From positions 1 through 64,000 of the forward strand of contig PGXU01000006.1 of NCBI GenBank assembly GCA_002839335.1: DNA of 64,000 bases, written 5' to 3'. The DNA is from Spirochaetae bacterium HGW-Spirochaetae-4. GTDB taxonomy: Bacteria > Spirochaetota > Spirochaetia > Sphaerochaetales > Sphaerochaetaceae. The position numbers and the translations under genes are program-made. Below the pieces are notes generated by a model. That model searched no databases. It saw only the letters and a program-made list of their open reading frames with translations, and was not told the origin of the DNA. Positions 1 through 64,000 of this stretch are shown here, piece by piece (the stretch's first letter is position 1; each line of letters begins with the position of its first letter).

Positions 1-1
1 A

Positions 2-364
2 CGAGAATTGGATGATGTCAACTCGATGCTCCTACTGGTCGAATACCACGCCACCGCCGTTGCATACATGAAACTCAATTTCGAGCAGGCCCAGACAGAA
101 CGGGAGTACCCCGGCTCGTTGGAAATCCAGAGAATCTACGTCCTGAAAGAATTCAAGGGGATGCACATCGGCAAACACCTCGTCGATACAGCCGTCGAGA
201 TAGCAAACCGGGAGCACCTGGACTATCTATGGTTGGGAGTCTGGGAACACAATAGCCGTGCCATTGCCTTCTATGAAAAGCAAGGATTCAAGAAATTCAC
301 CACCCACAGCTTCAAGTTGGGCAATGATCTGCAGCAGGACCATATCATGCGGTTGGACCTGTGA
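2..364 (+). CDS. GNAT-family N-acetyltransferase, 5' end cut by window edge
   Basis: The reading frame is open to the left edge of the window, so the true start lies upstream; a TTG at 8 is only an in-frame codon. The visible part is about 120 residues and holds the C-terminal half of a GNAT fold: a beta strand (VAYMKLNF), then IQRIYVLKEFKGMHIGKHL, which is the acetyl-CoA pyrophosphate-binding segment (R/Q-x-x-G-x-G/A type), then LWLGVWEHNSRAIAFYEKQGF, the typical acetyltransferase motif B. It would transfer acetyl from acetyl-CoA to an amine. The substrate cannot be told. The family call is firm; the function is not. Confidence 0.85.
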   Translation, partial: RELDDVNSMLLLVEYHATAVAYMKLNFEQAQTEREYPGSLEIQRIYVLKEFKGMHIGKHLVDTAVEIANREHLDYLWLGVWEHNSRAIAFYEKQGFKKFTTHSFKLGNDLQQDHIMRLDL

Positions 365-390
365 GGAATCGGCAACGTCGAGGCACGTCC

Positions 391-933
391 CTACTCGGTT
401 TCCCGGCTTGACCGTTTCACCGTAATATCAAGATCCTTTTCCAAAGCCAATTGCTGCAAGAGTTCCTTGAGTTGCGCCGCGCGTTTCGGCCCCGCAAGCG
501 TAACACGGATGCGTAGGGTGAATAGCGGCGAACCGGTGAAAGGAGCCGGGGTCGTATCGGTCTCCAGTTCCTCCACGCCGATCCGTTCCCGGGCCAACAA
601 GGATGTCACCGCATGCACAATTCCTGGCGAATCGATGGATACCGTCTCGATCTCATACGGCACCCCCGCACGGATTGCCTGCGGTTCTTTGGTGGGAATC
701 ACATCAACGGAGAAATCCTTGAGCGCGCCCCGGGAGAAATCGTGTTCGACCAGTGTCCGGATCGCCGCTTCGGTACCCGATACCAGCATCATCACCGCGA
801 ACTCTCCGCCCAGCACGGACATCTTGCTCTCTTCGATATTGCAGGAGGCCTGCTCCACCACTGAGGTGACATCGTCGACCACACCTATCCGATCCGTGCC
901 TATCGCCCGAACGACAGCAAATGAACTCCCCAT
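391..933 (-). CDS. Tandem ACT-domain protein, GcvR-like
   Basis: A protein of 180 aa with two ACT-type amino-acid-binding domains: residues about 3-75 (VVRAIGTDRIGVVDDVTSVVEQASCNI) and 90-170 (IETVSIDSPGIVHAVTSLLARERIGVEELETDT). This is the architecture of the glycine cleavage system repressor GcvR and related proteins, which sense small ligands and do not bind DNA themselves. I placed the start at ATG 933 rather than an in-frame codon at 954, because GGGAGGTG lies just upstream. It is convergent with the acetyltransferase and no glycine-cleavage genes are nearby, so a role in that pathway is not supported by context. Confidence 0.75.
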   Translation of the reverse strand: MGSSFAVVRAIGTDRIGVVDDVTSVVEQASCNIEESKMSVLGGEFAVMMLVSGTEAAIRTLVEHDFSRGALKDFSVDVIPTKEPQAIRAGVPYEIETVSIDSPGIVHAVTSLLARERIGVEELETDTTPAPFTGSPLFTLRIRVTLAGPKRAAQLKELLQQLALEKDLDITVKRSSRETE

Positions 934-1031
934 GACCACACCTCCCGAACACATGACCTGTACCAGCTATTGTAGGAAGGGATGAGGGAAAAAGCAAGAA
1001 CATGTCTTTTCGTTGTCTTTTCGTATGCATC

Positions 1032-1065
1032 ATCACCCGATTGGCGCGATAGCCAACCGGGTGAT
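1032..1065. terminator. Hairpin downstream of the ArsB/NhaD-type permease gene
   Basis: Arms ATCACCCG-TTGGC and GCCAA-CGGGTGAT pair around the loop GCGATA, with a bulge in the stem. It lies 22 bp past the stop of the permease gene on the minus strand. There is no clear T-run, so it may be a processing or bidirectional stop signal rather than a classical terminator. Confidence 0.45.
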
Positions 1066-1076
1066 ACCGCCATCGG

Positions 1077-1092
1077 ATGAAAGGTATCAATA
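1077..1092. repeat. 16-bp direct repeat, copy 1
   Basis: ATGAAAGGTATCAATA occurs here and again, identical and in the same orientation, at 4185-4200. This copy contains the stop codon of the permease gene. The pair brackets the four-gene block from 1087 to 4096. A perfect 16-mer over this span is unlikely by chance. Confidence 0.6.
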
Positions 1093-2361
1093 GTACCGCA
1101 GCGAGATGTACCCATACGCGAGGACCAGGGCAAGCAACGTCAAGGGAACCCCATATGCCAGATAGCCCTTGAAGCTGAGCGGTATGTTGTTCTTGCGCGC
1201 AAAGCCGAACATGATCACGTTCGCCGAAGCACCCACCAACGTACCATTACCGCCGAGACAGGATCCGAGCGCAAGGCTCCACCATATCGGCTGGATCGCA
1301 TCGACCGTAGTGGTCTCCCCGATTATCTTGACAACCGGAATGAACGTCGCGACCAGAGGAATATTGTCAAGGATCCCCGATAGGATTCCCGAGCCGAACA
1401 GCAACACCGTACTCGTCTTTTGGAGATCCCCCTTGGTCATTTCGGTCATCAATGCGGCAAGCTTGTCGATCACCCCCGTGAATTGCAGTACCCCGACCAT
1501 GATGAATAGACCGACGAAGAACAGAATCGTATCCCATTCGACCTTCTTCAAGACATCCTCAAGTTCCTCTTTCGTCCACAGCACCAAGAAGAATGCCCCC
1601 GCGAGCGCGAACACACTCGGCTCGGTCTCGAGCATGCCGTTGAGCAGGAACCCGATGACCACTGCTCCGATAACAATCAGGGACTTCTTCATGAGCACCG
1701 GATTGCTGATCATCATCTTCTCATCCATGGCCATGATACGTTTCTTGTTCAGATCCGACACGACAAGCTGTTTTTTGAACAGGAGGATCAGGATACCCAT
1801 CGTGATCACCGAGATGACCAGGATAGCCGGAGCCAGATTCACCAGGAAGTCCATGAAGCTCAGACCCGCAGCCGAACCGATCATGATATTCGGCGGATCT
1901 CCAATGAGCGTCGCCGTTCCCCCGATATTCGAGGACAGGATCACAGTGATCACAAAAGGAAGGGCTCCAACCTCCATCTGCGTGGCGAGCAGGAGGGCGA
2001 TCGGCGAGATCAACAGCACCGTGGTCACGTTGTCCAACATCGCCGAGAAGAACGCCGTGATCACAAACAGCACGGCCAGAAACGCGATCGGATCGGCTTT
2101 CACCATCTTCGCACTCTTGATCGCGATGTATTCGAACACGCCGCTTTGCTCCGTGATCTTCACTATCATCATCATCCCGATCAGCAGGAAAATGACGTTC
2201 ATGTCTATATGCTCGACAGCATTGTCGAATGGGATGAAATGGAACAGCAGGTAGAGACACGCTCCCAGGACAACAGCCACGGCCTTGTTCATCCGTTCCG
2301 TGATCAATAGTGCATAGACAACTATGAACACGATTATTGAAATCATCATGATAAGTGTCAT
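1087..2361 (-). CDS. ArsB/NhaD (SLC13-like) family permease
   Basis: A 424-aa integral membrane protein of 11-12 predicted helices in two inverted halves. Each half carries the family signature. First half: SAMLDNVTTVLL (106-117) and NIGGTATLIGDPPNIMIG (145-162). Second half: SGILDNIPLVATFIPVV and GGNGTLVGASANVIMFG. These mark the ion transporter superfamily that includes ArsB, NhaD and citrate carriers. GDPPN is usual in NhaD/ArsB-like members of unknown substrate, so I do not name it arsB, even though arsenic genes occur elsewhere in the window. Its start overlaps the stop of the upstream CBS gene (TAATG), which implies translational coupling and a regulatory link. Confidence 0.85.
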   Translation of the reverse strand: MTLIMMISIIVFIVVYALLITERMNKAVAVVLGACLYLLFHFIPFDNAVEHIDMNVIFLLIGMMMIVKITEQSGVFEYIAIKSAKMVKADPIAFLAVLFVITAFFSAMLDNVTTVLLISPIALLLATQMEVGALPFVITVILSSNIGGTATLIGDPPNIMIGSAAGLSFMDFLVNLAPAILVISVITMGILILLFKKQLVVSDLNKKRIMAMDEKMMISNPVLMKKSLIVIGAVVIGFLLNGMLETEPSVFALAGAFFLVLWTKEELEDVLKKVEWDTILFFVGLFIMVGVLQFTGVIDKLAALMTEMTKGDLQKTSTVLLFGSGILSGILDNIPLVATFIPVVKIIGETTTVDAIQPIWWSLALGSCLGGNGTLVGASANVIMFGFARKNNIPLSFKGYLAYGVPLTLLALVLAYGYISLRYY

Positions 2362-3257
2362 TATGGCCTCAACATCTTGTTGATGATCTCGTTGGGATTG
2401 ATTACCCCGATCATCTCACCGCTCTCGTCAACCACCAGCAAGTGGCGCCGGTTGCCCTTGACCATCATGAAGAAAATCTCCGGATAGGTGATGGACTCCC
2501 GAATCATGTAGGGCCGATAGTCCCTGAGATAGGTACCTATCTTTAAATTGGCTTCGTTCTTCCAGAAATAGTCGACCGGTTGGAAATCCTTCAGCATCGA
2601 CAGGTTGTTCAATCTGAACACATATTCGGGGAACCCGGCTTTCAGCAGGTCGAGCAAGTCCAACACGCCGCAAATCTTGCCGTCTTTCGCGCTGTACACC
2701 GGCAGGAAGTAGATGTTGTGCCGCTTCATCTGATCCACGGCGACCGAGAGCGTGTCCGTATCCTTTGCCCTCGGCCAGTAGCGGGCAAGATCGGCAGCTG
2801 TGAGGGGTGCTCCCATGGTGGAGCTCGAATCGCTGAGGATATCGAGCACTTCGGCGGGAGTCTGGCAGTTGTCCAGTTCTCCAGAACGTTTGCCGATCAC
2901 CTTTCCGATTCCCTGCAGTATCCCGAGATACAAGTCCTGGTTCGATCCCGAGGTCAGGATCGAGAATATGTATTTGACCCGATTGCCATCCCCGAGCACG
3001 AGCGGAGCGCCGCACCTGATGAAAATCATCGAGATACCCTTTATCTCCGGACTGTGGTTGTGGGGCAACAATGTGTTGTGGCCAATCCATGTCGAACTCA
3101 GCTGTTCCCTCTCTTCAAGCAATCCGAGAATCGTATCCCGTTCCATTCCCATATCCTTGGAGAATTCGTCGGACAGGAATTCGTGGACCTCCCTGACAGT
3201 CTTGAAATCACGATCCAGGAAGATGCTGTCCTCCGACACATACTTACGAAACTGCAT
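2361..3257 (-). CDS. PTS EIIA-like domain fused to a CBS-domain pair
   Basis: A 298-aa soluble protein. Residues 1-145 resemble a fructose/nitrogen-type EIIA domain, including the segment WIGHNTLLPH in which His66 occupies the place of the phosphorylated histidine. Residues about 165-298 hold two CBS motifs (MKRHNIYFLPVYSAKDGKICGVLDL and GNRRHLLVVDESGEMIGVI), which usually bind adenine nucleotides. GGGAG lies 7 nt before the ATG. It is followed without a gap by the permease, so it is best read as a gating or sensing subunit for that permease, able to read both PTS phosphorylation and nucleotide state. That role is inference. Confidence 0.75.
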   Translation of the reverse strand: MQFRKYVSEDSIFLDRDFKTVREVHEFLSDEFSKDMGMERDTILGLLEEREQLSSTWIGHNTLLPHNHSPEIKGISMIFIRCGAPLVLGDGNRVKYIFSILTSGSNQDLYLGILQGIGKVIGKRSGELDNCQTPAEVLDILSDSSSTMGAPLTAADLARYWPRAKDTDTLSVAVDQMKRHNIYFLPVYSAKDGKICGVLDLLDLLKAGFPEYVFRLNNLSMLKDFQPVDYFWKNEANLKIGTYLRDYRPYMIRESITYPEIFFMMVKGNRRHLLVVDESGEMIGVINPNEIINKMLRP

Positions 3258-3669
3258 ATTGGTTCTCCCTTCCCTGTCGGGGCAGTCTTTTCAACAACCG
3301 GGTGCACGTCACCTCTTCCGCCAGCTCTTGGCTGCCGTCCAGACGCTGCATGATGTTCGATAGATCCTGGTGCAAGAATACAGCCGGATAGCTTTCCCCC
3401 GCAAGTATTTTCAGTGGTATGGTCCCAACGGTCGCCAGCAGACCTTCCAATGCATCCGCATCGGTAAAGAGCATATACGGAACAAGGAATTCAAGCACAT
3501 CTTGCACAGCAACGATGCCCCGGATCCTTCCGTCCCGATCAGTCAGGCAATAGTGTCCGGCAGTCTCGCCATCGTGGACACGATCAAGAAGCGAGGCGAC
3601 TGTCGCCCCTTCGTCAATTACGGCACCACATAGCCGTATGGTATCAAATGTTGGATTTGAGTCAATCAT
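3244..3669 (-). CDS. Short CBS-domain protein
   Basis: A 141-aa protein whose first 60 residues form a recognisable CBS motif (AGHYCLTDRDGRIRGIVAVQDVLEFLVP). A second CBS unit seems to begin near residue 100 (VFLHQDLSNIMQRL) but its closing strand and helix are missing, so the domain pair is incomplete or divergent. The frame is open far upstream to 4002; I chose ATG 3669 because AAAGGA precedes it and homology begins there. Its stop lies 14 bp inside the next gene, so the CBS proteins and the permease form one translationally linked unit. Confidence 0.65.
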   Translation of the reverse strand: MIDSNPTFDTIRLCGAVIDEGATVASLLDRVHDGETAGHYCLTDRDGRIRGIVAVQDVLEFLVPYMLFTDADALEGLLATVGTIPLKILAGESYPAVFLHQDLSNIMQRLDGSQELAEEVTCTRLLKRLPRQGRENQYAVS

Positions 3670-3739
3670 AAATCGTTTTCCTTTCAATATGTATGGATTT
3701 CGGGGTTCTTCCCCGAGCATCTGTGCCCAGTGTGTCAGA

Positions 3740-4096
3740 TCAGACGGGAGGGGCCTTGTTGAAAGGAATAGCATGTCGCAAGTATGTCGATGTACTGGGA
3801 ATTTCCCGGTAATCGAATCCAAAAGCCTGAAGGAATTCGGGTGATGCCGAGACGATGGTGGCGAGAACTTCCCTTTGTCCACCACTCGTCCGTTCTTCCC
3901 GCTTCTCTTCCCTCTTCGAATTCTCCTGGATCTGCAGGTCACAGGTTCCTGCGGACGAATCATCCGAAATCGAGGAGCTGAAGCTCTTTTCACCTGCACC
4001 ATCGAGATCCCACGGTGATATACCGGATACCAACTCCAAGGGTCCTGCCAAGAGGAGCGGCAGGGAGAGTAGCAGTACCAACAGGGATTTCTTCAT
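3740..4096 (-). CDS. Small exported protein of unknown function
   Basis: A 118-aa protein that opens with a textbook signal peptide (MKKSLLVLLLSLPLLLAG) and continues as a hydrophilic, Ser/Glu/Arg-rich chain with no motif I recognise. The mature part contains a short charged stretch (ENSKREEKREERTSG). It lies 70 bp upstream of the CBS gene on the same strand and may be first in that operon. There is no strong Shine-Dalgarno. A periplasmic or secreted partner of the permease is possible but unproven. Confidence 0.55.
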   Translation of the reverse strand: MKKSLLVLLLSLPLLLAGPLELVSGISPWDLDGAGEKSFSSSISDDSSAGTCDLQIQENSKREEKREERTSGGQREVLATIVSASPEFLQAFGFDYREIPSTSTYLRHAIPFNKAPPV

Positions 4097-4184
4097 AGCG
4101 GGAGTCTAGGACGGAACTTGGAATTATGCAAGATGGTGCTCTGCCTGCAACTTGCATCCCGGTACTTTTACCCGGTAAACTCGA

Positions 4185-4200
4185 ATGAAAGGTATCAATA
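4185..4200. repeat. 16-bp direct repeat, copy 2
   Basis: This is identical to 1077-1092 and in the same orientation. It lies 89 bp upstream of the exported-protein gene, on the other side of the four-gene block. Confidence 0.6.
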
Positions 4201-4278
4201 TCCCCAGGGCAAGGTATGGATCTTTACGTTGCCTGCACTTGCTCGGGAGAGTGGATTGTTGAGAATTTGGAGGAACAT

Positions 4279-4632
4279 ATGTGGTATTACATACTGAAAG
4301 TAGGTATCTCGGCTAGTGTCATTGTCATGGTGAGTGAAGTGGCAAAACGTAGCTCATTCTTTGGTGCCCTTATCGCCTCGCTACCGCTCACATCCCTCCT
4401 TGCCCTTATCTGGATGCATGTTGAGAAAGCCAAGGTAGAGAAGATATCCGACCTCTCACGATCAATCTTTTGGCTTGTATTGCCATCGCTGGCGTTTTTC
4501 CTGCTATTCCCTGTCCTACTGAATCGTGGGATGCAGTTTTGGACCAGCTTGAGCCTCGCCTCAGGTGTGACAATACTCGTGTATTTTGTGCTTGTGTGGG
4601 TCTTGAGGTTTTTCAGCATCCCTATCCTATGA
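4279..4632 (+). CDS. DUF3147-like small membrane protein
   Basis: A 117-aa protein with four predicted membrane helices, starting MWYYILKVGISASVIVMVSEVAKRS. The segment SSFFGALIASLPLTSLLALIWMH is characteristic of the DUF3147 family, whose function is unknown. Start ATG 4279 has GGAGG 5 nt upstream; the open frame reaches back to 4216 but that part lacks a ribosome site. It is convergent with the VOC gene. Confidence 0.7.
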   Translation: MWYYILKVGISASVIVMVSEVAKRSSFFGALIASLPLTSLLALIWMHVEKAKVEKISDLSRSIFWLVLPSLAFFLLFPVLLNRGMQFWTSLSLASGVTILVYFVLVWVLRFFSIPIL

Positions 4633-4654
4633 GTGCCCGGGAGCGTGGACTATT

Positions 4655-5572
4655 TCATGGTCCCTTTCCCTCGAACGCCTCTTCCAATTTGCCGATATCC
4701 ACCTTCTTCATATCGAGAAAAACCTGGGTTACCCGATCTATCTGCTGCTGCGTGCCTTTCCTCATCATATCTTCCATGGCCACCGGCGATATCTGCCAGG
4801 AAACGCCATAGGCATCCTTCAACCATCCACACTGCTCAGCCTCCGGATCTGCAGAAAGCTTCTCCCAGAAATAATCGATCTCATCCTGGTCCTCGCATTG
4901 GACCATGAGGGAAATAGCCTCGTTGAATCCGAACTTGTGTGGATAGGCGCTGTCCATGGCGGTAAACCATTGGTTTTCAAGCATGAAGTCGGTGAACATC
5001 ACCGTACCTTCCTTGTCCAGTTCCAGCCCTGCCGGATACCGGGCCATCAATCCACGTCGGGAATTCTTGAACACGGACAGATAGAAGTCGGATGCCTCCT
5101 CGGCTTTTCCATACGAATCGTGCGTATACATCAACGAAGGCACGATGAATGGGCGATCCTCGCCATCCGGATCGGTCAGGATCAGTTGCCACGACAACCC
5201 GTAACGGTCTTGTATCCAACCGTAATGCTTGCTGAACGGATATTCCTGCAGCGGCATGAGTGCCTCTCCGCCTTGGGACAATTGCTCCCAAAGACGATCC
5301 AGGTTTTCCTTCGCGTGGGCATCCTTCGATGGATCGAAATTCACAAAGAAGGAAATCGAAGGATTCTTCTTGAAAAAGGGACCTCCGTCTATCGCTATGA
5401 ATGAATATCCCGAAAGATCGAACTCGACTACATCGAAGTCTCCGGACGGTGTGTTGTTCAATCTGTATACGAATGTGATTTCCGAACCAGGAAATATGGA
5501 TGTATAGAATTGTGCGGCCTCTTTCGCTTCCTTGTCGAACCACAGATGGGGAACGATTTTTTGCGTACTCAT
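4655..5572 (-). CDS. Tandem VOC (PhnB-like glyoxalase-fold) protein
   Basis: A 305-aa protein made of two PhnB/3-demethylubiquinone-methyltransferase-like VOC modules. Module 1 (4-140) has VPHLWFDKEAKEAAQFYTSIFPGS and HYGWIQDRYGLSWQL. Module 2 (150-275) has PSLMYTHDSYGKAEEASDFYLSVF and EQCGWLKDAYGVSWQI. The paired G-W-x-x-D-x-Y/G-x-SWQ ends are typical. Such proteins bind metal in beta-alpha-beta-beta-beta folds, but their substrates are mostly unknown. GGGAGGTGG lies before ATG 5572; the extension to 5680 has no ribosome site. Confidence 0.8.
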   Translation of the reverse strand: MSTQKIVPHLWFDKEAKEAAQFYTSIFPGSEITFVYRLNNTPSGDFDVVEFDLSGYSFIAIDGGPFFKKNPSISFFVNFDPSKDAHAKENLDRLWEQLSQGGEALMPLQEYPFSKHYGWIQDRYGLSWQLILTDPDGEDRPFIVPSLMYTHDSYGKAEEASDFYLSVFKNSRRGLMARYPAGLELDKEGTVMFTDFMLENQWFTAMDSAYPHKFGFNEAISLMVQCEDQDEIDYFWEKLSADPEAEQCGWLKDAYGVSWQISPVAMEDMMRKGTQQQIDRVTQVFLDMKKVDIGKLEEAFEGKGP

Positions 5573-5753
5573 ATAAACCACCTCCCAACCGCCTCTACTG
5601 GCAGTTGCCATATGGTCGAATATAATCGCGACGAATCCATTCGGCAATTTGCGGGTTTCCCAAGTACTACCCAGTGGCACAACCAGAGCTCAGTACAAAC
5701 TTCTCTATTTGACCGAACGTGGAAACCCGCGTAGAATCGATGTGGAGCTATGC

Positions 5754-6176
5754 ATGGCGGATCGAATAAGTGTCGAACAAAGAAGCGCATTGATGGGACG
5801 GATTCGGGGAAAGAACACAAAACCCGAAATTGTTGTGAGACGCTATTTGCACCGACAAGGCTTCAGGTTCAGGATCCATGATAGGAGACTCCCCGGTTCT
5901 CCCGATATCGTCCTGCCCAAATATCGCACGATCATATGTGTCCATGGGTGCTTCTGGCATGGGCACACCGATTGCGATATGTACAGGCCGCCAAAGACCA
6001 ACACCGGATTTTGGGAACAGAAGATCGCAAGCAACAGGATCCGGGACGAGAAGAATCAGCGTCTGCTCGAACAACGGGGCTGGCGGGTAATCGTCGTCTG
6101 GGAATGCGAGTTGAAGACGCGGAGCATGCGCGAGACAACACTGTCCGGCCTGGTCAACGAGATTTGGGGGATGTGA
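5754..6176 (+). CDS. vsr: Very-short-patch repair endonuclease Vsr
   Basis: A 140-aa protein matching Vsr along its length: SALMGRIRGKNTKPE at the N terminus, LPGSPDIVLPKYRTIICVHGCFWHGH in the middle, and QRGWRVIVVWECEL near the end. The Asp of PGSPDIV and the His residues of HGCFWHGH correspond to the metal-binding catalytic centre. Vsr nicks at T:G mismatches created by deamination of 5-methylcytosine. GGAG precedes ATG 5754. No cytosine methyltransferase gene is present in the window, so it is an orphan here; its partner may be elsewhere. Confidence 0.9.
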   Translation: MADRISVEQRSALMGRIRGKNTKPEIVVRRYLHRQGFRFRIHDRRLPGSPDIVLPKYRTIICVHGCFWHGHTDCDMYRPPKTNTGFWEQKIASNRIRDEKNQRLLEQRGWRVIVVWECELKTRSMRETTLSGLVNEIWGM

Positions 6177-6268
6177 AATCCGAATCGCACCTTTTCAATT
6201 GGGGGTATAATCATTGGCACGTATATCTGAGATCGAAACCTGGAACGTCACAACAGACCAAGGACAGG

Positions 6269-6976
6269 TTAGCGGAAAGAGAGCAGCTTTCGGGAAACCA
6301 AAACCAACCATACCGCCCACGGAACAAGGGAAGCCAGGGAGAAAATCATCCCCAACATGCCCGCCGAAGAAGGAACGACCATCAACAGTCCAGCTACCAA
6401 TGATAGGATCGGAATTGCCTTGCCATACATTCTTGCCTTGCGCATCACAAAAAAATAGACAAACAGCACCAGCGTATTGAGCACATAGTAGATATCGAAC
6501 GCGGTCCCCGTGTAGGTTTCGAACATCCCGATAGCGGCGGAAACCAACAACACCTGCTGGTCCGGTTGCGTTGTCCGGGCATATTGTCGACCCAGGGAGA
6601 GCATCTCGAAAGCCGTGTTCGATGAAAAATATGCAGCTACTCCAATGATACCCAAGACTGTCGCAACCAGCATTGCCGAAGGGGATGTATCCTTGAGCGT
6701 CATATGGATAGCCAGGTAGATGCAGATCAACAGGACACTATCGACAATATAGAGCAGATCCATGCTCAAGAGGCCGAGGAACCAGTTGTTGCCAAACAAT
6801 GTGAGCAGTCCTACGGGATCGGACGGAGGTGGCCAGATGACAAATAAGATGATCTGGACAATCATGAATCCGAACATGGTCAGAGCCCCGACAGCGCCCA
6901 AGACGTACAATCCGCGCCATGTCGGATCCACCACAGGTTTTCCATTACGCGGAGAACCACTATGCGTTGCATCCAT
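6269..6976 (-). CDS. Multi-pass membrane protein (DUF4386-like)
   Basis: A protein of about 235 aa from ATG 6976, with six or seven predicted membrane helices (LYVLGAVGALTMFGFMIVQIILFVIW is the first). It resembles DUF4386-type membrane proteins of unknown function. It lies directly downstream of the MerR gene on the same strand and may be its target. The start is uncertain: the frame stays open to 7060, and a run of 12 G (minus strand) sits 7 nt upstream of ATG 6976, inside the longer frame. No other ribosome site is visible, so the G-run itself may serve as one. Confidence 0.65.
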   Translation of the reverse strand: MDATHSGSPRNGKPVVDPTWRGLYVLGAVGALTMFGFMIVQIILFVIWPPPSDPVGLLTLFGNNWFLGLLSMDLLYIVDSVLLICIYLAIHMTLKDTSPSAMLVATVLGIIGVAAYFSSNTAFEMLSLGRQYARTTQPDQQVLLVSAAIGMFETYTGTAFDIYYVLNTLVLFVYFFVMRKARMYGKAIPILSLVAGLLMVVPSSAGMLGMIFSLASLVPWAVWLVLVSRKLLSFR

Positions 6977-6983
6977 CCCGAAG

Positions 6984-6995
6984 CCCCCCCCCCCC
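6984..6995 (-). repeat. Poly-G tract (12 G on the gene strand) at a start region
   Basis: Twelve uninterrupted C on the plus strand, equal to 12 G on the coding strand of the membrane-protein gene. If translation starts upstream, slippage would change the frame. If it starts at ATG 6976, slippage would change the spacing and strength of the ribosome-binding region. Such tracts are classical phase-variation sites. Confidence 0.7.
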
Positions 6996-7097
6996 TCTTC
7001 CTTGGTAAAATTTTCCGTTGATCCGGTGTATTGCAAGAATATCGTGGAAACCATAGGCATACAAGACTTTGTTTCATATGCCTTTAGTCTTTTCTAT

Positions 7098-7871
7098 CTA
7101 CTTTTTCGAATTGGACTTTCCACTTTCCTGAAAGGCACCCATCGCATCACACATGAAACGGGCCAGGCCGGCTCCATAGCTGTCGATATTCTGTGTGAAA
7201 CGCTGGTCCTCCACATACAGGCGACCCAAGTTCGCAAACATTTCGGGTGTGTAGGTACCCATGGTATTGAGCAATTCATACCAGCGACCAATCGCCTGTT
7301 GGGCAAGCATCGAGGTAGGATCCATTTGCCGTATCGCGGCAAGTTCGGTGAAAAGCGTCTTCATCGATTCGGACATACCGATCTTTTGCCGTTCATCCAT
7401 TGAACCGAGTCTTTCATTGGCTGTGTCCACCGCCTCGTCTCCCCACCGCAATCGTGCTTCCTTCTCATGGGGGTTGTGGGAAAAATCAAACCCTTGGAAT
7501 CGTTCCGTGTCTTTCATAGTGTATTCTCCTCTCTCTTCAGATAAGGCAAGGGCGATGGTCGCCAGCATCTTATCCATCCTTCGCCGTTTATCCGTGAGCA
7601 GTTCGACCTGTTGTTCCAACGCCTTTCGTCGGTTGAAGCCAGGATCCGAAAGAATCCTCTTGATTTGGGCTAGCGGAAAATCCAGTTCCCTTAGAAAGAT
7701 CACTTGTTGGAGATCCTTCAGCTGTCCACTCCGATACCGGCGGTAATCGGAACGGCTATCCCGTTCGGGGACCACCACTCCCAACTCATCGTACCAGCGT
7801 AACGTACGTGAGGTCAGTCCAGTCAACTTCACCACTTCCTGTATGGTCAATCCAGATTCTTTCGTACTCAT
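7098..7871 (-). CDS. MerR-family regulator with TipAS-type ligand domain
   Basis: A 257-aa regulator. Residues 7-75 form a MerR winged HTH (TIQEVVKLTGLTSRTLRWYDELGVVVPERDSRSDYRRY), then a dimerisation coiled coil (75-115). From about 125 to 250 there is a TipAS-like domain (YTPEMFANLGRLYVEDQRFTQNIDSYGAGLARFMCDAM), which in TipA binds thiopeptide drugs. There is no Shine-Dalgarno. A MerR-type promoter with a 19-bp spacer ends 6 nt before the ATG, so the message is predicted to be leaderless and autoregulated. The downstream membrane protein is the likely co-regulated gene. Confidence 0.88.
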   Translation of the reverse strand: MSTKESGLTIQEVVKLTGLTSRTLRWYDELGVVVPERDSRSDYRRYRSGQLKDLQQVIFLRELDFPLAQIKRILSDPGFNRRKALEQQVELLTDKRRRMDKMLATIALALSEERGEYTMKDTERFQGFDFSHNPHEKEARLRWGDEAVDTANERLGSMDERQKIGMSESMKTLFTELAAIRQMDPTSMLAQQAIGRWYELLNTMGTYTPEMFANLGRLYVEDQRFTQNIDSYGAGLARFMCDAMGAFQESGKSNSKK

Positions 7872-7877
7872 ATGGAG

Positions 7878-7908
7878 AGCTTACACCTTGACGTAACGTT
7901 AAGGTCAA
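7878..7908 (-). promoter_or_regulatory. MerR-type promoter and operator
   Basis: On the minus strand: -35 TTGACC (7908-7903), a 19-bp spacer and -10 TAAGCT (7883-7878). Over-long 19-bp spacers are the hallmark of MerR-activated promoters. An inverted repeat at 7885-7905 (ACCTTGACGT and AACGTTAAGGT) fills the spacer. The -10 box is 6 nt from the ATG. Confidence 0.75.
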
Positions 7909-8016
7909 CACCATTCCCAATTTTTTTTCACCGCGATACGAAAAGATCATGAAAGGGCTGTGCTCCATCTATGGAACAGGTAGGTTTGGATGTATCATGT
8001 GACAAGGAGGCCTCGT

Positions 8017-8304
8017 ATGACGAAAATCGGTAGTATTCTCATTGTCGTCGGCAGCATCTTTCTTGCGATTGGATTTTTCATTATGCCATCTCTTTCAAGT
8101 GCCATCATGGAACTGAAAAAAATGTCCACAGCAATTGTCTGGGTCGGGTTGGGAGGGGCTTGCGCGCATGTCGGATTGTTCATGGTGTTCATCGGGCCCA
8201 TACACGAAAGGCTCAACAGGATGGAGCAAGGGCTCGGCGGTCTAACTTCTGTAAAATCAGACTCCCAGACACAACCATCTCCCGATCTGTCGGGTCTTAT
8301 GTGA
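8017..8304 (+). CDS. Small two-helix membrane protein
   Basis: A 95-aa protein with two predicted membrane helices (IGSILIVVGSIFLAIGFFI and AIVWVGLGGACAHVGLFMVFIG) and a polar C-terminal tail. No family is recognised. A perfect AAGGAGG precedes ATG 8017; the upstream extension to 7990 is not needed. It is transcribed away from the merR gene. Confidence 0.6.
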   Translation: MTKIGSILIVVGSIFLAIGFFIMPSLSSAIMELKKMSTAIVWVGLGGACAHVGLFMVFIGPIHERLNRMEQGLGGLTSVKSDSQTQPSPDLSGLM

Positions 8305-8332
8305 TAGTCCTGAACGTTGCTGCACAGACAGG

Positions 8333-9019
8333 TCATTGCCGATGCAACACCAATGCGGGACGCACACCATAGTAGGGCAAATCGATGCTTCCGTACCTGC
8401 GGACACTGCTTCGGGTTCCGATAAAATTCGCACGTGAGGCCGCATTTCCCTGCGTCCTCAACCACCACCACGAACAGCCGGTTTCGACGCCATTTTCCAT
8501 GACATAATTGGACTTTACAGATTTGTCGTACACATACAGGCGACAACCATCGGCCTTCGCAGCCCTGGCATATGGGGTTCCCACGGTCAGGCGTCTCGCA
8601 CCACACGATTCCGATAGGTGTAGCCCGGTCAGCTCATTCACTTCCATAACACTCGGCAGGAATACCTTGTCTTCGGTATCCGCACTGCCATCGCCATTGC
8701 CCGTACATACTGTCGTCTTGATGCATCGCTGCTCCGACTCATCGAAAGCATTTTGATAGAACCTCTCGTTCAGCCACGCGCGCAAATCACAGTCACGCCA
8801 TGTCATTTCCACAGGTTCCCGATGGTATCGCCTGCAATCCAACAGATACTCGCTCAACAAGAACAGTCCATCGTCAGTATTCTTCAGTACCCGCCACTGT
8901 ATCGGTGTCCTGTCTCCGCCTTCCGCCGTTTGCGGGTAGGTGCCGAAGGTAAGCAATGCCCCAATACCAACGTTCATGTTTTGAACAGAGGTCAAAAATG
9001 GGGAGGGGGAATTGTCCAT
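8333..9019 (-). CDS. DUF6273-like domain protein
   Basis: A 228-aa protein. Its body, FGTYPQTAEGGDRTPIQWRVLKNTDDGLFLLSEYLLDCRRYH, then WRDCDLRAWLNERFYQNAF and a closing RTQGNAASRANFIG...YGVRPALVL, matches the DUF6273 pattern (a C-type-lectin-like fold seen in many gut and anaerobic bacteria; function unknown). No signal peptide is evident. AAGGAG lies 9 nt before ATG 9019. A copy of the GGTACCAGGTAC repeat starts 18 bp upstream of this start. Confidence 0.7.
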   Translation of the reverse strand: MDNSPSPFLTSVQNMNVGIGALLTFGTYPQTAEGGDRTPIQWRVLKNTDDGLFLLSEYLLDCRRYHREPVEMTWRDCDLRAWLNERFYQNAFDESEQRCIKTTVCTGNGDGSADTEDKVFLPSVMEVNELTGLHLSESCGARRLTVGTPYARAAKADGCRLYVYDKSVKSNYVMENGVETGCSWWWLRTQGNAASRANFIGTRSSVRRYGSIDLPYYGVRPALVLHRQ

Positions 9020-9037
9020 GTATCCGCACTCCTTGAT

Positions 9038-9101
9038 GGTACCAGGTACGCAATAGCGAAACTGTATACAAAATTGAAAAATGGTACCAGGTACCTACTT
9101 G
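9038..9101. repeat. GTACC-W-GGTAC repeat element, copy A
   Basis: Two GGTACCAGGTAC palindromes (9038-9049 and 9083-9094) flank a 33-bp core that includes AGCGAAACTGTATACAAAAT. A nearly identical element lies at 9456-9519 in the same orientation. The element's right end supplies the TAG stop (9095-9097) and the last Lys codon of the cupin gene. It looks like a REP/BIME-type palindromic repeat. Confidence 0.75.
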
Positions 9102-9415
9102 TACACCCGTGGACTAGGTGTCTTGACGACGAAGAACTCACAGACATCGTCCCCTTCATTTCGGACCTGCATGAAAGTGCCGAACGGGATATTCACGATC
9201 GTTCCACGTGGGTACGTGTGTTTCTCCTGGTCTTCCAATTGCAGGGTCAGGGCTCCACGTATGACGATCATATGGACATGGGAGTTTGCATGATGGTCTT
9301 GAACAAACGCCCCTTTGGGTAGCACCATGTGATTGATCATCACTGGATCGTCGTCGATGATCTTTTCAATTTGCTTGGAATCCTCGAGGGAATATCCGTA
9401 GGTCTTTTCGATCAT
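9095..9415 (-). CDS. Single-domain cupin protein
   Basis: A 106-aa protein with one cupin barrel: LPKGAFVQDHHANSHVHMIVIRGALTLQLEDQEKHTYPRGTIVNIPFGTFMQV. The His-rich stretch DHHANSHVH supplies likely metal ligands. Substrate is unknown. AAAGGAG favours ATG 9415 over a GTG two codons upstream. The gene lies exactly between two direct copies of a palindromic repeat, and its stop codon lies inside one of them. Confidence 0.8.
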   Translation of the reverse strand: MIEKTYGYSLEDSKQIEKIIDDDPVMINHMVLPKGAFVQDHHANSHVHMIVIRGALTLQLEDQEKHTYPRGTIVNIPFGTFMQVRNEGDDVCEFFVVKTPSPRVYK

Positions 9416-9455
9416 ACCCACTCCTTTGAACCGAAGTTGGCTTAGTATAACTTAA

Positions 9456-9519
9456 GGTACCAGGTACGAAAAAGCGAAACTGTATACAAAATTGAAAAAT
9501 GGTACCAGGCACTTACTTG
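9456..9519. repeat. GTACC-W-GGTAC repeat element, copy B
   Basis: GGTACCAGGTAC (9456-9467) and GGTACCAGGCAC (9501-9512) flank the same core as copy A, with only a few differences. It lies upstream of the cupin gene, so the cupin is bracketed by direct repeats about 418 bp apart. Confidence 0.75.
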
Positions 9520-9638
9520 GTATCGTTGTTTATACTTAAAACAATAAATCATTGAGAACTAGCGGTGTTGTGATTACACTGGAAGGTAGGGAAGACTCCG
9601 CCATACCGACAGCAGACCTTTTATTAAGGAAGGGAACC

Positions 9639-9923
9639 ATGCTATCACGGGAAGAATGGAGAAACGATCAAAGGGAACGGACCCGGGAAATTTTGGAACA
9701 GGTGGATATCGCGACATTCATGTTCGACCTTTCGGGAATGAACAAAGGATGTCCCCTCGATCATCCCGATGGCCGATATGGATACATCACCCTCCAGGAT
9801 GCCCTGGCTGAAAATTGGAACATCTTCGATTTCAAGACCGACCGGCTGATTGGTAGCTATGAATCAATCGACGCCCTTCTGGAACGGGGCTGGACTGTAA
9901 CAACGGTACCACGTACGTTATGA
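9639..9923 (+). CDS. Hypothetical acidic protein
   Basis: A 94-aa soluble protein (MLSREEWRNDQRERTREI...) with no family I recognise. It is rich in Asp, Glu and Arg and contains YGYITLQDALAENWNIFDF. AAGGAAGGG precedes ATG 9639. Its last codons (GTA CCA CGT ACG) derive from a GGTACC-like palindrome. Its stop overlaps the stop of the convergent DksA/TraR gene. Confidence 0.5.
   Translation: MLSREEWRNDQRERTREILEQVDIATFMFDLSGMNKGCPLDHPDGRYGYITLQDALAENWNIFDFKTDRLIGSYESIDALLERGWTVTTVPRTL
9905..9920. repeat. Degenerate GTACC-type palindrome at convergent gene ends
   Basis: GGTACCACGTACG, a variant of the repeat family at 9038, 9456, 15677 and 15794. The TAA stop of the minus-strand gene follows at once, and the plus-strand TGA begins one base later. 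Confidence 0.5.
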
Positions 9924-10262
9924 ATGCTTCTTCTCCGAACAAGGCACGCACATGGGAGCCTCCGGAACATGTCGCAATCGACCGAGGGGAATTTCCTTTC
10001 CACACCGGAAGCAAATCCCATAGGTGCCCTTTCGAATCCTTTCCAAAGCGTTCTGCATACGGACCAGATCGGTTCTGTTCAACGAAAGCACATGTTCATT
10101 GACTGCCTTCGTGCCGATCGCATCCATGCGGGTGAGACGCCCGAGACTGATACTCTGGGCAATCACTTTCGTTTCATCCTTCAGGTACCCGAGTGACGAA
10201 TCCAATGCAGTGATCCGATCGAGTAGCAACTGTTCCATTTCCTGCAATTCTTGTTCTTTCAT
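9918..10262 (-). CDS. DksA/TraR C4-type zinc-finger protein
   Basis: A 114-aa protein: a predicted coiled coil (residues 1-80) followed by a C4 zinc finger, CFRCGKEIPLGRLRHVPEAPMCVPC. This is the DksA/TraR/YocK layout; such proteins bind the RNA polymerase secondary channel and tune transcription. It is shorter than E. coli DksA (151 aa). The two acidic residues at the coiled-coil tip cannot be assigned with confidence. It lies last in the minus-strand run headed by the ArsR gene, but a 62-bp gap suggests its own promoter. Confidence 0.82.
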   Translation of the reverse strand: MKEQELQEMEQLLLDRITALDSSLGYLKDETKVIAQSISLGRLTRMDAIGTKAVNEHVLSLNRTDLVRMQNALERIRKGTYGICFRCGKEIPLGRLRHVPEAPMCVPCSEKKHS

Positions 10263-10324
10263 GGTAAATTATCCTATCTTACGTTTACTGTAGACGAAGC
10301 AAAAGAGCACTAATGATAAATCGT

Positions 10325-11284
10325 TCAATGCTTGCGGGAATAGTTCCGAACGTAATAGGTGTTTCCATTATAGCAGGAAACCTCGACCAATTGTTCCCGC
10401 ACCAATTGCTCGACTATGGAATGATCATTACCGTTACGCTCGAGTAAAGTTTGAATTGCATCCTCCCGCATCGGGTGTACCGCAGTGATACTTAGGATAT
10501 CGTTCCTGGAATTCCCAGTATTGCTGAACGAGTTACCTTCATATCCGATAAGGTACTCAACACAAGGTATCTTTGATGTATAGATATCGTACGCTTGTGT
10601 GAGGGATGTCTTGTCGGCTGCAACCACATCGGCTTCCGCCGGAGGTCTTGTTGGTATCGACAGGTAAGCACAGTCCGGCTGCAAGGGTCCTATGAACTCA
10701 GCCAACCGACGCAACTCCGCGATTCCGGTGTTGATTCCCTCGACCAGCATTGTCTCGGTCATCAACTTATGTTGGGAGTTTCGACGAAACCTATTGGCAA
10801 ACTGGTTGATACCCGCAAGAATCTCGTGGTGGTCCAAAGATTTGTGCGGTCTATCAATTTTTCTCCAGACTAGGTCAGAGATTGCATCGACCTTCAACGA
10901 AACCCAGTCGGCCTCCAACAACGATTCCCGCACTTCCGCATTCCAAATCAGGGAAGCGTTGGTGATGATGGCCACAGGAATGGCAAACTCTTTCAAACGA
11001 TGCACCAGTTCCCTGAGATTATTGTCTAGCGTAGGTTCTCCATCAGGTACGACCGTAAGATAATCTATAGTCTCATTGCCTGCCTCCAATTCGGACAACC
11101 GCTGTCGTACTGAGGCAACCAGATATTCGGGAGAGAAAAAACTCTGACGCCTCGTGGTCATGTACAGGGCCTTGCCCAATTGGCAGTACACACACGAATA
11201 GGTGCAGTGTTTGGGGGGAATGTTATTGATACCCAAACTCTGCCCGAGTCTTCTTGACGGGACTGGCCCAAAAATCTCCAACAT
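10325..11284 (-). CDS. Radical SAM protein of the COG0731 type
   Basis: A 319-aa protein with the radical-SAM cluster motif C-x3-C-x2-C at Cys27, Cys31 and Cys34 (HCTYSCVYCQLG). It is preceded by the subfamily start FGPVPSRRLGQSLGINN, which marks the COG0731 group of Fe-S oxidoreductases (Tyw1-like, substrate unknown in bacteria). A C-terminal 90-residue segment resembles a winged-helix domain (AIQTLLERNGNDHSIVEQLVREQLVEVS). AAAGGAG is 8 nt before ATG 11284. It follows the flavoprotein gene by 38 bp and is probably co-transcribed with it. Confidence 0.82.
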   Translation of the reverse strand: MLEIFGPVPSRRLGQSLGINNIPPKHCTYSCVYCQLGKALYMTTRRQSFFSPEYLVASVRQRLSELEAGNETIDYLTVVPDGEPTLDNNLRELVHRLKEFAIPVAIITNASLIWNAEVRESLLEADWVSLKVDAISDLVWRKIDRPHKSLDHHEILAGINQFANRFRRNSQHKLMTETMLVEGINTGIAELRRLAEFIGPLQPDCAYLSIPTRPPAEADVVAADKTSLTQAYDIYTSKIPCVEYLIGYEGNSFSNTGNSRNDILSITAVHPMREDAIQTLLERNGNDHSIVEQLVREQLVEVSCYNGNTYYVRNYSRKH

Positions 11285-11322
11285 GGCAACCGCTCCTTTC
11301 GAAAGCAAAGGAACAACTGGTA

Positions 11323-12681
11323 TCAGAGTCTCATCTTCTTTACGATAACCTCAGCTGCCTTGATCAACGGATACCCTGCCGGTGACCCTGTGAGCAACGG
11401 CTGGGTGCCTATCTGCATGGTCAGCAAAGCCTTGACGGTAACCCTATTCTGAATCAAGAATCCAATGGCGTTGGTCAACTCGCCTGTACTGAAGCCACCA
11501 TACACCTCACCACCGAGTATCATACCGCAATCTGCCGCGACAATCAGTTTGACAGTCTGTTTGTGAGAATGGCTCAAGTTGCCGGGATGCGTATCCATTC
11601 CGGTAAAACTTCCACTAATTATCGCGAAATCCTCTTGGATAGCCCGTGCCTCGGTTATACCTGCAGTGCCAAAGGCGTGGTCACCGATAGCAGTTGAATA
11701 GATAGCTATCGTACCGGTGAAGGGCTTGCATGGACTCAATGTATACAGATTCATTCCTGCAGTCCTTGCCTCGGCACAAGCCGTCGAGGCCAACATGGTG
11801 CGGTCCAGCTTTCTCGTGACGAAATCGCGCTTCTCGGCACAATCTCCCACAGCGACAATATCATTTGAACACGGCAGTACCCGCATATACTCACATGTCC
11901 GAATGAATCCGAATTCATTCAACTCGATTTGAGCCTTGGCGGCAACTTCGGTGTTCGGAACATATCCCATGGACAGGACCACTGCATCGGCAGGGATCTT
12001 TTTTCCTGAGGAAAGTATGATACCGGCAACTTTTCCATCCTTTCCAGAAATTTCCGCAACACCTTCTCCCACAACGAGGTTGACACCCCTTTCACGAAGA
12101 TGCTCTTCCGCAATTTTTCCGAACTCTTCATCGAAGGCTTTACTGAGGATTGTCTTCTCGATTTCAACCAAGGTGACCTCAAAGTCCTTCTTATTCAATT
12201 CATCCGATACTTCGACACCGATGAATCCGGCTCCGATCACAACGATTCGCTTGGTACTGGAAATTTTCTTGATCATGGCATCCAAGTAGACTTTATTCTT
12301 TGGAATGGTGAATACATTGTCCAGCTCAGCTCCCTTGAGCCATTTTGGACGGGTTGGGATTGATCCAAGAGCCAAAATCAATTTGCCGTAGATGAAGACT
12401 TCACCCTCTTTCGTGTGGCAAGCATGTTCATCCACCTTGATATCGACAATTTCATCGATAACAATTTCAACACCCACACTTGTCAGCAACTTATCGGACA
12501 ATATATCCTGATCGGTTCCGTTCAACGTACCGAAAATATATGGAATACCGCAAGGAATCAGAACCTGTTGTTCTTTCCTCACCAACACCACTTCCTTTTC
12601 CGGATACGTAGATTTTGTCGTTATTGCCGCTTGCAAGCCGGAAGCTCCACCACCAACCACCAACACATCAACCTTTCTCAT
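11323..12681 (-). CDS. FAD-dependent NAD(P)H oxidoreductase, CoA-disulfide reductase/Nox type
   Basis: A 452-aa flavoprotein: FAD-binding GGGASG (9-14), NAD(P)-binding GAGFIGVE near residue 150, and the late FAD motif VAVGDCAE. The segment IPCGIPYIFG contains the single redox Cys of the class III pyridine-nucleotide oxidoreductases (NADH oxidase, CoA-disulfide or persulfide reductase). The C-terminal dimer domain is present and there is no rhodanese domain. It lies 77 bp downstream of an ArsR-type regulator, so its synthesis is probably tied to a thiol or metalloid signal. The exact electron acceptor is unknown. Confidence 0.85.
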   Translation of the reverse strand: MRKVDVLVVGGGASGLQAAITTKSTYPEKEVVLVRKEQQVLIPCGIPYIFGTLNGTDQDILSDKLLTSVGVEIVIDEIVDIKVDEHACHTKEGEVFIYGKLILALGSIPTRPKWLKGAELDNVFTIPKNKVYLDAMIKKISSTKRIVVIGAGFIGVEVSDELNKKDFEVTLVEIEKTILSKAFDEEFGKIAEEHLRERGVNLVVGEGVAEISGKDGKVAGIILSSGKKIPADAVVLSMGYVPNTEVAAKAQIELNEFGFIRTCEYMRVLPCSNDIVAVGDCAEKRDFVTRKLDRTMLASTACAEARTAGMNLYTLSPCKPFTGTIAIYSTAIGDHAFGTAGITEARAIQEDFAIISGSFTGMDTHPGNLSHSHKQTVKLIVAADCGMILGGEVYGGFSTGELTNAIGFLIQNRVTVKALLTMQIGTQPLLTGSPAGYPLIKAAEVIVKKMRL

Positions 12682-12758
12682 ACCTTACACCCCTTTTTTC
12701 TGGATTTGCATGATTACGTTCTACTGATCGCATACCCACAATATCGTTCAGACAGGAA

Positions 12759-13094
12759 TCATTCGTTTGAATTGCATAGTCGACAGGCCTCACGTGCACG
12801 GGGTTGGCACTCCCCATAGAGGGTCCGATCCACCTCTGTCATGCCAAGCAGTGCATTCGCAAGACCTTCCAACACGCTCCGCTCAACCTGGTAGTGCATG
12901 AAATACCCATGCTTCTCCCCATTCACGAGCCCGACATCCTTAAGCAATTTCAAATGCTGGGAAACCGCAGCTTCCGAGATGTCTAGTGTACGGGCCAGTC
13001 CTCCGACACAAAAATCCCTTGTAAGCAACATGCCCACAATCTTGAACCGAGTCTGATCGGATAGTGATTTCATTACTTCATACAATTCGGGAAT
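12759..13094 (-). CDS. ArsR-family repressor, probable AUU start
   Basis: A winged-HTH repressor of about 111 aa (LYEVMKSLSDQTRFKIVGMLLTRDFCVGGLARTLDISEAAVSQHLKLLKDVGLV). Cys in RDFCVGG and a C-terminal CQPRAREACRLC give possible metal or redox ligands. The longest frame opens with a TTG at 13112 that has no ribosome site. The perfect anti-SD match GGAGGTGATCC ends just before an ATT codon at 13094-13092, which is in frame and correctly spaced; the first ATG comes only after the domain has begun. AUU initiation is therefore the best reading. A 30-bp operator lies directly upstream. Confidence 0.8.
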   Translation of the reverse strand: MPELYEVMKSLSDQTRFKIVGMLLTRDFCVGGLARTLDISEAAVSQHLKLLKDVGLVNGEKHGYFMHYQVERSVLEGLANALLGMTEVDRTLYGECQPRAREACRLCNSNE

Positions 13095-13110
13095 AGGATC
13101 ACCTCCATGC

Positions 13111-13140
13111 AATCTGTTTAAGCTATTACTTAATCAGATT
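13111..13140. promoter_or_regulatory. ArsR-type operator
   Basis: A 30-bp inverted repeat: left arm AATCTGTTTAAG and right arm CTTAATCAGATT (11 of 12 paired) around CTATTA. It sits immediately upstream of the ArsR Shine-Dalgarno, between the ArsR operon and the divergent polyferredoxin gene, and could control both. Confidence 0.7.
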
Positions 13141-13417
13141 ATCATAGGACAATCGAGAGAACAAGAAAAACCAGTCAAAAAGACAATACCATCGGGATGT
13201 TGGATATGTCCGCCCGAAGTACCACGCACGATAGAAAACGATGATGGATACCTTGCAGTATTTGGCTACGTTCGCTAGTATCTTCCAGGAGCTTCGATTA
13301 TTCTCGATGACATCCGGAAGGTTCCGACCGGGCTTCCCCGATGAAAGCAAGTTCGTTGTGACCATAGAACCATCCGATGACGTAAACCGATGCATAGCTC
13401 TCGGGAGGATACAAATA

Positions 13418-14188
13418 ATGCGAACCCCCTACAGGCTTGGAAAAACCCTTTCCTTCATAAGCTTTATCCTTTTTCCAGTGACATTGAATTTCTTTTCACC
13501 CTACGTGAGTATCGACGGAGCCCTGCAAGGGGTAATAACAGGAAGCTTGTTGCTGTTCTTCCTGCTCTACTTGTCCGGTATCTTTTTGGGGCGCGCATGG
13601 TGTTCGCATCTTTGTCCATGGTCGGCTCCTTCCGATTTCCTTATGACAATCAACAATCGTCGTGTCGACCGCAAACGCCTACGAATCATACGGTATGCCA
13701 TTTTCGCAATCTGGATCACGGTGTTGGTGTTATCATTTGTTTTTGTTGGAGGAATCAGGAGCGTCAATCTACTCCATCTTACCGAAAAGGGAATTTCCAC
13801 GGACCAGCCGGTCAAATTCATCACGTACTACATGGTTGTCCTGCTGCTGTTCATCACCACTGTCCTGGTTGGGCGCAGAGGAGCCTGCCATGCTCTCTGC
13901 TGGATGTCACCTTTTTTAGTATTTGGCATGAAGACTGGCGAACTGTTGCACCTGCCCCGTCTTCGGGTCGTCTCGAACCCGGAAACATGTGTCTCCTGCA
14001 AGGCTTGTACCCGGTCATGTCCCATGAGCATCGATGTGCAATCCGAACTGCACAAAGGCTACATCGGTTCAAGTGACTGCATCCTCTGCAACCGGTGTGT
14101 CGACGTTTGCCCATCACATGTGCTGCATGTTCGCATGAGCAAGGGGATATCCGACAATCCGACTGGAAGCACAAAGAGGTACCTGTGA
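13418..14188 (+). CDS. NapH/NosR-like membrane polyferredoxin
   Basis: A 256-aa protein with four or five membrane helices and four Cys clusters. Two are inner-membrane-edge motifs (GRAWCSHLCPW and GRRGACHALCWMSP). Two are classical 4Fe-4S motifs (CVSCKACTRSCPM and CILCNRCVDVCPS). This matches NapH/CcoG/NosR-type electron-transfer proteins. I prefer ATG 13418 with GGGAGG upstream; the frame is open to 13241 but that part is unlike the family. Its TGA overlaps the GTG of the diguanylate cyclase gene, so the two are translationally coupled: an electron carrier made together with a c-di-GMP synthase. Confidence 0.8.
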   Translation: MRTPYRLGKTLSFISFILFPVTLNFFSPYVSIDGALQGVITGSLLLFFLLYLSGIFLGRAWCSHLCPWSAPSDFLMTINNRRVDRKRLRIIRYAIFAIWITVLVLSFVFVGGIRSVNLLHLTEKGISTDQPVKFITYYMVVLLLFITTVLVGRRGACHALCWMSPFLVFGMKTGELLHLPRLRVVSNPETCVSCKACTRSCPMSIDVQSELHKGYIGSSDCILCNRCVDVCPSHVLHVRMSKGISDNPTGSTKRYL

Positions 14189-15696
14189 TTACATTTCCTG
14201 TCTTGTTCATCAACCTGTCCTCTATCCTACTGATTTGTACCGTTATGCTTGCTATCTGGCGCAGTAGAGCGAAGACAGCTGGGCATCAGCTGATGGTGGC
14301 ATCGTTATTCATGTTCATTTGGGCAATCGGTTCCTTCGGTGAAATGGCAGCACATGCCTTACCTGCAAAAGTCGTATGGCGCAACTTCACACAAATCGGG
14401 GTCTTTTTCACTCCAGTTGCCTCGCTCCTCTTTGCCATCGCATACACGGGACTTGGCAACACTTTCCGAAAGAATATCGCCCGGATCTCGTATACGTTCC
14501 AGGGTATAGGGATCCTGTTGGTCGCAACCGATCACTGGCATCACCTCATCCGCAGCCGCATCACATTGGTTCGAACTCCTCTCTATGAGACCTTGATCGT
14601 CGAAACGACCACCTTGGCAAATTTCCTCATCTCGTGCAATTTTTTCTTTCTTGTGGCTGCGATTGGGCTGATTGGATTCCATGCCCTCACCACGACTACG
14701 AATACCCGGAAACAAGAGTCGAGTGTCTTGTTCGGGATGGTGATAGCCCTCGCCTATTCCATGGTCAAGGTTGTCACCTCGGAACGATTTGCGCAACTGG
14801 TCCCGATTTCGGGAATTTTCGCCTTGAGCGCACTGTTCATGTTGCTGGGCTTGTTACGCTACGATCTGTTGCTTATTCCACCGTTGGCACGGGAACAGGT
14901 TTTCAAATTTGTCGGGGAAGGTATAATCATCGCTGGCCCCGACGGGTCGGTGCTCGATACCAATCCAGCCGCACTGCGGATGTTCGGGGCAACTATCAAA
15001 ACGATGGAAGTCACCATGCGCTCGAATATTCCCCAACTTTTCGAAGCCCTGCAGAACCAGACGTACCAATCCTTCTCCTTTTACCACGAAAACACCTATC
15101 TCCAGTGCGATATCTATCCCATAAAGGACAAACGTGCTATCGATGTCGGGACGATCACCATTGTCAAAGACAACACGGAGGAGAAACAGAAATCCGATTT
15201 GTTGCAATATCGGGCAGAACGTGATGGCCTGACCGGTTTGTACAATCGGCAAACGTTCATCGACCTTGTTGAACTCAGACTGAAGGAAAATCGGGGACCC
15301 ATGTGTCTCATATTCTTCGATATCGACCATTTCAAACTTGTCAACGACCAGTTCGGACATATGGCGGGTGATATCGTCCTGCGTTCAATCAGTGAACAGA
15401 CAGTTCGGCGATTGGGTCCTTTGGATCTGGCTGGAAGGATGGGTGGCGAAGAATTTGCCATATATCGCCCCCATGCTCACCATGATGAAGCCATCGCATG
15501 GGCCGAGCGGCTGAGGGCCGATATCGCGAACACGGAGTTTACATTTGCCGGTACCCCATTCCATTCCAGTGTCAGTATCGGAATCTGTTTCAGTGAACAT
15601 GAGGGATTCGATGCCGTGTACCGTGTAGCCGACGAACAGGCATATATTGCCAAGGCTGCGGGAAGAAATTGCATACGGTACCTGGTACGTAATTGA
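14185..15696 (+). CDS. Membrane diguanylate cyclase with 7TM sensor, PAS and GGDEF
   Basis: A 503-aa protein. Residues 1-225 form a seven-helix sensor of the histidine-kinase N-terminal 7TM type. A PAS-like segment follows (VGEGIIIAGPDGSVLDTNPAALRMFG). From about 345 to 503 there is a GGDEF domain with an intact catalytic GGEEF (GRMGGEEFAIYRP). No RxxD inhibitory site is seen ahead of it (GPLD instead). It makes cyclic di-GMP. The start is GTG 14185, inside the stop of the polyferredoxin gene. The last codons (CGG TAC CTG GTA CGT AAT) lie in a GGTACC palindrome, so a repeat has replaced the natural C terminus. Confidence 0.88.
   Translation: MITFPVLFINLSSILLICTVMLAIWRSRAKTAGHQLMVASLFMFIWAIGSFGEMAAHALPAKVVWRNFTQIGVFFTPVASLLFAIAYTGLGNTFRKNIARISYTFQGIGILLVATDHWHHLIRSRITLVRTPLYETLIVETTTLANFLISCNFFFLVAAIGLIGFHALTTTTNTRKQESSVLFGMVIALAYSMVKVVTSERFAQLVPISGIFALSALFMLLGLLRYDLLLIPPLAREQVFKFVGEGIIIAGPDGSVLDTNPAALRMFGATIKTMEVTMRSNIPQLFEALQNQTYQSFSFYHENTYLQCDIYPIKDKRAIDVGTITIVKDNTEEKQKSDLLQYRAERDGLTGLYNRQTFIDLVELRLKENRGPMCLIFFDIDHFKLVNDQFGHMAGDIVLRSISEQTVRRLGPLDLAGRMGGEEFAIYRPHAHHDEAIAWAERLRADIANTEFTFAGTPFHSSVSIGICFSEHEGFDAVYRVADEQAYIAKAAGRNCIRYLVRN
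15677..15689. repeat. GTACC-W-GGTAC palindrome at the end of the cyclase gene
   Basis: GGTACCTGGTACG, the same 11-bp palindromic core as at 9038. It encodes the last residues of the diguanylate cyclase. A second copy in opposite sense lies 105 bp on, at 15794. Confidence 0.7.
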
Positions 15697-15793
15697 ATAT
15701 TTGTATTTAAGCACATTACTTAATACCAATATCAAGCAACAACAAACAGATAATTGGCATAAAGTTGATATTTTGTATTCAAAGTTGAAACTT

Positions 15794-15809
15794 GGTACCA
15801 GGTACGTTA
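15794..15809. repeat. GTACC-W-GGTAC palindrome at the end of acr3
   Basis: GGTACCAGGTACGTTA; the final TTA is the TAA stop of the acr3 gene on the minus strand. With 15677-15689 it encloses an AT-rich 104-bp spacer between two convergent genes, a layout typical of REP pairs. Confidence 0.7.
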
Positions 15810-16856
15810 CGAAAACCACCTCTTCGTATTGTTCGCGATCCTCACCAACGTCAGCATGACGGGAACCTCGACCAGGACCCCGACCACCGTTGCGATTGTC
15901 GCACCCGAGCTGAGTCCGAACACCGATATGGCGACAGCGACAGCAAGTTCAAAAAAGTTCGAAGCACCGATCATCCCGGCTGGGGCTGCGACATCATGGG
16001 GCAGCTTCAATGCCCTCGCCCACAGGTATGCCACGAAAAAGATGAAAAACGTCTGGATAACCAAGGGAATGGCAATCAACACGATATTCAGCGGATTGTC
16101 CACGATTGTCTGGCCTTGGAACGAGAATATGATGACAAGGGTGAGCAACAACCCGATGATTGTGACATTCCCGAACTTGGGGATGAAGGTGTTCTCGAAA
16201 TAATCCAACCCGCGGTTCTTCGTGATAATGACCCGGGAGAACCATCCCGCCCCAAGGGGAATCACGACGAACAGGACCACCGAAAGGAACAAAGTCATCC
16301 ACGGAATGGCTATGCCGCTTATTCCCAACAACAGCCCTACGATCGGCACGAAAGCCGCAAGGATTATCAAGTCGTTGGTCGCGACCTGTACCAGCGTATA
16401 GGCCGGGTTTCCCTTCGTCAGGTGGCTCCATACGAACACCATGGCCGTACATGGGGCAGCACCCAGAAGAACGGCACCCGCCAGATATTGTCGCGCCAGG
16501 TCCCGTGGAATAATCGATCGGTAGACCACATAGAAGAAGAATATGGCGATACCGTACATGGTGAAAGGCTTGATCAGCCAGTTGGTGACCCAGGTGACCA
16601 CAAGTCCCCTGGGATTCTGCCCGACCTTCCTGATACTGTGGAAATCGACCTTGAGCATCATGGGATAGATCATCAACCAAATCAGGACCGCTACCGGAAT
16701 CGAGACGTTGGCATATTCGAATTGGGAAAGGAAGTCGGGAATCCCCGGAAGAAATACTCCTACAAGCACACCGACAACCATACACAACAGGACCCAGAGT
16801 GTCAGATATCTCTCAAAAAACCCTATTCCGCTTGTGGAATTCTTCATCCTGTCCAT
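15807..16856 (-). CDS. acr3: ACR3-type arsenite efflux permease
   Basis: A 349-aa membrane protein of ten predicted helices. Family marks are the Cys-containing LLGAAPCTAMVFVWSHLTKGNPAYTLVQVATNDLIIL and the closing ASNFFELAVAVAISVFGLSSGATIATVVGVLVEVPVMLTLV, both highly conserved in ACR3. It extrudes As(III) using the proton gradient. AGGAG lies upstream of ATG 16856; a GTG just before is less likely. The ArsR gene 56 bp upstream on the same strand is its probable regulator. Confidence 0.93.
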   Translation of the reverse strand: MDRMKNSTSGIGFFERYLTLWVLLCMVVGVLVGVFLPGIPDFLSQFEYANVSIPVAVLIWLMIYPMMLKVDFHSIRKVGQNPRGLVVTWVTNWLIKPFTMYGIAIFFFYVVYRSIIPRDLARQYLAGAVLLGAAPCTAMVFVWSHLTKGNPAYTLVQVATNDLIILAAFVPIVGLLLGISGIAIPWMTLFLSVVLFVVIPLGAGWFSRVIITKNRGLDYFENTFIPKFGNVTIIGLLLTLVIIFSFQGQTIVDNPLNIVLIAIPLVIQTFFIFFVAYLWARALKLPHDVAAPAGMIGASNFFELAVAVAISVFGLSSGATIATVVGVLVEVPVMLTLVRIANNTKRWFS

Positions 16857-16911
16857 CACACATCTCCTATCTAGAAACCGTATGCACGATTTTTGTGAAC
16901 ATACCCGTATC

Positions 16912-17280
16912 CTACGGTTTCTCTACTTGCTCCGCTTGGGAATCGCACGAATCCATGCCACCACAACAAGAACTCCGCACAACCGGACGGTTTTCCGGTT
17001 TCGGGATACGACCCAGATAATCGATCAAACCACTGAATTCTGCCTGGTTCAACGAATAATGCATCCATTTGCCTTTCCGCACCGAGTCGACCAGATTGCT
17101 TCCAGTGAGCATCTTCATGTGATAGCTCAGCGTCGGTTGGGTTATCTTGAACGATTCCAGGATATCGCAAGCACAGAGGGGCCCGTTCGCCAACAGACTG
17201 ATGATATCGAGCCGCGTCTCGTCTGAAAGAGCCTTTAGCTTCAACAGATGCTGGGAAATTTTGGTAACGTTCTCATCCAT
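16912..17280 (-). CDS. arsR: ArsR-family arsenic/metal-responsive repressor
   Basis: A 122-aa winged-HTH repressor. The helix carries PLCACDILESFKITQPTLSYHMKML, with the CxC pair in the position of the ArsR As(III) site (usually CVC). The C terminus is Cys-rich (SSCCGGMDSCDS). GGAG stands 8 nt before ATG 17280, so unlike three other regulators in the window it has a normal leader. It heads the acr3 operon. The promoter carries a short inverted repeat (see 17300-17330). Confidence 0.9.
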   Translation of the reverse strand: MDENVTKISQHLLKLKALSDETRLDIISLLANGPLCACDILESFKITQPTLSYHMKMLTGSNLVDSVRKGKWMHYSLNQAEFSGLIDYLGRIPKPENRPVVRSSCCGGMDSCDSQAEQVEKP

Positions 17281-17299
17281 TCGGCATGCTCCTATCGAG

Positions 17300-17330
17300 C
17301 GATACTATACGTTATATCGATTTTTTTCAA
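17300..17330 (-). promoter_or_regulatory. Promoter with inverted repeat for arsR-acr3
   Basis: On the minus strand: -35 TTGAAA (17330-17325), 17-bp spacer, -10 TAGTAT (17307-17302). CGATA (17300-17304) and TATCG (17315-17319) form an inverted repeat that overlaps the -10, as expected for ArsR repression. Confidence 0.55.
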
Positions 17331-17374
17331 TATGTTGATAAAAGGCACCATCTATCAGTTAACGTTGCCCGCAC

Positions 17375-18178
17375 TCAGTTGGTCGCGATCCACTCCTTGA
17401 CCTTCCTCTCTATGGCGTCTCGGATCGGACGGATACCGGCCAGCTTCTCGTCATCTGTCCCCTGAATCGCACTGGGATCGGGAAAACCCCAATGCATCCG
17501 CTCATGCTTTCCCGGGAACATGGGACAACGCTCGGCGCTGCTTTCGTCACAGACGGTGACCACATAGTCGAACACTTCCTTGCGGTCGATATATTCCTTG
17601 GCCGGTTTCGCGTAATGACCATCCATGGAAACCCCGACCTCCGCCATGGCCTGCACGACCAGGGGATTCAATTTCCCCGCCTCGATACCACTGCTATGGA
17701 CATCGAAACGGTCTGCGGCATACTGCCGAACAAATGCCTCGGCCATCTGGCTCCGGGCCGAATTGTGGATACAAACGAACATGATTCTTGTCTTCTTCAT
17801 GATTGGTAACTCCTTTGCCAAGGTACAACAACCGCTCGAGCAGGCAGGTGCCGGGCTTTCCGCATCCCCATCCACATCTGAATCGGCTGGCGCTGAATCG
17901 AATCTGTTGGCGCAATACATCATGTCGAGGATGCACGGCATGGCAAGGGTACAGTTCACCTGGGTCCCATCCCGCTCCATGTCGATGATGCCAACACTTT
18001 TCAACAACGACAGGTGCTTGGACGCCGCGGACTTGTTCAACCCGAGATTGTCGGCCAATTGGCACACGCACCACGGGCGCTCACGCAGAGCCTCCACCAT
18101 TGCCAAACGCATGGGGTGTCCCAACACTCGCAATAACCGGGCTGCACTTTCGAATCGTTGCTCGTCCTTCCTGTCCAT
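17375..18178 (-). CDS. ArsR-ArsC fusion: repressor joined to thioredoxin-type arsenate reductase
   Basis: A 267-aa protein. Residues 1-92 are an ArsR winged HTH (ARLLRVLGHPMRLAMVEALRERPWCVCQLADNLGLNKSAASKHLSLL), with Cys pair CVC as inducer site. A 30-residue acidic linker ends in SSGCC. Residues 127-267 are a complete low-molecular-weight-phosphatase-type ArsC: CIHNSAR (C-x5-R), then VCDESSAERCPMFPG with the two resolving Cys, then HWGFPDPS. No stop codon separates the parts. AAAGGAG stands 9 nt before the in-frame ATG 17800, so free ArsC may also be made. The start at 18178 has no ribosome site and is probably leaderless. An open frame to 18784 upstream is not used. Confidence 0.88.
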   Translation of the reverse strand: MDRKDEQRFESAARLLRVLGHPMRLAMVEALRERPWCVCQLADNLGLNKSAASKHLSLLKSVGIIDMERDGTQVNCTLAMPCILDMMYCANRFDSAPADSDVDGDAESPAPACSSGCCTLAKELPIMKKTRIMFVCIHNSARSQMAEAFVRQYAADRFDVHSSGIEAGKLNPLVVQAMAEVGVSMDGHYAKPAKEYIDRKEVFDYVVTVCDESSAERCPMFPGKHERMHWGFPDPSAIQGTDDEKLAGIRPIRDAIERKVKEWIATN

Positions 18179-18184
18179 ACATCC

Positions 18185-18257
18185 AATGTTGCAAAAAGTG
18201 GAAACTTTGTCAACCTTTTGTATTGACAAGCCCCCAACAGTTTCCAATAATGGAAAC
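18185..18257. promoter_or_regulatory. Compact divergent promoters with GTTTCCA operators
   Basis: Minus: -35 TTGACA (18213-18208), 17 bp, -10 AACATT (18190-18185), 6 nt from the ArsR-ArsC ATG. Plus: -35 TTGACA (18223-18228), 17 bp, -10 AATAAT (18246-18251). A perfect repeat, GTTTCCA-ATAA-TGGAAAC (18240-18257), covers the plus -10. A half site GTTTCCAC (18205-18198, minus) lies in the minus spacer. The fusion repressor is the obvious ligand. Confidence 0.8.
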
Positions 18258-18272
18258 ATAAGGAGAAATACC

Positions 18273-18512
18273 ATGGTAATCCAGATTCTCGGGACAGGTT
18301 GTCCAAAATGCAAAGCCCTTGAGGCGAACGCGCGCCAAGCTATCGAAGCCGGTGGCATTGAAGCTACCATTGAAAAGGTGACCGAAATCGATCGGATCAT
18401 GGACATGGGTGTTATGATGACCCCAGCCTTGGCTATCGATGGCGTGGTGAAGAGTGCCGGCAAGTTGCTCAACAAGGACCAGATCCTTGCGTATGTGAAG
18501 GAAGGCAAATAA
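18273..18512 (+). CDS. Thioredoxin-like small redox protein
   Basis: A 79-aa protein of the redox-active disulfide protein 2 (MTH895-like) family: MVIQILGTGCPKCKALEANARQAIE, with active-site CPKC, and cis-Pro segment GVMMTPALAIDG. AAGGAG precedes ATG 18273. It is the first gene of an operon that diverges from the ArsR-ArsC fusion and shares its operator. Since the fused ArsC is of the thioredoxin-dependent type, this protein is a candidate reductant for it; that link is inference. Confidence 0.85.
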   Translation: MVIQILGTGCPKCKALEANARQAIEAGGIEATIEKVTEIDRIMDMGVMMTPALAIDGVVKSAGKLLNKDQILAYVKEGK

Positions 18513-18880
18513 TGGGATGCGCCTGTTCTTGTGGTGGCGATTGCACCGTCAAGCTCCTCTACGCATGCTCGGGAGCCGCGAATACCGGCCTGCTTGCCGA
18601 CCAGGTGGCCCGTACGCTGGCATCCGATGGAAAAGGTTCCATGACTTGTCTTGCCGCGGTGGGAGCCGACCTTTCGGGATTCCTCGCATCGGCCAGAAGT
18701 GCCGACAAGAATGTGGTGATCGACGGATGCAAGGTCGCCTGCGGTGCAAAGATATTCACGGAGAAGGGATTGCCCTTCGAGCACTACATCACCACCGATT
18801 TCGGCGTACTCAAGGGACAGACCCCCATAACCGCTGAGGTGATAGAGACCGTTGCACTGCAGATCGGCAGGATGATGTAG
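18512..18880 (+). CDS. DGC-domain putative zinc/metal-binding protein
   Basis: A 122-aa protein with the DGC-domain pattern: Cys-rich N terminus (MGCACSCGGDC), LLYACSGAANTGLLADQVARTL, and the name-giving DGCKVACGAKIF. The family is thought to bind metal through these Cys; its function is unknown. Its ATG overlaps the TAA of the thioredoxin-like gene (TAATG). It is often found, as here, with a YraQ/ArsP-type permease. Confidence 0.82.
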   Translation: MGCACSCGGDCTVKLLYACSGAANTGLLADQVARTLASDGKGSMTCLAAVGADLSGFLASARSADKNVVIDGCKVACGAKIFTEKGLPFEHYITTDFGVLKGQTPITAEVIETVALQIGRMM

Positions 18881-18882
18881 CC

Positions 18883-20067
18883 ATGGCGAACAAGGAACTC
18901 TCTCCCAACAAGAAACTATTGGTTATCGCAGGTATCTTCCTGACGGTGTTCTTCATCCCCTTCACCAATGCACGGGTGGCTGGAGCGATCCAGGAAGCTT
19001 TCCTGATGCTTGCGGACTATGCGCACGAGCATGTGTTGCTTTGCGTGGTTCCCGCGTTGTTCATCGCCGGAGCGATCGTGGTGTTCCTCAACCAACAGGC
19101 GGTCATGAAGTATCTCGGGCCGAAGGCGAACAAGTTCGTCGCCTATTCGGTGGCTTCGGTATCGGGAGCGATCCTCGCCGTCTGCTCCTGCACGGTGTTG
19201 CCGCTGTTCAAGGGCATCTACAAGAAGGGAGCCGGACTTGGTCCCGCCGTATCGTTCTTGTACTCGGGCCCGGCGATCAATATCCTGGCCATCGTGCTCT
19301 CCTACAAGGTGTTCGGGTGGCAGCTCGGCCTTACCCGCATGATCGTGTCGATCGTGTTCGCATTCATCATCGGCCTGATCATGCAGGCGCTCTTCCGCAA
19401 GGAGGATGAGAAGCGGCTGGCTGACGAACGCTTGTTCCAGAACATGGGTGGCCCCGATGCCCGTTCGCTCGGGCAGATGGTGCTGTTCATGTTCTCCATG
19501 ATCGGCATCCTGGTGTTCCTCAACTGGGCTCCCTCCAGCGGGGCAAGTTCGGGCTGGGACTTCATCTACCGCTCCAAATATTGGATTACCGGAGCTTTCG
19601 GCCTGTTGCTCGTCTACGCGTTGGTGCGGTGGTTCACCAAGGACGAACTGGTCGAATGGGGAGGAGCGACACGCGATTTCGCGCTGCAGATCCTCCCCTT
19701 GCTCTTCGGTGGTGTCCTGGTGGCCGGTTTCCTGCTGGGAAGACCCGGACATGAGGCGCTCATACCCTCGGCATGGGTAGCGTCCCTGGTTGGAGGAAAC
19801 TCGCTGTTCGCCAATTTCTTCGCTGCGATTAGCGGTGCATTCATGTACTTCGCCACCCTCACCGAGATTCCGATAGTCCAGGGACTGCTGGGAGCGGGCA
19901 TGGGACAGGGGCCCGCACTAGCCTTGCTGCTCGCGGGACCGAGCCTCTCGTTGCCATCGATGTTGGTGATCGGCGGGGAGTTGGGATTCAAGAAGACAGC
20001 AGCGTATGTCGCGTTGGTGGTCGTCTTCTCAACGGGTGCCGGAGTAGTGTACGGGTTGGTGGCTTGA
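18883..20067 (+). CDS. YraQ/ArsP-family permease
   Basis: A 394-aa protein with about ten membrane helices in two halves. The first half has the conserved VCSCTVLPLFKGIYKKGAGLGPAVSFLYSGPAINILA. The second half has FANFFAAISGAFMYFATLTEIPIVQGLLGAGMGQGPALALLLAGPSLSLPS. This is the DUF318/YraQ family, which includes ArsP, the methylarsenite exporter. It starts 2 bp after the DGC gene. The shared ArsR-type operator and the presence of arsM elsewhere in the window make organoarsenical export plausible, but the substrate is inferred. Confidence 0.85.
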   Translation: MANKELSPNKKLLVIAGIFLTVFFIPFTNARVAGAIQEAFLMLADYAHEHVLLCVVPALFIAGAIVVFLNQQAVMKYLGPKANKFVAYSVASVSGAILAVCSCTVLPLFKGIYKKGAGLGPAVSFLYSGPAINILAIVLSYKVFGWQLGLTRMIVSIVFAFIIGLIMQALFRKEDEKRLADERLFQNMGGPDARSLGQMVLFMFSMIGILVFLNWAPSSGASSGWDFIYRSKYWITGAFGLLLVYALVRWFTKDELVEWGGATRDFALQILPLLFGGVLVAGFLLGRPGHEALIPSAWVASLVGGNSLFANFFAAISGAFMYFATLTEIPIVQGLLGAGMGQGPALALLLAGPSLSLPSMLVIGGELGFKKTAAYVALVVVFSTGAGVVYGLVA

Positions 20068-20077
20068 CCGGATCGCG

Positions 20078-21052
20078 TCAAGCGCCACCGGTACTCACAT
20101 ACAGGTATACCAGATACGCGATATAGCTGGCCACCAGCAACAATCCCTCGACTCGGTTTATACGGCCTTTGCCATAGGGGAACCGGTATCCGATCACAAA
20201 GAGTGAAACGGTCAGGATCCCCATGACGAACATGTCCCGCACGAAGACATCCCGTCCCACATCCATGGGATGGATGGTACCGGCAAGGCCTACGACGGCC
20301 AATGTGTTGAACAGGTTCGACCCCAGGACATTGCCAAGAGCGATATCGTGTTCCCCCTTGCGGGTCGCGGCAATCGCCGAAGCCAGTTCCGGCAGGGACG
20401 TACCGATTGCGACGATGGTAAGACCGATAATCAAATCGCTCACACCGAGGGTGCGGGCAATATCTACCGCCCCCCACACCAAGAGACGCGAGCTGATGAT
20501 CAGTACCGCCAAGCCGACCAGCATCCACCTGACAGCTTTCTTCAAGGGCATGTCCACCGAAGCGAGTTCCAGGTCCATCTCTTTACCGAACGCATCGGGT
20601 CGTTTTTGCATCCCCTGCCACACACTCCATCCCATGAGCAGCACAAACAGCACGAGCAACAGGATGGCTTCGGTTCGGGAAATATGGCCATCGGCCACAA
20701 ACCAGGCTGAAATTCCTGTGATTGCGGTGAGGATCGGCAACTCGTTGCTCAACACCTTCGAATGGACCGTTATGGGGCTGATGATCGAGGTGAGCCCCAA
20801 GATCAAAGCGATATTGGTGATATTCGAGCCGTAGGCATTGCCCAAGGCGATACCGGGGTTTCCCTGCAACGAGGCTTGGGTCGATACAATCAGCTCCGGG
20901 AACGAGGTTCCGAAACCGACAATCACCATGCCGATAAGCAATGGCGGCATACCGAAATGGCGTGCGGCCGAGGATGCACCGTCGACAAAACGGTCGGCAC
21001 TCCAGACCAACAGCAGGACACCGGTTACGAGGGAGAGGATTGGAAGTATCAT
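20078..21052 (-). CDS. Calcium/sodium antiporter, CaCA family (YrbG-like)
   Basis: A 324-aa protein with two homologous halves of five helices. Repeat alpha-1 is GFGTSFPELIVSTQASLQGNPGIALGNAYGSNITNIALILG; alpha-2 is AIGTSLPELASAIAATRKGEHDIALGNVLGSNLFNTLAVVG. The acidic residue of the G-T-S-x-PE motifs coordinates Ca2+ and Na+ in this family. AGGTGA precedes ATG 21052. It is convergent with the permease, with a gap of only 10 bp. Confidence 0.93.
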   Translation of the reverse strand: MILPILSLVTGVLLLVWSADRFVDGASSAARHFGMPPLLIGMVIVGFGTSFPELIVSTQASLQGNPGIALGNAYGSNITNIALILGLTSIISPITVHSKVLSNELPILTAITGISAWFVADGHISRTEAILLLVLFVLLMGWSVWQGMQKRPDAFGKEMDLELASVDMPLKKAVRWMLVGLAVLIISSRLLVWGAVDIARTLGVSDLIIGLTIVAIGTSLPELASAIAATRKGEHDIALGNVLGSNLFNTLAVVGLAGTIHPMDVGRDVFVRDMFVMGILTVSLFVIGYRFPYGKGRINRVEGLLLVASYIAYLVYLYVSTGGA

Positions 21053-21086
21053 AATTCACCTACTATAGGAAAAGTACCGGTCAATG

Positions 21087-22187
21087 TCAAACCGGTGAAG
21101 GCTGCTGTGGCACCGTATATACCGTTTGTGTCGGGTAGGCGAACTCGATCCCCTTCTCGTTGAACGTCTTGTAGATATTCCGGTAGATTTCCTGTTGCAC
21201 ATCCATGTATACCGCATAGTCGGGGGAGGGAACATAGTATACGGTTTCGAAGACAAGGGAGAAGTTGCCGAAAGACTGGAAATGGGACCGGTCGAACACC
21301 ACGCCATCGATCGTCCCGACCGATTCTACGATCGATTTGATCATGGCTGGAATCTGCTCGATATGCTCTTGCGAGGTTTGGTAGGTGACACCGATGGTAA
21401 AAGCCACGCGCCTGCGTTTCATCTGCTTGTAGTTGTGGATCCTTGAGGAGGTGAGGTCCGAGTTGGATATGATCAACAGTTCTCCACTGAGCATACGTAT
21501 CCTGCTGGACTTTATACCGATCTTCTCCACGACCCCCAACTTGTCGCCGAATTCAATGAAATCACCCAAGGTGAACGGCTTGTCCAAAAATATCACGAAA
21601 TAGCTGAACAGGTCGCCCAGGATACCTTGGGCCGCGATCGCCACGGCTATGCCGCCTACACCAAGACCAGCTATTGCGGTGGTGACATTGAATCCGAGAT
21701 TTGCCAGCAGGAACACGAACCCGATGATCCACAGTATGAATTTCAAGAGGGAGAGCAACGGCTTGAGGTTCTTCTCCTGTTCGTGGTTCGCATACTCCTT
21801 CTCGAAGTGGCGGGAAAAGGCCAACTCGATGCCCTTGTTTATGGAACGGACAATGATGATGGTCATGAGGATGGCGAAACTCGCCCGTACGGTCGATTGG
21901 ATGCGCTCGTCGAAAGCGACCATCTCGACACCGATCGACATGATGCCGAGGAACAGCAACGGAAGTGCGATGCGTTGGAAGAACCTGAGCACAGGAAGTG
22001 ATCGGATGGTCCCCTTGGCATCCATTTCGGCACGCTTCTCCTCAAGGCTCTTGATCCGCTTCTTCAGTATGGCATTCGCGATCAGCAACACGACAAGTCC
22101 AATGACCACTACAAGCAAGGCCTGAAGGTACAACGCGCCATTTTCACCCAGAAAATTTTTCATGGTTGTTATGGTATCCATGTCCAT
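21087..22187 (-). CDS. MscS-family mechanosensitive channel
   Basis: A 366-aa protein: three or four helices, then the MscS pore and beta-domain, GLGVGGIAVAIAAQGILGDLFSYFVIFLDKPFTLGDFIEFGDKLGVVEKIGIKSSRIRMLSGELLIISNSDL. The Gly/Ala-packed pore helix and the F-x-L-GD-F-I signature are clear. A C-terminal alpha-beta domain follows. It releases solutes on hypo-osmotic shock. No strong ribosome site is seen; ATG 22187 and ATG 22181 are both possible. Confidence 0.93.
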   Translation of the reverse strand: MDMDTITTMKNFLGENGALYLQALLVVVIGLVVLLIANAILKKRIKSLEEKRAEMDAKGTIRSLPVLRFFQRIALPLLFLGIMSIGVEMVAFDERIQSTVRASFAILMTIIIVRSINKGIELAFSRHFEKEYANHEQEKNLKPLLSLLKFILWIIGFVFLLANLGFNVTTAIAGLGVGGIAVAIAAQGILGDLFSYFVIFLDKPFTLGDFIEFGDKLGVVEKIGIKSSRIRMLSGELLIISNSDLTSSRIHNYKQMKRRRVAFTIGVTYQTSQEHIEQIPAMIKSIVESVGTIDGVVFDRSHFQSFGNFSLVFETVYYVPSPDYAVYMDVQQEIYRNIYKTFNEKGIEFAYPTQTVYTVPQQPSPV

Positions 22188-22280
22188 AGGATACTGGAAA
22201 TTCTCGCCGATGACAAACGAATTGCTCCGGGCAACGATGTATTATAGAATTGGGGGGGTACGATAAGGAGGATGCGATCG

Positions 22281-23510
22281 ATGGAAGCTCGGACACATAT
22301 CACTTCAGAGGTCGGCAAGCTCAACGATGTGCTGTTGCATCGTCCTGGACGCGAATTGGAATCGTTGACGCCCCAGTATCTGGATTTCATGCTTTTCGAG
22401 GATATTCCCTATCTGGCTCAGATGCAATTTGAGCATGACCAGTTCGCCAGACTGCTGGAGGCGCAGGGGTGCCGGGTCCATTATGTCGAGGCTTTGCTCG
22501 AAGCAGTCTTGGGTGATGCCTTGCTGAGGGATACCGCAGTCGCCCATCTCGTCGGATCGTCGAAACTGTTCTCCCAACCGCTCAAGCACGTTATAACAGA
22601 ATATCTCCTGGAGTCGTCGCCGAAACAGTTGGCAGCCTATTGCGTGGGAGGATTGTTGAAGTCCGAGGTGGATGGCAAGGTGCAGCACAAGACGCTCTCC
22701 TACTTCATACGGGATACATACCCCTACTATATCTCTCCCCTTCCCAACCTCTATTTCACCCGGGATCCGGCGACTGTTGTGGGAAACGGGGTCTCGATCA
22801 ATGTCATGAAGACCGAAGCCCGGCGCAGGGAAAATTGGCTGATGTCGTTGCTTGCGGACAACCATCCCCTATTCGCCTCGAGCAGGACGCATCGCGATTA
22901 CAGTATGGGAAGCAGCATCGAAGGCGGCGATATCCTGGTCCTCAACGATTCGTGCGCACTTGTCGGCAGCAGTGCCAGGACCGATGTGTGGGCGATCGAG
23001 GCCTTTGCCAGACGGATGATGGCGCCACTTGAGCGCGGCGGAGAGGGTTTGCGTGAAATCCTGGTTGTCCAGATTCCCTATACCCGGGCCTACATGCATC
23101 TGGATACGGTCTTCACCATGGTCGACCGGGACAAGTTCTGCATCTACGGCGGTATCAAGTCGTCGCTTCGCGTGTTCAGCATGGTCATGGGCCCTGGCGA
23201 CTCGTTGGAGATATCGGAGGAGCGCACCTTGAAACAGGCCTTGAAACGGGTGCTGGGGTTGCCTGCCCTGGAGTTGATACAAAGCGGTGGAAAGGATCCG
23301 ATCGCCTCTGCGCGTGAACAATGGAACGACAGTACGAATACGCTCGCTGTCGCTCCAGGAACCGTAATCACCTACCGCAGGAATGTGGTTTCAAACGAGA
23401 CGTTGGAGCGTCATGGAATCACCGTTCTGCCCATCAGCGGTTCCGAACTGGTCCGGGGACGCGGGGGTCCCCGATGTATGAGCATGCCACTCAATCGTGA
23501 CGACCTGTAG
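22281..23510 (+). CDS. arcA: Arginine deiminase
   Basis: A 409-aa protein that hydrolyses arginine to citrulline and ammonia. Conserved points: LHRPGRELESLTP near the N terminus, FTRDPA, the substrate motif SIEGGDILVLND, YTRAYMHLDTVFTMVD with the catalytic His, and the C-terminal RGRGGPRCMSMPLNRDDL with the nucleophilic Cys. AAGGAGG is 9 nt before ATG 22281; an ATG at 22272 touches the ribosome site and is unlikely. No arcB, arcC or arcD is adjacent. It lies next to the GOGAT genes, and its 3' end overlaps gltD by 20 bp. Confidence 0.95.
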   Translation: MEARTHITSEVGKLNDVLLHRPGRELESLTPQYLDFMLFEDIPYLAQMQFEHDQFARLLEAQGCRVHYVEALLEAVLGDALLRDTAVAHLVGSSKLFSQPLKHVITEYLLESSPKQLAAYCVGGLLKSEVDGKVQHKTLSYFIRDTYPYYISPLPNLYFTRDPATVVGNGVSINVMKTEARRRENWLMSLLADNHPLFASSRTHRDYSMGSSIEGGDILVLNDSCALVGSSARTDVWAIEAFARRMMAPLERGGEGLREILVVQIPYTRAYMHLDTVFTMVDRDKFCIYGGIKSSLRVFSMVMGPGDSLEISEERTLKQALKRVLGLPALELIQSGGKDPIASAREQWNDSTNTLAVAPGTVITYRRNVVSNETLERHGITVLPISGSELVRGRGGPRCMSMPLNRDDL

Positions 23511-24924
23511 CTTGGGATTCCGAGAGGAACGCATCGACCGACCGGGCACACTCCCTGCCATGGTTGATCGCGCGTACCACCAACGAGGCTCCCGTGACGG
23601 CATCCCCTGCGGCGAAAATCTTTTCCACTGAGGTCCGGTAGGTCGGATCGACGACAATATTTCCCAGTCGGTCCAACTCCAGCGAGAAGTCCGTTGCCAA
23701 CGGCGATTCGCGATAGGGTACGAAGCCCATGCTCAGAAGCACCAGGTCGGCATCGAATACCACCTCCGAACCGTCTTTTTCGGTAAATTTCCGGCCTTCC
23801 CACGCCAATTCGACGCAGTGCAATCTGGAGACCTTGCCATCCGTCCCCTCGAATCTTTTCGAAAGCAGGCTCCAAAGTCGTCCCACCCCCTCCATATGTG
23901 AACTCGAGGTGCGTAGGATCAGCGGCCACTGCGGCCAGGGATTCTGTTCGGTGCGTTCCTCGGGTGGCTTGGGCAGCAACTCGATTTGGGTCACCGAAGC
24001 GCATCCGCGCCTGATCACCGAACCGACACAGTCGGCACCGGTGTCGCCACCACCGATCACCACCACATGCTTTCCCTTGGGTTCGATCAGCTGGTCGGGG
24101 GAAATATTGTCACCCAATACCAGACGGGTCTGCTGTTGCAGGTATTCCATGGCAAAATGGATGCCTTCGAGGTCCCTTCCCGGTATGTCCAGGTCCCGCG
24201 CAAGCGGCGTGCCGGAGGCAATGACCACCGCGTCGAATTTGCTCAGGATATAGCGGGCGGACAAGTCGGTCCCGATTTCCACCTGGGTTTCGAAGAACAC
24301 CCCCTCCTGTTGCATCTGGTCGATCCTGCGGGCGAGGATTTCCTTTTCAAGCTTGAAATTCGGAATGCCGTACATCAGCATTCCACCGATTCGGTCCGAC
24401 TTTTCGAAGACCACCACATCATGGCCTTTGCGGGCCAATTGTTGGGCTGCGGCAAGCCCGGTCGGTCCGGAACCTATGACGGCGACCCGTTTCCCGCTCT
24501 TGACCGGTGCCGGTTCCGGTACGATCCACCCCTTCTCCCAACCCATCTCCGCTATCTGCAACTCGATGTGTTGGCAGGACGAGGCTTCGAAATTAACAGC
24601 CAAGGTACACGAAGCCTCGCACAGAGCCGGACAGATGCGTCCGGTGATCTCGGGAAAGTTGTTCGTCGAATGCAAGATGTCCAACGCTTCCTTCCATTGT
24701 CCCTGCGCGACGGCTTCGGTATAGTCGGGAACGCGGTTGCCCAGCGGGCAGCCGTACATGTGGCAGAAAGGCACCCCGCAATCCATGCACCGCAGTGCCT
24801 GGCGTGCGATATCGGATGGGGAAAGCATCCCCTTGACCGGGTCGAAATCCTTGATCCGGGACTCTACAGGCCGGTACGTCGGATCATCACGTTCTATGGT
24901 AAGATAATTGTCCTGTCTAGCCAT
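23491..24924 (-). CDS. gltD: Glutamate synthase small (beta) subunit
   Basis: A 477-aa flavoprotein. The N-terminal domain holds the 4Fe-4S cysteines (CMDCGVPFCHMYGCPLGN and CPALCEASC). FAD motif GSGPTGLAAAQQLA and NADPH motif GGGDTGADCVGSVIRRG follow, with late motif FAAGDAVTGASLV. It oxidises NADPH and passes electrons to GltB. Its start overlaps the end of gltB by 8 bp, in keeping with stoichiometric expression. The order gltB-gltD is the common one. Confidence 0.96.
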   Translation of the reverse strand: MARQDNYLTIERDDPTYRPVESRIKDFDPVKGMLSPSDIARQALRCMDCGVPFCHMYGCPLGNRVPDYTEAVAQGQWKEALDILHSTNNFPEITGRICPALCEASCTLAVNFEASSCQHIELQIAEMGWEKGWIVPEPAPVKSGKRVAVIGSGPTGLAAAQQLARKGHDVVVFEKSDRIGGMLMYGIPNFKLEKEILARRIDQMQQEGVFFETQVEIGTDLSARYILSKFDAVVIASGTPLARDLDIPGRDLEGIHFAMEYLQQQTRLVLGDNISPDQLIEPKGKHVVVIGGGDTGADCVGSVIRRGCASVTQIELLPKPPEERTEQNPWPQWPLILRTSSSHMEGVGRLWSLLSKRFEGTDGKVSRLHCVELAWEGRKFTEKDGSEVVFDADLVLLSMGFVPYRESPLATDFSLELDRLGNIVVDPTYRTSVEKIFAAGDAVTGASLVVRAINHGRECARSVDAFLSESQATGRHD

Positions 24925-27900
24925 GGTACACCTCTTCAGTTACCGAAATGGTCTCGTCATCCCTGTTCTCGTTCAGTTTCATCCGTTCCAGTACTTTCCG
25001 GTATTCTATGGGAACGACCTTGACGAATTGCGGGTATTTCGCCTCCCAGTCCTCCAAGATCGTTCTGGCGATCCGGCTGCCGGTCAATTCGGCGTGACGG
25101 GTGATGAACCCTTTCAACGTGTGCTGGTCCTCCAGGTCCCACACCCCCTCCAACTCGACCATGTCGAGGTTGCACCGGGTATCGAACAGCTCCGAGGGAT
25201 CATAGACGTATGCGATCCCACCACTCATTCCGGCGGCGAAGTTCTTTCCGGTGACACCCAATACGACAACGGTCCCTCCGGTCATGTACTCGCACCCATG
25301 GTCGCCGATTCCTTCGACAACCGCAGAGGCTCCACTATTGCGGACCGCGAACCGTTCTCCTGCCATACCACTGATGAATACTTCCCCTGCGGTGGCTCCA
25401 TACAACACCACATTGCCGCAGATGATATTGCGGTCGGCCCTGAAACGGGCCTGTTCGGGTGGGACAACGACGATACGACCGCCGCTCATGCCCTTGCCGA
25501 GATAATCGTTGGATTCACCTTCGAGGCGCAGCGATATGCCGGGAGCAAGGAAGGCTCCGAGGCTTTGTCCCGCCGAACCGGTGAGATCGATGGCGATCGT
25601 CCCATCGGGCAATCCGGCCGGTCCAAACCGTTTCACCAACTCACCGCTGAGGGCGGCGCCGATCGTACGGTCGGTATTCTTCACCGGCAACGAGATCCGC
25701 ACTGGTTTCCGGTCGTCCCAGAAGTGCTCCAGCGATTCTCCGACCTTCGCATCGAAGGAAGAAGGCGTGACCACCGGCCGTACACCGCCGAAATGTCTGG
25801 CCACACCCTCGCCAAGATGCTCCGAGGCGAGCACCCTGTCCATATGCACGTTGAGGGCCTTCACCTTCGCGGTGTTCGGATTGAACTTGAGCATGTCGAC
25901 ACGCCCGACCATCTCCTCGACGGTCCTGAAGCCCAGCATGGCCATGTATTCCCGCAGCTCCGCGGCAACGAACCTGAGGAACGTCACGATGAAGTCCGCC
26001 TTCCCATGGAACTTCTGCCGAAGCACGGGGTCCTGGGTCGCCACGCCGAAGGGACAGGTGTTCAAGTGGCACTTGCGGACCATCATGCATCCGAGTGTGA
26101 TCAACAGCGATGTCCCGAATCCGAACTCCTCCGCTCCGAGGAGCGCCGCGATCGCAAGGTCCCGGCCGGTCTTCAAGTGTCCATCGACCTGTACCACCAC
26201 CTGGTCGCGCAGGTTGTTGATGATCAGAGCCTGCTGGGTTTCGGCCAGTCCGAGCTCCCAGGGCAAGCCCGCATGGCGGATCGCCGTCAACGGCGACGCA
26301 CCGGTTCCGCCATTCTGTCCAGAGATCAGCACCCGGTCGGCTTTCGCCTTGGCCACTCCCGAGGCTATGGTACCGACACCCGGTTCGGAGACCAGCTTGA
26401 CCGATACCTCAGCCTTGGGATTCACCCGACGCAAATCATGGATAAGCTGCGCAAGGTCCTCGATCGAGTAGATATCGTGGTGGGGTGGCGGTGAAATCAG
26501 TGTCACCCCAGGAACGGTGTGGCGTATCTTGGCGATATATTCGGTGACCTTGTTGCCCGGCAACTGGCCGCCCTCGCCCGGTTTGGCACCCTGGGCCATC
26601 TTGATCTGCAGTTCGTCGGCACTCATGATATATTCGGTCGTCACGCCGAAACGTCCCGAGGCAACCTGCTTGATACGCGAACGCATCGAATCGCCATTGG
26701 CCAACGGATACGAACGTTGGGGGTCCTCCCCGCCTTCGCCGCTGTTGCTCTTCGCACCGATCCGGTTCATGGCGATGGCTACCGTCTCATGCGCCTCCTT
26801 GCTGATCGATCCGATCGACATGGCCGCCGAGACGAACCGCCGTGTGATCTGCTCGACCGGTTCGACCTCTTCGATCGGGATGGGTACTCCTCCATTGAAA
26901 TCGAGCAAACCGCGCAATTCACCGTTCTTGCGGTACGAGGCGTCCATGAGAGCGGTGAATTCCTTGAATATCGCATAGTCTTGCGCACGGGTCGCCTGTT
27001 GTACCAGGCTGATCGACTCTGGAGACCAGTAATGGGGCTCGCTGCCACGCCGATACCGGTACGAACCTCCCGGGCTCCTCAGTTTCGGCACCTGAGAGTT
27101 CGTCGGATAGGCTTGTTGGTAGCGTTGCCGGACGTCCCAGGCCAACTCCTTGAATCCGACACCTCCGATGCGGGAAACGGTGCCTCGGAAATAGGGAGCT
27201 ATGATTTCATCGCCCAACCCCACGGCTTCGAATATCTGGGTGTTGAAGAAACTGTGCAATGTGGAGATTCCCATCCGACTGAAGGTCTTGAGCAATCCCT
27301 TCTTAACGGCATTTACATAATTGTCGGCCGCAGCTTCCGGCGTAAGGTCTCCCAGCTTCCCCTCTTCGGCGAGTTGCCGGACGGTGGAGAAGGCGATATA
27401 GGGAGAGATCGCATCACAACCGAAAGCCAGATGCAGTGCATAATGGAATACTTCCCGCACCTCTCCGGTTTCGACGACTATGCCGATACCACCCCGCATA
27501 TGCCGTTCAAGCATGTGCTGATGCAGTCCCGATACGGCCAGCAACGAGGGAACCGGGGCTTTGCCAGGTCCGGAATGCCTGTCGGTGAGGATCATGAGCG
27601 AAGCCCCTTGCGCAACAGATGTATCCGCATCGCGCAAGATCCGGTCCATCGCCTCGTGCAGGGACGCACCCGTTTCGTCGGGAGTGAAGGTGATATCGAT
27701 ATCGACCGCCAACAGGTCCTTGTGGGTATTGTTGCGGATGCGAACCATGTCGCGTGAGCTGAGGACCGGGTGGCTTAGTTTCAGACTCCGATATTGCCGT
27801 TGGTCTATATTCAAGGGATTGCTTTCGTTTTCGATGAAGCTTTCCAACGACATCATCAGCTGCTCGCGCAACGGATCGATCGGAGGGTTGGTGACTTGTG

Positions 27901-29500
27901 CGAACATCTGCTTGAAGTAGGAGAAGAGCAGCTCGCTTTGGTCCGACAGCACCGCCAATCCGGTATCGTTGCCCATGGAACCGATAGCCTCCTGTCCCTG
28001 GCGGGCCATGGGGGTAATGATGGTCTTTAGATCCTCGTCGGTATACCCGAACAATATCTGCTTCTGCAACAGCTCCTGGGGATCGATGGACGGGACGCCC
28101 GAGGGATTGAAAAGTCCCCGCAACTCTATCCGGCTGTCCTTGACCCACCGCCGGTAGGGAAATTGCCGCGAGAGTTTGGCCTTGATCACGTTGTCCGGGA
28201 CGATGCAGTGCTGATGGAGATCCACCAGGAACATTTTCCCCGGATGCAACCGCCCCTTGGTCATGATCTGATCCACCGGAAGATCCAACACCCCTGTCTC
28301 CGATGCCAGGACGATCAAGCCGTCGCGGGTCACCGTGTAGCGGGCGGGACGCAAACCGTTCCGGTCCAGGGTCGCACCGATATACCGGCCGTCGGTGAAT
28401 ACCACGGCAGCCGGTCCATCCCACGGCTCCATGACTGGAGAATGGTACTCGTAGAAGGCCCGCTTATCGGCGCTCATCTGGATTTCCGGCGAGTAGGCTT
28501 CGGGGATCATCATCATCATGACATGGGGGATGCTTCTTCCCGCCATGGTGAACAGTTCCAGCACATTGTCGAAAATCGAGGAGTCGCTCCCCGTCTCGTC
28601 GATGATCGGTGTGATGCTGTTCAGTTCCTCGCCGATCACTGTGGATGACATGAATCCCTCGCGGGCATACTGCCTGTTGATATTGCCCCGGATGGTGTTG
28701 ATCTCACCGTTGTGGGCAAGGTACCTGAATGGTTGGGCCAGCCGCCATTGGGGCAATGTGTTCGTACTGAACCGCGAGTGGACGATGCTGAAGGAGCTGG
28801 TGAAGTCGGGATCGGCCAGATCGAGGAAGTAGTGCGAGACCTGCTCACCGGTCAGCATCCCCTTGTAGACAACGACCGAGTGGGAGAGGCTGCATACATA
28901 GAACTGGCTCAAATCCCCGTCGAGCTGCATCACCGCCTTCTCGATTTTTCTGCGCAGGATATACAATTTTCGCTGCAGCTCGTCGCCAACCAGCGTTTCA
29001 TGACGTAAAAACAGTTGCTTGATGGCGGGTTCGGTGTCTGCCGCGAAGGTACCGAGTATGGAGCTGTCCACCGGTACGTCGCGCCAGGCGAGCACCGAGA
29101 ATCCGGCGGAGGCACACGTCCTCCCTATTTCGCTATGGCACATTGCCGAGAGCGTTTTGTCGGAGGGAAGGAAAAACATACCGACCACATAGGTGCCTGC
29201 CGAGGGGAGCGAAAGATGGGAAAGGTGTTTCCTGAAGAATGCATCGGGAATCCGAATCATGATCCCGGCACCGTCACCGGTCTTCGCATCGCCACCGACC
29301 GCACCGCGGTGCTGCATGTTCTCAAGGACTTTCAGGCTATCGGATACGATACTGTGTCTGGGTTTGCCGTCCAAATGCGCGATGAAGCCGACTCCACAAG
29401 CATCATGCTCGAATTTCGAGTCGTACAACCCATAGGATCCGGTTCGCATCACCTGATTGCGTATTTCCGCAGTCTTGGTATCCAGAAAGTCTTTTTGCAT
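24917..29500 (-). CDS. gltB: Glutamate synthase large (alpha) subunit
   Basis: A full-length 1527-aa enzyme: class II amidotransferase (Cys35 in HDACGVGF as nucleophile, so a 34-residue propeptide must be removed), central domain, FMN/3Fe-4S synthase domain (MRSRIKQVASGRFGVTTEYI; GQNGGTGASPLTAIRHAGLPWELGLAE; MMVRKCHLNTCPFGVATQD), and C-terminal GXGXG beta-helix (GDHGCEYMTGGTVVVLGVTGKNFAAGMSGGIAYV). It makes two glutamates from glutamine and 2-oxoglutarate. The gene is preceded by an AT-rich control region with a palindrome 30 bp before the ATG. Confidence 0.97.
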   Translation of the reverse strand: MQKDFLDTKTAEIRNQVMRTGSYGLYDSKFEHDACGVGFIAHLDGKPRHSIVSDSLKVLENMQHRGAVGGDAKTGDGAGIMIRIPDAFFRKHLSHLSLPSAGTYVVGMFFLPSDKTLSAMCHSEIGRTCASAGFSVLAWRDVPVDSSILGTFAADTEPAIKQLFLRHETLVGDELQRKLYILRRKIEKAVMQLDGDLSQFYVCSLSHSVVVYKGMLTGEQVSHYFLDLADPDFTSSFSIVHSRFSTNTLPQWRLAQPFRYLAHNGEINTIRGNINRQYAREGFMSSTVIGEELNSITPIIDETGSDSSIFDNVLELFTMAGRSIPHVMMMMIPEAYSPEIQMSADKRAFYEYHSPVMEPWDGPAAVVFTDGRYIGATLDRNGLRPARYTVTRDGLIVLASETGVLDLPVDQIMTKGRLHPGKMFLVDLHQHCIVPDNVIKAKLSRQFPYRRWVKDSRIELRGLFNPSGVPSIDPQELLQKQILFGYTDEDLKTIITPMARQGQEAIGSMGNDTGLAVLSDQSELLFSYFKQMFAQVTNPPIDPLREQLMMSLESFIENESNPLNIDQRQYRSLKLSHPVLSSRDMVRIRNNTHKDLLAVDIDITFTPDETGASLHEAMDRILRDADTSVAQGASLMILTDRHSGPGKAPVPSLLAVSGLHQHMLERHMRGGIGIVVETGEVREVFHYALHLAFGCDAISPYIAFSTVRQLAEEGKLGDLTPEAAADNYVNAVKKGLLKTFSRMGISTLHSFFNTQIFEAVGLGDEIIAPYFRGTVSRIGGVGFKELAWDVRQRYQQAYPTNSQVPKLRSPGGSYRYRRGSEPHYWSPESISLVQQATRAQDYAIFKEFTALMDASYRKNGELRGLLDFNGGVPIPIEEVEPVEQITRRFVSAAMSIGSISKEAHETVAIAMNRIGAKSNSGEGGEDPQRSYPLANGDSMRSRIKQVASGRFGVTTEYIMSADELQIKMAQGAKPGEGGQLPGNKVTEYIAKIRHTVPGVTLISPPPHHDIYSIEDLAQLIHDLRRVNPKAEVSVKLVSEPGVGTIASGVAKAKADRVLISGQNGGTGASPLTAIRHAGLPWELGLAETQQALIINNLRDQVVVQVDGHLKTGRDLAIAALLGAEEFGFGTSLLITLGCMMVRKCHLNTCPFGVATQDPVLRQKFHGKADFIVTFLRFVAAELREYMAMLGFRTVEEMVGRVDMLKFNPNTAKVKALNVHMDRVLASEHLGEGVARHFGGVRPVVTPSSFDAKVGESLEHFWDDRKPVRISLPVKNTDRTIGAALSGELVKRFGPAGLPDGTIAIDLTGSAGQSLGAFLAPGISLRLEGESNDYLGKGMSGGRIVVVPPEQARFRADRNIICGNVVLYGATAGEVFISGMAGERFAVRNSGASAVVEGIGDHGCEYMTGGTVVVLGVTGKNFAAGMSGGIAYVYDPSELFDTRCNLDMVELEGVWDLEDQHTLKGFITRHAELTGSRIARTILEDWEAKYPQFVKVVPIEYRKVLERMKLNENRDDETISVTEEVYHG

Positions 29501-29529
29501 ATATTATCCATCCATTTACTGCATAATTT

Positions 29530-29545
29530 TTGTATATTTATACAA
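29530..29545. promoter_or_regulatory. Palindrome upstream of gltB
   Basis: TTGTATA-TT-TATACAA, a perfect 16-bp inverted repeat centred 37 bp before the gltB ATG. It probably overlaps the promoter and is a candidate operator for an unidentified regulator. Confidence 0.5.
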
Positions 29546-29775
29546 TATTAGCGAGTATTTTTGTAACCTATTCGAATTTCCATAAAATATCAAGTACCCT
29601 TGAAATGTATATAACTTTTTATTTTAGTTATACTTATGTAATTCGATTTATATTTACATCAATTTCAAAGTAAATTTATTAGTTTTTATTCAATTATGGA
29701 AAATTTCCTGCGTTATGTACAAGTGAAATTTGTCAACTTTTCAACTATTCCTCGGCAGGGGCCAAGGACACGGAC

Positions 29776-29796
29776 GGGACCTCCGCAAGAGGTCCC
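29776..29796. terminator. Hairpin after glutamine synthetase gene
   Basis: GGGACCTC-CGCAA-GAGGTCCC, an 8-bp perfect stem 29 bp past the glnA stop. There is no T-run on the minus strand, so it may act as a processing stop or a Rho-assisted terminator. Confidence 0.5.
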
Positions 29797-29824
29797 ACCC
29801 GAATGGCGATTTTCCAACCGTTGT

Positions 29825-31948
29825 CTACAGCCGGAACAACATGTCCTCGTACGACGGATAGGGCCAGAATGCCTTGTCTGTCATGGTCTCGAGGGCATCC
29901 ACATGCTCCCTGAGCAACTTCATGGCCGGAACCACGTCCTCACGATAACACCGGGCCTGCACCAACGAATCGCTACCGCACCCCGAGGCCTTGGCGGCAA
30001 TTGCTTCCAACTGGCGTATCTCTTCCAGCGTATCGTCGAGCTTCTGTGAAATCCGTGTGGCCAATTCGGCAAGCCGTAGTGGTTTGAGGCTGAGCTTCTT
30101 CTGCATATCAAGGGAAGCGAGCAATTCCATGAGATAGCGGTTCACCGCTGGTACCACCATCCGTTCCGCCATCTCGATCATGACACCCGCTTCGATAGCG
30201 ATCTGTTTGCTGTACGTCTCCAAATAGATTTCCTGCCGCGAGTGCAGCTCAGCCGGACTGAAGACCTTGTGCTTTCCAAAAATCTCCACGTGTGCCGGAT
30301 CGTTGAGGTGGGACAACGCCTCCACGGTATTTCCCAGGTTCATCAAACCGCGTTTTTCCGCCTCACCCAACCAGGTGTCCGAATATCCATTGCCGTTGAA
30401 CACCACCCGCTTGTGCTGTTGGTAGAATTCCCTGATGATGGCCTTCACCTCTTCCATGGTATCGGAGGCGCCTTCCAATCTGTCGGCGACTTCGGACAAC
30501 ACGTCTGCCACAGCCACGTTGAGCATGGTGTTGGGCCCGGCGAGCGACTGCGAGGACCCGACCATACGGAACTCGAACTTGTTGCCCGTGAATGCGAACG
30601 GCGAAGTCCTGTTGCGGTCGGTATCGTCCATGGGAAAGGATGGAATGGTTGTCGCTCCGATCTCGACCAAACGTCCGTCACGCTTGACCAGGGGCCTGTT
30701 CTCGGTGATGCAATCGAGGATTTCGGTGAGTTTCTCGCCGAGGAACATGGAAATTACCGCAGGAGGAGCTTCATTGGCACCGAGTCTGTGGTCATTTCCC
30801 GAGGTAGCAGCCGACAGGCGCAGCAAGAGTGCGTGCTTGTCCACGGCTTTTATCACCGAGGTGAGGAACAACAGGAACTGGGCATTCTCCTCGGGACTGT
30901 CTCCCGGGCTGAGCAAGTTCTGTCCGTCGTCGGTCGCGATCGACCAGTTGTTGTGTTTTCCGCTGCCGTTCACACCGGCGAAGGGCTTTTCATGCAACAA
31001 CGCGACCATCCCGTGGTGTTGGGCGACATTCTGGATCACTTCCATGAGCAGCTGGTTCGTATCGACCGATATGTTGGCGGTATTGTACACCGTTGCGATC
31101 TCGAACTGGTTCGGCGCGACCTCCTTGTGCTGTGTCTTGGCCGAGATCCCGAGTTTCCACAATTCGCAGTTCAATTCCTTCATGAATACGGCCACACTCT
31201 CCTTGATGGTTCCGAAGTAGTGGTCGTCCATCTCCTGTCCCTTGGCGCTCATGGTACCGAATACGGTCCGGCCGCACAGCCTGAGGTCGGGCCGCTTGTC
31301 GTAAAAGGTCTCGTCTATCAGGAAATACTCCTGCTCCGGCCCCACATTCGTGTAGACCTGATTGCAGGTTGTGTTTCCAAAAGCCTTGAGAACACGCACA
31401 GCCTCCCTATTGATGGCGGCCATCGAACGAAGCAGGGGAACCTTCTTGTCGAGGGCGTCACCCGTATATGAGACGAATGCAGTGGGAATGGCGAGTGTCT
31501 TCACTCCCCTAAGGTCCTTGATCACAGCCGGCGAGCTGGTATCCCAGGCAGTGTATCCCCGGGCTTCGAATGTTGCCCTAAGTCCACCGTTCGGGAAGGA
31601 GGACGCATCGGGCTCGCCTTGGATCAACTCCTTGCCCGAAAATTCGAGCAGGATGGAACCGTCGGCACAGGGAGAGATGAATGCATCGTGCTTTTCGGCT
31701 GTCAGACCTGTCAACGGCTGGAACCAGTGGGTGAAATGCGAGGCTCCCTTCGCGATCGCCCAATCCTTCATGGCGCCCGCCACCACTTCGGCGGTCTGCA
31801 AGGTAAGGGGATGCTCCCCACGTTGTACGGCCTTGAGCTCCTTGTAGAGCTTTGCGGGCAAACGTTCGCGCATGACCGAATCGCTGAAACAGTTCTCTCC
31901 GTACATGTCTGTAAGCAAGGTCTTTGTGAAATCGATGGAGCTGGACAT
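29825..31948 (-). CDS. glnN: Glutamine synthetase type III
   Basis: A 707-aa enzyme, the length of GSIII (GlnN), much longer than GSI. Typical marks: ASHFTHWFQPLTGLTAEKHDAF, FPNGGLRATFEARGYTAWD, VGPEQEYFLID, HKEVAPNQFEIA, and NGSGKHNNWSI for ATP and glutamate binding. It makes glutamine from glutamate, ammonia and ATP. The start is ATG 31948 with AGGAG 10 nt upstream. A consensus sigma-54 promoter (31986-32001) and strong upstream palindromes show nitrogen-regulated, enhancer-dependent transcription separate from glnK-amtB. Confidence 0.95.
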   Translation of the reverse strand: MSSSIDFTKTLLTDMYGENCFSDSVMRERLPAKLYKELKAVQRGEHPLTLQTAEVVAGAMKDWAIAKGASHFTHWFQPLTGLTAEKHDAFISPCADGSILLEFSGKELIQGEPDASSFPNGGLRATFEARGYTAWDTSSPAVIKDLRGVKTLAIPTAFVSYTGDALDKKVPLLRSMAAINREAVRVLKAFGNTTCNQVYTNVGPEQEYFLIDETFYDKRPDLRLCGRTVFGTMSAKGQEMDDHYFGTIKESVAVFMKELNCELWKLGISAKTQHKEVAPNQFEIATVYNTANISVDTNQLLMEVIQNVAQHHGMVALLHEKPFAGVNGSGKHNNWSIATDDGQNLLSPGDSPEENAQFLLFLTSVIKAVDKHALLLRLSAATSGNDHRLGANEAPPAVISMFLGEKLTEILDCITENRPLVKRDGRLVEIGATTIPSFPMDDTDRNRTSPFAFTGNKFEFRMVGSSQSLAGPNTMLNVAVADVLSEVADRLEGASDTMEEVKAIIREFYQQHKRVVFNGNGYSDTWLGEAEKRGLMNLGNTVEALSHLNDPAHVEIFGKHKVFSPAELHSRQEIYLETYSKQIAIEAGVMIEMAERMVVPAVNRYLMELLASLDMQKKLSLKPLRLAELATRISQKLDDTLEEIRQLEAIAAKASGCGSDSLVQARCYREDVVPAMKLLREHVDALETMTDKAFWPYPSYEDMLFRL

Positions 31949-31985
31949 ACTAGGCACTCTCCTGTGTAGGTATAGTTTTTTTATT

Positions 31986-32001
31986 AGCAATATGCATGCC
32001 A
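31986..32001 (-). promoter_or_regulatory. Sigma-54 promoter of the GSIII gene
   Basis: TGGCATG-CATA-TTGCT on the minus strand, with GG and GC correctly spaced, which is one base off the -24/-12 consensus TGGCACG-N4-TTGCW. It lies 38 nt before the GSIII ATG, with a fitting leader that includes AGGAG. Confidence 0.85.
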
Positions 32002-32060
32002 AGTTTTTTTTCTCTTTCCATGCATCAAGTTATAATTGGTATAGCGAAATACGGCCCCAG

Positions 32061-32086
32061 ACATTCCTACAATATTGTAGGAATGT
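32061..32086. promoter_or_regulatory. Activator site, 26-bp perfect palindrome upstream of the GSIII gene
   Basis: The arms ACATTCCTACAAT and ATTGTAGGAATGT pair perfectly with no spacer. It contains the family core CCTACA-N4-TGTAGG. It lies about 70 bp upstream of the sigma-54 promoter, the position of an enhancer for a NifA/NtrC-type activator. Confidence 0.8.
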
Positions 32087-32096
32087 TGAGGCAAAT

Positions 32097-32112
32097 ACCA
32101 CAAAAATGTAGG
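32097..32112. promoter_or_regulatory. Second activator site upstream of the GSIII gene
   Basis: ACCACA-AAAA-TGTAGG, one imperfect and one perfect half-site of the same family, centred 31 bp (about three helix turns) from the first. It lies directly after the glnK stop. Confidence 0.65.
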
Positions 32113-32115
32113 GAA

Positions 32116-32457
32116 TTATCCGATTGCGACGGACCCCGTATCCCGATTCCGAATACGGATGCACTCCTCGATGGGAAGGATGAATATCTTCCCGTCACCA
32201 ATGGTATTCGTTCCGGCACCGACGAGTATCGCATCGATTGTAGCTTCCGCGAACGAATCGTTGACTGCGATTTCGATCCGGACCTTCTTGAGCAGGTTCA
32301 CCTCGATATCGACCCCCCGATACGACTCCTTGTACCCCTTCTGCTGGCCACAACCCATGGCGTTCGTAACCGAAATCTTGAATATCTCACGTCGATACAA
32401 TTCCTGCTTGACGGCATTCAACTTCTCCGGCTGTATATATGCGATTATCAATTTCAT
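32116..32457 (-). CDS. glnK: PII nitrogen signal protein without the uridylylated tyrosine
   Basis: A 113-aa PII protein: MKLIIAYIQPEKLNAVKQEL, T-loop GQQKGYKESYRGVDIEVNLLKKVRIEI, and C-terminal GDGKIFILPIEECIRIRNRDTG. ATP/2-oxoglutarate-binding residues are in place. Position 51, Tyr in enteric GlnB/GlnK, is Ile here; Tyr46 remains. So control by GlnD-type uridylylation is unlikely, and it probably signals by ligand binding alone. It follows amtB by 17 bp in one operon and should gate AmtB by plugging it. Confidence 0.95.
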   Translation of the reverse strand: MKLIIAYIQPEKLNAVKQELYRREIFKISVTNAMGCGQQKGYKESYRGVDIEVNLLKKVRIEIAVNDSFAEATIDAILVGAGTNTIGDGKIFILPIEECIRIRNRDTGSVAIG

Positions 32458-32474
32458 ATCTTCTTCTCCTTTGG

Positions 32475-33797
32475 CTACATGTTCGTGAAGATCTGGAAGC
32501 CGCTATAGGATTCGGCGCTGTGTTCCGAAAGATCGAGTCCGGTCATCTCCTCGTGGGCGCTCACACGCAGTCCGGCGGTCTTCTTGATCACGAAGAACAA
32601 CACGCCCGTCGTAACGACAACCCAGGCGCACACGGCCAATGCTCCCAGTGCCTGGATACTCAACTGCTGGATACCGCCACCGTAGAAAAGTCCCCGTACA
32701 CTGTCGGTTGCACCGAACAGACCGACTGCGAGCGTTCCCCAGACACCACAGACTCCATGGACGCTTATGGCTCCCACCGGGTCGTCGATGTGCAAGGTCT
32801 TGTCGAGGAATTCAACCGAGAATACTACGAGAATACCTGCGACGAGTCCAATGATGATTGCTCCCATCGGCGTGACGACTGCTGTCGGGGCGGTTATACC
32901 CACCAACCCGGCGAGTGCTCCGTTGAGCGACATGCTCACATCGGGTTTTCCGAACTTGATCCAAGAAATTATCATGGCGGCGATCGCACCGGCGGAGGCG
33001 CCAAGGGTCGTGGTGACCGCGACATTCGCCATGGTGAGGTCGGTGCCACTGAGTGTGGAACCGGCATTGAAGCCGTACCAGCCGAACCAAAGGATGAAAA
33101 CACCGAGACTCGCCAACGGCAGATTGTGGCCGAGAATTGCCTTGGAAGCTACCTTCTTGCCGTTCGAAACATATTTTCCTATTCGGGGTCCGAGCGCAAG
33201 GGTTCCCATGAGAGCAGCCCAACCTCCGACGGAGTGCACGACCGTCGAACCGGCGAAATCATGGAATCCGAGGGTCGAGAGCCAACCGCCACCCCATATC
33301 CAGTGGCCCGATATGGGATAGATCAAACCGGAGATAACGACACTGTAAATCAGGTAGGCGGTGAATTTGGTACGTTCTGCCATGGCTCCGGAGACGATTG
33401 TCGCCGCCGTCGCAGCGAACACGACCTGGAACATCCAGTCCCTGAACATGGTCGAATCGGCTCCAAGTATGAAGAACTGGGAGGAACCGAACAGGCCTTT
33501 CACCGAAGTACCATACATGAGGGCCCAACCGATTGCCCAAAAAACCAGGGATCCGGCACAAAAGTCCATGAGATTCTTCATGATGATGTTACCGGCATTC
33601 TTGGCACGGGTCAGCCCTATCTCGACCATTGCGAATCCAGCCTGCATGAAAAACACCAACGCGGCGGCAACGAGCAGCCATATCATGTCGAGAGATTCCT
33701 GGTGCAGTGCGACTGCATCGGAAAGCTCATCCGCAAAAAGGGTCCCTGTCGTGCACAAAAGCATCACCAAGCCCATCACGAAAATCCGGTACTTCAT
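32475..33797 (-). CDS. amtB: Ammonium transporter
   Basis: A 440-aa protein: a signal-like first helix (IFVMGLVMLLCTTGTLFADEL), then eleven membrane helices. Conserved are DFAGSTVVHSVGGWAALMG with the first pore His, and ISVHGVCGVWGTLAVGLFG with the second. The segment GFNAGSTL and the C-terminal tail ending EESYSGF-like (SAESYSGFQ) are typical. It imports ammonium when it is scarce. Operon amtB-glnK is transcribed from a sigma-54 promoter 37 nt upstream, with two activator sites farther up. CTCCTA on the plus strand gives TAGGAG as ribosome site. Confidence 0.96.
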   Translation of the reverse strand: MKYRIFVMGLVMLLCTTGTLFADELSDAVALHQESLDMIWLLVAAALVFFMQAGFAMVEIGLTRAKNAGNIIMKNLMDFCAGSLVFWAIGWALMYGTSVKGLFGSSQFFILGADSTMFRDWMFQVVFAATAATIVSGAMAERTKFTAYLIYSVVISGLIYPISGHWIWGGGWLSTLGFHDFAGSTVVHSVGGWAALMGTLALGPRIGKYVSNGKKVASKAILGHNLPLASLGVFILWFGWYGFNAGSTLSGTDLTMANVAVTTTLGASAGAIAAMIISWIKFGKPDVSMSLNGALAGLVGITAPTAVVTPMGAIIIGLVAGILVVFSVEFLDKTLHIDDPVGAISVHGVCGVWGTLAVGLFGATDSVRGLFYGGGIQQLSIQALGALAVCAWVVVTTGVLFFVIKKTAGLRVSAHEEMTGLDLSEHSAESYSGFQIFTNM

Positions 33798-33833
33798 ATT
33801 CGACTCCTACATGAGTGTTTGGCGACTGTTGCA

Positions 33834-33849
33834 TGCATACAGTGTGCCA
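33834..33849 (-). promoter_or_regulatory. Sigma-54 promoter of amtB-glnK
   Basis: TGGCACA-CTGT-ATGCA on the minus strand. GG and GC have the required spacing; -24 is perfect and -12 has one change. It lies 37 nt before the amtB ATG. Confidence 0.8.
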
Positions 33850-33996
33850 AGTTGTCGTATACGATCAACGATTTATCGATGGGGAATTTTGCTATTGTAT
33901 GTGATATATGATTATAATCAGGTTCAAATTTGGTGGTGAAAACGGGTGTACTGGCAATTCCGTCCGTTCGAGGGGATCGTCAGGCAAGTGCAAGAA

Positions 33997-34012
33997 CCTA
34001 CAATAATGTAAC
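33997..34012. promoter_or_regulatory. Activator site 1 upstream of amtB
   Basis: CCTACA-ATAA-TGTAAC: a perfect left half-site and a right half-site with 5 of 6 matches to the CCTACA-N4-TGTAGG family. It lies about 150 bp upstream of the sigma-54 promoter. Confidence 0.7.
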
Positions 34013-34026
34013 TACCAATCTTATAT

Positions 34027-34042
34027 ATTACAAAATTGTAGG
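34027..34042. promoter_or_regulatory. Activator site 2 upstream of amtB
   Basis: ATTACA-AAAT-TGTAGG, centred 30 bp (three helix turns) from site 1, the same pairing distance as at the GSIII gene. It overlaps the stop codon of the activator gene. Confidence 0.7.
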
Positions 34043-35578
34043 TTTTTTACTCTTGTACCGTTTGGGGTCCAGGTTGTATTTCTCGACGCGCAAGCCCATG
34101 ATCCGTTCCGATATGCCCAGATTCTGAGCAGCTTTCGCCTGGTTGCCACGCGCATGTTTGAGGGCATCGGCGACCAGTTCCTTCTCGAGCGCATCCACAG
34201 CCTGCTGCAAGGTGGAGCTGAACTGCGTGTTTGAGGATTCGGCCGACTGCAGGCTCGGGGGCAAGTGGTACCCGTGGATCACATCGTCACGACTGAGGAT
34301 CACCGACCGTTCGATACAGTTCTCCAGTTCCCGCACGTTCCCCGGCCAATGGTACATCATAAGCAAATCTATGGCTGTGCTGGTAATACGTTTGATGTTG
34401 CAATGGTTTTTCCTGTTGTACTTCTCGATAAAATGGTCGCACAGGAGCAGGATATCCGATTTGCGTTCACGCAACGGCGGGATATGCAGGGGAAATACGT
34501 TCAAACGGTAGTAGAGATCCTCCCGGAAGGTCCCCTTGAGAATCTCGTCCTCGAGGTTCCTGTTGGTGGCGGCGATGATCCGCACGTTGATCTTGATGGT
34601 CTTGGTTCCGCCAACCCGCTCGAACTCCTGCTCTTGGACAGCCCGCAGCAACTTGACTTGCATCTGGGGCGAGAGTTCGCCGATTTCATCGAGGAAAAGC
34701 GTACCCTGGTCCGCAAGCTCGAACCTGCCCTTCCTGAGCATGTGTGCTCCCGTGAAGGCTCCCTTCTCATGTCCGAACAATTCGCTCTCGATGATATTCT
34801 CGGGAAGAGCCGCACAGTTGACCTTCACAAAGGGCATCCGTGAGCGCATGCTGTTATCGTGTATCTCCTGTGCCACCAACTCCTTACCGGTACCACTCTC
34901 TCCTCGTATCATGACAGTCGCATCGCTCTTGCTCACTTGAGCGATAAGATCGAACAACTGCTGCATGACCTGCGACCGGCCGATGATGCGCTCGGGAGTG
35001 TGGCGCTCCTCCAGCTCTTCCTTGAGCCGCAGGTTCTCCGCAACGAGTCGCTCCTTCTCCTCACGCAATTCCTGCCGAATCTTGACCGCCCGGGCAACCA
35101 TAGAGGCAATGACCGAAAGGAGTTGGAAATAGACGTCCAAGTCGATATCGGGTATGTCGATGAACGAGACGTTGAGGGTCCCGAGCGTCTCGTTGTCGCT
35201 CCGGATCGGTACGCATATGAATGATATCCGCTTGTTTTTCTTGATAAGTTCCGTCTCGGCTCCAGTCTTGTTGATATAGCGACGATCCTTGGAGACATCG
35301 GGAATAATGACATGTACCCCCGATTGGACCACACTGCCGGTTATCCCCTCCCCCATACGGTAGCGGCCCCGCTTCTTCTGGGCTTCGGTCAACCCGTAGG
35401 CAGATTCGATCATGATCATCCTGGTGTCCCGGTTCATGAGCGTTATCGCGCCACGGACAATCGGGGTATGTTCGGTCAACGAGCTGAGGATAGGATGCAG
35501 AATTTCCTTCAGGTCCTTCGTCTCATCGAGAATCTTGCTGATTTCATAGAGGACTTGGAGTTCATTGGCATGCTTCAT
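34028..35578 (-). CDS. NifA/NtrC-like sigma-54 activator (GAF, AAA+, Fis HTH)
   Basis: A 516-aa enhancer-binding protein. GAF sensor at 20-165; coiled linker 165-195; AAA+ domain 200-435 with Walker A GESGTGKE (226-233) and the sigma-54 contact loop GAFTGA (273-278) intact; Fis-type HTH at 475-516 ([26 protein letters not shown]). It has no receiver domain, so it is NifA-like and should respond to a ligand or a protein such as PII through GAF. AGGA precedes ATG 35578 and lies inside the palindrome TCCTACA-AAAA-TGTAGGA. It stands directly upstream of amtB-glnK-glnN, its evident targets. Confidence 0.92.
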
Positions 35579-35585
35579 CAGTCAA

Positions 35586-35619
35586 TCCTACAAAAATGTA
35601 GGAAACATATCAAGTGCCA
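35586..35619 (-). promoter_or_regulatory. Autoregulatory region of the sigma-54 activator gene
   Basis: A perfect palindrome TCCTACA-AAAA-TGTAGGA at 35586-35603 covers the gene's own ribosome site. Next to it at 35604-35619 is TGGCACTTGATATGTT (minus), a possible sigma-54 promoter with perfect -24 and weak -12 (GT for GC). Binding here should repress the gene. Confidence 0.6.
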
Positions 35620-35635
35620 AATCCATGGTCCCCGA

Positions 35636-36868
35636 TCATGCCAATTGCGCTTCCAAAGCCCTCAGGAAGAGTCCGACATCGCTTACGATCCCGATAGCCT
35701 GGGAACTACCCCGATCCGCTAGTTTCGTCACCACGGCGGGGTTGATGTCGACACAGATCGTCTTGACCCAAGCGGGGCTCATGTTGCCGGTCCCTATGGA
35801 ATGCAACATGGTCGAAAGCATGATGATCAGATCGGCCCCTTCGATTATGTGCGCGTATTGGCGTTGCGCCTCCAACATGTCGTTGACCGTCTCGGGAAGC
35901 GGCCCGTCATCCCGGATCGAGCCAGCAAGGCAGTAGGGGATTCCCGATTTGACTATCTCGTACATCAGACCTTCCCCAAGTACGCCCATACCGATTGCGG
36001 CCTGGATGGAACCACAACCGTAGATCCGGTTGATGGAACGCATATGGTGACTATGTCCATGTTCCGAAACTCTTCCGGTAGTCAGGCTGACGCCGAGAGA
36101 TGTACCGAAAAACCGGTACTCCAAATCATGCACGGCCACGGCGTTGCCACCGAGGAATCCCTGTATGTATCCGCTACGGACAAGACTTGCCAAGGCATCG
36201 ACACCCCCGGTATGAACGACCACCGGACCACACACCACCACTATCTTCCCACCCCGTTTCCGAATGTTTCGCATCAACGCTGCGGTCTTCTTCACGGCCG
36301 TATCGACACTGCGTTCCGAGGAGACTTCGCCGGTCATGAATCCAAAGCCGCCTGTGCGCAGCTCCGATTCCGACCGCTCCACCTCGACGGGAAACACCCT
36401 GACCGAATCGCTGGTACAGACGACATGATCGCCTGTCTTGAGATCGCGTATTTTCCTACAGACGAGCCGTCCGGTCTTTGGTTCACGGACAATCGCCGCA
36501 TCCATCCGTTGGTCATCCACCGGCATCCATTTTCCATCGACGTAGACTTCGGTCCGCTGGTTCGTACTGGAATAAAAGGTTTCCGGTGCGTGGCTGTCTT
36601 TGTCCACCATCCCGAAGAGTGCCGAAGGTACGGCCTTCTCAAACACACCGAACGGGGTGAGCTTGCGCGAAAGTACTTCCAGGAGTGCTTCATCGGCACC
36701 CTTCAACTCTATTTCCACGAGGGAAATCTCGTCGGGTGTCTTTCCTACCTTGAACGAGGTGATGCGGTAATCCCCTCCATCACCCAATATGGTGTTGAGT
36801 ATCTTGGAGAGGATTCCCGAGTCGATCAAATGGCCTTCAGCTTGTATCATGCGGGTTTTCATGGCCAT
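35636..36868 (-). CDS. TIGR00300 / LOR-SDH-type protein, probable ornithine cyclodeaminase (archaeal/AgrE type)
   Basis: A 410-aa protein matching the TIGR00300 family, related to the C-terminal part of the cyanobacterial arginine dihydrolase AgrE/ArgZ and to archaeal-type ornithine cyclodeaminase. N-terminal LOR/SDH domain: EGHLIDSGILSKILNTILGDGGDYRI. Middle: GKIVVVCGPVVVHTGG and FLGGNAVAVHDLEYRFFGTSLG. End: GADLIIMLSTMLHSIGTGNMSPAWVKTICVDINPAVVTKLADRGS. Such enzymes use NAD to turn ornithine into proline and ammonia. It is next to the nitrogen regulator and close to arcA, which suits a role in amino-acid nitrogen release. The activity is inferred from the family. Confidence 0.8.
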   Translation of the reverse strand: MAMKTRMIQAEGHLIDSGILSKILNTILGDGGDYRITSFKVGKTPDEISLVEIELKGADEALLEVLSRKLTPFGVFEKAVPSALFGMVDKDSHAPETFYSSTNQRTEVYVDGKWMPVDDQRMDAAIVREPKTGRLVCRKIRDLKTGDHVVCTSDSVRVFPVEVERSESELRTGGFGFMTGEVSSERSVDTAVKKTAALMRNIRKRGGKIVVVCGPVVVHTGGVDALASLVRSGYIQGFLGGNAVAVHDLEYRFFGTSLGVSLTTGRVSEHGHSHHMRSINRIYGCGSIQAAIGMGVLGEGLMYEIVKSGIPYCLAGSIRDDGPLPETVNDMLEAQRQYAHIIEGADLIIMLSTMLHSIGTGNMSPAWVKTICVDINPAVVTKLADRGSSQAIGIVSDVGLFLRALEAQLA

Positions 36869-36909
36869 ATTCTACCGCATCCGAAGGGGCAATGCCACAA
36901 GGATTTCCG

Positions 36910-38922
36910 TTAACGGCGTATCTTCAGTAGCCGGGCGTTCATGGCGACTATCACAGTCGATAGCGACATGAGGATAGCTCCGACTTCGGGGGTCAATACG
37001 ATCCCCACGTTGTATAGGACACCAGCCGCAAGCGGTATCGCCAACACATTGTATCCGGTTGCCCACAAGAGGTTCTGGATCATCTTGCGGTAGGTGGCTT
37101 TCCCGAAGAGGATCACCGTGACCACATCCATCGGATTGGAATTCACCAGGACGATATCGGCCGTCGAAGCGGCGACATCGGTACCGGATCCTATCGCGAT
37201 ACCGACCTGGGCCTGGGCAAGGGCCGGGGAATCGTTTACTCCGTCACCGACCATGGCAACGAAGGCGCCCTTTCCCTGCAATTCCTCGATCTTCTGCTGC
37301 TTCTCATCGGGAAGTACCTCGGCGAAGTAACCGTCCAGACCCAGTTTGCGGGAAACAGACCGTGCGGTCGCCTCATTGTCCCCGGTGAGCATCCAACAGG
37401 TGATTCCCATGGATTGTAGGGTGGAGACCGCTTGGCGCGATTCCTCGCGGATCGTATCGGACAATACAACCGAACCCGCCAATTGCCTGTCGACCAGAAC
37501 AAACACCCGGGTAAGTTCCTCCTCGTCCTCAGCGGAGGGAACTTCCATTCCCAGTTCCCTGAGGTACCCGGGACTCGTTATGAGTACTTGTGCTCCATCG
37601 ACTTTCCCAGAAAAACCTTTCCCTTTGATAGCTTGCGCTTCCTGGACCGCTACCAGTTGCAGGTCTTCCTTCTTGGCATATGCAACGATGCTCTTGCCGA
37701 TCGGATGCTCGGAGTGGTTTTCGAGCGAAGCTGCCAATTTCAGGATATCCTGTTCGCCATACACATCCATGTACGATTCGATATCGGTCACGGAAAACGA
37801 TCCTTCGGTGAGCGTGCCGGTCTTGTCGAAAACCACCGTATCGATCTTCCGTGCCTGTTCGAATGCTGTCCGATTCCTGATAAGCAGCCCGTTTTGAGCC
37901 GACTTGGATGTCGATACGGCAACCACCAGGGGAATGGCGAGACCCAAGGCATGGGGACACGTGATGATCATTACCGTTGCCATCCGGGTAATGGAGAACT
38001 GCACGCCGAATCCTGCCAACATCCATGCACCGAATGTAATGAGCCCGACCGAGATGGCAATGAGTGTCAGGTATCTGGCCGCCTTGTCCGAAAGCCTCTG
38101 TGTCCGGGACTTTACCATTTGCGCTTGGCGGACCATGGAGATGATCTTGGACAGGTACGCATCCTCACCTATCCCATCGACGCGGAGTGTGAGAGACCCA
38201 TCGCCATTGATCGAGCCACCGATCAGCTTGTCCCCGACGCCTCGCCTCACCGGCCTGGATTCTCCAGTGAGCATCGATTCGTCGATATGGCTCTCCCCTT
38301 CCTCGATATTCCCGTCGGCGGGTATCTTTTCCCCTGGTTTCACCAGGAGCAGATCACCATTGGTCAGCTGATCCAACGAAACATCGACAATGGAGTCGCC
38401 CTCTTTCCTATGGGCCTCCGACGGCATGAGTCGGGCAAGTTTCTCAAGTGCCGCAGAAGCTCCGACTACCGAAGCCATTTCTATCCAATGGCCGGCAAGC
38501 ATGATTGCGATCAGTGTCGCCAATTCCCAATAGAAGGGCATACCCGGAAGTCCGAAAGTCACCGCTGTGCTGTACAGGTATGCGATTCCGATGGCCATGC
38601 CGATGAGTGTCATCATACCGGGATTCTTTGATTTGAGCTCATCGACCATACCGGTCAAGAATGGCCACCCGCCATAGAAGAAGATTGCGGACGCGACCAG
38701 GAAAACGACGTATCCGTCGCCTGGGAAGCCCCAGGTAAAACCAAGCAGGTCCTGCACAAGGGGTGCAAGGACGAGTACCGGTACCGATAGCACCAGTGTC
38801 ACATAGAACCGTTTCTTGAAATCGCGGATCATCATGCGATGATGGTCGGTATGGTCATGCGATTCATGAGACTCATGTGATTCGTTCGATTTGTGCGAAT
38901 CGTGATTATGCATGTCAGTCAT
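36910..38922 (-). CDS. copB: CopB-type copper-translocating P1B ATPase
   Basis: A 670-aa P-type ATPase. The N terminus is a His-rich tail (HNHDSHKSNESHESHESHDHTDHH) instead of a Cys-based domain. The metal motif is CPH (ITCPHALGLAIP), typical of CopB (Cu(I)/Cu(II)) rather than CopA (CPC). DKTGTLT holds the phosphorylated Asp; TGES, HPIGKSI and GDGVNDSPAL are present. It exports copper. The start is ATG 38922 with AAAGGAGG. It overlaps the LDCC small gene by 8 bp and lies third in the csoR operon. Confidence 0.93.
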   Translation of the reverse strand: MTDMHNHDSHKSNESHESHESHDHTDHHRMMIRDFKKRFYVTLVLSVPVLVLAPLVQDLLGFTWGFPGDGYVVFLVASAIFFYGGWPFLTGMVDELKSKNPGMMTLIGMAIGIAYLYSTAVTFGLPGMPFYWELATLIAIMLAGHWIEMASVVGASAALEKLARLMPSEAHRKEGDSIVDVSLDQLTNGDLLLVKPGEKIPADGNIEEGESHIDESMLTGESRPVRRGVGDKLIGGSINGDGSLTLRVDGIGEDAYLSKIISMVRQAQMVKSRTQRLSDKAARYLTLIAISVGLITFGAWMLAGFGVQFSITRMATVMIITCPHALGLAIPLVVAVSTSKSAQNGLLIRNRTAFEQARKIDTVVFDKTGTLTEGSFSVTDIESYMDVYGEQDILKLAASLENHSEHPIGKSIVAYAKKEDLQLVAVQEAQAIKGKGFSGKVDGAQVLITSPGYLRELGMEVPSAEDEEELTRVFVLVDRQLAGSVVLSDTIREESRQAVSTLQSMGITCWMLTGDNEATARSVSRKLGLDGYFAEVLPDEKQQKIEELQGKGAFVAMVGDGVNDSPALAQAQVGIAIGSGTDVAASTADIVLVNSNPMDVVTVILFGKATYRKMIQNLLWATGYNVLAIPLAAGVLYNVGIVLTPEVGAILMSLSTVIVAMNARLLKIRR

Positions 38923-39088
38923 GGGGATCCTCCTTTCTGACGGTTGCCGCTGCATGGACTTTCGGTTGATCCTTTCTGTTGAGGCTGCAGCAGTCGAGTT
39001 TCTGGTCGCCGAAGTTCTGGGTATTCGCCTCACCCAACTTCTTGAGATAATTATTCCAACGTTGTTTCATGCTCTTAAGTATATGCAT
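38915..39088 (-). CDS. LDCC-motif small putative metal-binding protein
   Basis: A 57-aa protein: MHILKSMKQRWNNYLKKLG near the start, basic and amphipathic, then FGDQKLDCCSLN, the LDCC motif of a small family annotated as putative metal-binding proteins. The vicinal Cys pair could bind Cu(I). AGGAGG lies just upstream of ATG 39088. It fills the gap between csoR and copB and its TGA overlaps the copB start, so all three are one operon. A chaperone or buffer that hands copper to CopB is a natural guess; nothing in the sequence proves it. Confidence 0.75.
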   Translation of the reverse strand: MHILKSMKQRWNNYLKKLGEANTQNFGDQKLDCCSLNRKDQPKVHAAATVRKEDPHD

Positions 39089-39102
39089 GCCTTTCCTCCT
39101 GG

Positions 39103-39378
39103 TTACTTGCGAAATCGCGAGATCACTTCCATGACCTCTTCAATCTTCACCTGTTTTTCCTGCGGGTCGTCCTGTTGCATCGCATGGGCGACACACGAAT
39201 GGAGGTGATGCTCCATGACAATCTCCTCGACGCTTTTCAATGCAGAGACCACTGCCGAGGTCTGGGTGAGAATATCGATGCAGTACCGGTCCATTTCCAC
39301 CATCTTCCGAAGACCCTTGACCTGTCCTTCAATGCGGGCAAGCCGCGAGTCCACTATCTTTCGAGTTTTGCTGTCCAT
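39103..39378 (-). CDS. csoR: CsoR/RcnR-family metal-sensing repressor
   Basis: A 91-aa all-helical repressor: RLARIEGQVKGLRKMVEMDRYCIDILTQTSAVVSALKSVEEIVMEHHLHSCVAHAM. The copper ligands of CsoR (Cys-x-His-x3-Cys) correspond to Cys of DRYC, His of EHHLH and Cys of HSC. Start ATG 39378 lacks a ribosome site and sits 6 nt from a -10 box, so it is predicted leaderless. It represses its own operon (csoR, LDCC gene, copB) until Cu(I) binds. Confidence 0.92.
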   Translation of the reverse strand: MDSKTRKIVDSRLARIEGQVKGLRKMVEMDRYCIDILTQTSAVVSALKSVEEIVMEHHLHSCVAHAMQQDDPQEKQVKIEEVMEVISRFRK

Positions 39379-39384
39379 ATATAG

Positions 39385-39413
39385 AATATACCCCACTGGG
39401 GTATATTTGACAA
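39385..39413 (-). promoter_or_regulatory. CsoR promoter and operator
   Basis: Minus strand: -35 TTGTCA (39413-39408), 17-bp spacer, -10 TATATT (39390-39385). A perfect inverted repeat, ATATACCCC-ACT-GGGGTATAT (39386-39406), fills the spacer and -10. It has the G/C-tract form of CsoR operators. The ATG follows after 6 nt. Confidence 0.85.
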
Positions 39414-39502
39414 GGGCGACTTCACCGGAAGTATCAAAAGACACGAAAGCTTGCGTTATCGGCAGAACCACGCGATACTGTGTAGTGAAGAATCAAATTC
39501 AA

Positions 39503-39514
39503 TCCAATATTGGA
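39503..39514. promoter_or_regulatory. Palindrome upstream of katA
   Basis: TCCAATATTGGA, a perfect 12-bp palindrome 27 bp before the catalase ATG and close to the expected promoter. It does not match a PerR box; the regulator is unknown. Confidence 0.4.
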
Positions 39515-39540
39515 ATTGTTTTATCCAACAGGAGGAGACC

Positions 39541-41064
39541 ATGGCTGAAAAAAAGAAATCCGATAGGGACGGACGGGATTCGACACCGAAGAATCCGTTG
39601 AGTTCAATCAGTGGCCGACCGATCGCGAACAACGAGAATATCCAGACAGCGGGTCGCCGTGGAGGTGCCATGCTGCAAGACACCTGGTACCTGGAGAAGA
39701 TGAGCCATTTCGATAGGGAGGTTATTCCCGAACGGCGAATGCATGCGAAAGGCTCGGGGGCTTTCGGTACTTTTACGGTCACCAAGGATATCACCCGATG
39801 GACCAAAGCCTCTATATTCTCTGAAGTCGGCAAACAGACTCCCATGTTCATCCGCTTCTCGACCGTCGCGGGGGAACGGGGCGCCGCCGATGCCGAGCGG
39901 GATATCCGTGGCTTCGCCATGAAGTTCTACACCGATGAGGGCAACTGGGATCTGGTCGGAAACAATACACCGGTATTCTTTTTCCGTGACCCGATGCTGT
40001 TCCCCGACCTGAACCATGCGATTAAGCGCGACCCACGCACCAACATGCGTTCGGCGCAGAACAATTGGGACTTCTGGTCAATGCTTCCCGAAGCGCTCCA
40101 CCAGGTGACCATAACCATGGGCGATCGGGGCATCCCCAAAAGTTTCCGCCATATGAACGGGTACGGATCCCATACCTATTCGTTCATCAATGCCGAGAAC
40201 AAACGCGTGTGGGTGAAGTTCACCTGCAAGACAGAACAGGGAATCGAATTCCTCACCGATGCCGAGGCGGCTCAACTGGTCGCCCAGGATCGTGAATCCA
40301 ACCAAAGGGACCTGTACGAATCGATCGAGAGGGGTGAGCATCCTCGGTGGCGAATGTACGTCCAGATTATGACCGAACAGCAGGCGGACAAGCATCCGGA
40401 CAATCCGTTCGATTTGACGAAGGTTTGGATCCACTCCGATTATCCATTGCACGAAGTGGGATACTTCGAGTTGAACAAAAATCCGGACAACTACTTCATG
40501 GATGTCGAGCAAGCCGCATTCAATCCTGCGAACAGTGTTCCTGGAATCGGCTTCTCCCCAGACCGCATGCTGCAAGGTCGTCTATTCGCCTATGGTGATG
40601 CACAACGCTACCGTCTTGGGGTCAACCACTATCAGATTCCGGTAAACCGGAGCAAGGTCGAGACAAACCACTATCATCGTGACGGTGCGATGCGTGTCGA
40701 CGGCAACTTCGGAGGGACTGTCCATTACAACCCCAATTCCTATGGCATGTGGAAAGACCAGAATTCGATGCAGGAACCTCCTCTCGACGGTAAAGGCCCC
40801 GCCGACCACTACGACTTCAGGGAAGATGACGACCACTACTACGAGCAAGTCGGGAACCTCTTCAACCTCATGAAGAAGGATGAGCAGCAGCGGTTGTTCG
40901 AAAATACCGCCCGAAACATGCAAGGAACAACCCTGGTGGTCCAAAAACGCCATATCCGCCACTGCTATCTGGCAGACCCGGCATATGGTGCGGGTGTCGC
41001 CAAGGCGCTGGGAATCGAAATCAAGGAAGTGGATATGGCCGATACGTACGGGGCCAGGGGCTGA
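39541..41064 (+). CDS. katA: Monofunctional haem catalase
   Basis: A 507-aa catalase of the small-subunit class. Conserved: ETWY-like [32 protein letters not shown] with the active His, [45 protein letters not shown] with the distal Asn, and [17 protein letters not shown] with the haem-ligating Tyr. It breaks down hydrogen peroxide. AGGAGGAG precedes ATG 39541. It is divergent from csoR, a pairing that fits copper-linked oxidative stress. Catalase is not universal among anaerobes, so oxygen exposure is implied. Confidence 0.97.
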
Positions 41065-41405
41065 ACCGCAGCGAACGGCAGACAGTAACTCAATCGCGCA
41101 GGCACCCTAGGGGAACTACATACACGCCATCTTCCCGGCGGTAGGCCATGGTGCCTGCGGTTATAACAAGAAGCAGATCTGGAGCTCGCATACCATGCTT
41201 TGCCAGCAATCCTTTCAGTTCGAGAAGGAGCGCTGCTGTATACCCGTGACTTCCGTATCACCAAAGATTCGAAGGGGAAACCAAAAGTATTTCACCGGAG
41301 TGATTTGTGGCAAACACGATTCTCATTAATTTCTAAGAGCTTTCAAACAGATTCCTTACAACTCCATGCTGTAATGCAACCATTACATTTCCTTGGAGGA
41401 AAAAC
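41065..41405. other. Intergenic region katA-phoA
   Basis: A stretch of 341 bp without a convincing gene. It contains a 9-bp inverted repeat with arms GCAGGCACC (41098-41106) and GGTGCCTGC (41150-41158), which may be a large hairpin or an REP-like element, and an 18-bp operator-like palindrome at 41370-41387. A short open frame at 41200-41409 has no ribosome site and no homology. Confidence 0.5.
41370..41387. promoter_or_regulatory. Palindrome directly upstream of phoA
   Basis: TGTAATG-CAAC-CATTACA, perfect 7-bp arms, ending 7 nt before the GGAGGA of phoA. It is not a PhoB box. A zinc- or phosphate-responsive repressor could bind here; the regulator is unknown. Confidence 0.5.
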
Positions 41406-42917
41406 ATGAAAATGATTGCGAAAATGACTGTCCGCCTCTTGGCTCTCAGTCTCCTTCTCCTGGTTTCCACGACGCTTTTTGCGGCAGGCACCATGGAGAG
41501 CAAAGTCGACGACGGAGCCCTTGCCACAAGATACGGGCAACCGGCGAAGTACGTATTCCTGTTTATCGGCGATGGCATGGCAACACCGCAGATCAATGCA
41601 GCGGAAGCCTTCGCAAATGCTCAAGTCTCGGATGATGTCACAGTACAACACTTGCGCTTCTCACAATTTCCTGTCGTTGGTTTGACCACCACCTATGATG
41701 CCGGTTCACTGATTACCGATAGCGCTTCGGCGGGAACTGCGATCGCATCGGGGAACAAGACTTTAAGTGGTGTGATAAACATGGATACAGGCAAGACCAA
41801 ATCCTTCAAGACGATAACGGAGTATGCAAAGGAACAGGGAATGAAGATTGGAATCGTTTCTTCAGTCTCCTTGGACCATGCCACCCCAGCTTGCTTCTAT
41901 GCAAAGGTTCCCTCACGGGGCAACATGTATGACATCGCTATCCAACTCACCAAAAGTGGATTCGACTACTTCGGCGGTGGTGGATTCGCCCAACCGACAG
42001 GAAAAGGTAAAGACCAACCCGATATCGTCAGCCTCGCGAAAGCCGCAGGATATACCTATGTGAACTCGGTAGTTGCATTCGAAAACCTTAAGGCTGGTAC
42101 TGGCAAAGTGTTGGCTGTCAACGAACGTTTGCAAGATTCGGCCGCTATGCCGTTCGAATTGGACAGGAAACCCCGGGAATTGTCACTTGCCGACTATACG
42201 GCCAAGGGAATCGAATTGCTTGCCGATAACCCGGAAGGATTTTTCATGATGGTCGAGAGCGGTAAGATCGACTGGGCGGGCCATGCGAACGATGCGGCTG
42301 CCGCGATACACGACACGTTGATGTTCGACAAAGCAATAGCTGAAGCAGTGGCATTCGCCAATGAACATCCGAAAGAAACACTTGTCATCGTAACCGGAGA
42401 CCATGAGACGGGCGGAATGACAATCGGGTTCGCAGGTACCAAGTACGCGACATTCTTTGACGAAATCGGCAAGCAGACCATGTCCTTCACAGCTTTCGAC
42501 CAGGAAGTCCTTGGTCCCTACAAGTCGGCTGTTGCTGCTTCGGGAAAAAGTGCATCCCTGGAAGACCTGCTTCCTGCTATCCGCAAAGCCTTCGGACTGG
42601 ACTTCGACTCCCTATCGGAAGTCCAACAGGATCAACTCAAACTGGCGTTCTCACGAAGCATGGGCAATGAAACAATCTCTCCACGGGTTGAAGACCAGTA
42701 TCTGCTCTATGGAGGATATGAGCCGCTGACGGTGAAGATCACCCAGATCATCAACCAGTTGGCTGGAATAGGCTGGACCTCGTATTCCCACACAGGAGTA
42801 CCTGTAGCTACATTCGCGATGGGCGCCGGTCAGGAGTTGTTCGGTGGATACTACGACAATACCGACATCTTCCAGAAGTTGCTGGTTGCCATGGATATTT
42901 CACCCGATTTCAATTGA
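41406..42917 (+). CDS. phoA: Alkaline phosphatase, exported
   Basis: A 503-aa protein with a signal peptide (residues 1-27, ending LFAAG). Active-site pieces: FIGDGMA (metal Asp), ITDSASAGTAIASGNKT (nucleophilic Ser), MMVESGKIDWAGHANDAAAAIHDT, and IVTGDHETGGMTIGF (zinc His/Asp). It frees phosphate from organic esters in the periplasm. GGAGGA lies upstream of ATG 41406. The Na/Pi cotransporter gene near 54 kb could take up the product. A palindrome sits between promoter and ribosome site. Confidence 0.94.
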   Translation: MKMIAKMTVRLLALSLLLLVSTTLFAAGTMESKVDDGALATRYGQPAKYVFLFIGDGMATPQINAAEAFANAQVSDDVTVQHLRFSQFPVVGLTTTYDAGSLITDSASAGTAIASGNKTLSGVINMDTGKTKSFKTITEYAKEQGMKIGIVSSVSLDHATPACFYAKVPSRGNMYDIAIQLTKSGFDYFGGGGFAQPTGKGKDQPDIVSLAKAAGYTYVNSVVAFENLKAGTGKVLAVNERLQDSAAMPFELDRKPRELSLADYTAKGIELLADNPEGFFMMVESGKIDWAGHANDAAAAIHDTLMFDKAIAEAVAFANEHPKETLVIVTGDHETGGMTIGFAGTKYATFFDEIGKQTMSFTAFDQEVLGPYKSAVAASGKSASLEDLLPAIRKAFGLDFDSLSEVQQDQLKLAFSRSMGNETISPRVEDQYLLYGGYEPLTVKITQIINQLAGIGWTSYSHTGVPVATFAMGAGQELFGGYYDNTDIFQKLLVAMDISPDFN

Positions 42918-42936
42918 CAAAAGATTCCCTATACAC

Positions 42937-42969
42937 AGGCATGGCGGACAGAATCTCGTCTGCCATGCC
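42937..42969 (+). terminator. Terminator of phoA
   Basis: AGGCATGGC (42937-42945) pairs with GCCATGCC(T) (42962-42970), followed by TTT, 20 bp past the phoA stop. Confidence 0.6.
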
Positions 42970-42983
42970 CTTTGGAGATGTAC

Positions 42984-44186
42984 ATGATGCAAGTTGTGGA
43001 TAAAAGGGACAGCAGAAGACAAGACTTGTTGTTGATAGTGGTTTCGATTGTATTGGGGGCCGGTTTGCTGTGTATTCCCACTGGACTCACCGACTCCGGA
43101 ACATCCCACAAATCCGCCAGGACCGTCGCCACAATCCTAGAGGTGGACAATTCGTTGGTGAAGATAATTGGCCCGGTGGCTGAAGGCGCGCAACAATTGG
43201 TGATCGGAATCACGAGAGGTCCATTCGAGGGGGAAGTACTGGAATCGACAAATGTGTTGATCGGCAAGAAGGAACTCGACAAGTTCTTCAAACCCGGAGA
43301 CAGGGCATTTGTCGTGCTCGACCTGACCTCAGACCATTCCCAGGTCGCATATGCCAATATCATCGACCACTATCGCACGGACAAGACAATATTCCTGGTT
43401 CTGGTATTCTTCCTCAGTCTCATCGCAGTATCGGGATGGATTGGCTTGAAAGCCATCGTATCGTTCATATTTACAGGGATCATCATCGTAAAAGTACTCC
43501 TTCCGGCATTCCTATGGGGAGTATCTCCCGTACTGGTCGCCTTTGGTGTAGTGACCATCCTGACTGCGGTGATCATCTTCCTTGTAGGTGGTTTGTCCAG
43601 CAAAGGTCTCGTCGCGTTCCTCGGGTCGTTCGCTGGAGTACTGACCACCATGCTGCTAGCCATCATGTTCACCCATTGGTTCCAACTCAATGGTGCGACC
43701 AGTCCATTCTTGGAGTCGTTGACATATTCGGGATTCGGACATCTCGACCTGGTCAACATGTTCATAGCCGGAATATTCATTGCTTCTGCAGGAGCTGTTA
43801 TGGATCTTGCCATGGATATCTCAGCCGCTATGTTTGAAATCCGGGAAAAGTATCCGGGTATCCCACGCACCGAGTTGTTCCGTTCTGGTCTTACAGTGGG
43901 AAGACATGCTGTCGGCACCATGACAACCACATTGCTGCTCGCCTATTCCGGAGGATACATGGGAATGTTATTGACATTCATCGCTCGCGGAGTTCCGATG
44001 GAGAATGTCTTGAATATGGTGTATGTCTCCTCGGAACTGGTTCATACATTAGTCGGCAGTTTCGGGTTGGTATTGGTAGCCCCTTTCACAGCGATGGCGG
44101 GTAGCCTGGTAATGGTTCCTTTTGAACCACAGGAAGAGGCGGCAACGACTCCGGTGGCCACGCAAGCAGCCGATCTTGTCACATGA
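42984..44186 (+). CDS. YibE/F-family membrane protein
   Basis: A protein of about 400 aa: one N-terminal helix, an extracytoplasmic beta-rich segment of 90 residues (VATILEVDNSLVKIIGPVAEGAQQLVIGITRGPFEGE), then about seven helices. The stretch LFRSGLTVGRHAVGTMTTTLLLAYSGGYMGMLLTF and GAVMDLAMDISAAMFEI are the YibE/F signature. Its function is unknown; transport has been suggested for the family. GGAG is 6 nt before ATG 42984. It follows phoA by 66 bp, with a terminator between. Confidence 0.88.
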   Translation: MMQVVDKRDSRRQDLLLIVVSIVLGAGLLCIPTGLTDSGTSHKSARTVATILEVDNSLVKIIGPVAEGAQQLVIGITRGPFEGEVLESTNVLIGKKELDKFFKPGDRAFVVLDLTSDHSQVAYANIIDHYRTDKTIFLVLVFFLSLIAVSGWIGLKAIVSFIFTGIIIVKVLLPAFLWGVSPVLVAFGVVTILTAVIIFLVGGLSSKGLVAFLGSFAGVLTTMLLAIMFTHWFQLNGATSPFLESLTYSGFGHLDLVNMFIAGIFIASAGAVMDLAMDISAAMFEIREKYPGIPRTELFRSGLTVGRHAVGTMTTTLLLAYSGGYMGMLLTFIARGVPMENVLNMVYVSSELVHTLVGSFGLVLVAPFTAMAGSLVMVPFEPQEEAATTPVATQAADLVT

Positions 44187-44194
44187 ACAAAGAA

Positions 44195-44226
44195 CGGCGT
44201 TGGTCGGGATTATCCAACCAACGCCG
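44195..44226. terminator. Bidirectional hairpin between convergent genes
   Basis: CGGCGTTGGT (44195-44204) and ACCAACGCCG (44217-44226), a perfect 10-bp stem with a 12-base loop, 8 bp past the YibE/F stop and 20 bp past the DUF3494 stop. Confidence 0.65.
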
Positions 44227-44246
44227 AATATCGATACTGTTCAGGT

Positions 44247-45020
44247 CTACGGCTGCGTGACAGTCGCCTGGTCGAGAGAAATTTCTGTCTGGGCAAACAA
44301 TCTACCGTTTACAGTCGCCAAATTGCCGACGGCAATGTTTGTCTGACACAATACATTACCTTCAAAGTGTGCTGTGGACCCCAAGGTGACAAATCCCGCT
44401 ACTTGCCAGATGATATTTTCAGCTGATGCACCGCCGGAAAGAAGTACACTCTGGGCACTCGCCATGGTCAAGTTTCCCGATATCTGGAAAATCCACACAT
44501 CGGTCGAATTGCCACTGAGGGTAACATCGGTGCTTATGGTAACAGCACTATCCCACTTGTACAGTCCAGGAGCAAGCGTCAAACCACCTATTTCTCCAGC
44601 ACCAAGATTCAATTCATCGACACCTACCCTACCGGCTGCGGCAGTGTATGCCGTTTCCATATTGGACACAGCTGTTGTCAAGTTGCTTGGTGTTGGCGAG
44701 GCCATATCGGCTGCATACAATCGTCCGGTCACTTGGGCCGAAGTAGCATATCCAGTGGCATCGGTCTGGGAAAAACCAGTCAGGGAACTTTCGGCTTCAG
44801 GGCTCAATCCAACATCTCCGGTTATGACCGAGTTTGGAACTGTCGAGATGCCGGTCTTGGCCAGCAGTACGTAATCTCCCGCCGCTCCGAGATCCACCGG
44901 ATCCGAACCGGTTCCCGTGTCGAGGTTTGTGTTCGAATCGCAACCGATCAGTGCGATCGACAGCAGCAGTATTGCAAACAGCGCAATACCATATCTTTTT
45001 ACGTGTGTAATCTTGTTCAT
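44247..45020 (-). CDS. DUF3494 (ice-binding-like) lipoprotein
   Basis: A 257-aa protein. A lipobox (LIGC, Cys27) ends the signal sequence, so it is membrane-anchored. The rest is one DUF3494 domain: LGAAGDYVLLAKTGISTVPNSVITGDVGLSPE, then LAPGLYKWDSAVTISTDVTLSGNSTDVWIFQISGNLTMASAQSV, and IIWQVAGFVTLGSTAHFEGNVL. This beta-helix fold includes ice-binding proteins, but most members are surface adhesins or unknown. AGGAGG precedes ATG 45020. Fragments of a second copy lie just upstream. Confidence 0.85.
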   Translation of the reverse strand: MNKITHVKRYGIALFAILLLSIALIGCDSNTNLDTGTGSDPVDLGAAGDYVLLAKTGISTVPNSVITGDVGLSPEAESSLTGFSQTDATGYATSAQVTGRLYAADMASPTPSNLTTAVSNMETAYTAAAGRVGVDELNLGAGEIGGLTLAPGLYKWDSAVTISTDVTLSGNSTDVWIFQISGNLTMASAQSVLLSGGASAENIIWQVAGFVTLGSTAHFEGNVLCQTNIAVGNLATVNGRLFAQTEISLDQATVTQP

Positions 45021-45075
45021 TGAAATCCTCCTGATTCCTTGTGAGTTTTCGAAAGAGCACGTGTATATGCTCCAT

Positions 45076-45111
45076 TCATGTCGCGTCCTTGAAGTCTCCT
45101 ACGGACTTCAT
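45076..45111 (-). other. Possible 11-codon leader ORF before the DUF3494 gene
   Basis: MKSVGDFKDAT with GGAGG 3 nt upstream of its ATG (45111). The ORF contains an inverted repeat (TGAAGTC at 45090-45096 and GACTTCA at 45104-45110) that could form a hairpin in the leader. Spacing is tight, so translation is uncertain. Confidence 0.3.
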
Positions 45112-45187
45112 ATGCCTCCTTTCTCAAATCAAGAGGGTCAGGTGTTTATGCTGAGGTTGATTGTTTTGATTAGTAGCTTTGGATTTA

Positions 45188-45215
45188 GGTGTTGCGAGGG
45201 GCACCTCGCAACACC
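45188..45215. repeat. Perfect 12-bp inverted repeat (hairpin)
   Basis: GGTGTTGCGAGG and CCTCGCAACACC around GGCA. A second, weaker one follows at 45225-45243 (GGGAACGG-ATA-CCGTCCCC). Both lie at the 3' side of the decayed DUF3494 copy and look like REP-type or terminator palindromes. Confidence 0.6.
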
Positions 45216-45299
45216 ACCACCCAAGGGAACGGATACCGTCCCCGTTTGTATAACTCGAGAAACCAGAGAGAAGGCTCTGCTTCAGGTAGTATGATCAAG

Positions 45300-45470
45300 T
45301 GGAACTCGCCTGGTGAATGCGACACAACCGAAGCACTGGCGCTGCTCAAATTCATTGATATCCGGAAAAGCCATACATCGGTCGGATGGCCGACAACGGC
45401 AACTTCCGAACTGCCCATTGCAGCACAAGTCCACTTGTTTTCGGACTGAACAGCTTTCACTTCGGTCAAT
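45300..45470 (-). pseudogene. Decayed DUF3494 paralogue fragment
   Basis: On the minus strand, ENKWTCAAMGSSEVAVVGHP, then TDVWLFRISMNLSSASASVV, aligns without gaps to the middle of the intact neighbour (YKWDSAVTISTDVTLSGNS, then TDVWIFQISGNLTMASAQSV). Nothing of the N- or C-terminal parts is left, and the surrounding frame is unlike the family. It is a remnant of a tandem copy. Confidence 0.7.
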
Positions 45471-45703
45471 GCCTCGTGAAAGACTTCTTCTTGATTCTAA
45501 TAATATTCGACAATGCAATTTTTGTCAATCAATATTTATTAATATTTATCAATTAAAATTATTTGATGTTATTATCTGATAGTTTTAAGCATTTAAAATC
45601 TTTCTATAATTAAATATACGGAAATAAATCATTATCCATCACTTTCTATTAAGTAAAGGTGGTAAGAATTAATTTCAAATTATCTATTGATTGTTTACAA
45701 CTT
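45471..45703. other. AT-rich region upstream of the HTH gene
   Basis: This stretch is very A+T-rich (long runs such as AATATTTATTAATATTTATC). It holds the promoter of the small HTH gene, but no clear boxes or genes can be singled out. The low G+C contrasts with the surroundings and may mark acquired DNA. Confidence 0.4.
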
Positions 45704-45922
45704 ATGGCTGATAATAATGGAATGACACACTTATTGAATCAAGTTTTAACCTTACAGGAATGTTCGGTGTATCTGAAGATCGCTGAGTCTACCATTTACG
45801 TTCTCGCACGCAATGGTAAGATTCCTTGCCAGAAGGTTGGCAGGAATTGGCGATTTCGCAAGGAAGCCCTGGATCGCTGGTTGGAGGGTGAAGAAGTTTC
45901 TAGTATCAATGGTTCCAAATAA
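45704..45922 (+). CDS. Excisionase-type helix-turn-helix protein
   Basis: A small DNA-binding protein (72 aa from ATG 45704). LNQVLTLQECSVYLKIAESTIYVLARNGKIPCQKVGRNWRFRKEALDRWLEG is the excisionase/MerR-type HTH_17 domain found in Xis-like proteins and regulators. No integrase or phage gene is near. The start is uncertain: GTG 45659, ATG 45704 and ATG 45722 are in frame and none has a good ribosome site. A strong terminator follows at 46027. Confidence 0.75.
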   Translation: MADNNGMTHLLNQVLTLQECSVYLKIAESTIYVLARNGKIPCQKVGRNWRFRKEALDRWLEGEEVSSINGSK

Positions 45923-46026
45923 TGGATTGTATAGTATGTGTTCTTGATCCATCGATTCCGGTTGCTGGTGATCGGTTGTCGAATTGACCCGATTTCCGGT
46001 TGTGTGTTTGCCTATACACAAAGATA

Positions 46027-46076
46027 CCAGTCTATCGTCCCTATACACCAATTGGGCAATAGACTGGAATTTTTTT
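46027..46076 (+). terminator. Rho-independent terminator
   Basis: CCAGTCTAT (46027-46035) and ATAGACTGG (46059-46067), followed by AATTTTTTT. It ends the HTH-gene transcript and lies before the convergent outer-membrane-type gene. Confidence 0.75.
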
Positions 46077-46118
46077 ATCCTGTCGTAGTACTCGGTTTTC
46101 CGGGTATGGTCTCCCGGA

Positions 46119-46901
46119 TCATTGGGCCGAGTAGGAAATCGCGACACTCGCGCTGAGTGCCCTGCTTTTCGCATCGAAGACATCCAAAGCACGCAAGTCT
46201 GCAGAAAAATACACGGTTTTTGCGAATCGGAGCGGAAGCAACCGTATCCCGAGATTGAGCATCCCCCTGGAGACTGCATTTCCCCCGCTTGGCGATACGC
46301 TGTACGAGGTATTGCCGAAATCAATCAGGAAGTCAACCTTCTCCTTGAATACCCCAGGGAACAGGGCGGCTTGGAAACCCATACCAAAATCGATATCGGT
46401 GGAAAGCGGCTCATCGAACGTATATCCAATGAGCAAGGTTGTCTTCGAAGGCCAATCGATGAAAGTGCTGGTGAATGTCGAGGCCAGGTATGCCTGTGCG
46501 GCCCAGACCGGGGTATCGGTTGCCCGTAGCATCTGCCCAACCAATCCGAAGGTAAGCGAACTGTTCCGACTCTTTGCGAATCGCCATTTCCCACCAAACA
46601 GGATATCGGTCTCATCCGAAATATCTATCGCCAGGCTCAACTCCAGGTTCTTGGCGAATCCCAATTGGAAATAGGGCACATGGGCATACGAACCGGTAAA
46701 GATTCCCGAATAACCGGTTGTGATACTCAACTTCTCTCCGTTCCAGGCCGGTTCGGCACTTGGAATGACGATATACCCATTCGATCCGCTGATGGTGGCA
46801 TTGCCGGACAACCGGGTATCTTCACTTGAGGAGACTTCGGCAAATAAGCTCGCCGAAAACAAAATCAGTATCCCAACAAACAAGAGATTTCTTTTATTCA
46901 T
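46119..46901 (-). CDS. Exported beta-barrel-like protein
   Basis: A 260-aa protein with a signal peptide (MNKRNLLFVGILILFSASLFAE). The mature part alternates short beta strands and turns (NGYIVIPSAEPAWNGEKLSITTGYSG; FAKNLELSLAIDISDETDILFGGKWRF) and ends ALSASVAISYSAQ. It looks like an outer-membrane barrel of unknown function. GGAAGGA precedes ATG 46901; the frame runs on to 46970 without need. Confidence 0.6.
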   Translation of the reverse strand: MNKRNLLFVGILILFSASLFAEVSSSEDTRLSGNATISGSNGYIVIPSAEPAWNGEKLSITTGYSGIFTGSYAHVPYFQLGFAKNLELSLAIDISDETDILFGGKWRFAKSRNSSLTFGLVGQMLRATDTPVWAAQAYLASTFTSTFIDWPSKTTLLIGYTFDEPLSTDIDFGMGFQAALFPGVFKEKVDFLIDFGNTSYSVSPSGGNAVSRGMLNLGIRLLPLRFAKTVYFSADLRALDVFDAKSRALSASVAISYSAQ

Positions 46902-46977
46902 ACAATCCTTCCCAAGAAACGTGATCCACTGCACAGGTAGCGGAACTTGCCCACACCTGCACAGGGACACGACGGCG

Positions 46978-47184
46978 TCAACTACGACTACCGACCAAAA
47001 CGAATAGTCCGGAAACTACTGCAGCCGCTCCTCCGATAAAATACCAGAGAGTCTCTTTTGTGAAGCTGGCTCCGAAAAACGTGCGGACCGAATCGCTTAC
47101 GGAACGGGAAGCGAAGTAACCGGCGACTATGAGTGCACCGCCCCCCACAACCAACAAGATACCGAAAATTCTTGAAACGCCCAT
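46978..47184 (-). CDS. DUF3185-like small membrane protein
   Basis: A 68-aa protein with two membrane helices: GVSRIFGILLVVGGGALIVAGYFAS and ETLWYFIGGAAAVVSGLFVLVG, with VSDSVRTFFGASFTKET between them. This is the DUF3185 layout (function unknown). It lies 76 bp upstream of the barrel-like gene on the same strand. Confidence 0.7.
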   Translation of the reverse strand: MGVSRIFGILLVVGGGALIVAGYFASRSVSDSVRTFFGASFTKETLWYFIGGAAAVVSGLFVLVGSRS

Positions 47185-47609
47185 GATATGTTTCCTTATG
47201 ATTTTGTATCCCCCAGGCCACCAATGACCTGCATGGAAGTTGACACCGAATGAGTTGCCCGGACAATGGTACCTTCCAATTCATGAAGTCCACCCCTCCA
47301 GGTGCATCAACGGAAACGAACGTTGTTTCCCTCTCCCACAAACAGCATGTAAAAAATTATTCGTATGGTTGCTTCAGTAACCACAGTCCAGTGAAAATCG
47401 AAGCGATTGAATTGATGGAAATTACATATTAATAATTTTTAACATATTTGATTATACATTATTGACAGTTATTTGTATATATTGATATTTATTAATTGAA
47501 ATTAATTCTTTTTGATAATTTTTCAGTGAAAACACCTAGCATATTCACACGTATTGTCTGTTCATACGAGGAATTCACCGCATGAAGTGTGGCAAGAAGG
47601 AGGCTAACC
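47185..47609. other. AT-rich gene-free stretch with a promoter-like element
   Basis: No protein gene is supported here. From about 47400 the sequence is strongly A+T-rich. TTGACA at 47462-47467, followed by T/A-rich -10-like hexamers at 15-18 bp spacing (TGATAT, TATTTA), gives a probable plus-strand promoter. Its transcript would run into the 20-codon ORF at 47610. Confidence 0.45.
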
Positions 47610-47672
47610 ATGACATATAGGTTTGAGGATTTTGCACAGAGGACTAGCAAACACGTGTATAGAGAAGCATGA
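47610..47672 (+). CDS. Possible 20-aa small protein
   Basis: MTYRFEDFAQRTSKHVYREA, with GAAGGAGG placed 6 nt before the ATG and a promoter-like TTGACA about 150 bp upstream. It ends 19 bp before the convergent diguanylate cyclase gene, so the transcript would carry nothing else. It may be a real microprotein or a translated small RNA; only the ribosome site and promoter support it. Confidence 0.35.
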   Translation: MTYRFEDFAQRTSKHVYREA

Positions 47673-47690
47673 TCCCGTCTGACCAACAAG

Positions 47691-48719
47691 TTACATGACT
47701 ACCCTATCCTTTCCTGATTGTTTTGCTTTGAACAGGGATGCATCCGCAGTTGCCAAGAGGCCCTCCCGAGTCGATCCGTGTTCCGGGAACAGCGCCAATC
47801 CCTGCGATATGGTGCATGGCCCCACGGATTTTCCACTGTACCGGATATCAAGCTCCTTCACCTTGGAGCGGAGTGACTCGGCTACATCGGCCAACGACTC
47901 GTGTGTAGCCCCGAGTAGGATCACCGCAAACTCATCCCCGCCGAATCGGCAGACGATATCGGCCATGTGCACCTGCTCGAACAGGAAATTCGCTATGCTT
48001 TGCAGGACAAGATCTCCGGCGGCATGTCCGAACCGGTCGTTGTAGCTTTTGAAATTGTCGACATCGACGAGAATGAGTCCGACGGTATATTCCGTGCGTA
48101 TACCACGAAGCAACTTGTTGTCGAGCGTCTCGTCGAAATAACGGCGATTGAACAAACCGGTCAAGTGATCCCGGATCGAGTTCTCCTGCAACTGCTCCAT
48201 TTGCTGTTTCAACACATAGTTCACAGCAATGCTGAGGACCGAGACGATCAGGATATAACAGAGGAAACTTGGCCAATTGATTATGGATGATGCCGGAACG
48301 TGGGCCACGATAACCACAAGTCCGATATACTGGGCTACCGCAAGGACAACGGTAATTGCCATTGGCAAGAGGATACTCGAGAGCATCACCGAAATCGTCA
48401 CATACACCAGGGGAACGAAATCGCTTGTACCGATAGCCGGATCGAGCAGAAGCGACCCCCATACCCCCAGTACCGAGACACCGACTGTCGCCACCACGGA
48501 AAGGTGATATCTACCGAGACGACCCAATGCGAATGCGGCCGCTACCAGGACAAGTAGGCTGAGGATCAGACCAAGATACCTGCCGCGCCTGGGTGTTCCT
48601 TCCGGACTGACCACCAGCACAAGTACGAACGCTCCAATCATCAAAAACATGATAGAGAGTTGAACCCAAAAGAGAAGATGTTCCTGAATGCTCCTCCGTC
48701 CAATTGTATTCATGGTCAT
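47691..48719 (-). CDS. Membrane diguanylate cyclase (GGDEF)
   Basis: A 342-aa protein: about six membrane helices (residues 10-170), a short coiled link (YVLKQQMEQLQENSIRDHLTGLFNRRYFDETL) and a GGDEF domain with intact CRFGGDEFAVIL. The inhibitory RxxD is replaced by HMAD, so product inhibition is probably lost. It makes cyclic di-GMP. The start at ATG 48719 is chosen from position; the ribosome site is weak (AAAGG). It is the second cyclase in the window and is divergent from arsM. Confidence 0.85.
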   Translation of the reverse strand: MTMNTIGRRSIQEHLLFWVQLSIMFLMIGAFVLVLVVSPEGTPRRGRYLGLILSLLVLVAAAFALGRLGRYHLSVVATVGVSVLGVWGSLLLDPAIGTSDFVPLVYVTISVMLSSILLPMAITVVLAVAQYIGLVVIVAHVPASSIINWPSFLCYILIVSVLSIAVNYVLKQQMEQLQENSIRDHLTGLFNRRYFDETLDNKLLRGIRTEYTVGLILVDVDNFKSYNDRFGHAAGDLVLQSIANFLFEQVHMADIVCRFGGDEFAVILLGATHESLADVAESLRSKVKELDIRYSGKSVGPCTISQGLALFPEHGSTREGLLATADASLFKAKQSGKDRVVM

Positions 48720-48858
48720 ATCCCATGCGACCTTTTCAACAAGATCACAGGTGTCAGTATAGCATGCACATACATGCACATGTACAAATTTTTGAAGACC
48801 CTCCCATCATCCAAGGCCTCCCACCCATTGCCGGAAACTTTCCGCGGAATTTTTCATA

Positions 48859-48887
48859 TTGATAATTTTCTATATATACAGTACATT
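48859..48887 (+). promoter_or_regulatory. Promoter of arsM
   Basis: -35 TTGATA (48859-48864), 17-bp A+T-rich spacer, -10 TACATT (48882-48887). The ATG follows 18 bp on, with AAGGAG between. Confidence 0.65.
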
Positions 48888-48905
48888 CTGCACAAGGAGC
48901 TACCT

Positions 48906-49706
48906 ATGAAACATGACCAGGATGAGATTCGCCACTACATTCGGAAAAAATATGCCGCTATCGCAACATCAGCAAAGACTGAAGGCGGGGGATGCTGCTC
49001 CGGCGAATGCGCTTGTGGACAATCCACACCGAGTATCGCGGAGACATCGGCGGTCTTGGGGTATACCGATACCGATGTGGCAACAATTCCCGAAGGGGCC
49101 AACATGGGTCTCGGTTGCGGCAGTCCCCTCACCTTCGCGTCGGTCAAACCGGGAGAGGTGGTGCTCGACCTGGGTAGCGGAGGTGGAATCGATTGTTTCA
49201 TCGCACGAAAGCTGGTTGGAGAAACCGGTTCGGTGATCGGCGTGGACATGTCCCCTGAAATGATCGAGTTGGCCAGGAAGAACCTCAGAAAGACAGGATA
49301 TCCGAACATCGGATTCCGATTGGGGGAGATCGAACACCTGCCGGTTGCAGACGGATCGGTCGATGTGGTTATCTCCAATTGTGTAGTAAACCTCTCATTG
49401 GACAAACAACAGGTATTCAACGAGACATACCGCGTCCTGAAAGCGGGTGGCCGTCTGGCAATCTCGGATATCGTCGCGACAGCAGAACTTCCAGTCGAGA
49501 TGCAGGAGGACCTGAGGATGCATGCCGGATGCGTCGCCGGAGCAGAACATTACCTCGTCATACGGCACATGTTGGAACGATCGGGATTTTCCGATATCCG
49601 GTTGTATCCGAAGGATTCCAGCAAGGAGATATTGAACAACTGGGTACCCGATGGCAATCTGGAGGACTATGTCGCATCCTACATGATCGAAGCGACCAAG
49701 GCCTGA
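48906..49706 (+). CDS. arsM: Arsenite S-adenosylmethionine methyltransferase
   Basis: A 266-aa enzyme: N-terminal Cys-rich segment (GGGCCSGECACGQ), ArsM marker YTDTDVATIPEGANMGLGCGSPLTFASVKPGEVVLDLGSGGGIDCFIA (SAM loop plus first As-binding Cys), NCVVNLS with the second Cys, and MHAGCVAGAE with the third. It methylates As(III). AAGGAG precedes ATG 48906. Methylarsenite made here would be a substrate for the ArsP-like permease at 18.9 kb. Confidence 0.94.
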   Translation: MKHDQDEIRHYIRKKYAAIATSAKTEGGGCCSGECACGQSTPSIAETSAVLGYTDTDVATIPEGANMGLGCGSPLTFASVKPGEVVLDLGSGGGIDCFIARKLVGETGSVIGVDMSPEMIELARKNLRKTGYPNIGFRLGEIEHLPVADGSVDVVISNCVVNLSLDKQQVFNETYRVLKAGGRLAISDIVATAELPVEMQEDLRMHAGCVAGAEHYLVIRHMLERSGFSDIRLYPKDSSKEILNNWVPDGNLEDYVASYMIEATKA

Positions 49707-49724
49707 CCAGCATCGGGAAAGCTA

Positions 49725-51341
49725 CTACCGTCGCTTTGACAAACGTTTAACAGCCGTATCGGCCGCAAGCTTGCCAGTGAGTACGGAAATCGGCAATCCC
49801 GAGGGACTGAATACCCATTGCCCAGCTTGCAACACGTCGGGAATCGGCGTGAATATTGATTTTCCAATCTTCCCCATCGAGTGCATAACCGGCATGGAGT
49901 CGTTGGTGAACGCCCAACCGGTGATGGCACCATCGGTATTGCTCGTCATCCGTTCGATCGTGAGCGGTGTCGAGGAGAACCGGTCGATAATGGATCTACC
50001 CAATTCGGGGAACAACGTCTCGGAAAGGATTGCGATCATGGCGTCTTCGCAATAGGTCTTGAACTCCTCATACCAATGGGCATCCGCAACGTAGCGCACA
50101 ATATCGTAATCGAATAGCGTGCTTATGATCAGGGCGGTCTTTCCCTCCGGTGCCAAGCTGTCATCCCGCATCGCGGGAATTGAAATCTCATACGTGGTAT
50201 AGGTGAAATATTGGTGCAACCAACGTTGTACCACCAGTTTGCCCTCCCCTTGCAGTTTCCCTGCCGGAGAAGAAATCAACTCCCGCAATTCTTCGGTGGC
50301 TATTTGCGACAATCCGGGTCTGGATGGAGTATAGAACAGATGCGCACTCGAGATGGATTTGAAATAGTCCAACGGCAAATCGACGGATAGGTACAAGGTG
50401 AAGATGGAATCACCACCCCGCTTGTCCAACAGCTCTGCCCGGCGCATGAGCAGGGTCTCGCGCAGGCGTTGGTCGGGAAGCTCATCGTAATCGATGCTCG
50501 CATACAAAGACTTGAGGTCGGCGGCCCATACGAGTTGCCGATATTCGTACACGACTCCGTCCCGGTCGACGGCGGTGTGCCCGATCGGATCAAGTTGTGT
50601 TATGGTGGTATCGGTCTTCACCTGCCCGCCATGGTCTCCGATGAACTTCGACAAGGCCTGGGGAATCGCTTTGGTCCCACCCTTGGGATAATTGTAATCG
50701 AGATACAAGCTGAAGTAGCTCAGAGCGAAAAAAGTAGGGGTTTCCTTGAAGAAATGCTGTGCGATGATATCGATCAGGGATTGGTTGTCGGTGAACCGCT
50801 GCAAGTATGTATTCACCGGTTCATGCAACCGGGAGATCTTTGGCATGGAGCCGAGGTACCGGAACAACCAAGGCAGTAGGGTCGATACCATATACGACAA
50901 GCTGTACGATTCCAGGAACAAAGGATTCTCTATGCCGTACAGGATGTCCATGTATCCCATGATCTTCCGTATTTCCTGTACAATCCGTGCAATGTCGTCC
51001 TTGTTGTCGGGGAACAATCTACAGAGCAGCCCTTCATAATCGGCGAGGCTTTGTGGTGTATCCACTGCGATCATGTCATCGGCCACACCGAGGGACACCG
51101 CACTGCGCACAAATTCCAATTCGATGCCCAATTGTTTGAGCATGGGAAAAATGATTCCCGAATTCTCAATGGAACGGATGCCTTGGTCGAACACAAACCC
51201 ATTGCGCACGAATGAATTGACGTGGCCTCCCACCGAGGGTTGCTGTTCACACACCATAACCGAATGCCCGGCCCTCGCACAGTATGCGGCGGTGGTCAAA
51301 CCAGCCACTCCTCCCCCAACCACAAGAATATCGTAGAGCAT
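49725..51341 (-). CDS. CrtI/RetSat-like FAD-dependent oxidoreductase
   Basis: A 538-aa protein of the phytoene desaturase superfamily. N-terminal FAD site: YDILVVGGGVAGLTTAAYCARAGHSVMVCEQQPSVGGHVNSF. Middle: YPKGGTKAIPQALSKFIGDHGGQVKTDTTITQL, typical of CrtI/RetSat. C-terminal: GWVFSPSGLPISVLTGKLAADTA-like FAD closing segment (QWVFSPSGLPISVLTGKLAADTAVK). No other carotenoid genes are present, so the substrate is unknown; saturation or desaturation of a lipid is likely. GGAGAGG lies upstream of ATG 51341. Confidence 0.85.
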   Translation of the reverse strand: MLYDILVVGGGVAGLTTAAYCARAGHSVMVCEQQPSVGGHVNSFVRNGFVFDQGIRSIENSGIIFPMLKQLGIELEFVRSAVSLGVADDMIAVDTPQSLADYEGLLCRLFPDNKDDIARIVQEIRKIMGYMDILYGIENPLFLESYSLSYMVSTLLPWLFRYLGSMPKISRLHEPVNTYLQRFTDNQSLIDIIAQHFFKETPTFFALSYFSLYLDYNYPKGGTKAIPQALSKFIGDHGGQVKTDTTITQLDPIGHTAVDRDGVVYEYRQLVWAADLKSLYASIDYDELPDQRLRETLLMRRAELLDKRGGDSIFTLYLSVDLPLDYFKSISSAHLFYTPSRPGLSQIATEELRELISSPAGKLQGEGKLVVQRWLHQYFTYTTYEISIPAMRDDSLAPEGKTALIISTLFDYDIVRYVADAHWYEEFKTYCEDAMIAILSETLFPELGRSIIDRFSSTPLTIERMTSNTDGAITGWAFTNDSMPVMHSMGKIGKSIFTPIPDVLQAGQWVFSPSGLPISVLTGKLAADTAVKRLSKRR

Positions 51342-51524
51342 GGCCACACCTCTCCTTCCTGTCCTCAATTATCGGCACCCCAGTCGATCAATGTCCCATC
51401 CACGTTCCAATTCATGGGTGGAAGACCTCTCACGTATCAATTCTTTAAAAGAATACCATAGAAGCGCATGTCGTGCGATGAAAAATATGTGGCATCCTGC
51501 GATTCGCCACCGGTACCGCACGGG

Positions 51525-51552
51525 TTGCAAAATTGTGTCAGAAGCGTACAAT
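51525..51552 (+). promoter_or_regulatory. Promoter of pckG
   Basis: -35 TTGCAA (51525-51530), 16-bp spacer, -10 TACAAT (51547-51552), 31 bp before the ATG. Confidence 0.6.
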
Positions 51553-51583
51553 GGAAGTATATTTTTTTATATAAGGAGAATTT

Positions 51584-53479
51584 ATGTCAACGTATGATCA
51601 ATTATTGAAGAGTCGGATGAGCAAGGCAAGTTTTGGCAAGCTTGTTGCCTTGAACAATCCGAAGGTCATGGATTTCATCGGCTCGTTCACCGAGCACTGC
51701 AATCCCGACTCGGTCTATATCTGTACCGACAGCGAAGAGGACATCCAATATGTCAGGGACCAGGCTCTTGCCAAACATGAAGAGCACACCCTCGAACTGA
51801 CAAACCAGACCATCCACTGGGATGGATACGGAGACCAGGCGCGGGACAAGAAGAATACCAGGTTCCTGGTGTACAAGGAGAATCTGGCGAACATGTCCGG
51901 ATTGAACTCGATTGAGTACGAGGAAGGGTATGCGGAAATCATGGGCATTGCGCAGGGAATCATGACCGGCAAGGAAGCTGTCGTGCAATTCTTCTCCGAA
52001 GGTCCGACAGAAAGTCCGTTTACCATTCCCTGCATTCAATTTACCGACAGCTGGTATGTTGCCCACTCGGAATTCATCCTCTACCGGTCGGCATACAGCC
52101 ATTTCTTGAAGATGAAGGAATCGGAGAAGGGAGATTTCTTCCGCTTCATCCATTCGGCAGGCAGACTGGACGAGCATGGATGTTCGGTAAACCTCGACAA
52201 ACGCAGGATATACATGGATACACAAAACAATATCGTCTATTCCATGAACGACCAGTATGCGGGAAATTCGGTTGGGTTGAAGAAACACGCGATGCGTCTG
52301 GCGATCAACAAATCGGGAAAGGAAGGCTGGTTGTGCGAACATATGTTTGTAATGGCTGCGGTCGATGCCGAGAAGGACCGGAAAACCTATTTTTGTGGAG
52401 CCTATCCTTCTGCCTGTGGCAAGACTTCGACGGCTATGATCCCGGGCGAGCAGATTGTCGGCGACGATATCGCCTACTTCAGGAATATCGGCGGTGAGTT
52501 CCGGGCCGTGAACGTCGAATTCGGCATGTTCGGCATCATCAAGGATGTGAATGAGAAGGACGATCCTGTCATCTTCAAGAATTTGATGAAGAATCAGGAA
52601 ATCATCTTTTCGAATGTACTGCGGGGACCGGACAATATGCCGTACTGGCTTGGCATGGGAGTGGATCCACCGGACAGTGGCCGAAACCATTTCGGCGATT
52701 GGAAGAAAGGTGTCAAGGATTCCCAGGGAAAAGCTGTGGATGTGGCGCATGGAAATGCCCGCTATACCATGAGACTCGACTATCTGGACAATATCGACAG
52801 GGAAGGTTTCGAAGCGAAGCAAGGGGTCAAGGTGGAAGGTATCCTCTATGGTGGCCGTGACAGCGATATCACCGTTCCCGTGGAGGAATCCCCCTCCTGG
52901 AAGGACGGCATCCTGTTGAAGGCAGCTACCCTTGAGTCCGAGACAACCAGTGCGACACTCGGGGCAGAAGGTGTGCGCACACCCAGTCCCATGGCGAACA
53001 TGGACTTCGTCTCCTATCCACTGGGTACCTATACAATGAACAATATCAAGTTCGGTGAAGGGGTGAAAAAGACTCCTCGCATCTTCAGCAACAACTACTT
53101 CATGCGTGGACCCGATGGCAAGTTCATGACAAGCAAGCTGGCCAAGAAGGTCTGGTTGCACTGGGCCGACGGTCGTATCCATGGAGAATACGAAACGTAC
53201 GATACACCGACAGGCAAGATTCCCCTTTACGAGGATTTGCAGAAGTTGTTCAAGAAATACCTGCAGGAAAACTTTTCTGTTGAGGATTACCGCTATCTCT
53301 TTACGTTCCGCTGTACCAAATGGATAGACAAGCTCGAGCGGACCAAAGCGTATTACAGGAAAATGGATCCGAACACCCCACAGGAAATCTTCGAGTATTG
53401 GGATGCGGCGATCGTGAAAATTCGGAAAGCCAAGGAAGCTTTCGGCGACTTGATTCTTCCCGGAATGTACAAGGTATAG
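51584..53479 (+). CDS. pckG: Phosphoenolpyruvate carboxykinase (GTP)
   Basis: A 631-aa enzyme of the GTP class. Conserved: SPFTIPCIQFTDSWYVAHSE, P-loop CGAYPSACGKTSTAM with the reactive Cys, kinase-2 VGDDIAYF, and the GTP-pocket region SNYFMRGPDGKF-like (NNYFMRGPDGKFMTSKLAKKVWLHWADGRIHGEYE). It interconverts oxaloacetate and PEP; in fermenting anaerobes it often fixes CO2 towards oxaloacetate. AAGGAG precedes ATG 51584. A hairpin follows the stop. Confidence 0.96.
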   Translation: MSTYDQLLKSRMSKASFGKLVALNNPKVMDFIGSFTEHCNPDSVYICTDSEEDIQYVRDQALAKHEEHTLELTNQTIHWDGYGDQARDKKNTRFLVYKENLANMSGLNSIEYEEGYAEIMGIAQGIMTGKEAVVQFFSEGPTESPFTIPCIQFTDSWYVAHSEFILYRSAYSHFLKMKESEKGDFFRFIHSAGRLDEHGCSVNLDKRRIYMDTQNNIVYSMNDQYAGNSVGLKKHAMRLAINKSGKEGWLCEHMFVMAAVDAEKDRKTYFCGAYPSACGKTSTAMIPGEQIVGDDIAYFRNIGGEFRAVNVEFGMFGIIKDVNEKDDPVIFKNLMKNQEIIFSNVLRGPDNMPYWLGMGVDPPDSGRNHFGDWKKGVKDSQGKAVDVAHGNARYTMRLDYLDNIDREGFEAKQGVKVEGILYGGRDSDITVPVEESPSWKDGILLKAATLESETTSATLGAEGVRTPSPMANMDFVSYPLGTYTMNNIKFGEGVKKTPRIFSNNYFMRGPDGKFMTSKLAKKVWLHWADGRIHGEYETYDTPTGKIPLYEDLQKLFKKYLQENFSVEDYRYLFTFRCTKWIDKLERTKAYYRKMDPNTPQEIFEYWDAAIVKIRKAKEAFGDLILPGMYKV

Positions 53480-53503
53480 GATAGCACTTATCCGACTTGA
53501 ATT

Positions 53504-53530
53504 GACCACCACCGAAAAGCGGTGGTGGTC
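53504..53530. terminator. Bidirectional hairpin after pckG
   Basis: GACCACCACCG and CGGTGGTGGTC, an 11-bp perfect stem around AAAAG, between the convergent pckG and Na/Pi genes. No T-run follows. Confidence 0.7.
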
Positions 53531-53556
53531 CTTGCCGGGTCTACCCTACGAAACGG

Positions 53557-55221
53557 TCAACCGAGCTTTGCTAGACTTTCAGTGATATTGAGACAATGGT
53601 CACCGATCTGCTCGACATGTCGGACGATATCGATATAGAGCAATTCGCCCCTTACATTCGCACCGTTTTGCAAACGTTTTGATGCCGATTGCTTGAGGAT
53701 ATTGCGCATTTTGTTGATCTTGTCTTCCAATTTAACAGCTACGGCCATATTCTCGCTGGACATGTGCTCGTTCAAGTGGCTTCTGATAAAGCGGATGAAT
53801 TGATTGACCAGATCGACATAGGGCAACAGTTTCTCAACCGCAGTCTCGTCCATCACCAATTCCTGTTTCTTCTTCCGCTCGGCAAGGATAACCAGGTTGT
53901 AGCAACTGTCACCAATACTCTCCAATTCGTTTGTTATACGCATCATACTGTAGACATTGTTGGTACTGACGTTGTTCATGTTGTCCATGCTGCACTGGGA
54001 GAGGAACTTGGTGATCTCCTCCTGCATCTGGTCGGTGAGGTCTTCCATGTTCTTCTGTGTCTCAACCTCATTTGCCATAGATTTCTCAGGATGGCTGAAG
54101 ATGTCCCAGAAACGGGTGAACATGTCGGCGATTATGTCTGCCATTTTCGAGAGCTCGCGTTTTACAGTCAGCAAATACAGTTCGGGAGTATCCTGCAACG
54201 TGGCCCGTATGTATTTCAACTTGTATGGACCAGGAACCGGCGCTTCGTCAGGTACCAGTTTCGTCACCAGAACCGCAATGAATTTCACGAAGAAGCTACA
54301 GATGAAGGTGTTGATGATATTGAACAAGGTATGGAAGGCCGCCAGATGCCCAGGCAAGGCTTTCGCACCATCGAGGGCATAGATATCTCCCGGAACGATA
54401 GTATTTACCAGATTCAGGAACAGATAGAACACCGGGGTCATCCACAACACACCGAAGATATTGAACAACGTATGTGCCCGGCTTGCCCGTCTGGCGTTCA
54501 CGCTGGTCCCTATCGATGCCAAGTAGGCAGTTACAGTCGTACCGATATTCTCACCGAGAACAATTGCCGCAGCTGTCGGGTAATCGATCCAGCCGGCATA
54601 TGCCATGGTCAAGGTAATTGCCATGGCGGCGGAAGAGGATTGGACAATGATGGTGAGCAATGTGCCGATTATCACGAACAGGAAATACGAAGCCAATCCA
54701 TGACCGGTGAATCGTGCCAATGAGGCGAGTATCTCGGGATGTTGGCTGATATCGGGAACAGAATTCTTCAGGAAGTCGAGTCCGAGGAACAGCAGTCCGA
54801 ACCCTACAAGGAATTCCCCGATATTTTCCTTTTGCAGCCGTTTGAAGAGCATCAGGACAAAACCAATACCAATCGCGGGAAGTGCGGCGGCACTCATGCT
54901 GATCTTGAACCCGAATATCGCCACGATCCATCCGGTGACTGTGGTACCGATATTGGCACCCATGATCACGCCTATGGATTGGGTCAACTGGAGCAATCCC
55001 GCGTTGACGAAACTGACCACCATGACTGTGGTTGCCGAAGACGACTGGACTATCGCGGTAATGGCGAATCCGGTGAATATTGCAGCAACACGGTTGCCGG
55101 TCATGAAATTCAAAATGGATTGCAGACGTTCTCCGGCAGCCTTCTGGATACCGTCGCTCATCGTCCTCATGCCAAACAGGAAAAGTCCCAAACTACCAAC
55201 AATCAATAATATTTGATACAC
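53557..55221 (-). CDS. Na/Pi cotransporter with PhoU-like tail
   Basis: A 554-aa protein. Residues 1-310 are two NptA/PNaS repeats with the QSSSA motif twice (IVQSSSATTVMVVSFVNAG and IVQSSSAAMAITLTMAYAG). From about 340 to 554 there is a PhoU-like helical bundle (SMMRITNELESIGDSCYNLVILAERK; IVRHVEQIGDHCLNITESLA). It imports phosphate with sodium. The start is GTG 55221 with GGAG 9 nt upstream. A link to phoA for phosphate scavenging is likely though they are 11 kb apart. Confidence 0.92.
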   Translation of the reverse strand: MYQILLIVGSLGLFLFGMRTMSDGIQKAAGERLQSILNFMTGNRVAAIFTGFAITAIVQSSSATTVMVVSFVNAGLLQLTQSIGVIMGANIGTTVTGWIVAIFGFKISMSAAALPAIGIGFVLMLFKRLQKENIGEFLVGFGLLFLGLDFLKNSVPDISQHPEILASLARFTGHGLASYFLFVIIGTLLTIIVQSSSAAMAITLTMAYAGWIDYPTAAAIVLGENIGTTVTAYLASIGTSVNARRASRAHTLFNIFGVLWMTPVFYLFLNLVNTIVPGDIYALDGAKALPGHLAAFHTLFNIINTFICSFFVKFIAVLVTKLVPDEAPVPGPYKLKYIRATLQDTPELYLLTVKRELSKMADIIADMFTRFWDIFSHPEKSMANEVETQKNMEDLTDQMQEEITKFLSQCSMDNMNNVSTNNVYSMMRITNELESIGDSCYNLVILAERKKKQELVMDETAVEKLLPYVDLVNQFIRFIRSHLNEHMSSENMAVAVKLEDKINKMRNILKQSASKRLQNGANVRGELLYIDIVRHVEQIGDHCLNITESLAKLG

Positions 55222-55347
55222 TACTCAAGCTCCTCGTAGAACCACTACAGAATGTATCAGACTCGCTTATGAATGAAAAGAGGTAGCTACGTAATCTGGG
55301 GAATCAGGATGTAATAATTTTTTAATTACTTATATCAGTTGATTTTA

Positions 55348-56523
55348 TCATCTAATAAGGAAGGGTTTGGCCTTCTCCAGCAGATAATTGGGTAGGCGTA
55401 GGTTCTCCAGCGATCCGATTGGACTCGAGCGTCTGTGTGTGATGATCCTGTTGGCCATGGCAGGACCTATTCCAGGTACCTTGAGCAATTCTTCCTTCGT
55501 TGCACGGGAGACGGATACCGGGTAGCGTTCGGGGTGTCTGAGAGCCCATACCATTTTGGGATCCGCTCCCAGTTCGAGATTACCCGCGGTATCGAATATC
55601 AAGTCGTCGTAGGAAAAACCATATTGCCTGTACAGGAAGTCGGCCTGGTACAACCTGTGCTCCCGCATGAGGATTGTCGGATCCCCAACCGGGGCGGCCA
55701 ACTCGGGTATCAGCAGGTTCTCGACCACCGGACGGGGCATCGACTGCCTCCGTATCTCCCCTGGAATCGAAGGGTCCCCCAACCCCGCCTGGTAGGCGCT
55801 GTAGTAGAGCCTGTCATACCCGAGTCGACGGTACATGCCCCAAGTATAATTGAGGATCTCCCTATCCGATTCGTCCGATGCCCCGACGATGAATTGGCTG
55901 GTCTTGGTAACCCTCGCATACGGAGAACCTTTGGCGGTCTGTTCGCTCAGATATTTCAACCCCCCGATAATATCCTGCTCGTATACCTTCGCCTCCGACA
56001 GTTTGGCAAAATGGGAGGCACCGGGAGTCTCGATATTCAAGGACACCGCCGATGCCAACGAAAGCGCCTTGTCCATAGCCGCATGGGAAGCCCCCGGGAT
56101 GATCTTCAAATGGATATATCCCCGATAGCGGTACTGTTTGCGCAGGATCTCGGCGGTACCGAGCAACCTATCCATGGTAGCGTCGGCGGAACCGATTACT
56201 CCTGAACTGAGAAACAACCCAATCAGATGCCGTTTCGACTGGAATTCCATGAAGAACCTTGCCAGCTCTTCCGGTTGGACCGTTGTCCGCCGCGTATCGT
56301 TGTTTTCCCTAAGGGGACAGTACTTGCAGTCATTGGTGCAGGCATTGGACATGAGGGTCTTCAGCATGATACCGGATCCCCCGCTCGCAACGGTCACCGG
56401 ATACAACCAGGAACCATCGTCCCCCCGTTTGCGGTGTTCCTCGGGCCTTTTGGTCGAACAGGCGCAGGAGAGATCGTACTGGGCATCGCGAGCCAGGATG
56501 TCGAGCTTGTCTGTCGTTTCCAT
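55348..56523 (-). CDS. Radical SAM protein of the DNA modification/repair type (COG4277)
   Basis: A 391-aa protein. Cluster motif NACTNDCKYCPLR (C-x3-C-x2-C), preceded by SGGSGIMLKTLMS and followed by VQPEELARFFMEF, the pattern of the putative DNA-repair radical SAM family TIGR03916. The C-terminal 60 residues are a helix-hairpin-helix (ATKEELLKVPGIGPAMANRIITHRR) suited to DNA binding. Its usual partner, a TIGR03915-type protein, is absent here. No ribosome site is clear at ATG 56523; the frame extends to 56598. Confidence 0.85.
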   Translation of the reverse strand: METTDKLDILARDAQYDLSCACSTKRPEEHRKRGDDGSWLYPVTVASGGSGIMLKTLMSNACTNDCKYCPLRENNDTRRTTVQPEELARFFMEFQSKRHLIGLFLSSGVIGSADATMDRLLGTAEILRKQYRYRGYIHLKIIPGASHAAMDKALSLASAVSLNIETPGASHFAKLSEAKVYEQDIIGGLKYLSEQTAKGSPYARVTKTSQFIVGASDESDREILNYTWGMYRRLGYDRLYYSAYQAGLGDPSIPGEIRRQSMPRPVVENLLIPELAAPVGDPTILMREHRLYQADFLYRQYGFSYDDLIFDTAGNLELGADPKMVWALRHPERYPVSVSRATKEELLKVPGIGPAMANRIITHRRSSPIGSLENLRLPNYLLEKAKPFLIR

Positions 56524-56560
56524 TGCACTATGGTAACATATGTATAGTAGTTCTGGCAAC

Positions 56561-56598
56561 AAAAAATGGTCCCGGAGTTTGTGGGCTCCGCGGACCAT
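56561..56598 (-). terminator. Rho-independent terminator of the fab operon
   Basis: On the minus strand: ATGGTCC and GGACCAT enclose GGAG/CTCC, followed by TTTTTTG. It lies 22 bp past the fabV stop and closes the fabH-to-fabV unit. Confidence 0.85.
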
Positions 56599-56619
56599 CG
56601 CAGGTTTGACCTGGTGTTG

Positions 56620-57807
56620 TCAAACTACCCGAGGATCCACGTCCACCGAATAATCGACCGATGCATACCCGAAGCCATGGATATGGTCGTACTCCTCCTT
56701 GAATCCCTCCAAGTCTCCACCTACCATAGGCGAACCCTCTTTCTGCATAGCCCACCGGCGGTCTACCTCGGCCTGCACATCGGGCCGCATCTCCCAGTCG
56801 TCAAGACGAATCCTTCCCTCTGCATCGACAGGAACCGTCGATCCCCGATACAACCGGTCGGTGAACAGCCGATGGATCTGGCGCGTACATTCCTCGTGCA
56901 GCCCCATCTCTTTCATGACCTTGTACAGCAAGGCAATGTAGAGGGGGACCACCGGAATTACGGCGCTTGCACGGGTCACCAGGGCTTTGTTCACCGAGAC
57001 ATATGCCTCGCCGTCGATGATCGACATCTTCCTTGTCAATTCACCGGCAGTCCTCTCAAGATGTTCCTTGGCTTTTCCTATGGTACCCTCACGATACACC
57101 GGAAAGGTGATCTCGGGTCCGATGTACGAGTAGGCTACCGTCTTGAATCCCTTGGCCAGCAAACCTTGCCCGAACAGGAATTCGATCCACAGTTGCCAAT
57201 CTTCTCCGCCCATGACCTTGACCGTCTCTTCCACTTGCGTGCCTTCTGCAGGTTCTATGACCGCAGTCTCGACAATTCCGGTAGGGACATCCACCGAAAG
57301 CGCCGAATAGGTTTTTCCAATCGGCTTGAGCACGGATTTGTACTGTTGTCCGGTGACAGGATCGATGCGCATGGGAGACGCCAGGCTGTAGACAATCAAA
57401 TCGACCTGACCCAGGTGTTCCTTGACCAAATCGGCAGTCTGCTCCTTGATCCCGGTAGAGAAGGCATCACCAAAAATACTTTGGGCATACAACCCCATCT
57501 TCTTGGCTTCACGTTCAAAGGCTACAGTGTTGTACCAACCGGGAGTCGCGACCTTGTTCTCCGCGGGTTCCCGTTCGAACGAGACATTTATGCTCCCCGC
57601 ACCACCAACAACGGCCGCAACCATCCGGGAGGCGAGTCCATATCCGGTTGATCCGCCTATCACGAGTACCCGCTTTGGATACGAATCCTTGTTTGCGGGC
57701 AACGGTTGCGACTTCAAGTAGTCGAGTTGTTCCTGCACATAGGCCGCACATCCTGTCGGGTGGGCTGTAAGTGAAACATTGCGCATTATCTTCTGTTTGA
57801 TGATCAT
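56620..57807 (-). CDS. fabV: FabV/Ter-type trans-2-enoyl reductase
   Basis: A 395-aa enzyme of the FabV/Ter family (NADH-dependent enoyl-ACP or enoyl-CoA reductase). Marks: NADH loop VLVIGGSTGYGLASRMVAAVVGGA, SLASPMRIDP, and the catalytic YSYIGPEITFPVYREGTIGKAKEHLE with Tyr-x8-Lys. The last gene of the fab cluster, so it probably serves as its enoyl-ACP reductase, since no fabI, fabK or fabL is present. Spirochaetal Ter of Treponema denticola is a well-known member. AAGGA is 8 nt before ATG 57807; the frame upstream to 58059 is a shadow. Confidence 0.94.
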   Translation of the reverse strand: MIIKQKIMRNVSLTAHPTGCAAYVQEQLDYLKSQPLPANKDSYPKRVLVIGGSTGYGLASRMVAAVVGGAGSINVSFEREPAENKVATPGWYNTVAFEREAKKMGLYAQSIFGDAFSTGIKEQTADLVKEHLGQVDLIVYSLASPMRIDPVTGQQYKSVLKPIGKTYSALSVDVPTGIVETAVIEPAEGTQVEETVKVMGGEDWQLWIEFLFGQGLLAKGFKTVAYSYIGPEITFPVYREGTIGKAKEHLERTAGELTRKMSIIDGEAYVSVNKALVTRASAVIPVVPLYIALLYKVMKEMGLHEECTRQIHRLFTDRLYRGSTVPVDAEGRIRLDDWEMRPDVQAEVDRRWAMQKEGSPMVGGDLEGFKEEYDHIHGFGYASVDYSVDVDPRVV

Positions 57808-57817
57808 TGGTATTTCC

Positions 57818-58258
57818 TTAAACTTCAGGTTTCGAACCGACAACGCACATCCATGTCGCCTCGGCCGCGACCATGCCATTGACGAGAATCTTTCCACTCT
57901 GCCGTATGACATGGTTGGATACACGGATATTCTGTACTTCGATAATGGCCAAATCGCCCGGGCGCACCTGATTGCGGAATTTCGCCTTCTCAACGGTTCC
58001 CAACACGAAGAACGCACCCTGCTCCAACACTCCGGATTGAAGCAGACCGGCACCCCCACACTGGGCCATGGTCTCGATCAGGATAACTCCCGGTACTACG
58101 GGATAATCGGGAAAGTGGCCTTTGAAAAACGGTTCATCCGATCCGAACAGGCGTTTACCCACAATACTTTCAGAAGATACTTCCACCAGTTCATCCAAAT
58201 ACAGGAATGGGAACCTGTGTGTCAACAATTCTTCTACCGGCCGATACTTCTCGCTCAT
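57818..58258 (-). CDS. fabZ: 3-hydroxyacyl-ACP dehydratase FabZ
   Basis: A 146-aa hot-dog-fold dehydratase: LLTHRFPFLYLDELVEV with the catalytic His, and GHFPDYPVVPGVILIETMAQCGG with the catalytic Glu on the central helix. It makes trans-2-enoyl-ACP for FabV. AAGGAG lies 8 nt before ATG 58258, which I prefer to the codon at 58273. It lies 11 bp after fabF. Confidence 0.95.
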   Translation of the reverse strand: MSEKYRPVEELLTHRFPFLYLDELVEVSSESIVGKRLFGSDEPFFKGHFPDYPVVPGVILIETMAQCGGAGLLQSGVLEQGAFFVLGTVEKAKFRNQVRPGDLAIIEVQNIRVSNHVIRQSGKILVNGMVAAEATWMCVVGSKPEV

Positions 58259-58269
58259 CTCTTGCTCCT

Positions 58270-59529
58270 TCACTCGACATATCCCTTGAATACCAAGGCG
58301 CCATTATGGCCACCGAATCCCAACGATTCACTGAGCGCATACCGTATGGTTCCCGATTGTCCCTTGTTCGGCACATAATCGAGATCACACTCGGGATCGG
58401 GGTCGGTCATGTTCAGTGTACACGGGAAATAGGAATCGCGGATAGCGAGTAATGAAACGATAGCCTCAACGGCTCCCGCGGCCGCAACCAGGTGGGAGGT
58501 CATCGATTTGGTCGATGAAACCTTCAACTTGTAGGCATGGTCGCCGAATGCGCGTTTGATCGCCCTGGTCTCCATGACATCGTTCGCCTCGGTACTTGTT
58601 CCGTGGGCATTGATATAATCGACTTCATCCGGTCTGATCCCAGCTTCCCGCATAGCAGCCGACATGGCCCTGGCAGCTCCATCACCACCCGGATCGGGGG
58701 CTGTCAAATGGAAGGCATCGCATGTCATGCCATAACCGACTATCTCACCGAGAATCTGGGCTCCCCGGGCCTTGGCATGCTCCAACTCCTCCAAAACCAG
58801 TACCCCGGCACCTTCACCCAACACGAACCCGTCGCGTTTGGCGTCGAATGGACGGCAAGCAAGTTCGGGAGTATCATTATAGGCGGTAGAGAGGGCCTGT
58901 ATCCGACAGAAACCGGCTACAGCCAACCGGGTGATCGCCCCTTCGGTACCACCGGTGACCGCCAGATCCACTACGCCGAACTTGACTGCCCGGAACGCTT
59001 CTCCGATCGCATCGGTTCCGGAAGCGCACGCTGTCACGGTGGTGTGGCAAGGCCCCTTGATCCCATATTTCATGGCGATATTGCCAGCAGCCTCGTTCGC
59101 AATCAGTTTCGGTATGGTAAGCGGAGCAACCGCACGCGGTCCGCGTTCGAACAGTTTCTCGAGGTTCTCCTCGACAATCTCGAAGCCACCGATACCATTG
59201 CCAAGGTAGACCCCGGATTGTTCCGGATCATACCCGCCTTCACCGGCGGCTCCCAATTTGGCCTGCTGCATAGCCTGGGCGGCAGCATACACGGCATATT
59301 GGGTGAAATCGGCCATCGAGCGAACCTCTTTCCTATCCAACAAATCGGAAGGATCGAAATTCTTGATCTCACCGGCTATCTTCGCCGGATAATCGGTGAC
59401 ATCGAACTTGGTCAACGGACCGATCCCACTCTTTCCTTCCTTGATATTCTCCCAGAATTCGTCGACCCGCTTTCCCAAGGGATTAACCGTCCCCATGCCG
59501 ACAACAACCACACGTCTTCCCTGCATCAT
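58270..59529 (-). CDS. fabF: 3-oxoacyl-ACP synthase II
   Basis: A 419-aa condensing enzyme: VVVVGMGTVNPLG, TVTACASGTDAIGEAF with the nucleophilic Cys, VDYINAHGTSTEANDVMETRAI with the first His, and VSSTKSMTSHLVAAAGAVEAI with Lys and the second His. It elongates acyl-ACP. GGAG is 6 nt before ATG 59529; an adjacent ATG at 59526 is equally possible. It follows fabG by 10 bp. No acpP lies between them, unlike in most fab clusters. Confidence 0.95.
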   Translation of the reverse strand: MMQGRRVVVVGMGTVNPLGKRVDEFWENIKEGKSGIGPLTKFDVTDYPAKIAGEIKNFDPSDLLDRKEVRSMADFTQYAVYAAAQAMQQAKLGAAGEGGYDPEQSGVYLGNGIGGFEIVEENLEKLFERGPRAVAPLTIPKLIANEAAGNIAMKYGIKGPCHTTVTACASGTDAIGEAFRAVKFGVVDLAVTGGTEGAITRLAVAGFCRIQALSTAYNDTPELACRPFDAKRDGFVLGEGAGVLVLEELEHAKARGAQILGEIVGYGMTCDAFHLTAPDPGGDGAARAMSAAMREAGIRPDEVDYINAHGTSTEANDVMETRAIKRAFGDHAYKLKVSSTKSMTSHLVAAAGAVEAIVSLLAIRDSYFPCTLNMTDPDPECDLDYVPNKGQSGTIRYALSESLGFGGHNGALVFKGYVE

Positions 59530-59539
59530 GTCCATCTCC

Positions 59540-60292
59540 TCACATTGCCATTCCGCCATCGATGGCTAGAACTTGTCCCGTTATATATGATGCGGCGTCC
59601 GAAGTGAAGAATGCCACAGCATCGGCCACTTCCCTTGCCGTTCCGATCCGCCCCAAAGGAATCTGTGTCTTCAAGCCATCCTTGACGGCATCGGGCAACA
59701 CATCGGTCATATCGGTCTCGATGAAACCCGGAGCGACCACATTCACCCTGACCGTGCGGCCCGACAATTCGCGGGCGAGGCTCTTGGAAAAACCGATCAA
59801 CCCGGCTTTCGACGCGGCATAGTTGGTCTGGCCTCCATTGCCCATGATACCGACGACAGACGAGATATTGACGATCGAACCCGAACGTTGGGAAGCCATG
59901 ATCCGGCTTAGCCTCCGACAGGTCAGGAAGGCTCCGGTCAAATTGACCCGAAGGACTTCTTCCCAAGCCTCATCCTTCATGCGCATGATCAGTCCGTCGC
60001 GGGTAATACCAGCGTTGTTCACCAGGATATCCACCCGTTTGGTTTGTGCCAGCACCGTATCGAGCGCTTGCTCCACCGATTCGGCATCTCCCATATCGCA
60101 ACCGACCCAGTGGGCCATTCCCAACGGTACTCCGGCAGTCTCGCACAAGGCATCGGCTGGAGTTCCCTCCGATCTGGACAAGTACCAGACTTCCGTGCCG
60201 CTACGCAACAACGACAATACTATCTCGCGTCCGATACCCCGTGAGCCTCCCGTTACAATCGCCGTCCTATGCAAAGCAGATGCTTCAACCAT
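59540..60292 (-). CDS. fabG: 3-oxoacyl-ACP reductase
   Basis: A 250-aa short-chain dehydrogenase: TGGSRGIG cofactor loop, NNAG, catalytic Ser in NISSVVG, Tyr-x3-Lys in NYAASKAG, and VNVVAPGFIETDM, which is diagnostic for FabG. It reduces 3-oxoacyl-ACP with NADPH. Its start overlaps the end of fabD by 8 bp. Confidence 0.95.
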   Translation of the reverse strand: MVEASALHRTAIVTGGSRGIGREIVLSLLRSGTEVWYLSRSEGTPADALCETAGVPLGMAHWVGCDMGDAESVEQALDTVLAQTKRVDILVNNAGITRDGLIMRMKDEAWEEVLRVNLTGAFLTCRRLSRIMASQRSGSIVNISSVVGIMGNGGQTNYAASKAGLIGFSKSLARELSGRTVRVNVVAPGFIETDMTDVLPDAVKDGLKTQIPLGRIGTAREVADAVAFFTSDAASYITGQVLAIDGGMAM

Positions 60293-61238
60293 CTTGTCGT
60301 TCCTCCAAGAGTTTTTCTATTTCTTCATATGTCCCGACGCTCTTGCATACGACATCAAGTCCGCTCGAGCGCCACAATCCTGTCAGTACCGTTCCCGGTC
60401 CCGGTTCCACGGCCCGGGTGCATCCTTGCCCTTCGGCAATGGATTGCATGATCCTGGTCCAACGTACTGGAGATGAGAGCTGGCGGGAACAGAGTCCCCG
60501 CACGTCGTCCCCATGCAGAACCAAATCGCCGGTCACATTCGCATACAGCGGTGCCTGTGGGTCGGAAAAGGAGATTGTGGACAGGAAATTGGCGAATTCC
60601 GCCTCTGCCTCGGCCATGAACGGAGTGTGGAAGGGACCCGATACCCGCAGGGGTATGATCCGTCGGGCTCCAGCCGCCTTCAACGCATCGGTATGGGCGG
60701 CGATCTCGCCGGCTGTTCCGGATACTACGACCTGTTTCGGTCCGTTGTCGTTGGCACAGAACAAATTCCTTGCACCGACAGACTCCAAGAGATGTGAAAC
60801 TTCGTCAAAACCGATTCCGACTACTGCTGCCATACCCAATTCCCCATACATGCCCACCGCGGTCTGTGAGGCTTTCGCCATCAGTCTACCACGTTCGGCG
60901 ACAATGCGGAAAAGTTCTTCGTCGGAAATGACTGAGGCTGCCGCGTATGCGGACAACTCGCCTAGACTGAAGCCGGCATGGCATCCCAAATGGACCCCAT
61001 GCTCCTGCAACAGCAGGGTGGCACTCCGATTGGCCAATGTCACGGCCAGTTGGGTATTCTCCGTCTGCTGCAACTGCTGTTCATCGCCATTGGAAAGCAA
61101 AGCGTACAGGTCCTTGCCGCAGATATCGGAGGCGAGTTCGAACAGGTTCCGTACCTGTTCGGACATATCGTAGAGGTCCAGTGCCATTCCGGGCTTCTGG
61201 GCTCCCTGGCCGGGATAACATGCTGCGTAGGTTACCAT
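60285..61238 (-). CDS. fabD: Malonyl-CoA:ACP transacylase
   Basis: A 317-aa acyltransferase: CYPGQGAQKPGM, nucleophile elbow GFSLGE (GHSLGE in E. coli; the Phe variant keeps the Ser), LPLRVSGPFHTPFM-like segment with the catalytic His, and YANVTGDLV. It loads malonyl on ACP. The start at ATG 61238 overlaps the fabH stop by 7 bp, with GGAGG farther upstream; the open frame to 61469 is a shadow. Confidence 0.94.
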   Translation of the reverse strand: MVTYAACYPGQGAQKPGMALDLYDMSEQVRNLFELASDICGKDLYALLSNGDEQQLQQTENTQLAVTLANRSATLLLQEHGVHLGCHAGFSLGELSAYAAASVISDEELFRIVAERGRLMAKASQTAVGMYGELGMAAVVGIGFDEVSHLLESVGARNLFCANDNGPKQVVVSGTAGEIAAHTDALKAAGARRIIPLRVSGPFHTPFMAEAEAEFANFLSTISFSDPQAPLYANVTGDLVLHGDDVRGLCSRQLSSPVRWTRIMQSIAEGQGCTRAVEPGPGTVLTGLWRSSGLDVVCKSVGTYEEIEKLLEERQDG

Positions 61239-62224
61239 CGTATGAGATTTCCTCCGTAGGTCAATCCTGCGCCGAACCCGATTGTCATGACAACCTGGCC
61301 GCTCTTCAGCAACCCCTGCTCCTCCATTTCCCTGAGGGCTATGGGGATCGAAGCAGCCGATGTATTGGCGTAATCTTCGATATTCATAAAGAACTTGGAT
61401 TGGTCTATCTTCAACCGTTTGGCTGCCGCCGAGATGATTCGGCTGTTGGCCTGGTGGGGAACGATCCAATCGACATCCTCGATGGTCATCTGGTTACGGC
61501 TGAGCAATTCGTCGACAACCTCTCCCAACACCCGAACCGCAAAGTTGTATACTGCCCGTCCATCCATCTGCAGTTTCTGTCCTTCCGGCGGAAGCAAGGG
61601 ATCGAGGGGTGCATGCGTGCCTCCCCGGGGAATACAGAGGAACGAAGCCCCACTACCCTCGGCATGCAGCACACTGTCGATGATATCCCCGTCACGCGCC
61701 TCACCGGCCTCGACCAGGACACATCCCGCCCCATCACCAAAAAGCACACAGGTGTTGCGGTCGTTCCAGTCGGTCACAGCGGACAGCTTCTCGGCACCGA
61801 TCACCACAACCGAACGGACAGTTCCCATGGCAACCAAGCCGTGGGCAATCTCCAACGCATATATGAACCCGGTACAACCGGCGGCAACATCGAATGCGGG
61901 AATCGTCTTCAATCCCAATTTGTCCTGGATGATACAGGCCGTAGCCGGGAATCCCAGGAAGTCCTGGGTCGCGGTAGCCAGTATGATCGCTCCGATATCC
62001 TCTGCCTGCAAGCCATGGCGCTTCAACAGGTCTTTTACCGCTCCAACCGCCAGATCGCTGGTGGCTACCCCTTCATCCGCCAAGTGGCGAGCTCCGATAC
62101 CGGTATGTGAACGGATCCACTCGTCGCTGGTATCGACGGTTTTTGCCAAATCGTCGTTGGTAACTCTTCTTGGTGGTACATATGCTCCCACAGCACGGAT
62201 ACAGACATGTGCCGGTCTATTCAT
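61232..62224 (-). CDS. fabH: 3-oxoacyl-ACP synthase III
   Basis: A 330-aa enzyme: GIGARHLAD, the catalytic Cys in DVAAGCTGFIYALE, His in VPHQANSRI, Asn in YANTSAASIPIAL, and the closing FGAGLTYGGNLIRW. It starts fatty-acid synthesis by joining acetyl-CoA (or another acyl-CoA) and malonyl-ACP. GGAGG lies 9 nt before ATG 62224. It is first in the operon fabH-D-G-F-Z-V. Confidence 0.96.
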   Translation of the reverse strand: MNRPAHVCIRAVGAYVPPRRVTNDDLAKTVDTSDEWIRSHTGIGARHLADEGVATSDLAVGAVKDLLKRHGLQAEDIGAIILATATQDFLGFPATACIIQDKLGLKTIPAFDVAAGCTGFIYALEIAHGLVAMGTVRSVVVIGAEKLSAVTDWNDRNTCVLFGDGAGCVLVEAGEARDGDIIDSVLHAEGSGASFLCIPRGGTHAPLDPLLPPEGQKLQMDGRAVYNFAVRVLGEVVDELLSRNQMTIEDVDWIVPHQANSRIISAAAKRLKIDQSKFFMNIEDYANTSAASIPIALREMEEQGLLKSGQVVMTIGFGAGLTYGGNLIRW

Positions 62225-62293
62225 AGGGCACTTCCTCCAAAATCGTTCTATGACGTAAACGCCTCCCTCTATTTATTACATTTTTTCTCTTTT

Positions 62294-62328
62294 TGTCAAT
62301 ATTGACACTTTCTTCCAGTATCGATACT
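62294..62328. promoter_or_regulatory. Shared control region of the divergent fab and acc operons
   Basis: TGTCAATATTGACA (62294-62307) is a perfect palindrome in which each arm is a -35 box TTGACA, one for each direction. For accB: TTGACA (62302-62307), 17 bp, -10 TACTAT. A second palindrome, AGTATCGATACT (62317-62328), overlaps that -10. One dimeric repressor could shut both operons. Confidence 0.65.
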
Positions 62329-62392
62329 ATCAGATGAGAAGGTGAGTTCGATGCCCACCAGCATCCCAGGCCCTACACCTCAGGAGGACCCG

Positions 62393-62836
62393 ATGGAACA
62401 GAAAGAGTTGCAACAATTCATAACTATTTTTGAGAACAGCTCGCTTTGCGAGATTGAAATCACTTGTGAACAGTATTCCCTGCACATGAAGAAACCCACG
62501 GCACACACCGTTGCCCCCGAAGGATTCCATCCGGTTTCCCTCCAGGGTGCGCCACACCATACCCAGGCACAACCTGCCGTCAAAGCGGACAGCGGAACGA
62601 AAACGATCACCAGTCCGATTGTCGGAACCTTTTATCGGACCCCATCCCCAGACTCTCCCCCGTATGTGGAAGTCGGCGATACCGTCCATAAGGGAGATGT
62701 CGTGTGCACATTGGAAGCGATGAAACTCATGAACCAGCTTGAAGCCGAATACGATTGCGAAATAGTTGCGGTACTTGCCGACCAGGGATCCTTGGTAGAG
62801 TTCGGCCAACCGCTGTTCGAGGTGAAACCGTTATGA
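62393..62836 (+). CDS. accB: Acetyl-CoA carboxylase biotin carboxyl carrier protein
   Basis: A 147-aa protein. N-terminal helix QKELQQFITIFENSSLCEIEI is typical for AccB; a Pro/Ala/His-rich linker follows; the biotinyl domain (80-147) has the EAMKLMN motif with the biotinylated Lys. AGGAGG favours ATG 62393 over an in-frame ATG at 62351. Its stop overlaps the accC start (ATGA). Confidence 0.95.
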   Translation: MEQKELQQFITIFENSSLCEIEITCEQYSLHMKKPTAHTVAPEGFHPVSLQGAPHHTQAQPAVKADSGTKTITSPIVGTFYRTPSPDSPPYVEVGDTVHKGDVVCTLEAMKLMNQLEAEYDCEIVAVLADQGSLVEFGQPLFEVKPL

Positions 62837-64000
62837 TCCGTTCGTTGCTGATAGCGAACCGGGGAGAAATAGCCGTCCGTATCATCAGGACTTGCAAGGA
62901 TATGGGAATCAGGACCGTAGCGGTCTATTCGCAAGCCGACGCCGATTCGTTGCATACCCGGATGGCCGACCAGGCTATCTGCATCGGGCCTGCGGCTTCC
63001 AGTGAAAGCTATCTCAATATCCGAAATATCATAACCGCAGCCTGTGTATCCCGTTGCGATGCGATCCACCCTGGTGTCGGATTCCTTTCGGAGAACCCGA
63101 AGTTCGCCGAAGAAGTCGAACGTGCCGGGCTGGTGTTTGTCGGGCCTACGGCCAGGACGATTCGGATGCTCGGAGACAAGGTGCGGTCGCGACATTCCGC
63201 TACCGAAGCCGGTGTTCCGGTAACCCCCGGGAGCATGGAAGCCATAACCGATGCCGCAAGCGCGGCACAATTGGCTCAGCAGATCGGATACCCCGTGATC
63301 CTCAAGGCAGCAGCCGGTGGTGGTGGACGGGGGATGCGCATCGTCAAGCATGCGAAGGAATTGCCCAACGCCATAACTGTCGCTTCCCGCGAAGCCCTCG
63401 CCTTCTTTTCAGACGGTACGATCCATATGGAAAAATACCTGTTGAATCCAAGGCATGTGGAGATCCAGCTGCTGTCCGATGGCAAAGGCAGGGTCGTCCA
63501 TTTGGGAGAGCGTGATTGTTCGGTCCAGAAGAACCACCAGAAGCTTATCGAGGAGAGCCCGTCTCCTATCATCACCGAACTGATGCGCCAACAGATGGGC
63601 GCCGATTCGGTGCGGTTGTTCGAGCATATCGGATACCGTGGAGCGGGAACAATCGAATTTCTGGTTGAGGACGGCGCCTACTGGTTCATGGAAGTGAATG
63701 CCCGCGTGCAGGTGGAACACCCGGTCTCGGAGTTGGTGAGTGGCACCGATATCATCCGGCAACAGCTGTTGATCGCTGGAGGCAAGGGACTCGATTTGCC
63801 CGACGAGCCGTTGCAACTTCGTGGACACGCCCTCGAATGCCGTGTGAATGCGTTGACTACAGGAACGGTCGCGAAGTTCAATCCACCGTTGGGCCCCGGG
63901 GTCAGGGTGGACACCCACCTGTTCCAAGGTGCGAAGATCAGTCCCTATTACGATTCGATGATTGCAAAAGTCATTGTACATACACCGCACAGGCAGTTGA
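62833..64000 (+). CDS. accC: Acetyl-CoA carboxylase biotin carboxylase subunit, 3' end cut by window edge
   Basis: 389 codons of a biotin carboxylase, open at the right edge (full length is usually about 450). N-terminal SLLIANRGEIAVRIIRTCKDMGIRTVAVYS, HPGVGFLSENPKFA, ATP-grasp Gly-rich loop AAAGGGGRGMRIV, HVEIQLLSDGKGRVVHLGERDCSVQKNHQKLIEESPS, and FMEVNARVQVEHPVSE with metal and carboxylation residues. It carboxylates the biotin on AccB with ATP and bicarbonate. It is coupled to accB by a 4-bp overlap. accA and accD are not in the window. Confidence 0.96.
   Translation, partial: MIRSLLIANRGEIAVRIIRTCKDMGIRTVAVYSQADADSLHTRMADQAICIGPAASSESYLNIRNIITAACVSRCDAIHPGVGFLSENPKFAEEVERAGLVFVGPTARTIRMLGDKVRSRHSATEAGVPVTPGSMEAITDAASAAQLAQQIGYPVILKAAAGGGGRGMRIVKHAKELPNAITVASREALAFFSDGTIHMEKYLLNPRHVEIQLLSDGKGRVVHLGERDCSVQKNHQKLIEESPSPIITELMRQQMGADSVRLFEHIGYRGAGTIEFLVEDGAYWFMEVNARVQVEHPVSELVSGTDIIRQQLLIAGGKGLDLPDEPLQLRGHALECRVNALTTGTVAKFNPPLGPGVRVDTHLFQGAKISPYYDSMIAKVIVHTPHRQL

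Follow-up and report, generated by a model that had tools for sequence, protein, structure and literature searches.

An in-frame ArsR-ArsC fusion gene in Sphaerochaetaceae that retains the ribosome-binding site of arsC

The window analyzed here comprises the first 64,000 nucleotides of contig PGXU01000006.1 from Spirochaetae bacterium HGW-Spirochaetae-4. On its minus strand, a single reading frame runs from an ATG at 18178 to a stop codon at 17375–17377 (17375..18178) and is open throughout its 267 codons. The 267-residue product consists of an ArsR repressor followed by a predicted ArsC arsenate reductase, both with complete domains: Pfam identifies HTH_5 at residues 22–65 and LMWPc at residues 132–263. 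The initial annotation, which gave no strand, had proposed an in-frame fusion of two full domains read without a stop. This is confirmed by the open frame, by the two Pfam domains, and by the retention of the catalytic and sensor cysteines in the respective halves. The frame is not a chance one, because two other genomes are fused at the same junction and two more have the genes in the same frame, split by a TGA. Sequence comparison gave no indication that a frameshift or a misassembly had produced the fusion: the domains are intact, the frame is that of the relatives, and the catalytic residues are kept. A GTG at 18784 was considered as an upstream start and rejected, as it would place the gene antisense to arsE, and a start at ATG 18178, in the same sequence context, is conserved among relatives. 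There were no Rfam matches in the window. Where related loci come from named genomes, these are of the Sphaerochaetaceae (phylum Spirochaetota). We note that a spirochaete-type arsR-arsC-arsE-ArsP locus was also found on a contig (L040) filed under the archaeal MAG Methanococcoides sp. EBM-47, a label that is probably a binning error.

The ArsR half (residues 1–95, 17894..18178, minus strand) is a winged-helix domain that scores well above the family cut-offs (HTH_5, 46.5 bits against 22; NF033788, 73.3 bits against 55). It contains five cysteines, C37, C39, C76, C82 and C89. All 36 family sequences compared have C37, C39, C82 and C89, whereas C76 and the cysteines of the linker are not invariant, and we infer that the four invariant residues bind the metalloid. 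The protein is not a Type 1 (R773-type) ArsR: where R773 has C32-C34-C37 in the motif CVCDLC, the fused ArsR has WCVCQLAD, with the CxC pair in helix 3 and without the third cysteine. In this respect it resembles ArArsR of Arsenicibacter rosenii, which also has the helix-3 CxC without the third R773 cysteine and has further cysteines in its C-terminal half. In ArArsR, a helix-3 cysteine and two later ones bind As(III), and a pair of cysteines in the tail is dispensable; the essential residues are 41, 80 and 82, as compared with the invariant 37, 39, 82 and 89 of the fused-ArsR family (PMC11868830). This was the only directly applicable report that we found in the literature on Sphaerochaeta ars genes, arsRC2 and leaderless ArsR.

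The linker (residues 96–126, 17801..17893, minus strand) corresponds to the former C-terminal tail of ArsR together with the former stop position. The predicted structure consists of two confident domains joined by a disordered linker, with residues 106–125 having a pLDDT below 50. The initial annotation had described the linker as acidic and Cys-containing. Its cysteines C113, C117 and C118 are not conserved, the linker of the fused gene L036 lacks cysteine, and the cysteines belong to the variable C-terminal tail of ArsR, being present in unfused ArsRs and missing in others.

The ArsC half (residues 127–267, 17375..17800, minus strand) has the residues expected of a thioredoxin-type (pI258) ArsC, namely the CX5R loop C136–R142, the resolving cysteines C210 and C218, and the DP aspartate D234. 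Its score against the NCBIfam equivalog TIGR02691 is 117 bits, below the cut-off of 174.3. Structural matches were obtained to Deinococcus indicus ArsC2 (8p5n; Z 21.8, rmsd 1.7 over 138 residues, 38% identity) and Bacillus subtilis ArsC (1jl3; Z 19.8, rmsd 1.9 over 135 residues, 44% identity). Both share the fold, the CX5R loop and the two resolving cysteines with the ArsC half, but are stand-alone proteins and have one residue fewer between the resolving cysteines, which in the fusion are spaced by 8 residues rather than 7. The fusion contains the only LMWPc domain detected in the genome, and an ArsC of the PF03960 type was not found there. If arsenate is reduced at all through one of the two known cytoplasmic routes, the fusion gene would therefore have to be responsible.

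Downstream of the fusion on the minus strand are a second ArsR, unlike the fused one (16912..17280), which has a promoter-like site of its own at 17330–17302, and an Acr3 arsenite efflux pump (15807..16859; TIGR00832, 383 bits, above cut-off). In a sister genome (L034:5825-8974), some 3.1 kb that is missing from the window lies between arsC and the second arsR, and its frames were judged by eye to be similar to a thioredoxin-like protein, a CcdA-like membrane protein, a permease and a MarR-type regulator. Divergent from the fusion, on the plus strand, are a small thioredoxin-like protein of the ArsE/MTH895 type with a CPKC motif (18273..18512), a cysteine-rich DGC-domain protein (18512..18880), and a permease of the ArsP_1 family (18883..20067), identified by profile match and synteny.

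The intergenic region shared by the fusion and the divergent genes contains two 18-bp operator-like dyads of the pattern GTTTCCA-N4-T(G/T)G(A/C)AAC. The first, GTTTCCACTTTTTGCAAC (18188..18205, minus strand), lies inside the arsR promoter; the second, GTTTCCAATAATGGAAAC (18240..18257, plus strand), is a perfect dyad over the –10 box of the arsE promoter, TTGACA-N17-AATAAT (18223..18251, plus strand). Allowing up to two mismatches, no further copies were found in the window, and most relatives have the same pair of dyads at the same spacing. An ArsR of the fused type adjoins arsE-ArsP also at loci without a neighboring arsC, whether that gene is absent or lies elsewhere (L047, L049, L051, L052, L046 and L048). 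The divergent arsE-ArsP unit thus appears, from this gene order, to be the main target of this type of ArsR. At L047:5340-5500, which overlaps genome locus L028, arsC has gone and arsR keeps a relic of the junction, AAGGAGAAATCTTGA. Between the window and L034, arsE, arsR and arsC differ at 0.61–0.73 of synonymous sites and the flanking DGC, ArsP, CaCA, MscS and Acr3 genes at 0.23–0.36, while identity across the 94-bp intergenic region is 96%; such uneven divergence points to local exchange of genes or to rapid evolution.

The start of arsR was surveyed in 48 distinct ArsRs from members of the Spirochaetota and from a small number of Caldisericota-like genomes. The distance from the first base of a TTGAC (–35) box to the ATG is exactly 35 nt in 39 of the 48 and 34–38 nt in 47, and a Shine-Dalgarno-like word is missing from the last 20 nt before the ATG in 46. 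In the window, the promoter TTGACA-N17-AACATT (18185..18213, minus strand) ends 6 nt before the ATG; similar boxes, with the ATG at the same 6-nt distance, are common to the related arsR genes, and its –10 box matches the consensus at three of six positions. Usual promoter spacing would put the 5′ end of the mRNA at the ATG, so the transcript probably starts at or next to ATG 18178 and would be leaderless.

The arsC start is of a different kind. The initial annotation had noted an internal AAAGGAG 9 nt 5′ of an ATG at 17800, and both are indeed present (17810..17816, minus strand), the ATG being in frame as Met127. An AAGGA-type Shine-Dalgarno sequence precedes arsC in nearly all pairs, split or fused (in L008 it is AGGAGG). 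In the fused genes AAGGAG is coding sequence, read as Lys-Glu (AAG GAG), and it is the sole element of the linker kept in all three, whose linkers do not align. Synonymous differences between the window and either of the other fused genes (L007 and L036) amount to 0.74–0.91 of sites, which is close to saturation, and the retention of AAGGAG against this background supports its continued use. A free 15-kDa ArsC of 141 residues beside the 29-kDa fusion is therefore plausible. We note that the conservation could partly come from descent or from a preference for Lys-Glu, and that, judged by duplex energy alone, this site is neither unique nor the strongest near an ATG in the fusion gene. A leaderless arsR start combined with a Shine-Dalgarno-led arsC start would keep repressor output low and enzyme output higher; such an arsR start, which would be self-repressed and appears to be conserved across spirochaetes, would set this balance.

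The origin of the fusion was examined using 15 distinct arsR/arsC neighbor pairs in which both halves have clear orthologues. Fusion is seen in three of them: the window, a second genome of the same genus (L007 = L045), and L036 (= L099). In the majority of relatives the genes are separate. Two of these (L005 = L034, from the same genus as the window and 78% identical, and L006 = L035) read arsR-TGA-ATG-arsC in a single frame, with one TGA directly 5′ of the arsC ATG. The distance from AAGGAG to ATG is equal in L005 and the window, where ATC occupies the position of the TGA. In the remaining relatives the arsR stop and the arsC ATG that follows it are 6 or 30 nt apart, or the two genes are in differing frames. 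The same-frame pairs make loss of the arsR stop between adjacent genes the simplest history, with the internal Shine-Dalgarno sequence as the inherited ribosome-binding site of arsC. The relatives form a natural series, from separate genes in differing frames, through genes in the same frame divided by one stop, to a fused gene in which the old ribosome-binding site is retained. Selenocysteine read-through of the TGA in the split relatives was considered and rejected, since other relatives have TAA, or other spacings or frames. Among other spirochaetes, inspection by eye of the frames upstream of ArsC in L085, L086, L092 and L094 revealed no recognizable ArsR sequence.

On a tree of ArsR plus ArsC, placement of the three fusions in one clade was rejected (p-AU 0.0046), implying two or more fusion events within the family; a shared origin of the window and L007 fusions gave p-AU 0.497.

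We consider it quite probable that the gene encodes an ordinary repressor relieved by As(III), a tethered active reductase and a free reductase, having arisen when adjacent, co-transcribed, same-frame arsR and arsC genes lost the arsR stop. Ribosomes starting at the leaderless 5′ ATG would produce the fusion, and those starting at the retained AAAGGAG and ATG127 would produce free ArsC. The ArsR half would bind the dyads and repress both the promoter of the fusion gene and that of the divergent arsE-DGC-ArsP genes. As(III), either made by ArsC or taken up, would bind C37/C39 in helix 3 and C82/C89 in helix 5, leading to derepression, and the flexibly tethered ArsC half would reduce arsenate in the ordinary thiol-dependent manner.

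The proposal of an ordinary repressor with a tethered reductase has a neutral variant, which differs from it in selective value only and to which we give an even chance: that loss of the stop was simply tolerated, because the tail of ArsR is unstructured and the Shine-Dalgarno sequence still supplies free ArsC, leaving the attached ArsC as a passenger with no function gained by the fusion. The scattered recurrence of fusions among close relatives whose genes are split fits such an accident, as do the disordered, unconserved linker and the retention of the Shine-Dalgarno sequence. However, L007 is fused on a long branch with both domains under purifying constraint, which argues that the fusion is at least not harmful. 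Another suggestion, in which the repressor's own cysteines would take up the As(III) that the tethered ArsC active site releases, giving an on-the-spot response to arsenate, draws on the presence of two intact active sites in one chain, the more than one independent origin and the existence of other fusions; yet there is no conserved interface or linker, the linker is predicted to be disordered and lacks its cysteines in L036, and free ArsC is probably made too. We regard this coupling as unlikely, and a passenger ArsC as the more likely of the two.

We are similarly doubtful of a broader reading of the two products, in which a fusion made from a leaderless start reports arsenate locally while Shine-Dalgarno-led translation provides surplus free reductase, and in which stop loss has recurred and tethering has been selected. 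The possibility that the genes are naturally separate and the fusion is a sequencing or assembly error gains something from the draft state of the genome (3.6 Mb in 143 contigs) and from the split genes of G001 in the same genus; but the change from TGA in G001 to ATC in the window involves three differences, beyond a single base error, two other genomes are fused, and no frameshift is seen, making an error very improbable.

ArsR-ArsC fusion as such is already known from other bacteria. ArsRC2 of Microbacterium A33 has reportedly been shown to repress its operon. Fusions have been described in Leptospirillum ferriphilum (arsRC), Microbacterium and Sinorhizobium (PMC6205960, PMC4443643), and those of Actinobacteria form ArsC clusters of their own, C4 and C7 (PMC6514093). 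By their published descriptions, these resemble the window gene in having ArsR and ArsC in one protein, but they belong to other lineages. A search of plasmid records gave 24 places with a query coverage of at least 80%. By their annotation, two are separate genes in Deinococcus gobiensis and 22 are single fused genes on Alphaproteobacterial plasmids, one of them filed under another organism name. These (Tistrella, Cereibacter, Martelella, Aliiroseovarius and others) likewise encode ArsR then ArsC in one gene, but have about 28–34% identity to the window fusion and a different ArsR without the CxC pair. Two that were examined (L108 and L109) lie directly before an ArsJ-associated GAPDH gene and arsJ; gapdh-arsJ is an arsenate-handling route without need for ArsC, and the reductase half may there serve another purpose. 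The description of such fusions as rare in the initial annotation thus holds only in relative terms, given three of 15 pairs in this clade, some 22 plasmid genes and further cases in the literature. The closest counterparts are the split pairs of other Sphaerochaetaceae (L034, L035, L037 and L039), which have ArsR and ArsC of the same clades, the same promoter and arsC Shine-Dalgarno sequence, and in most cases also the two dyads and the divergent arsE-ArsP unit, and differ by the stop codon between the proteins. What this case adds to the known fusions is an origin by stop loss that is recent and has recurred, a Shine-Dalgarno sequence inherited from arsC, and a probable leaderless start.
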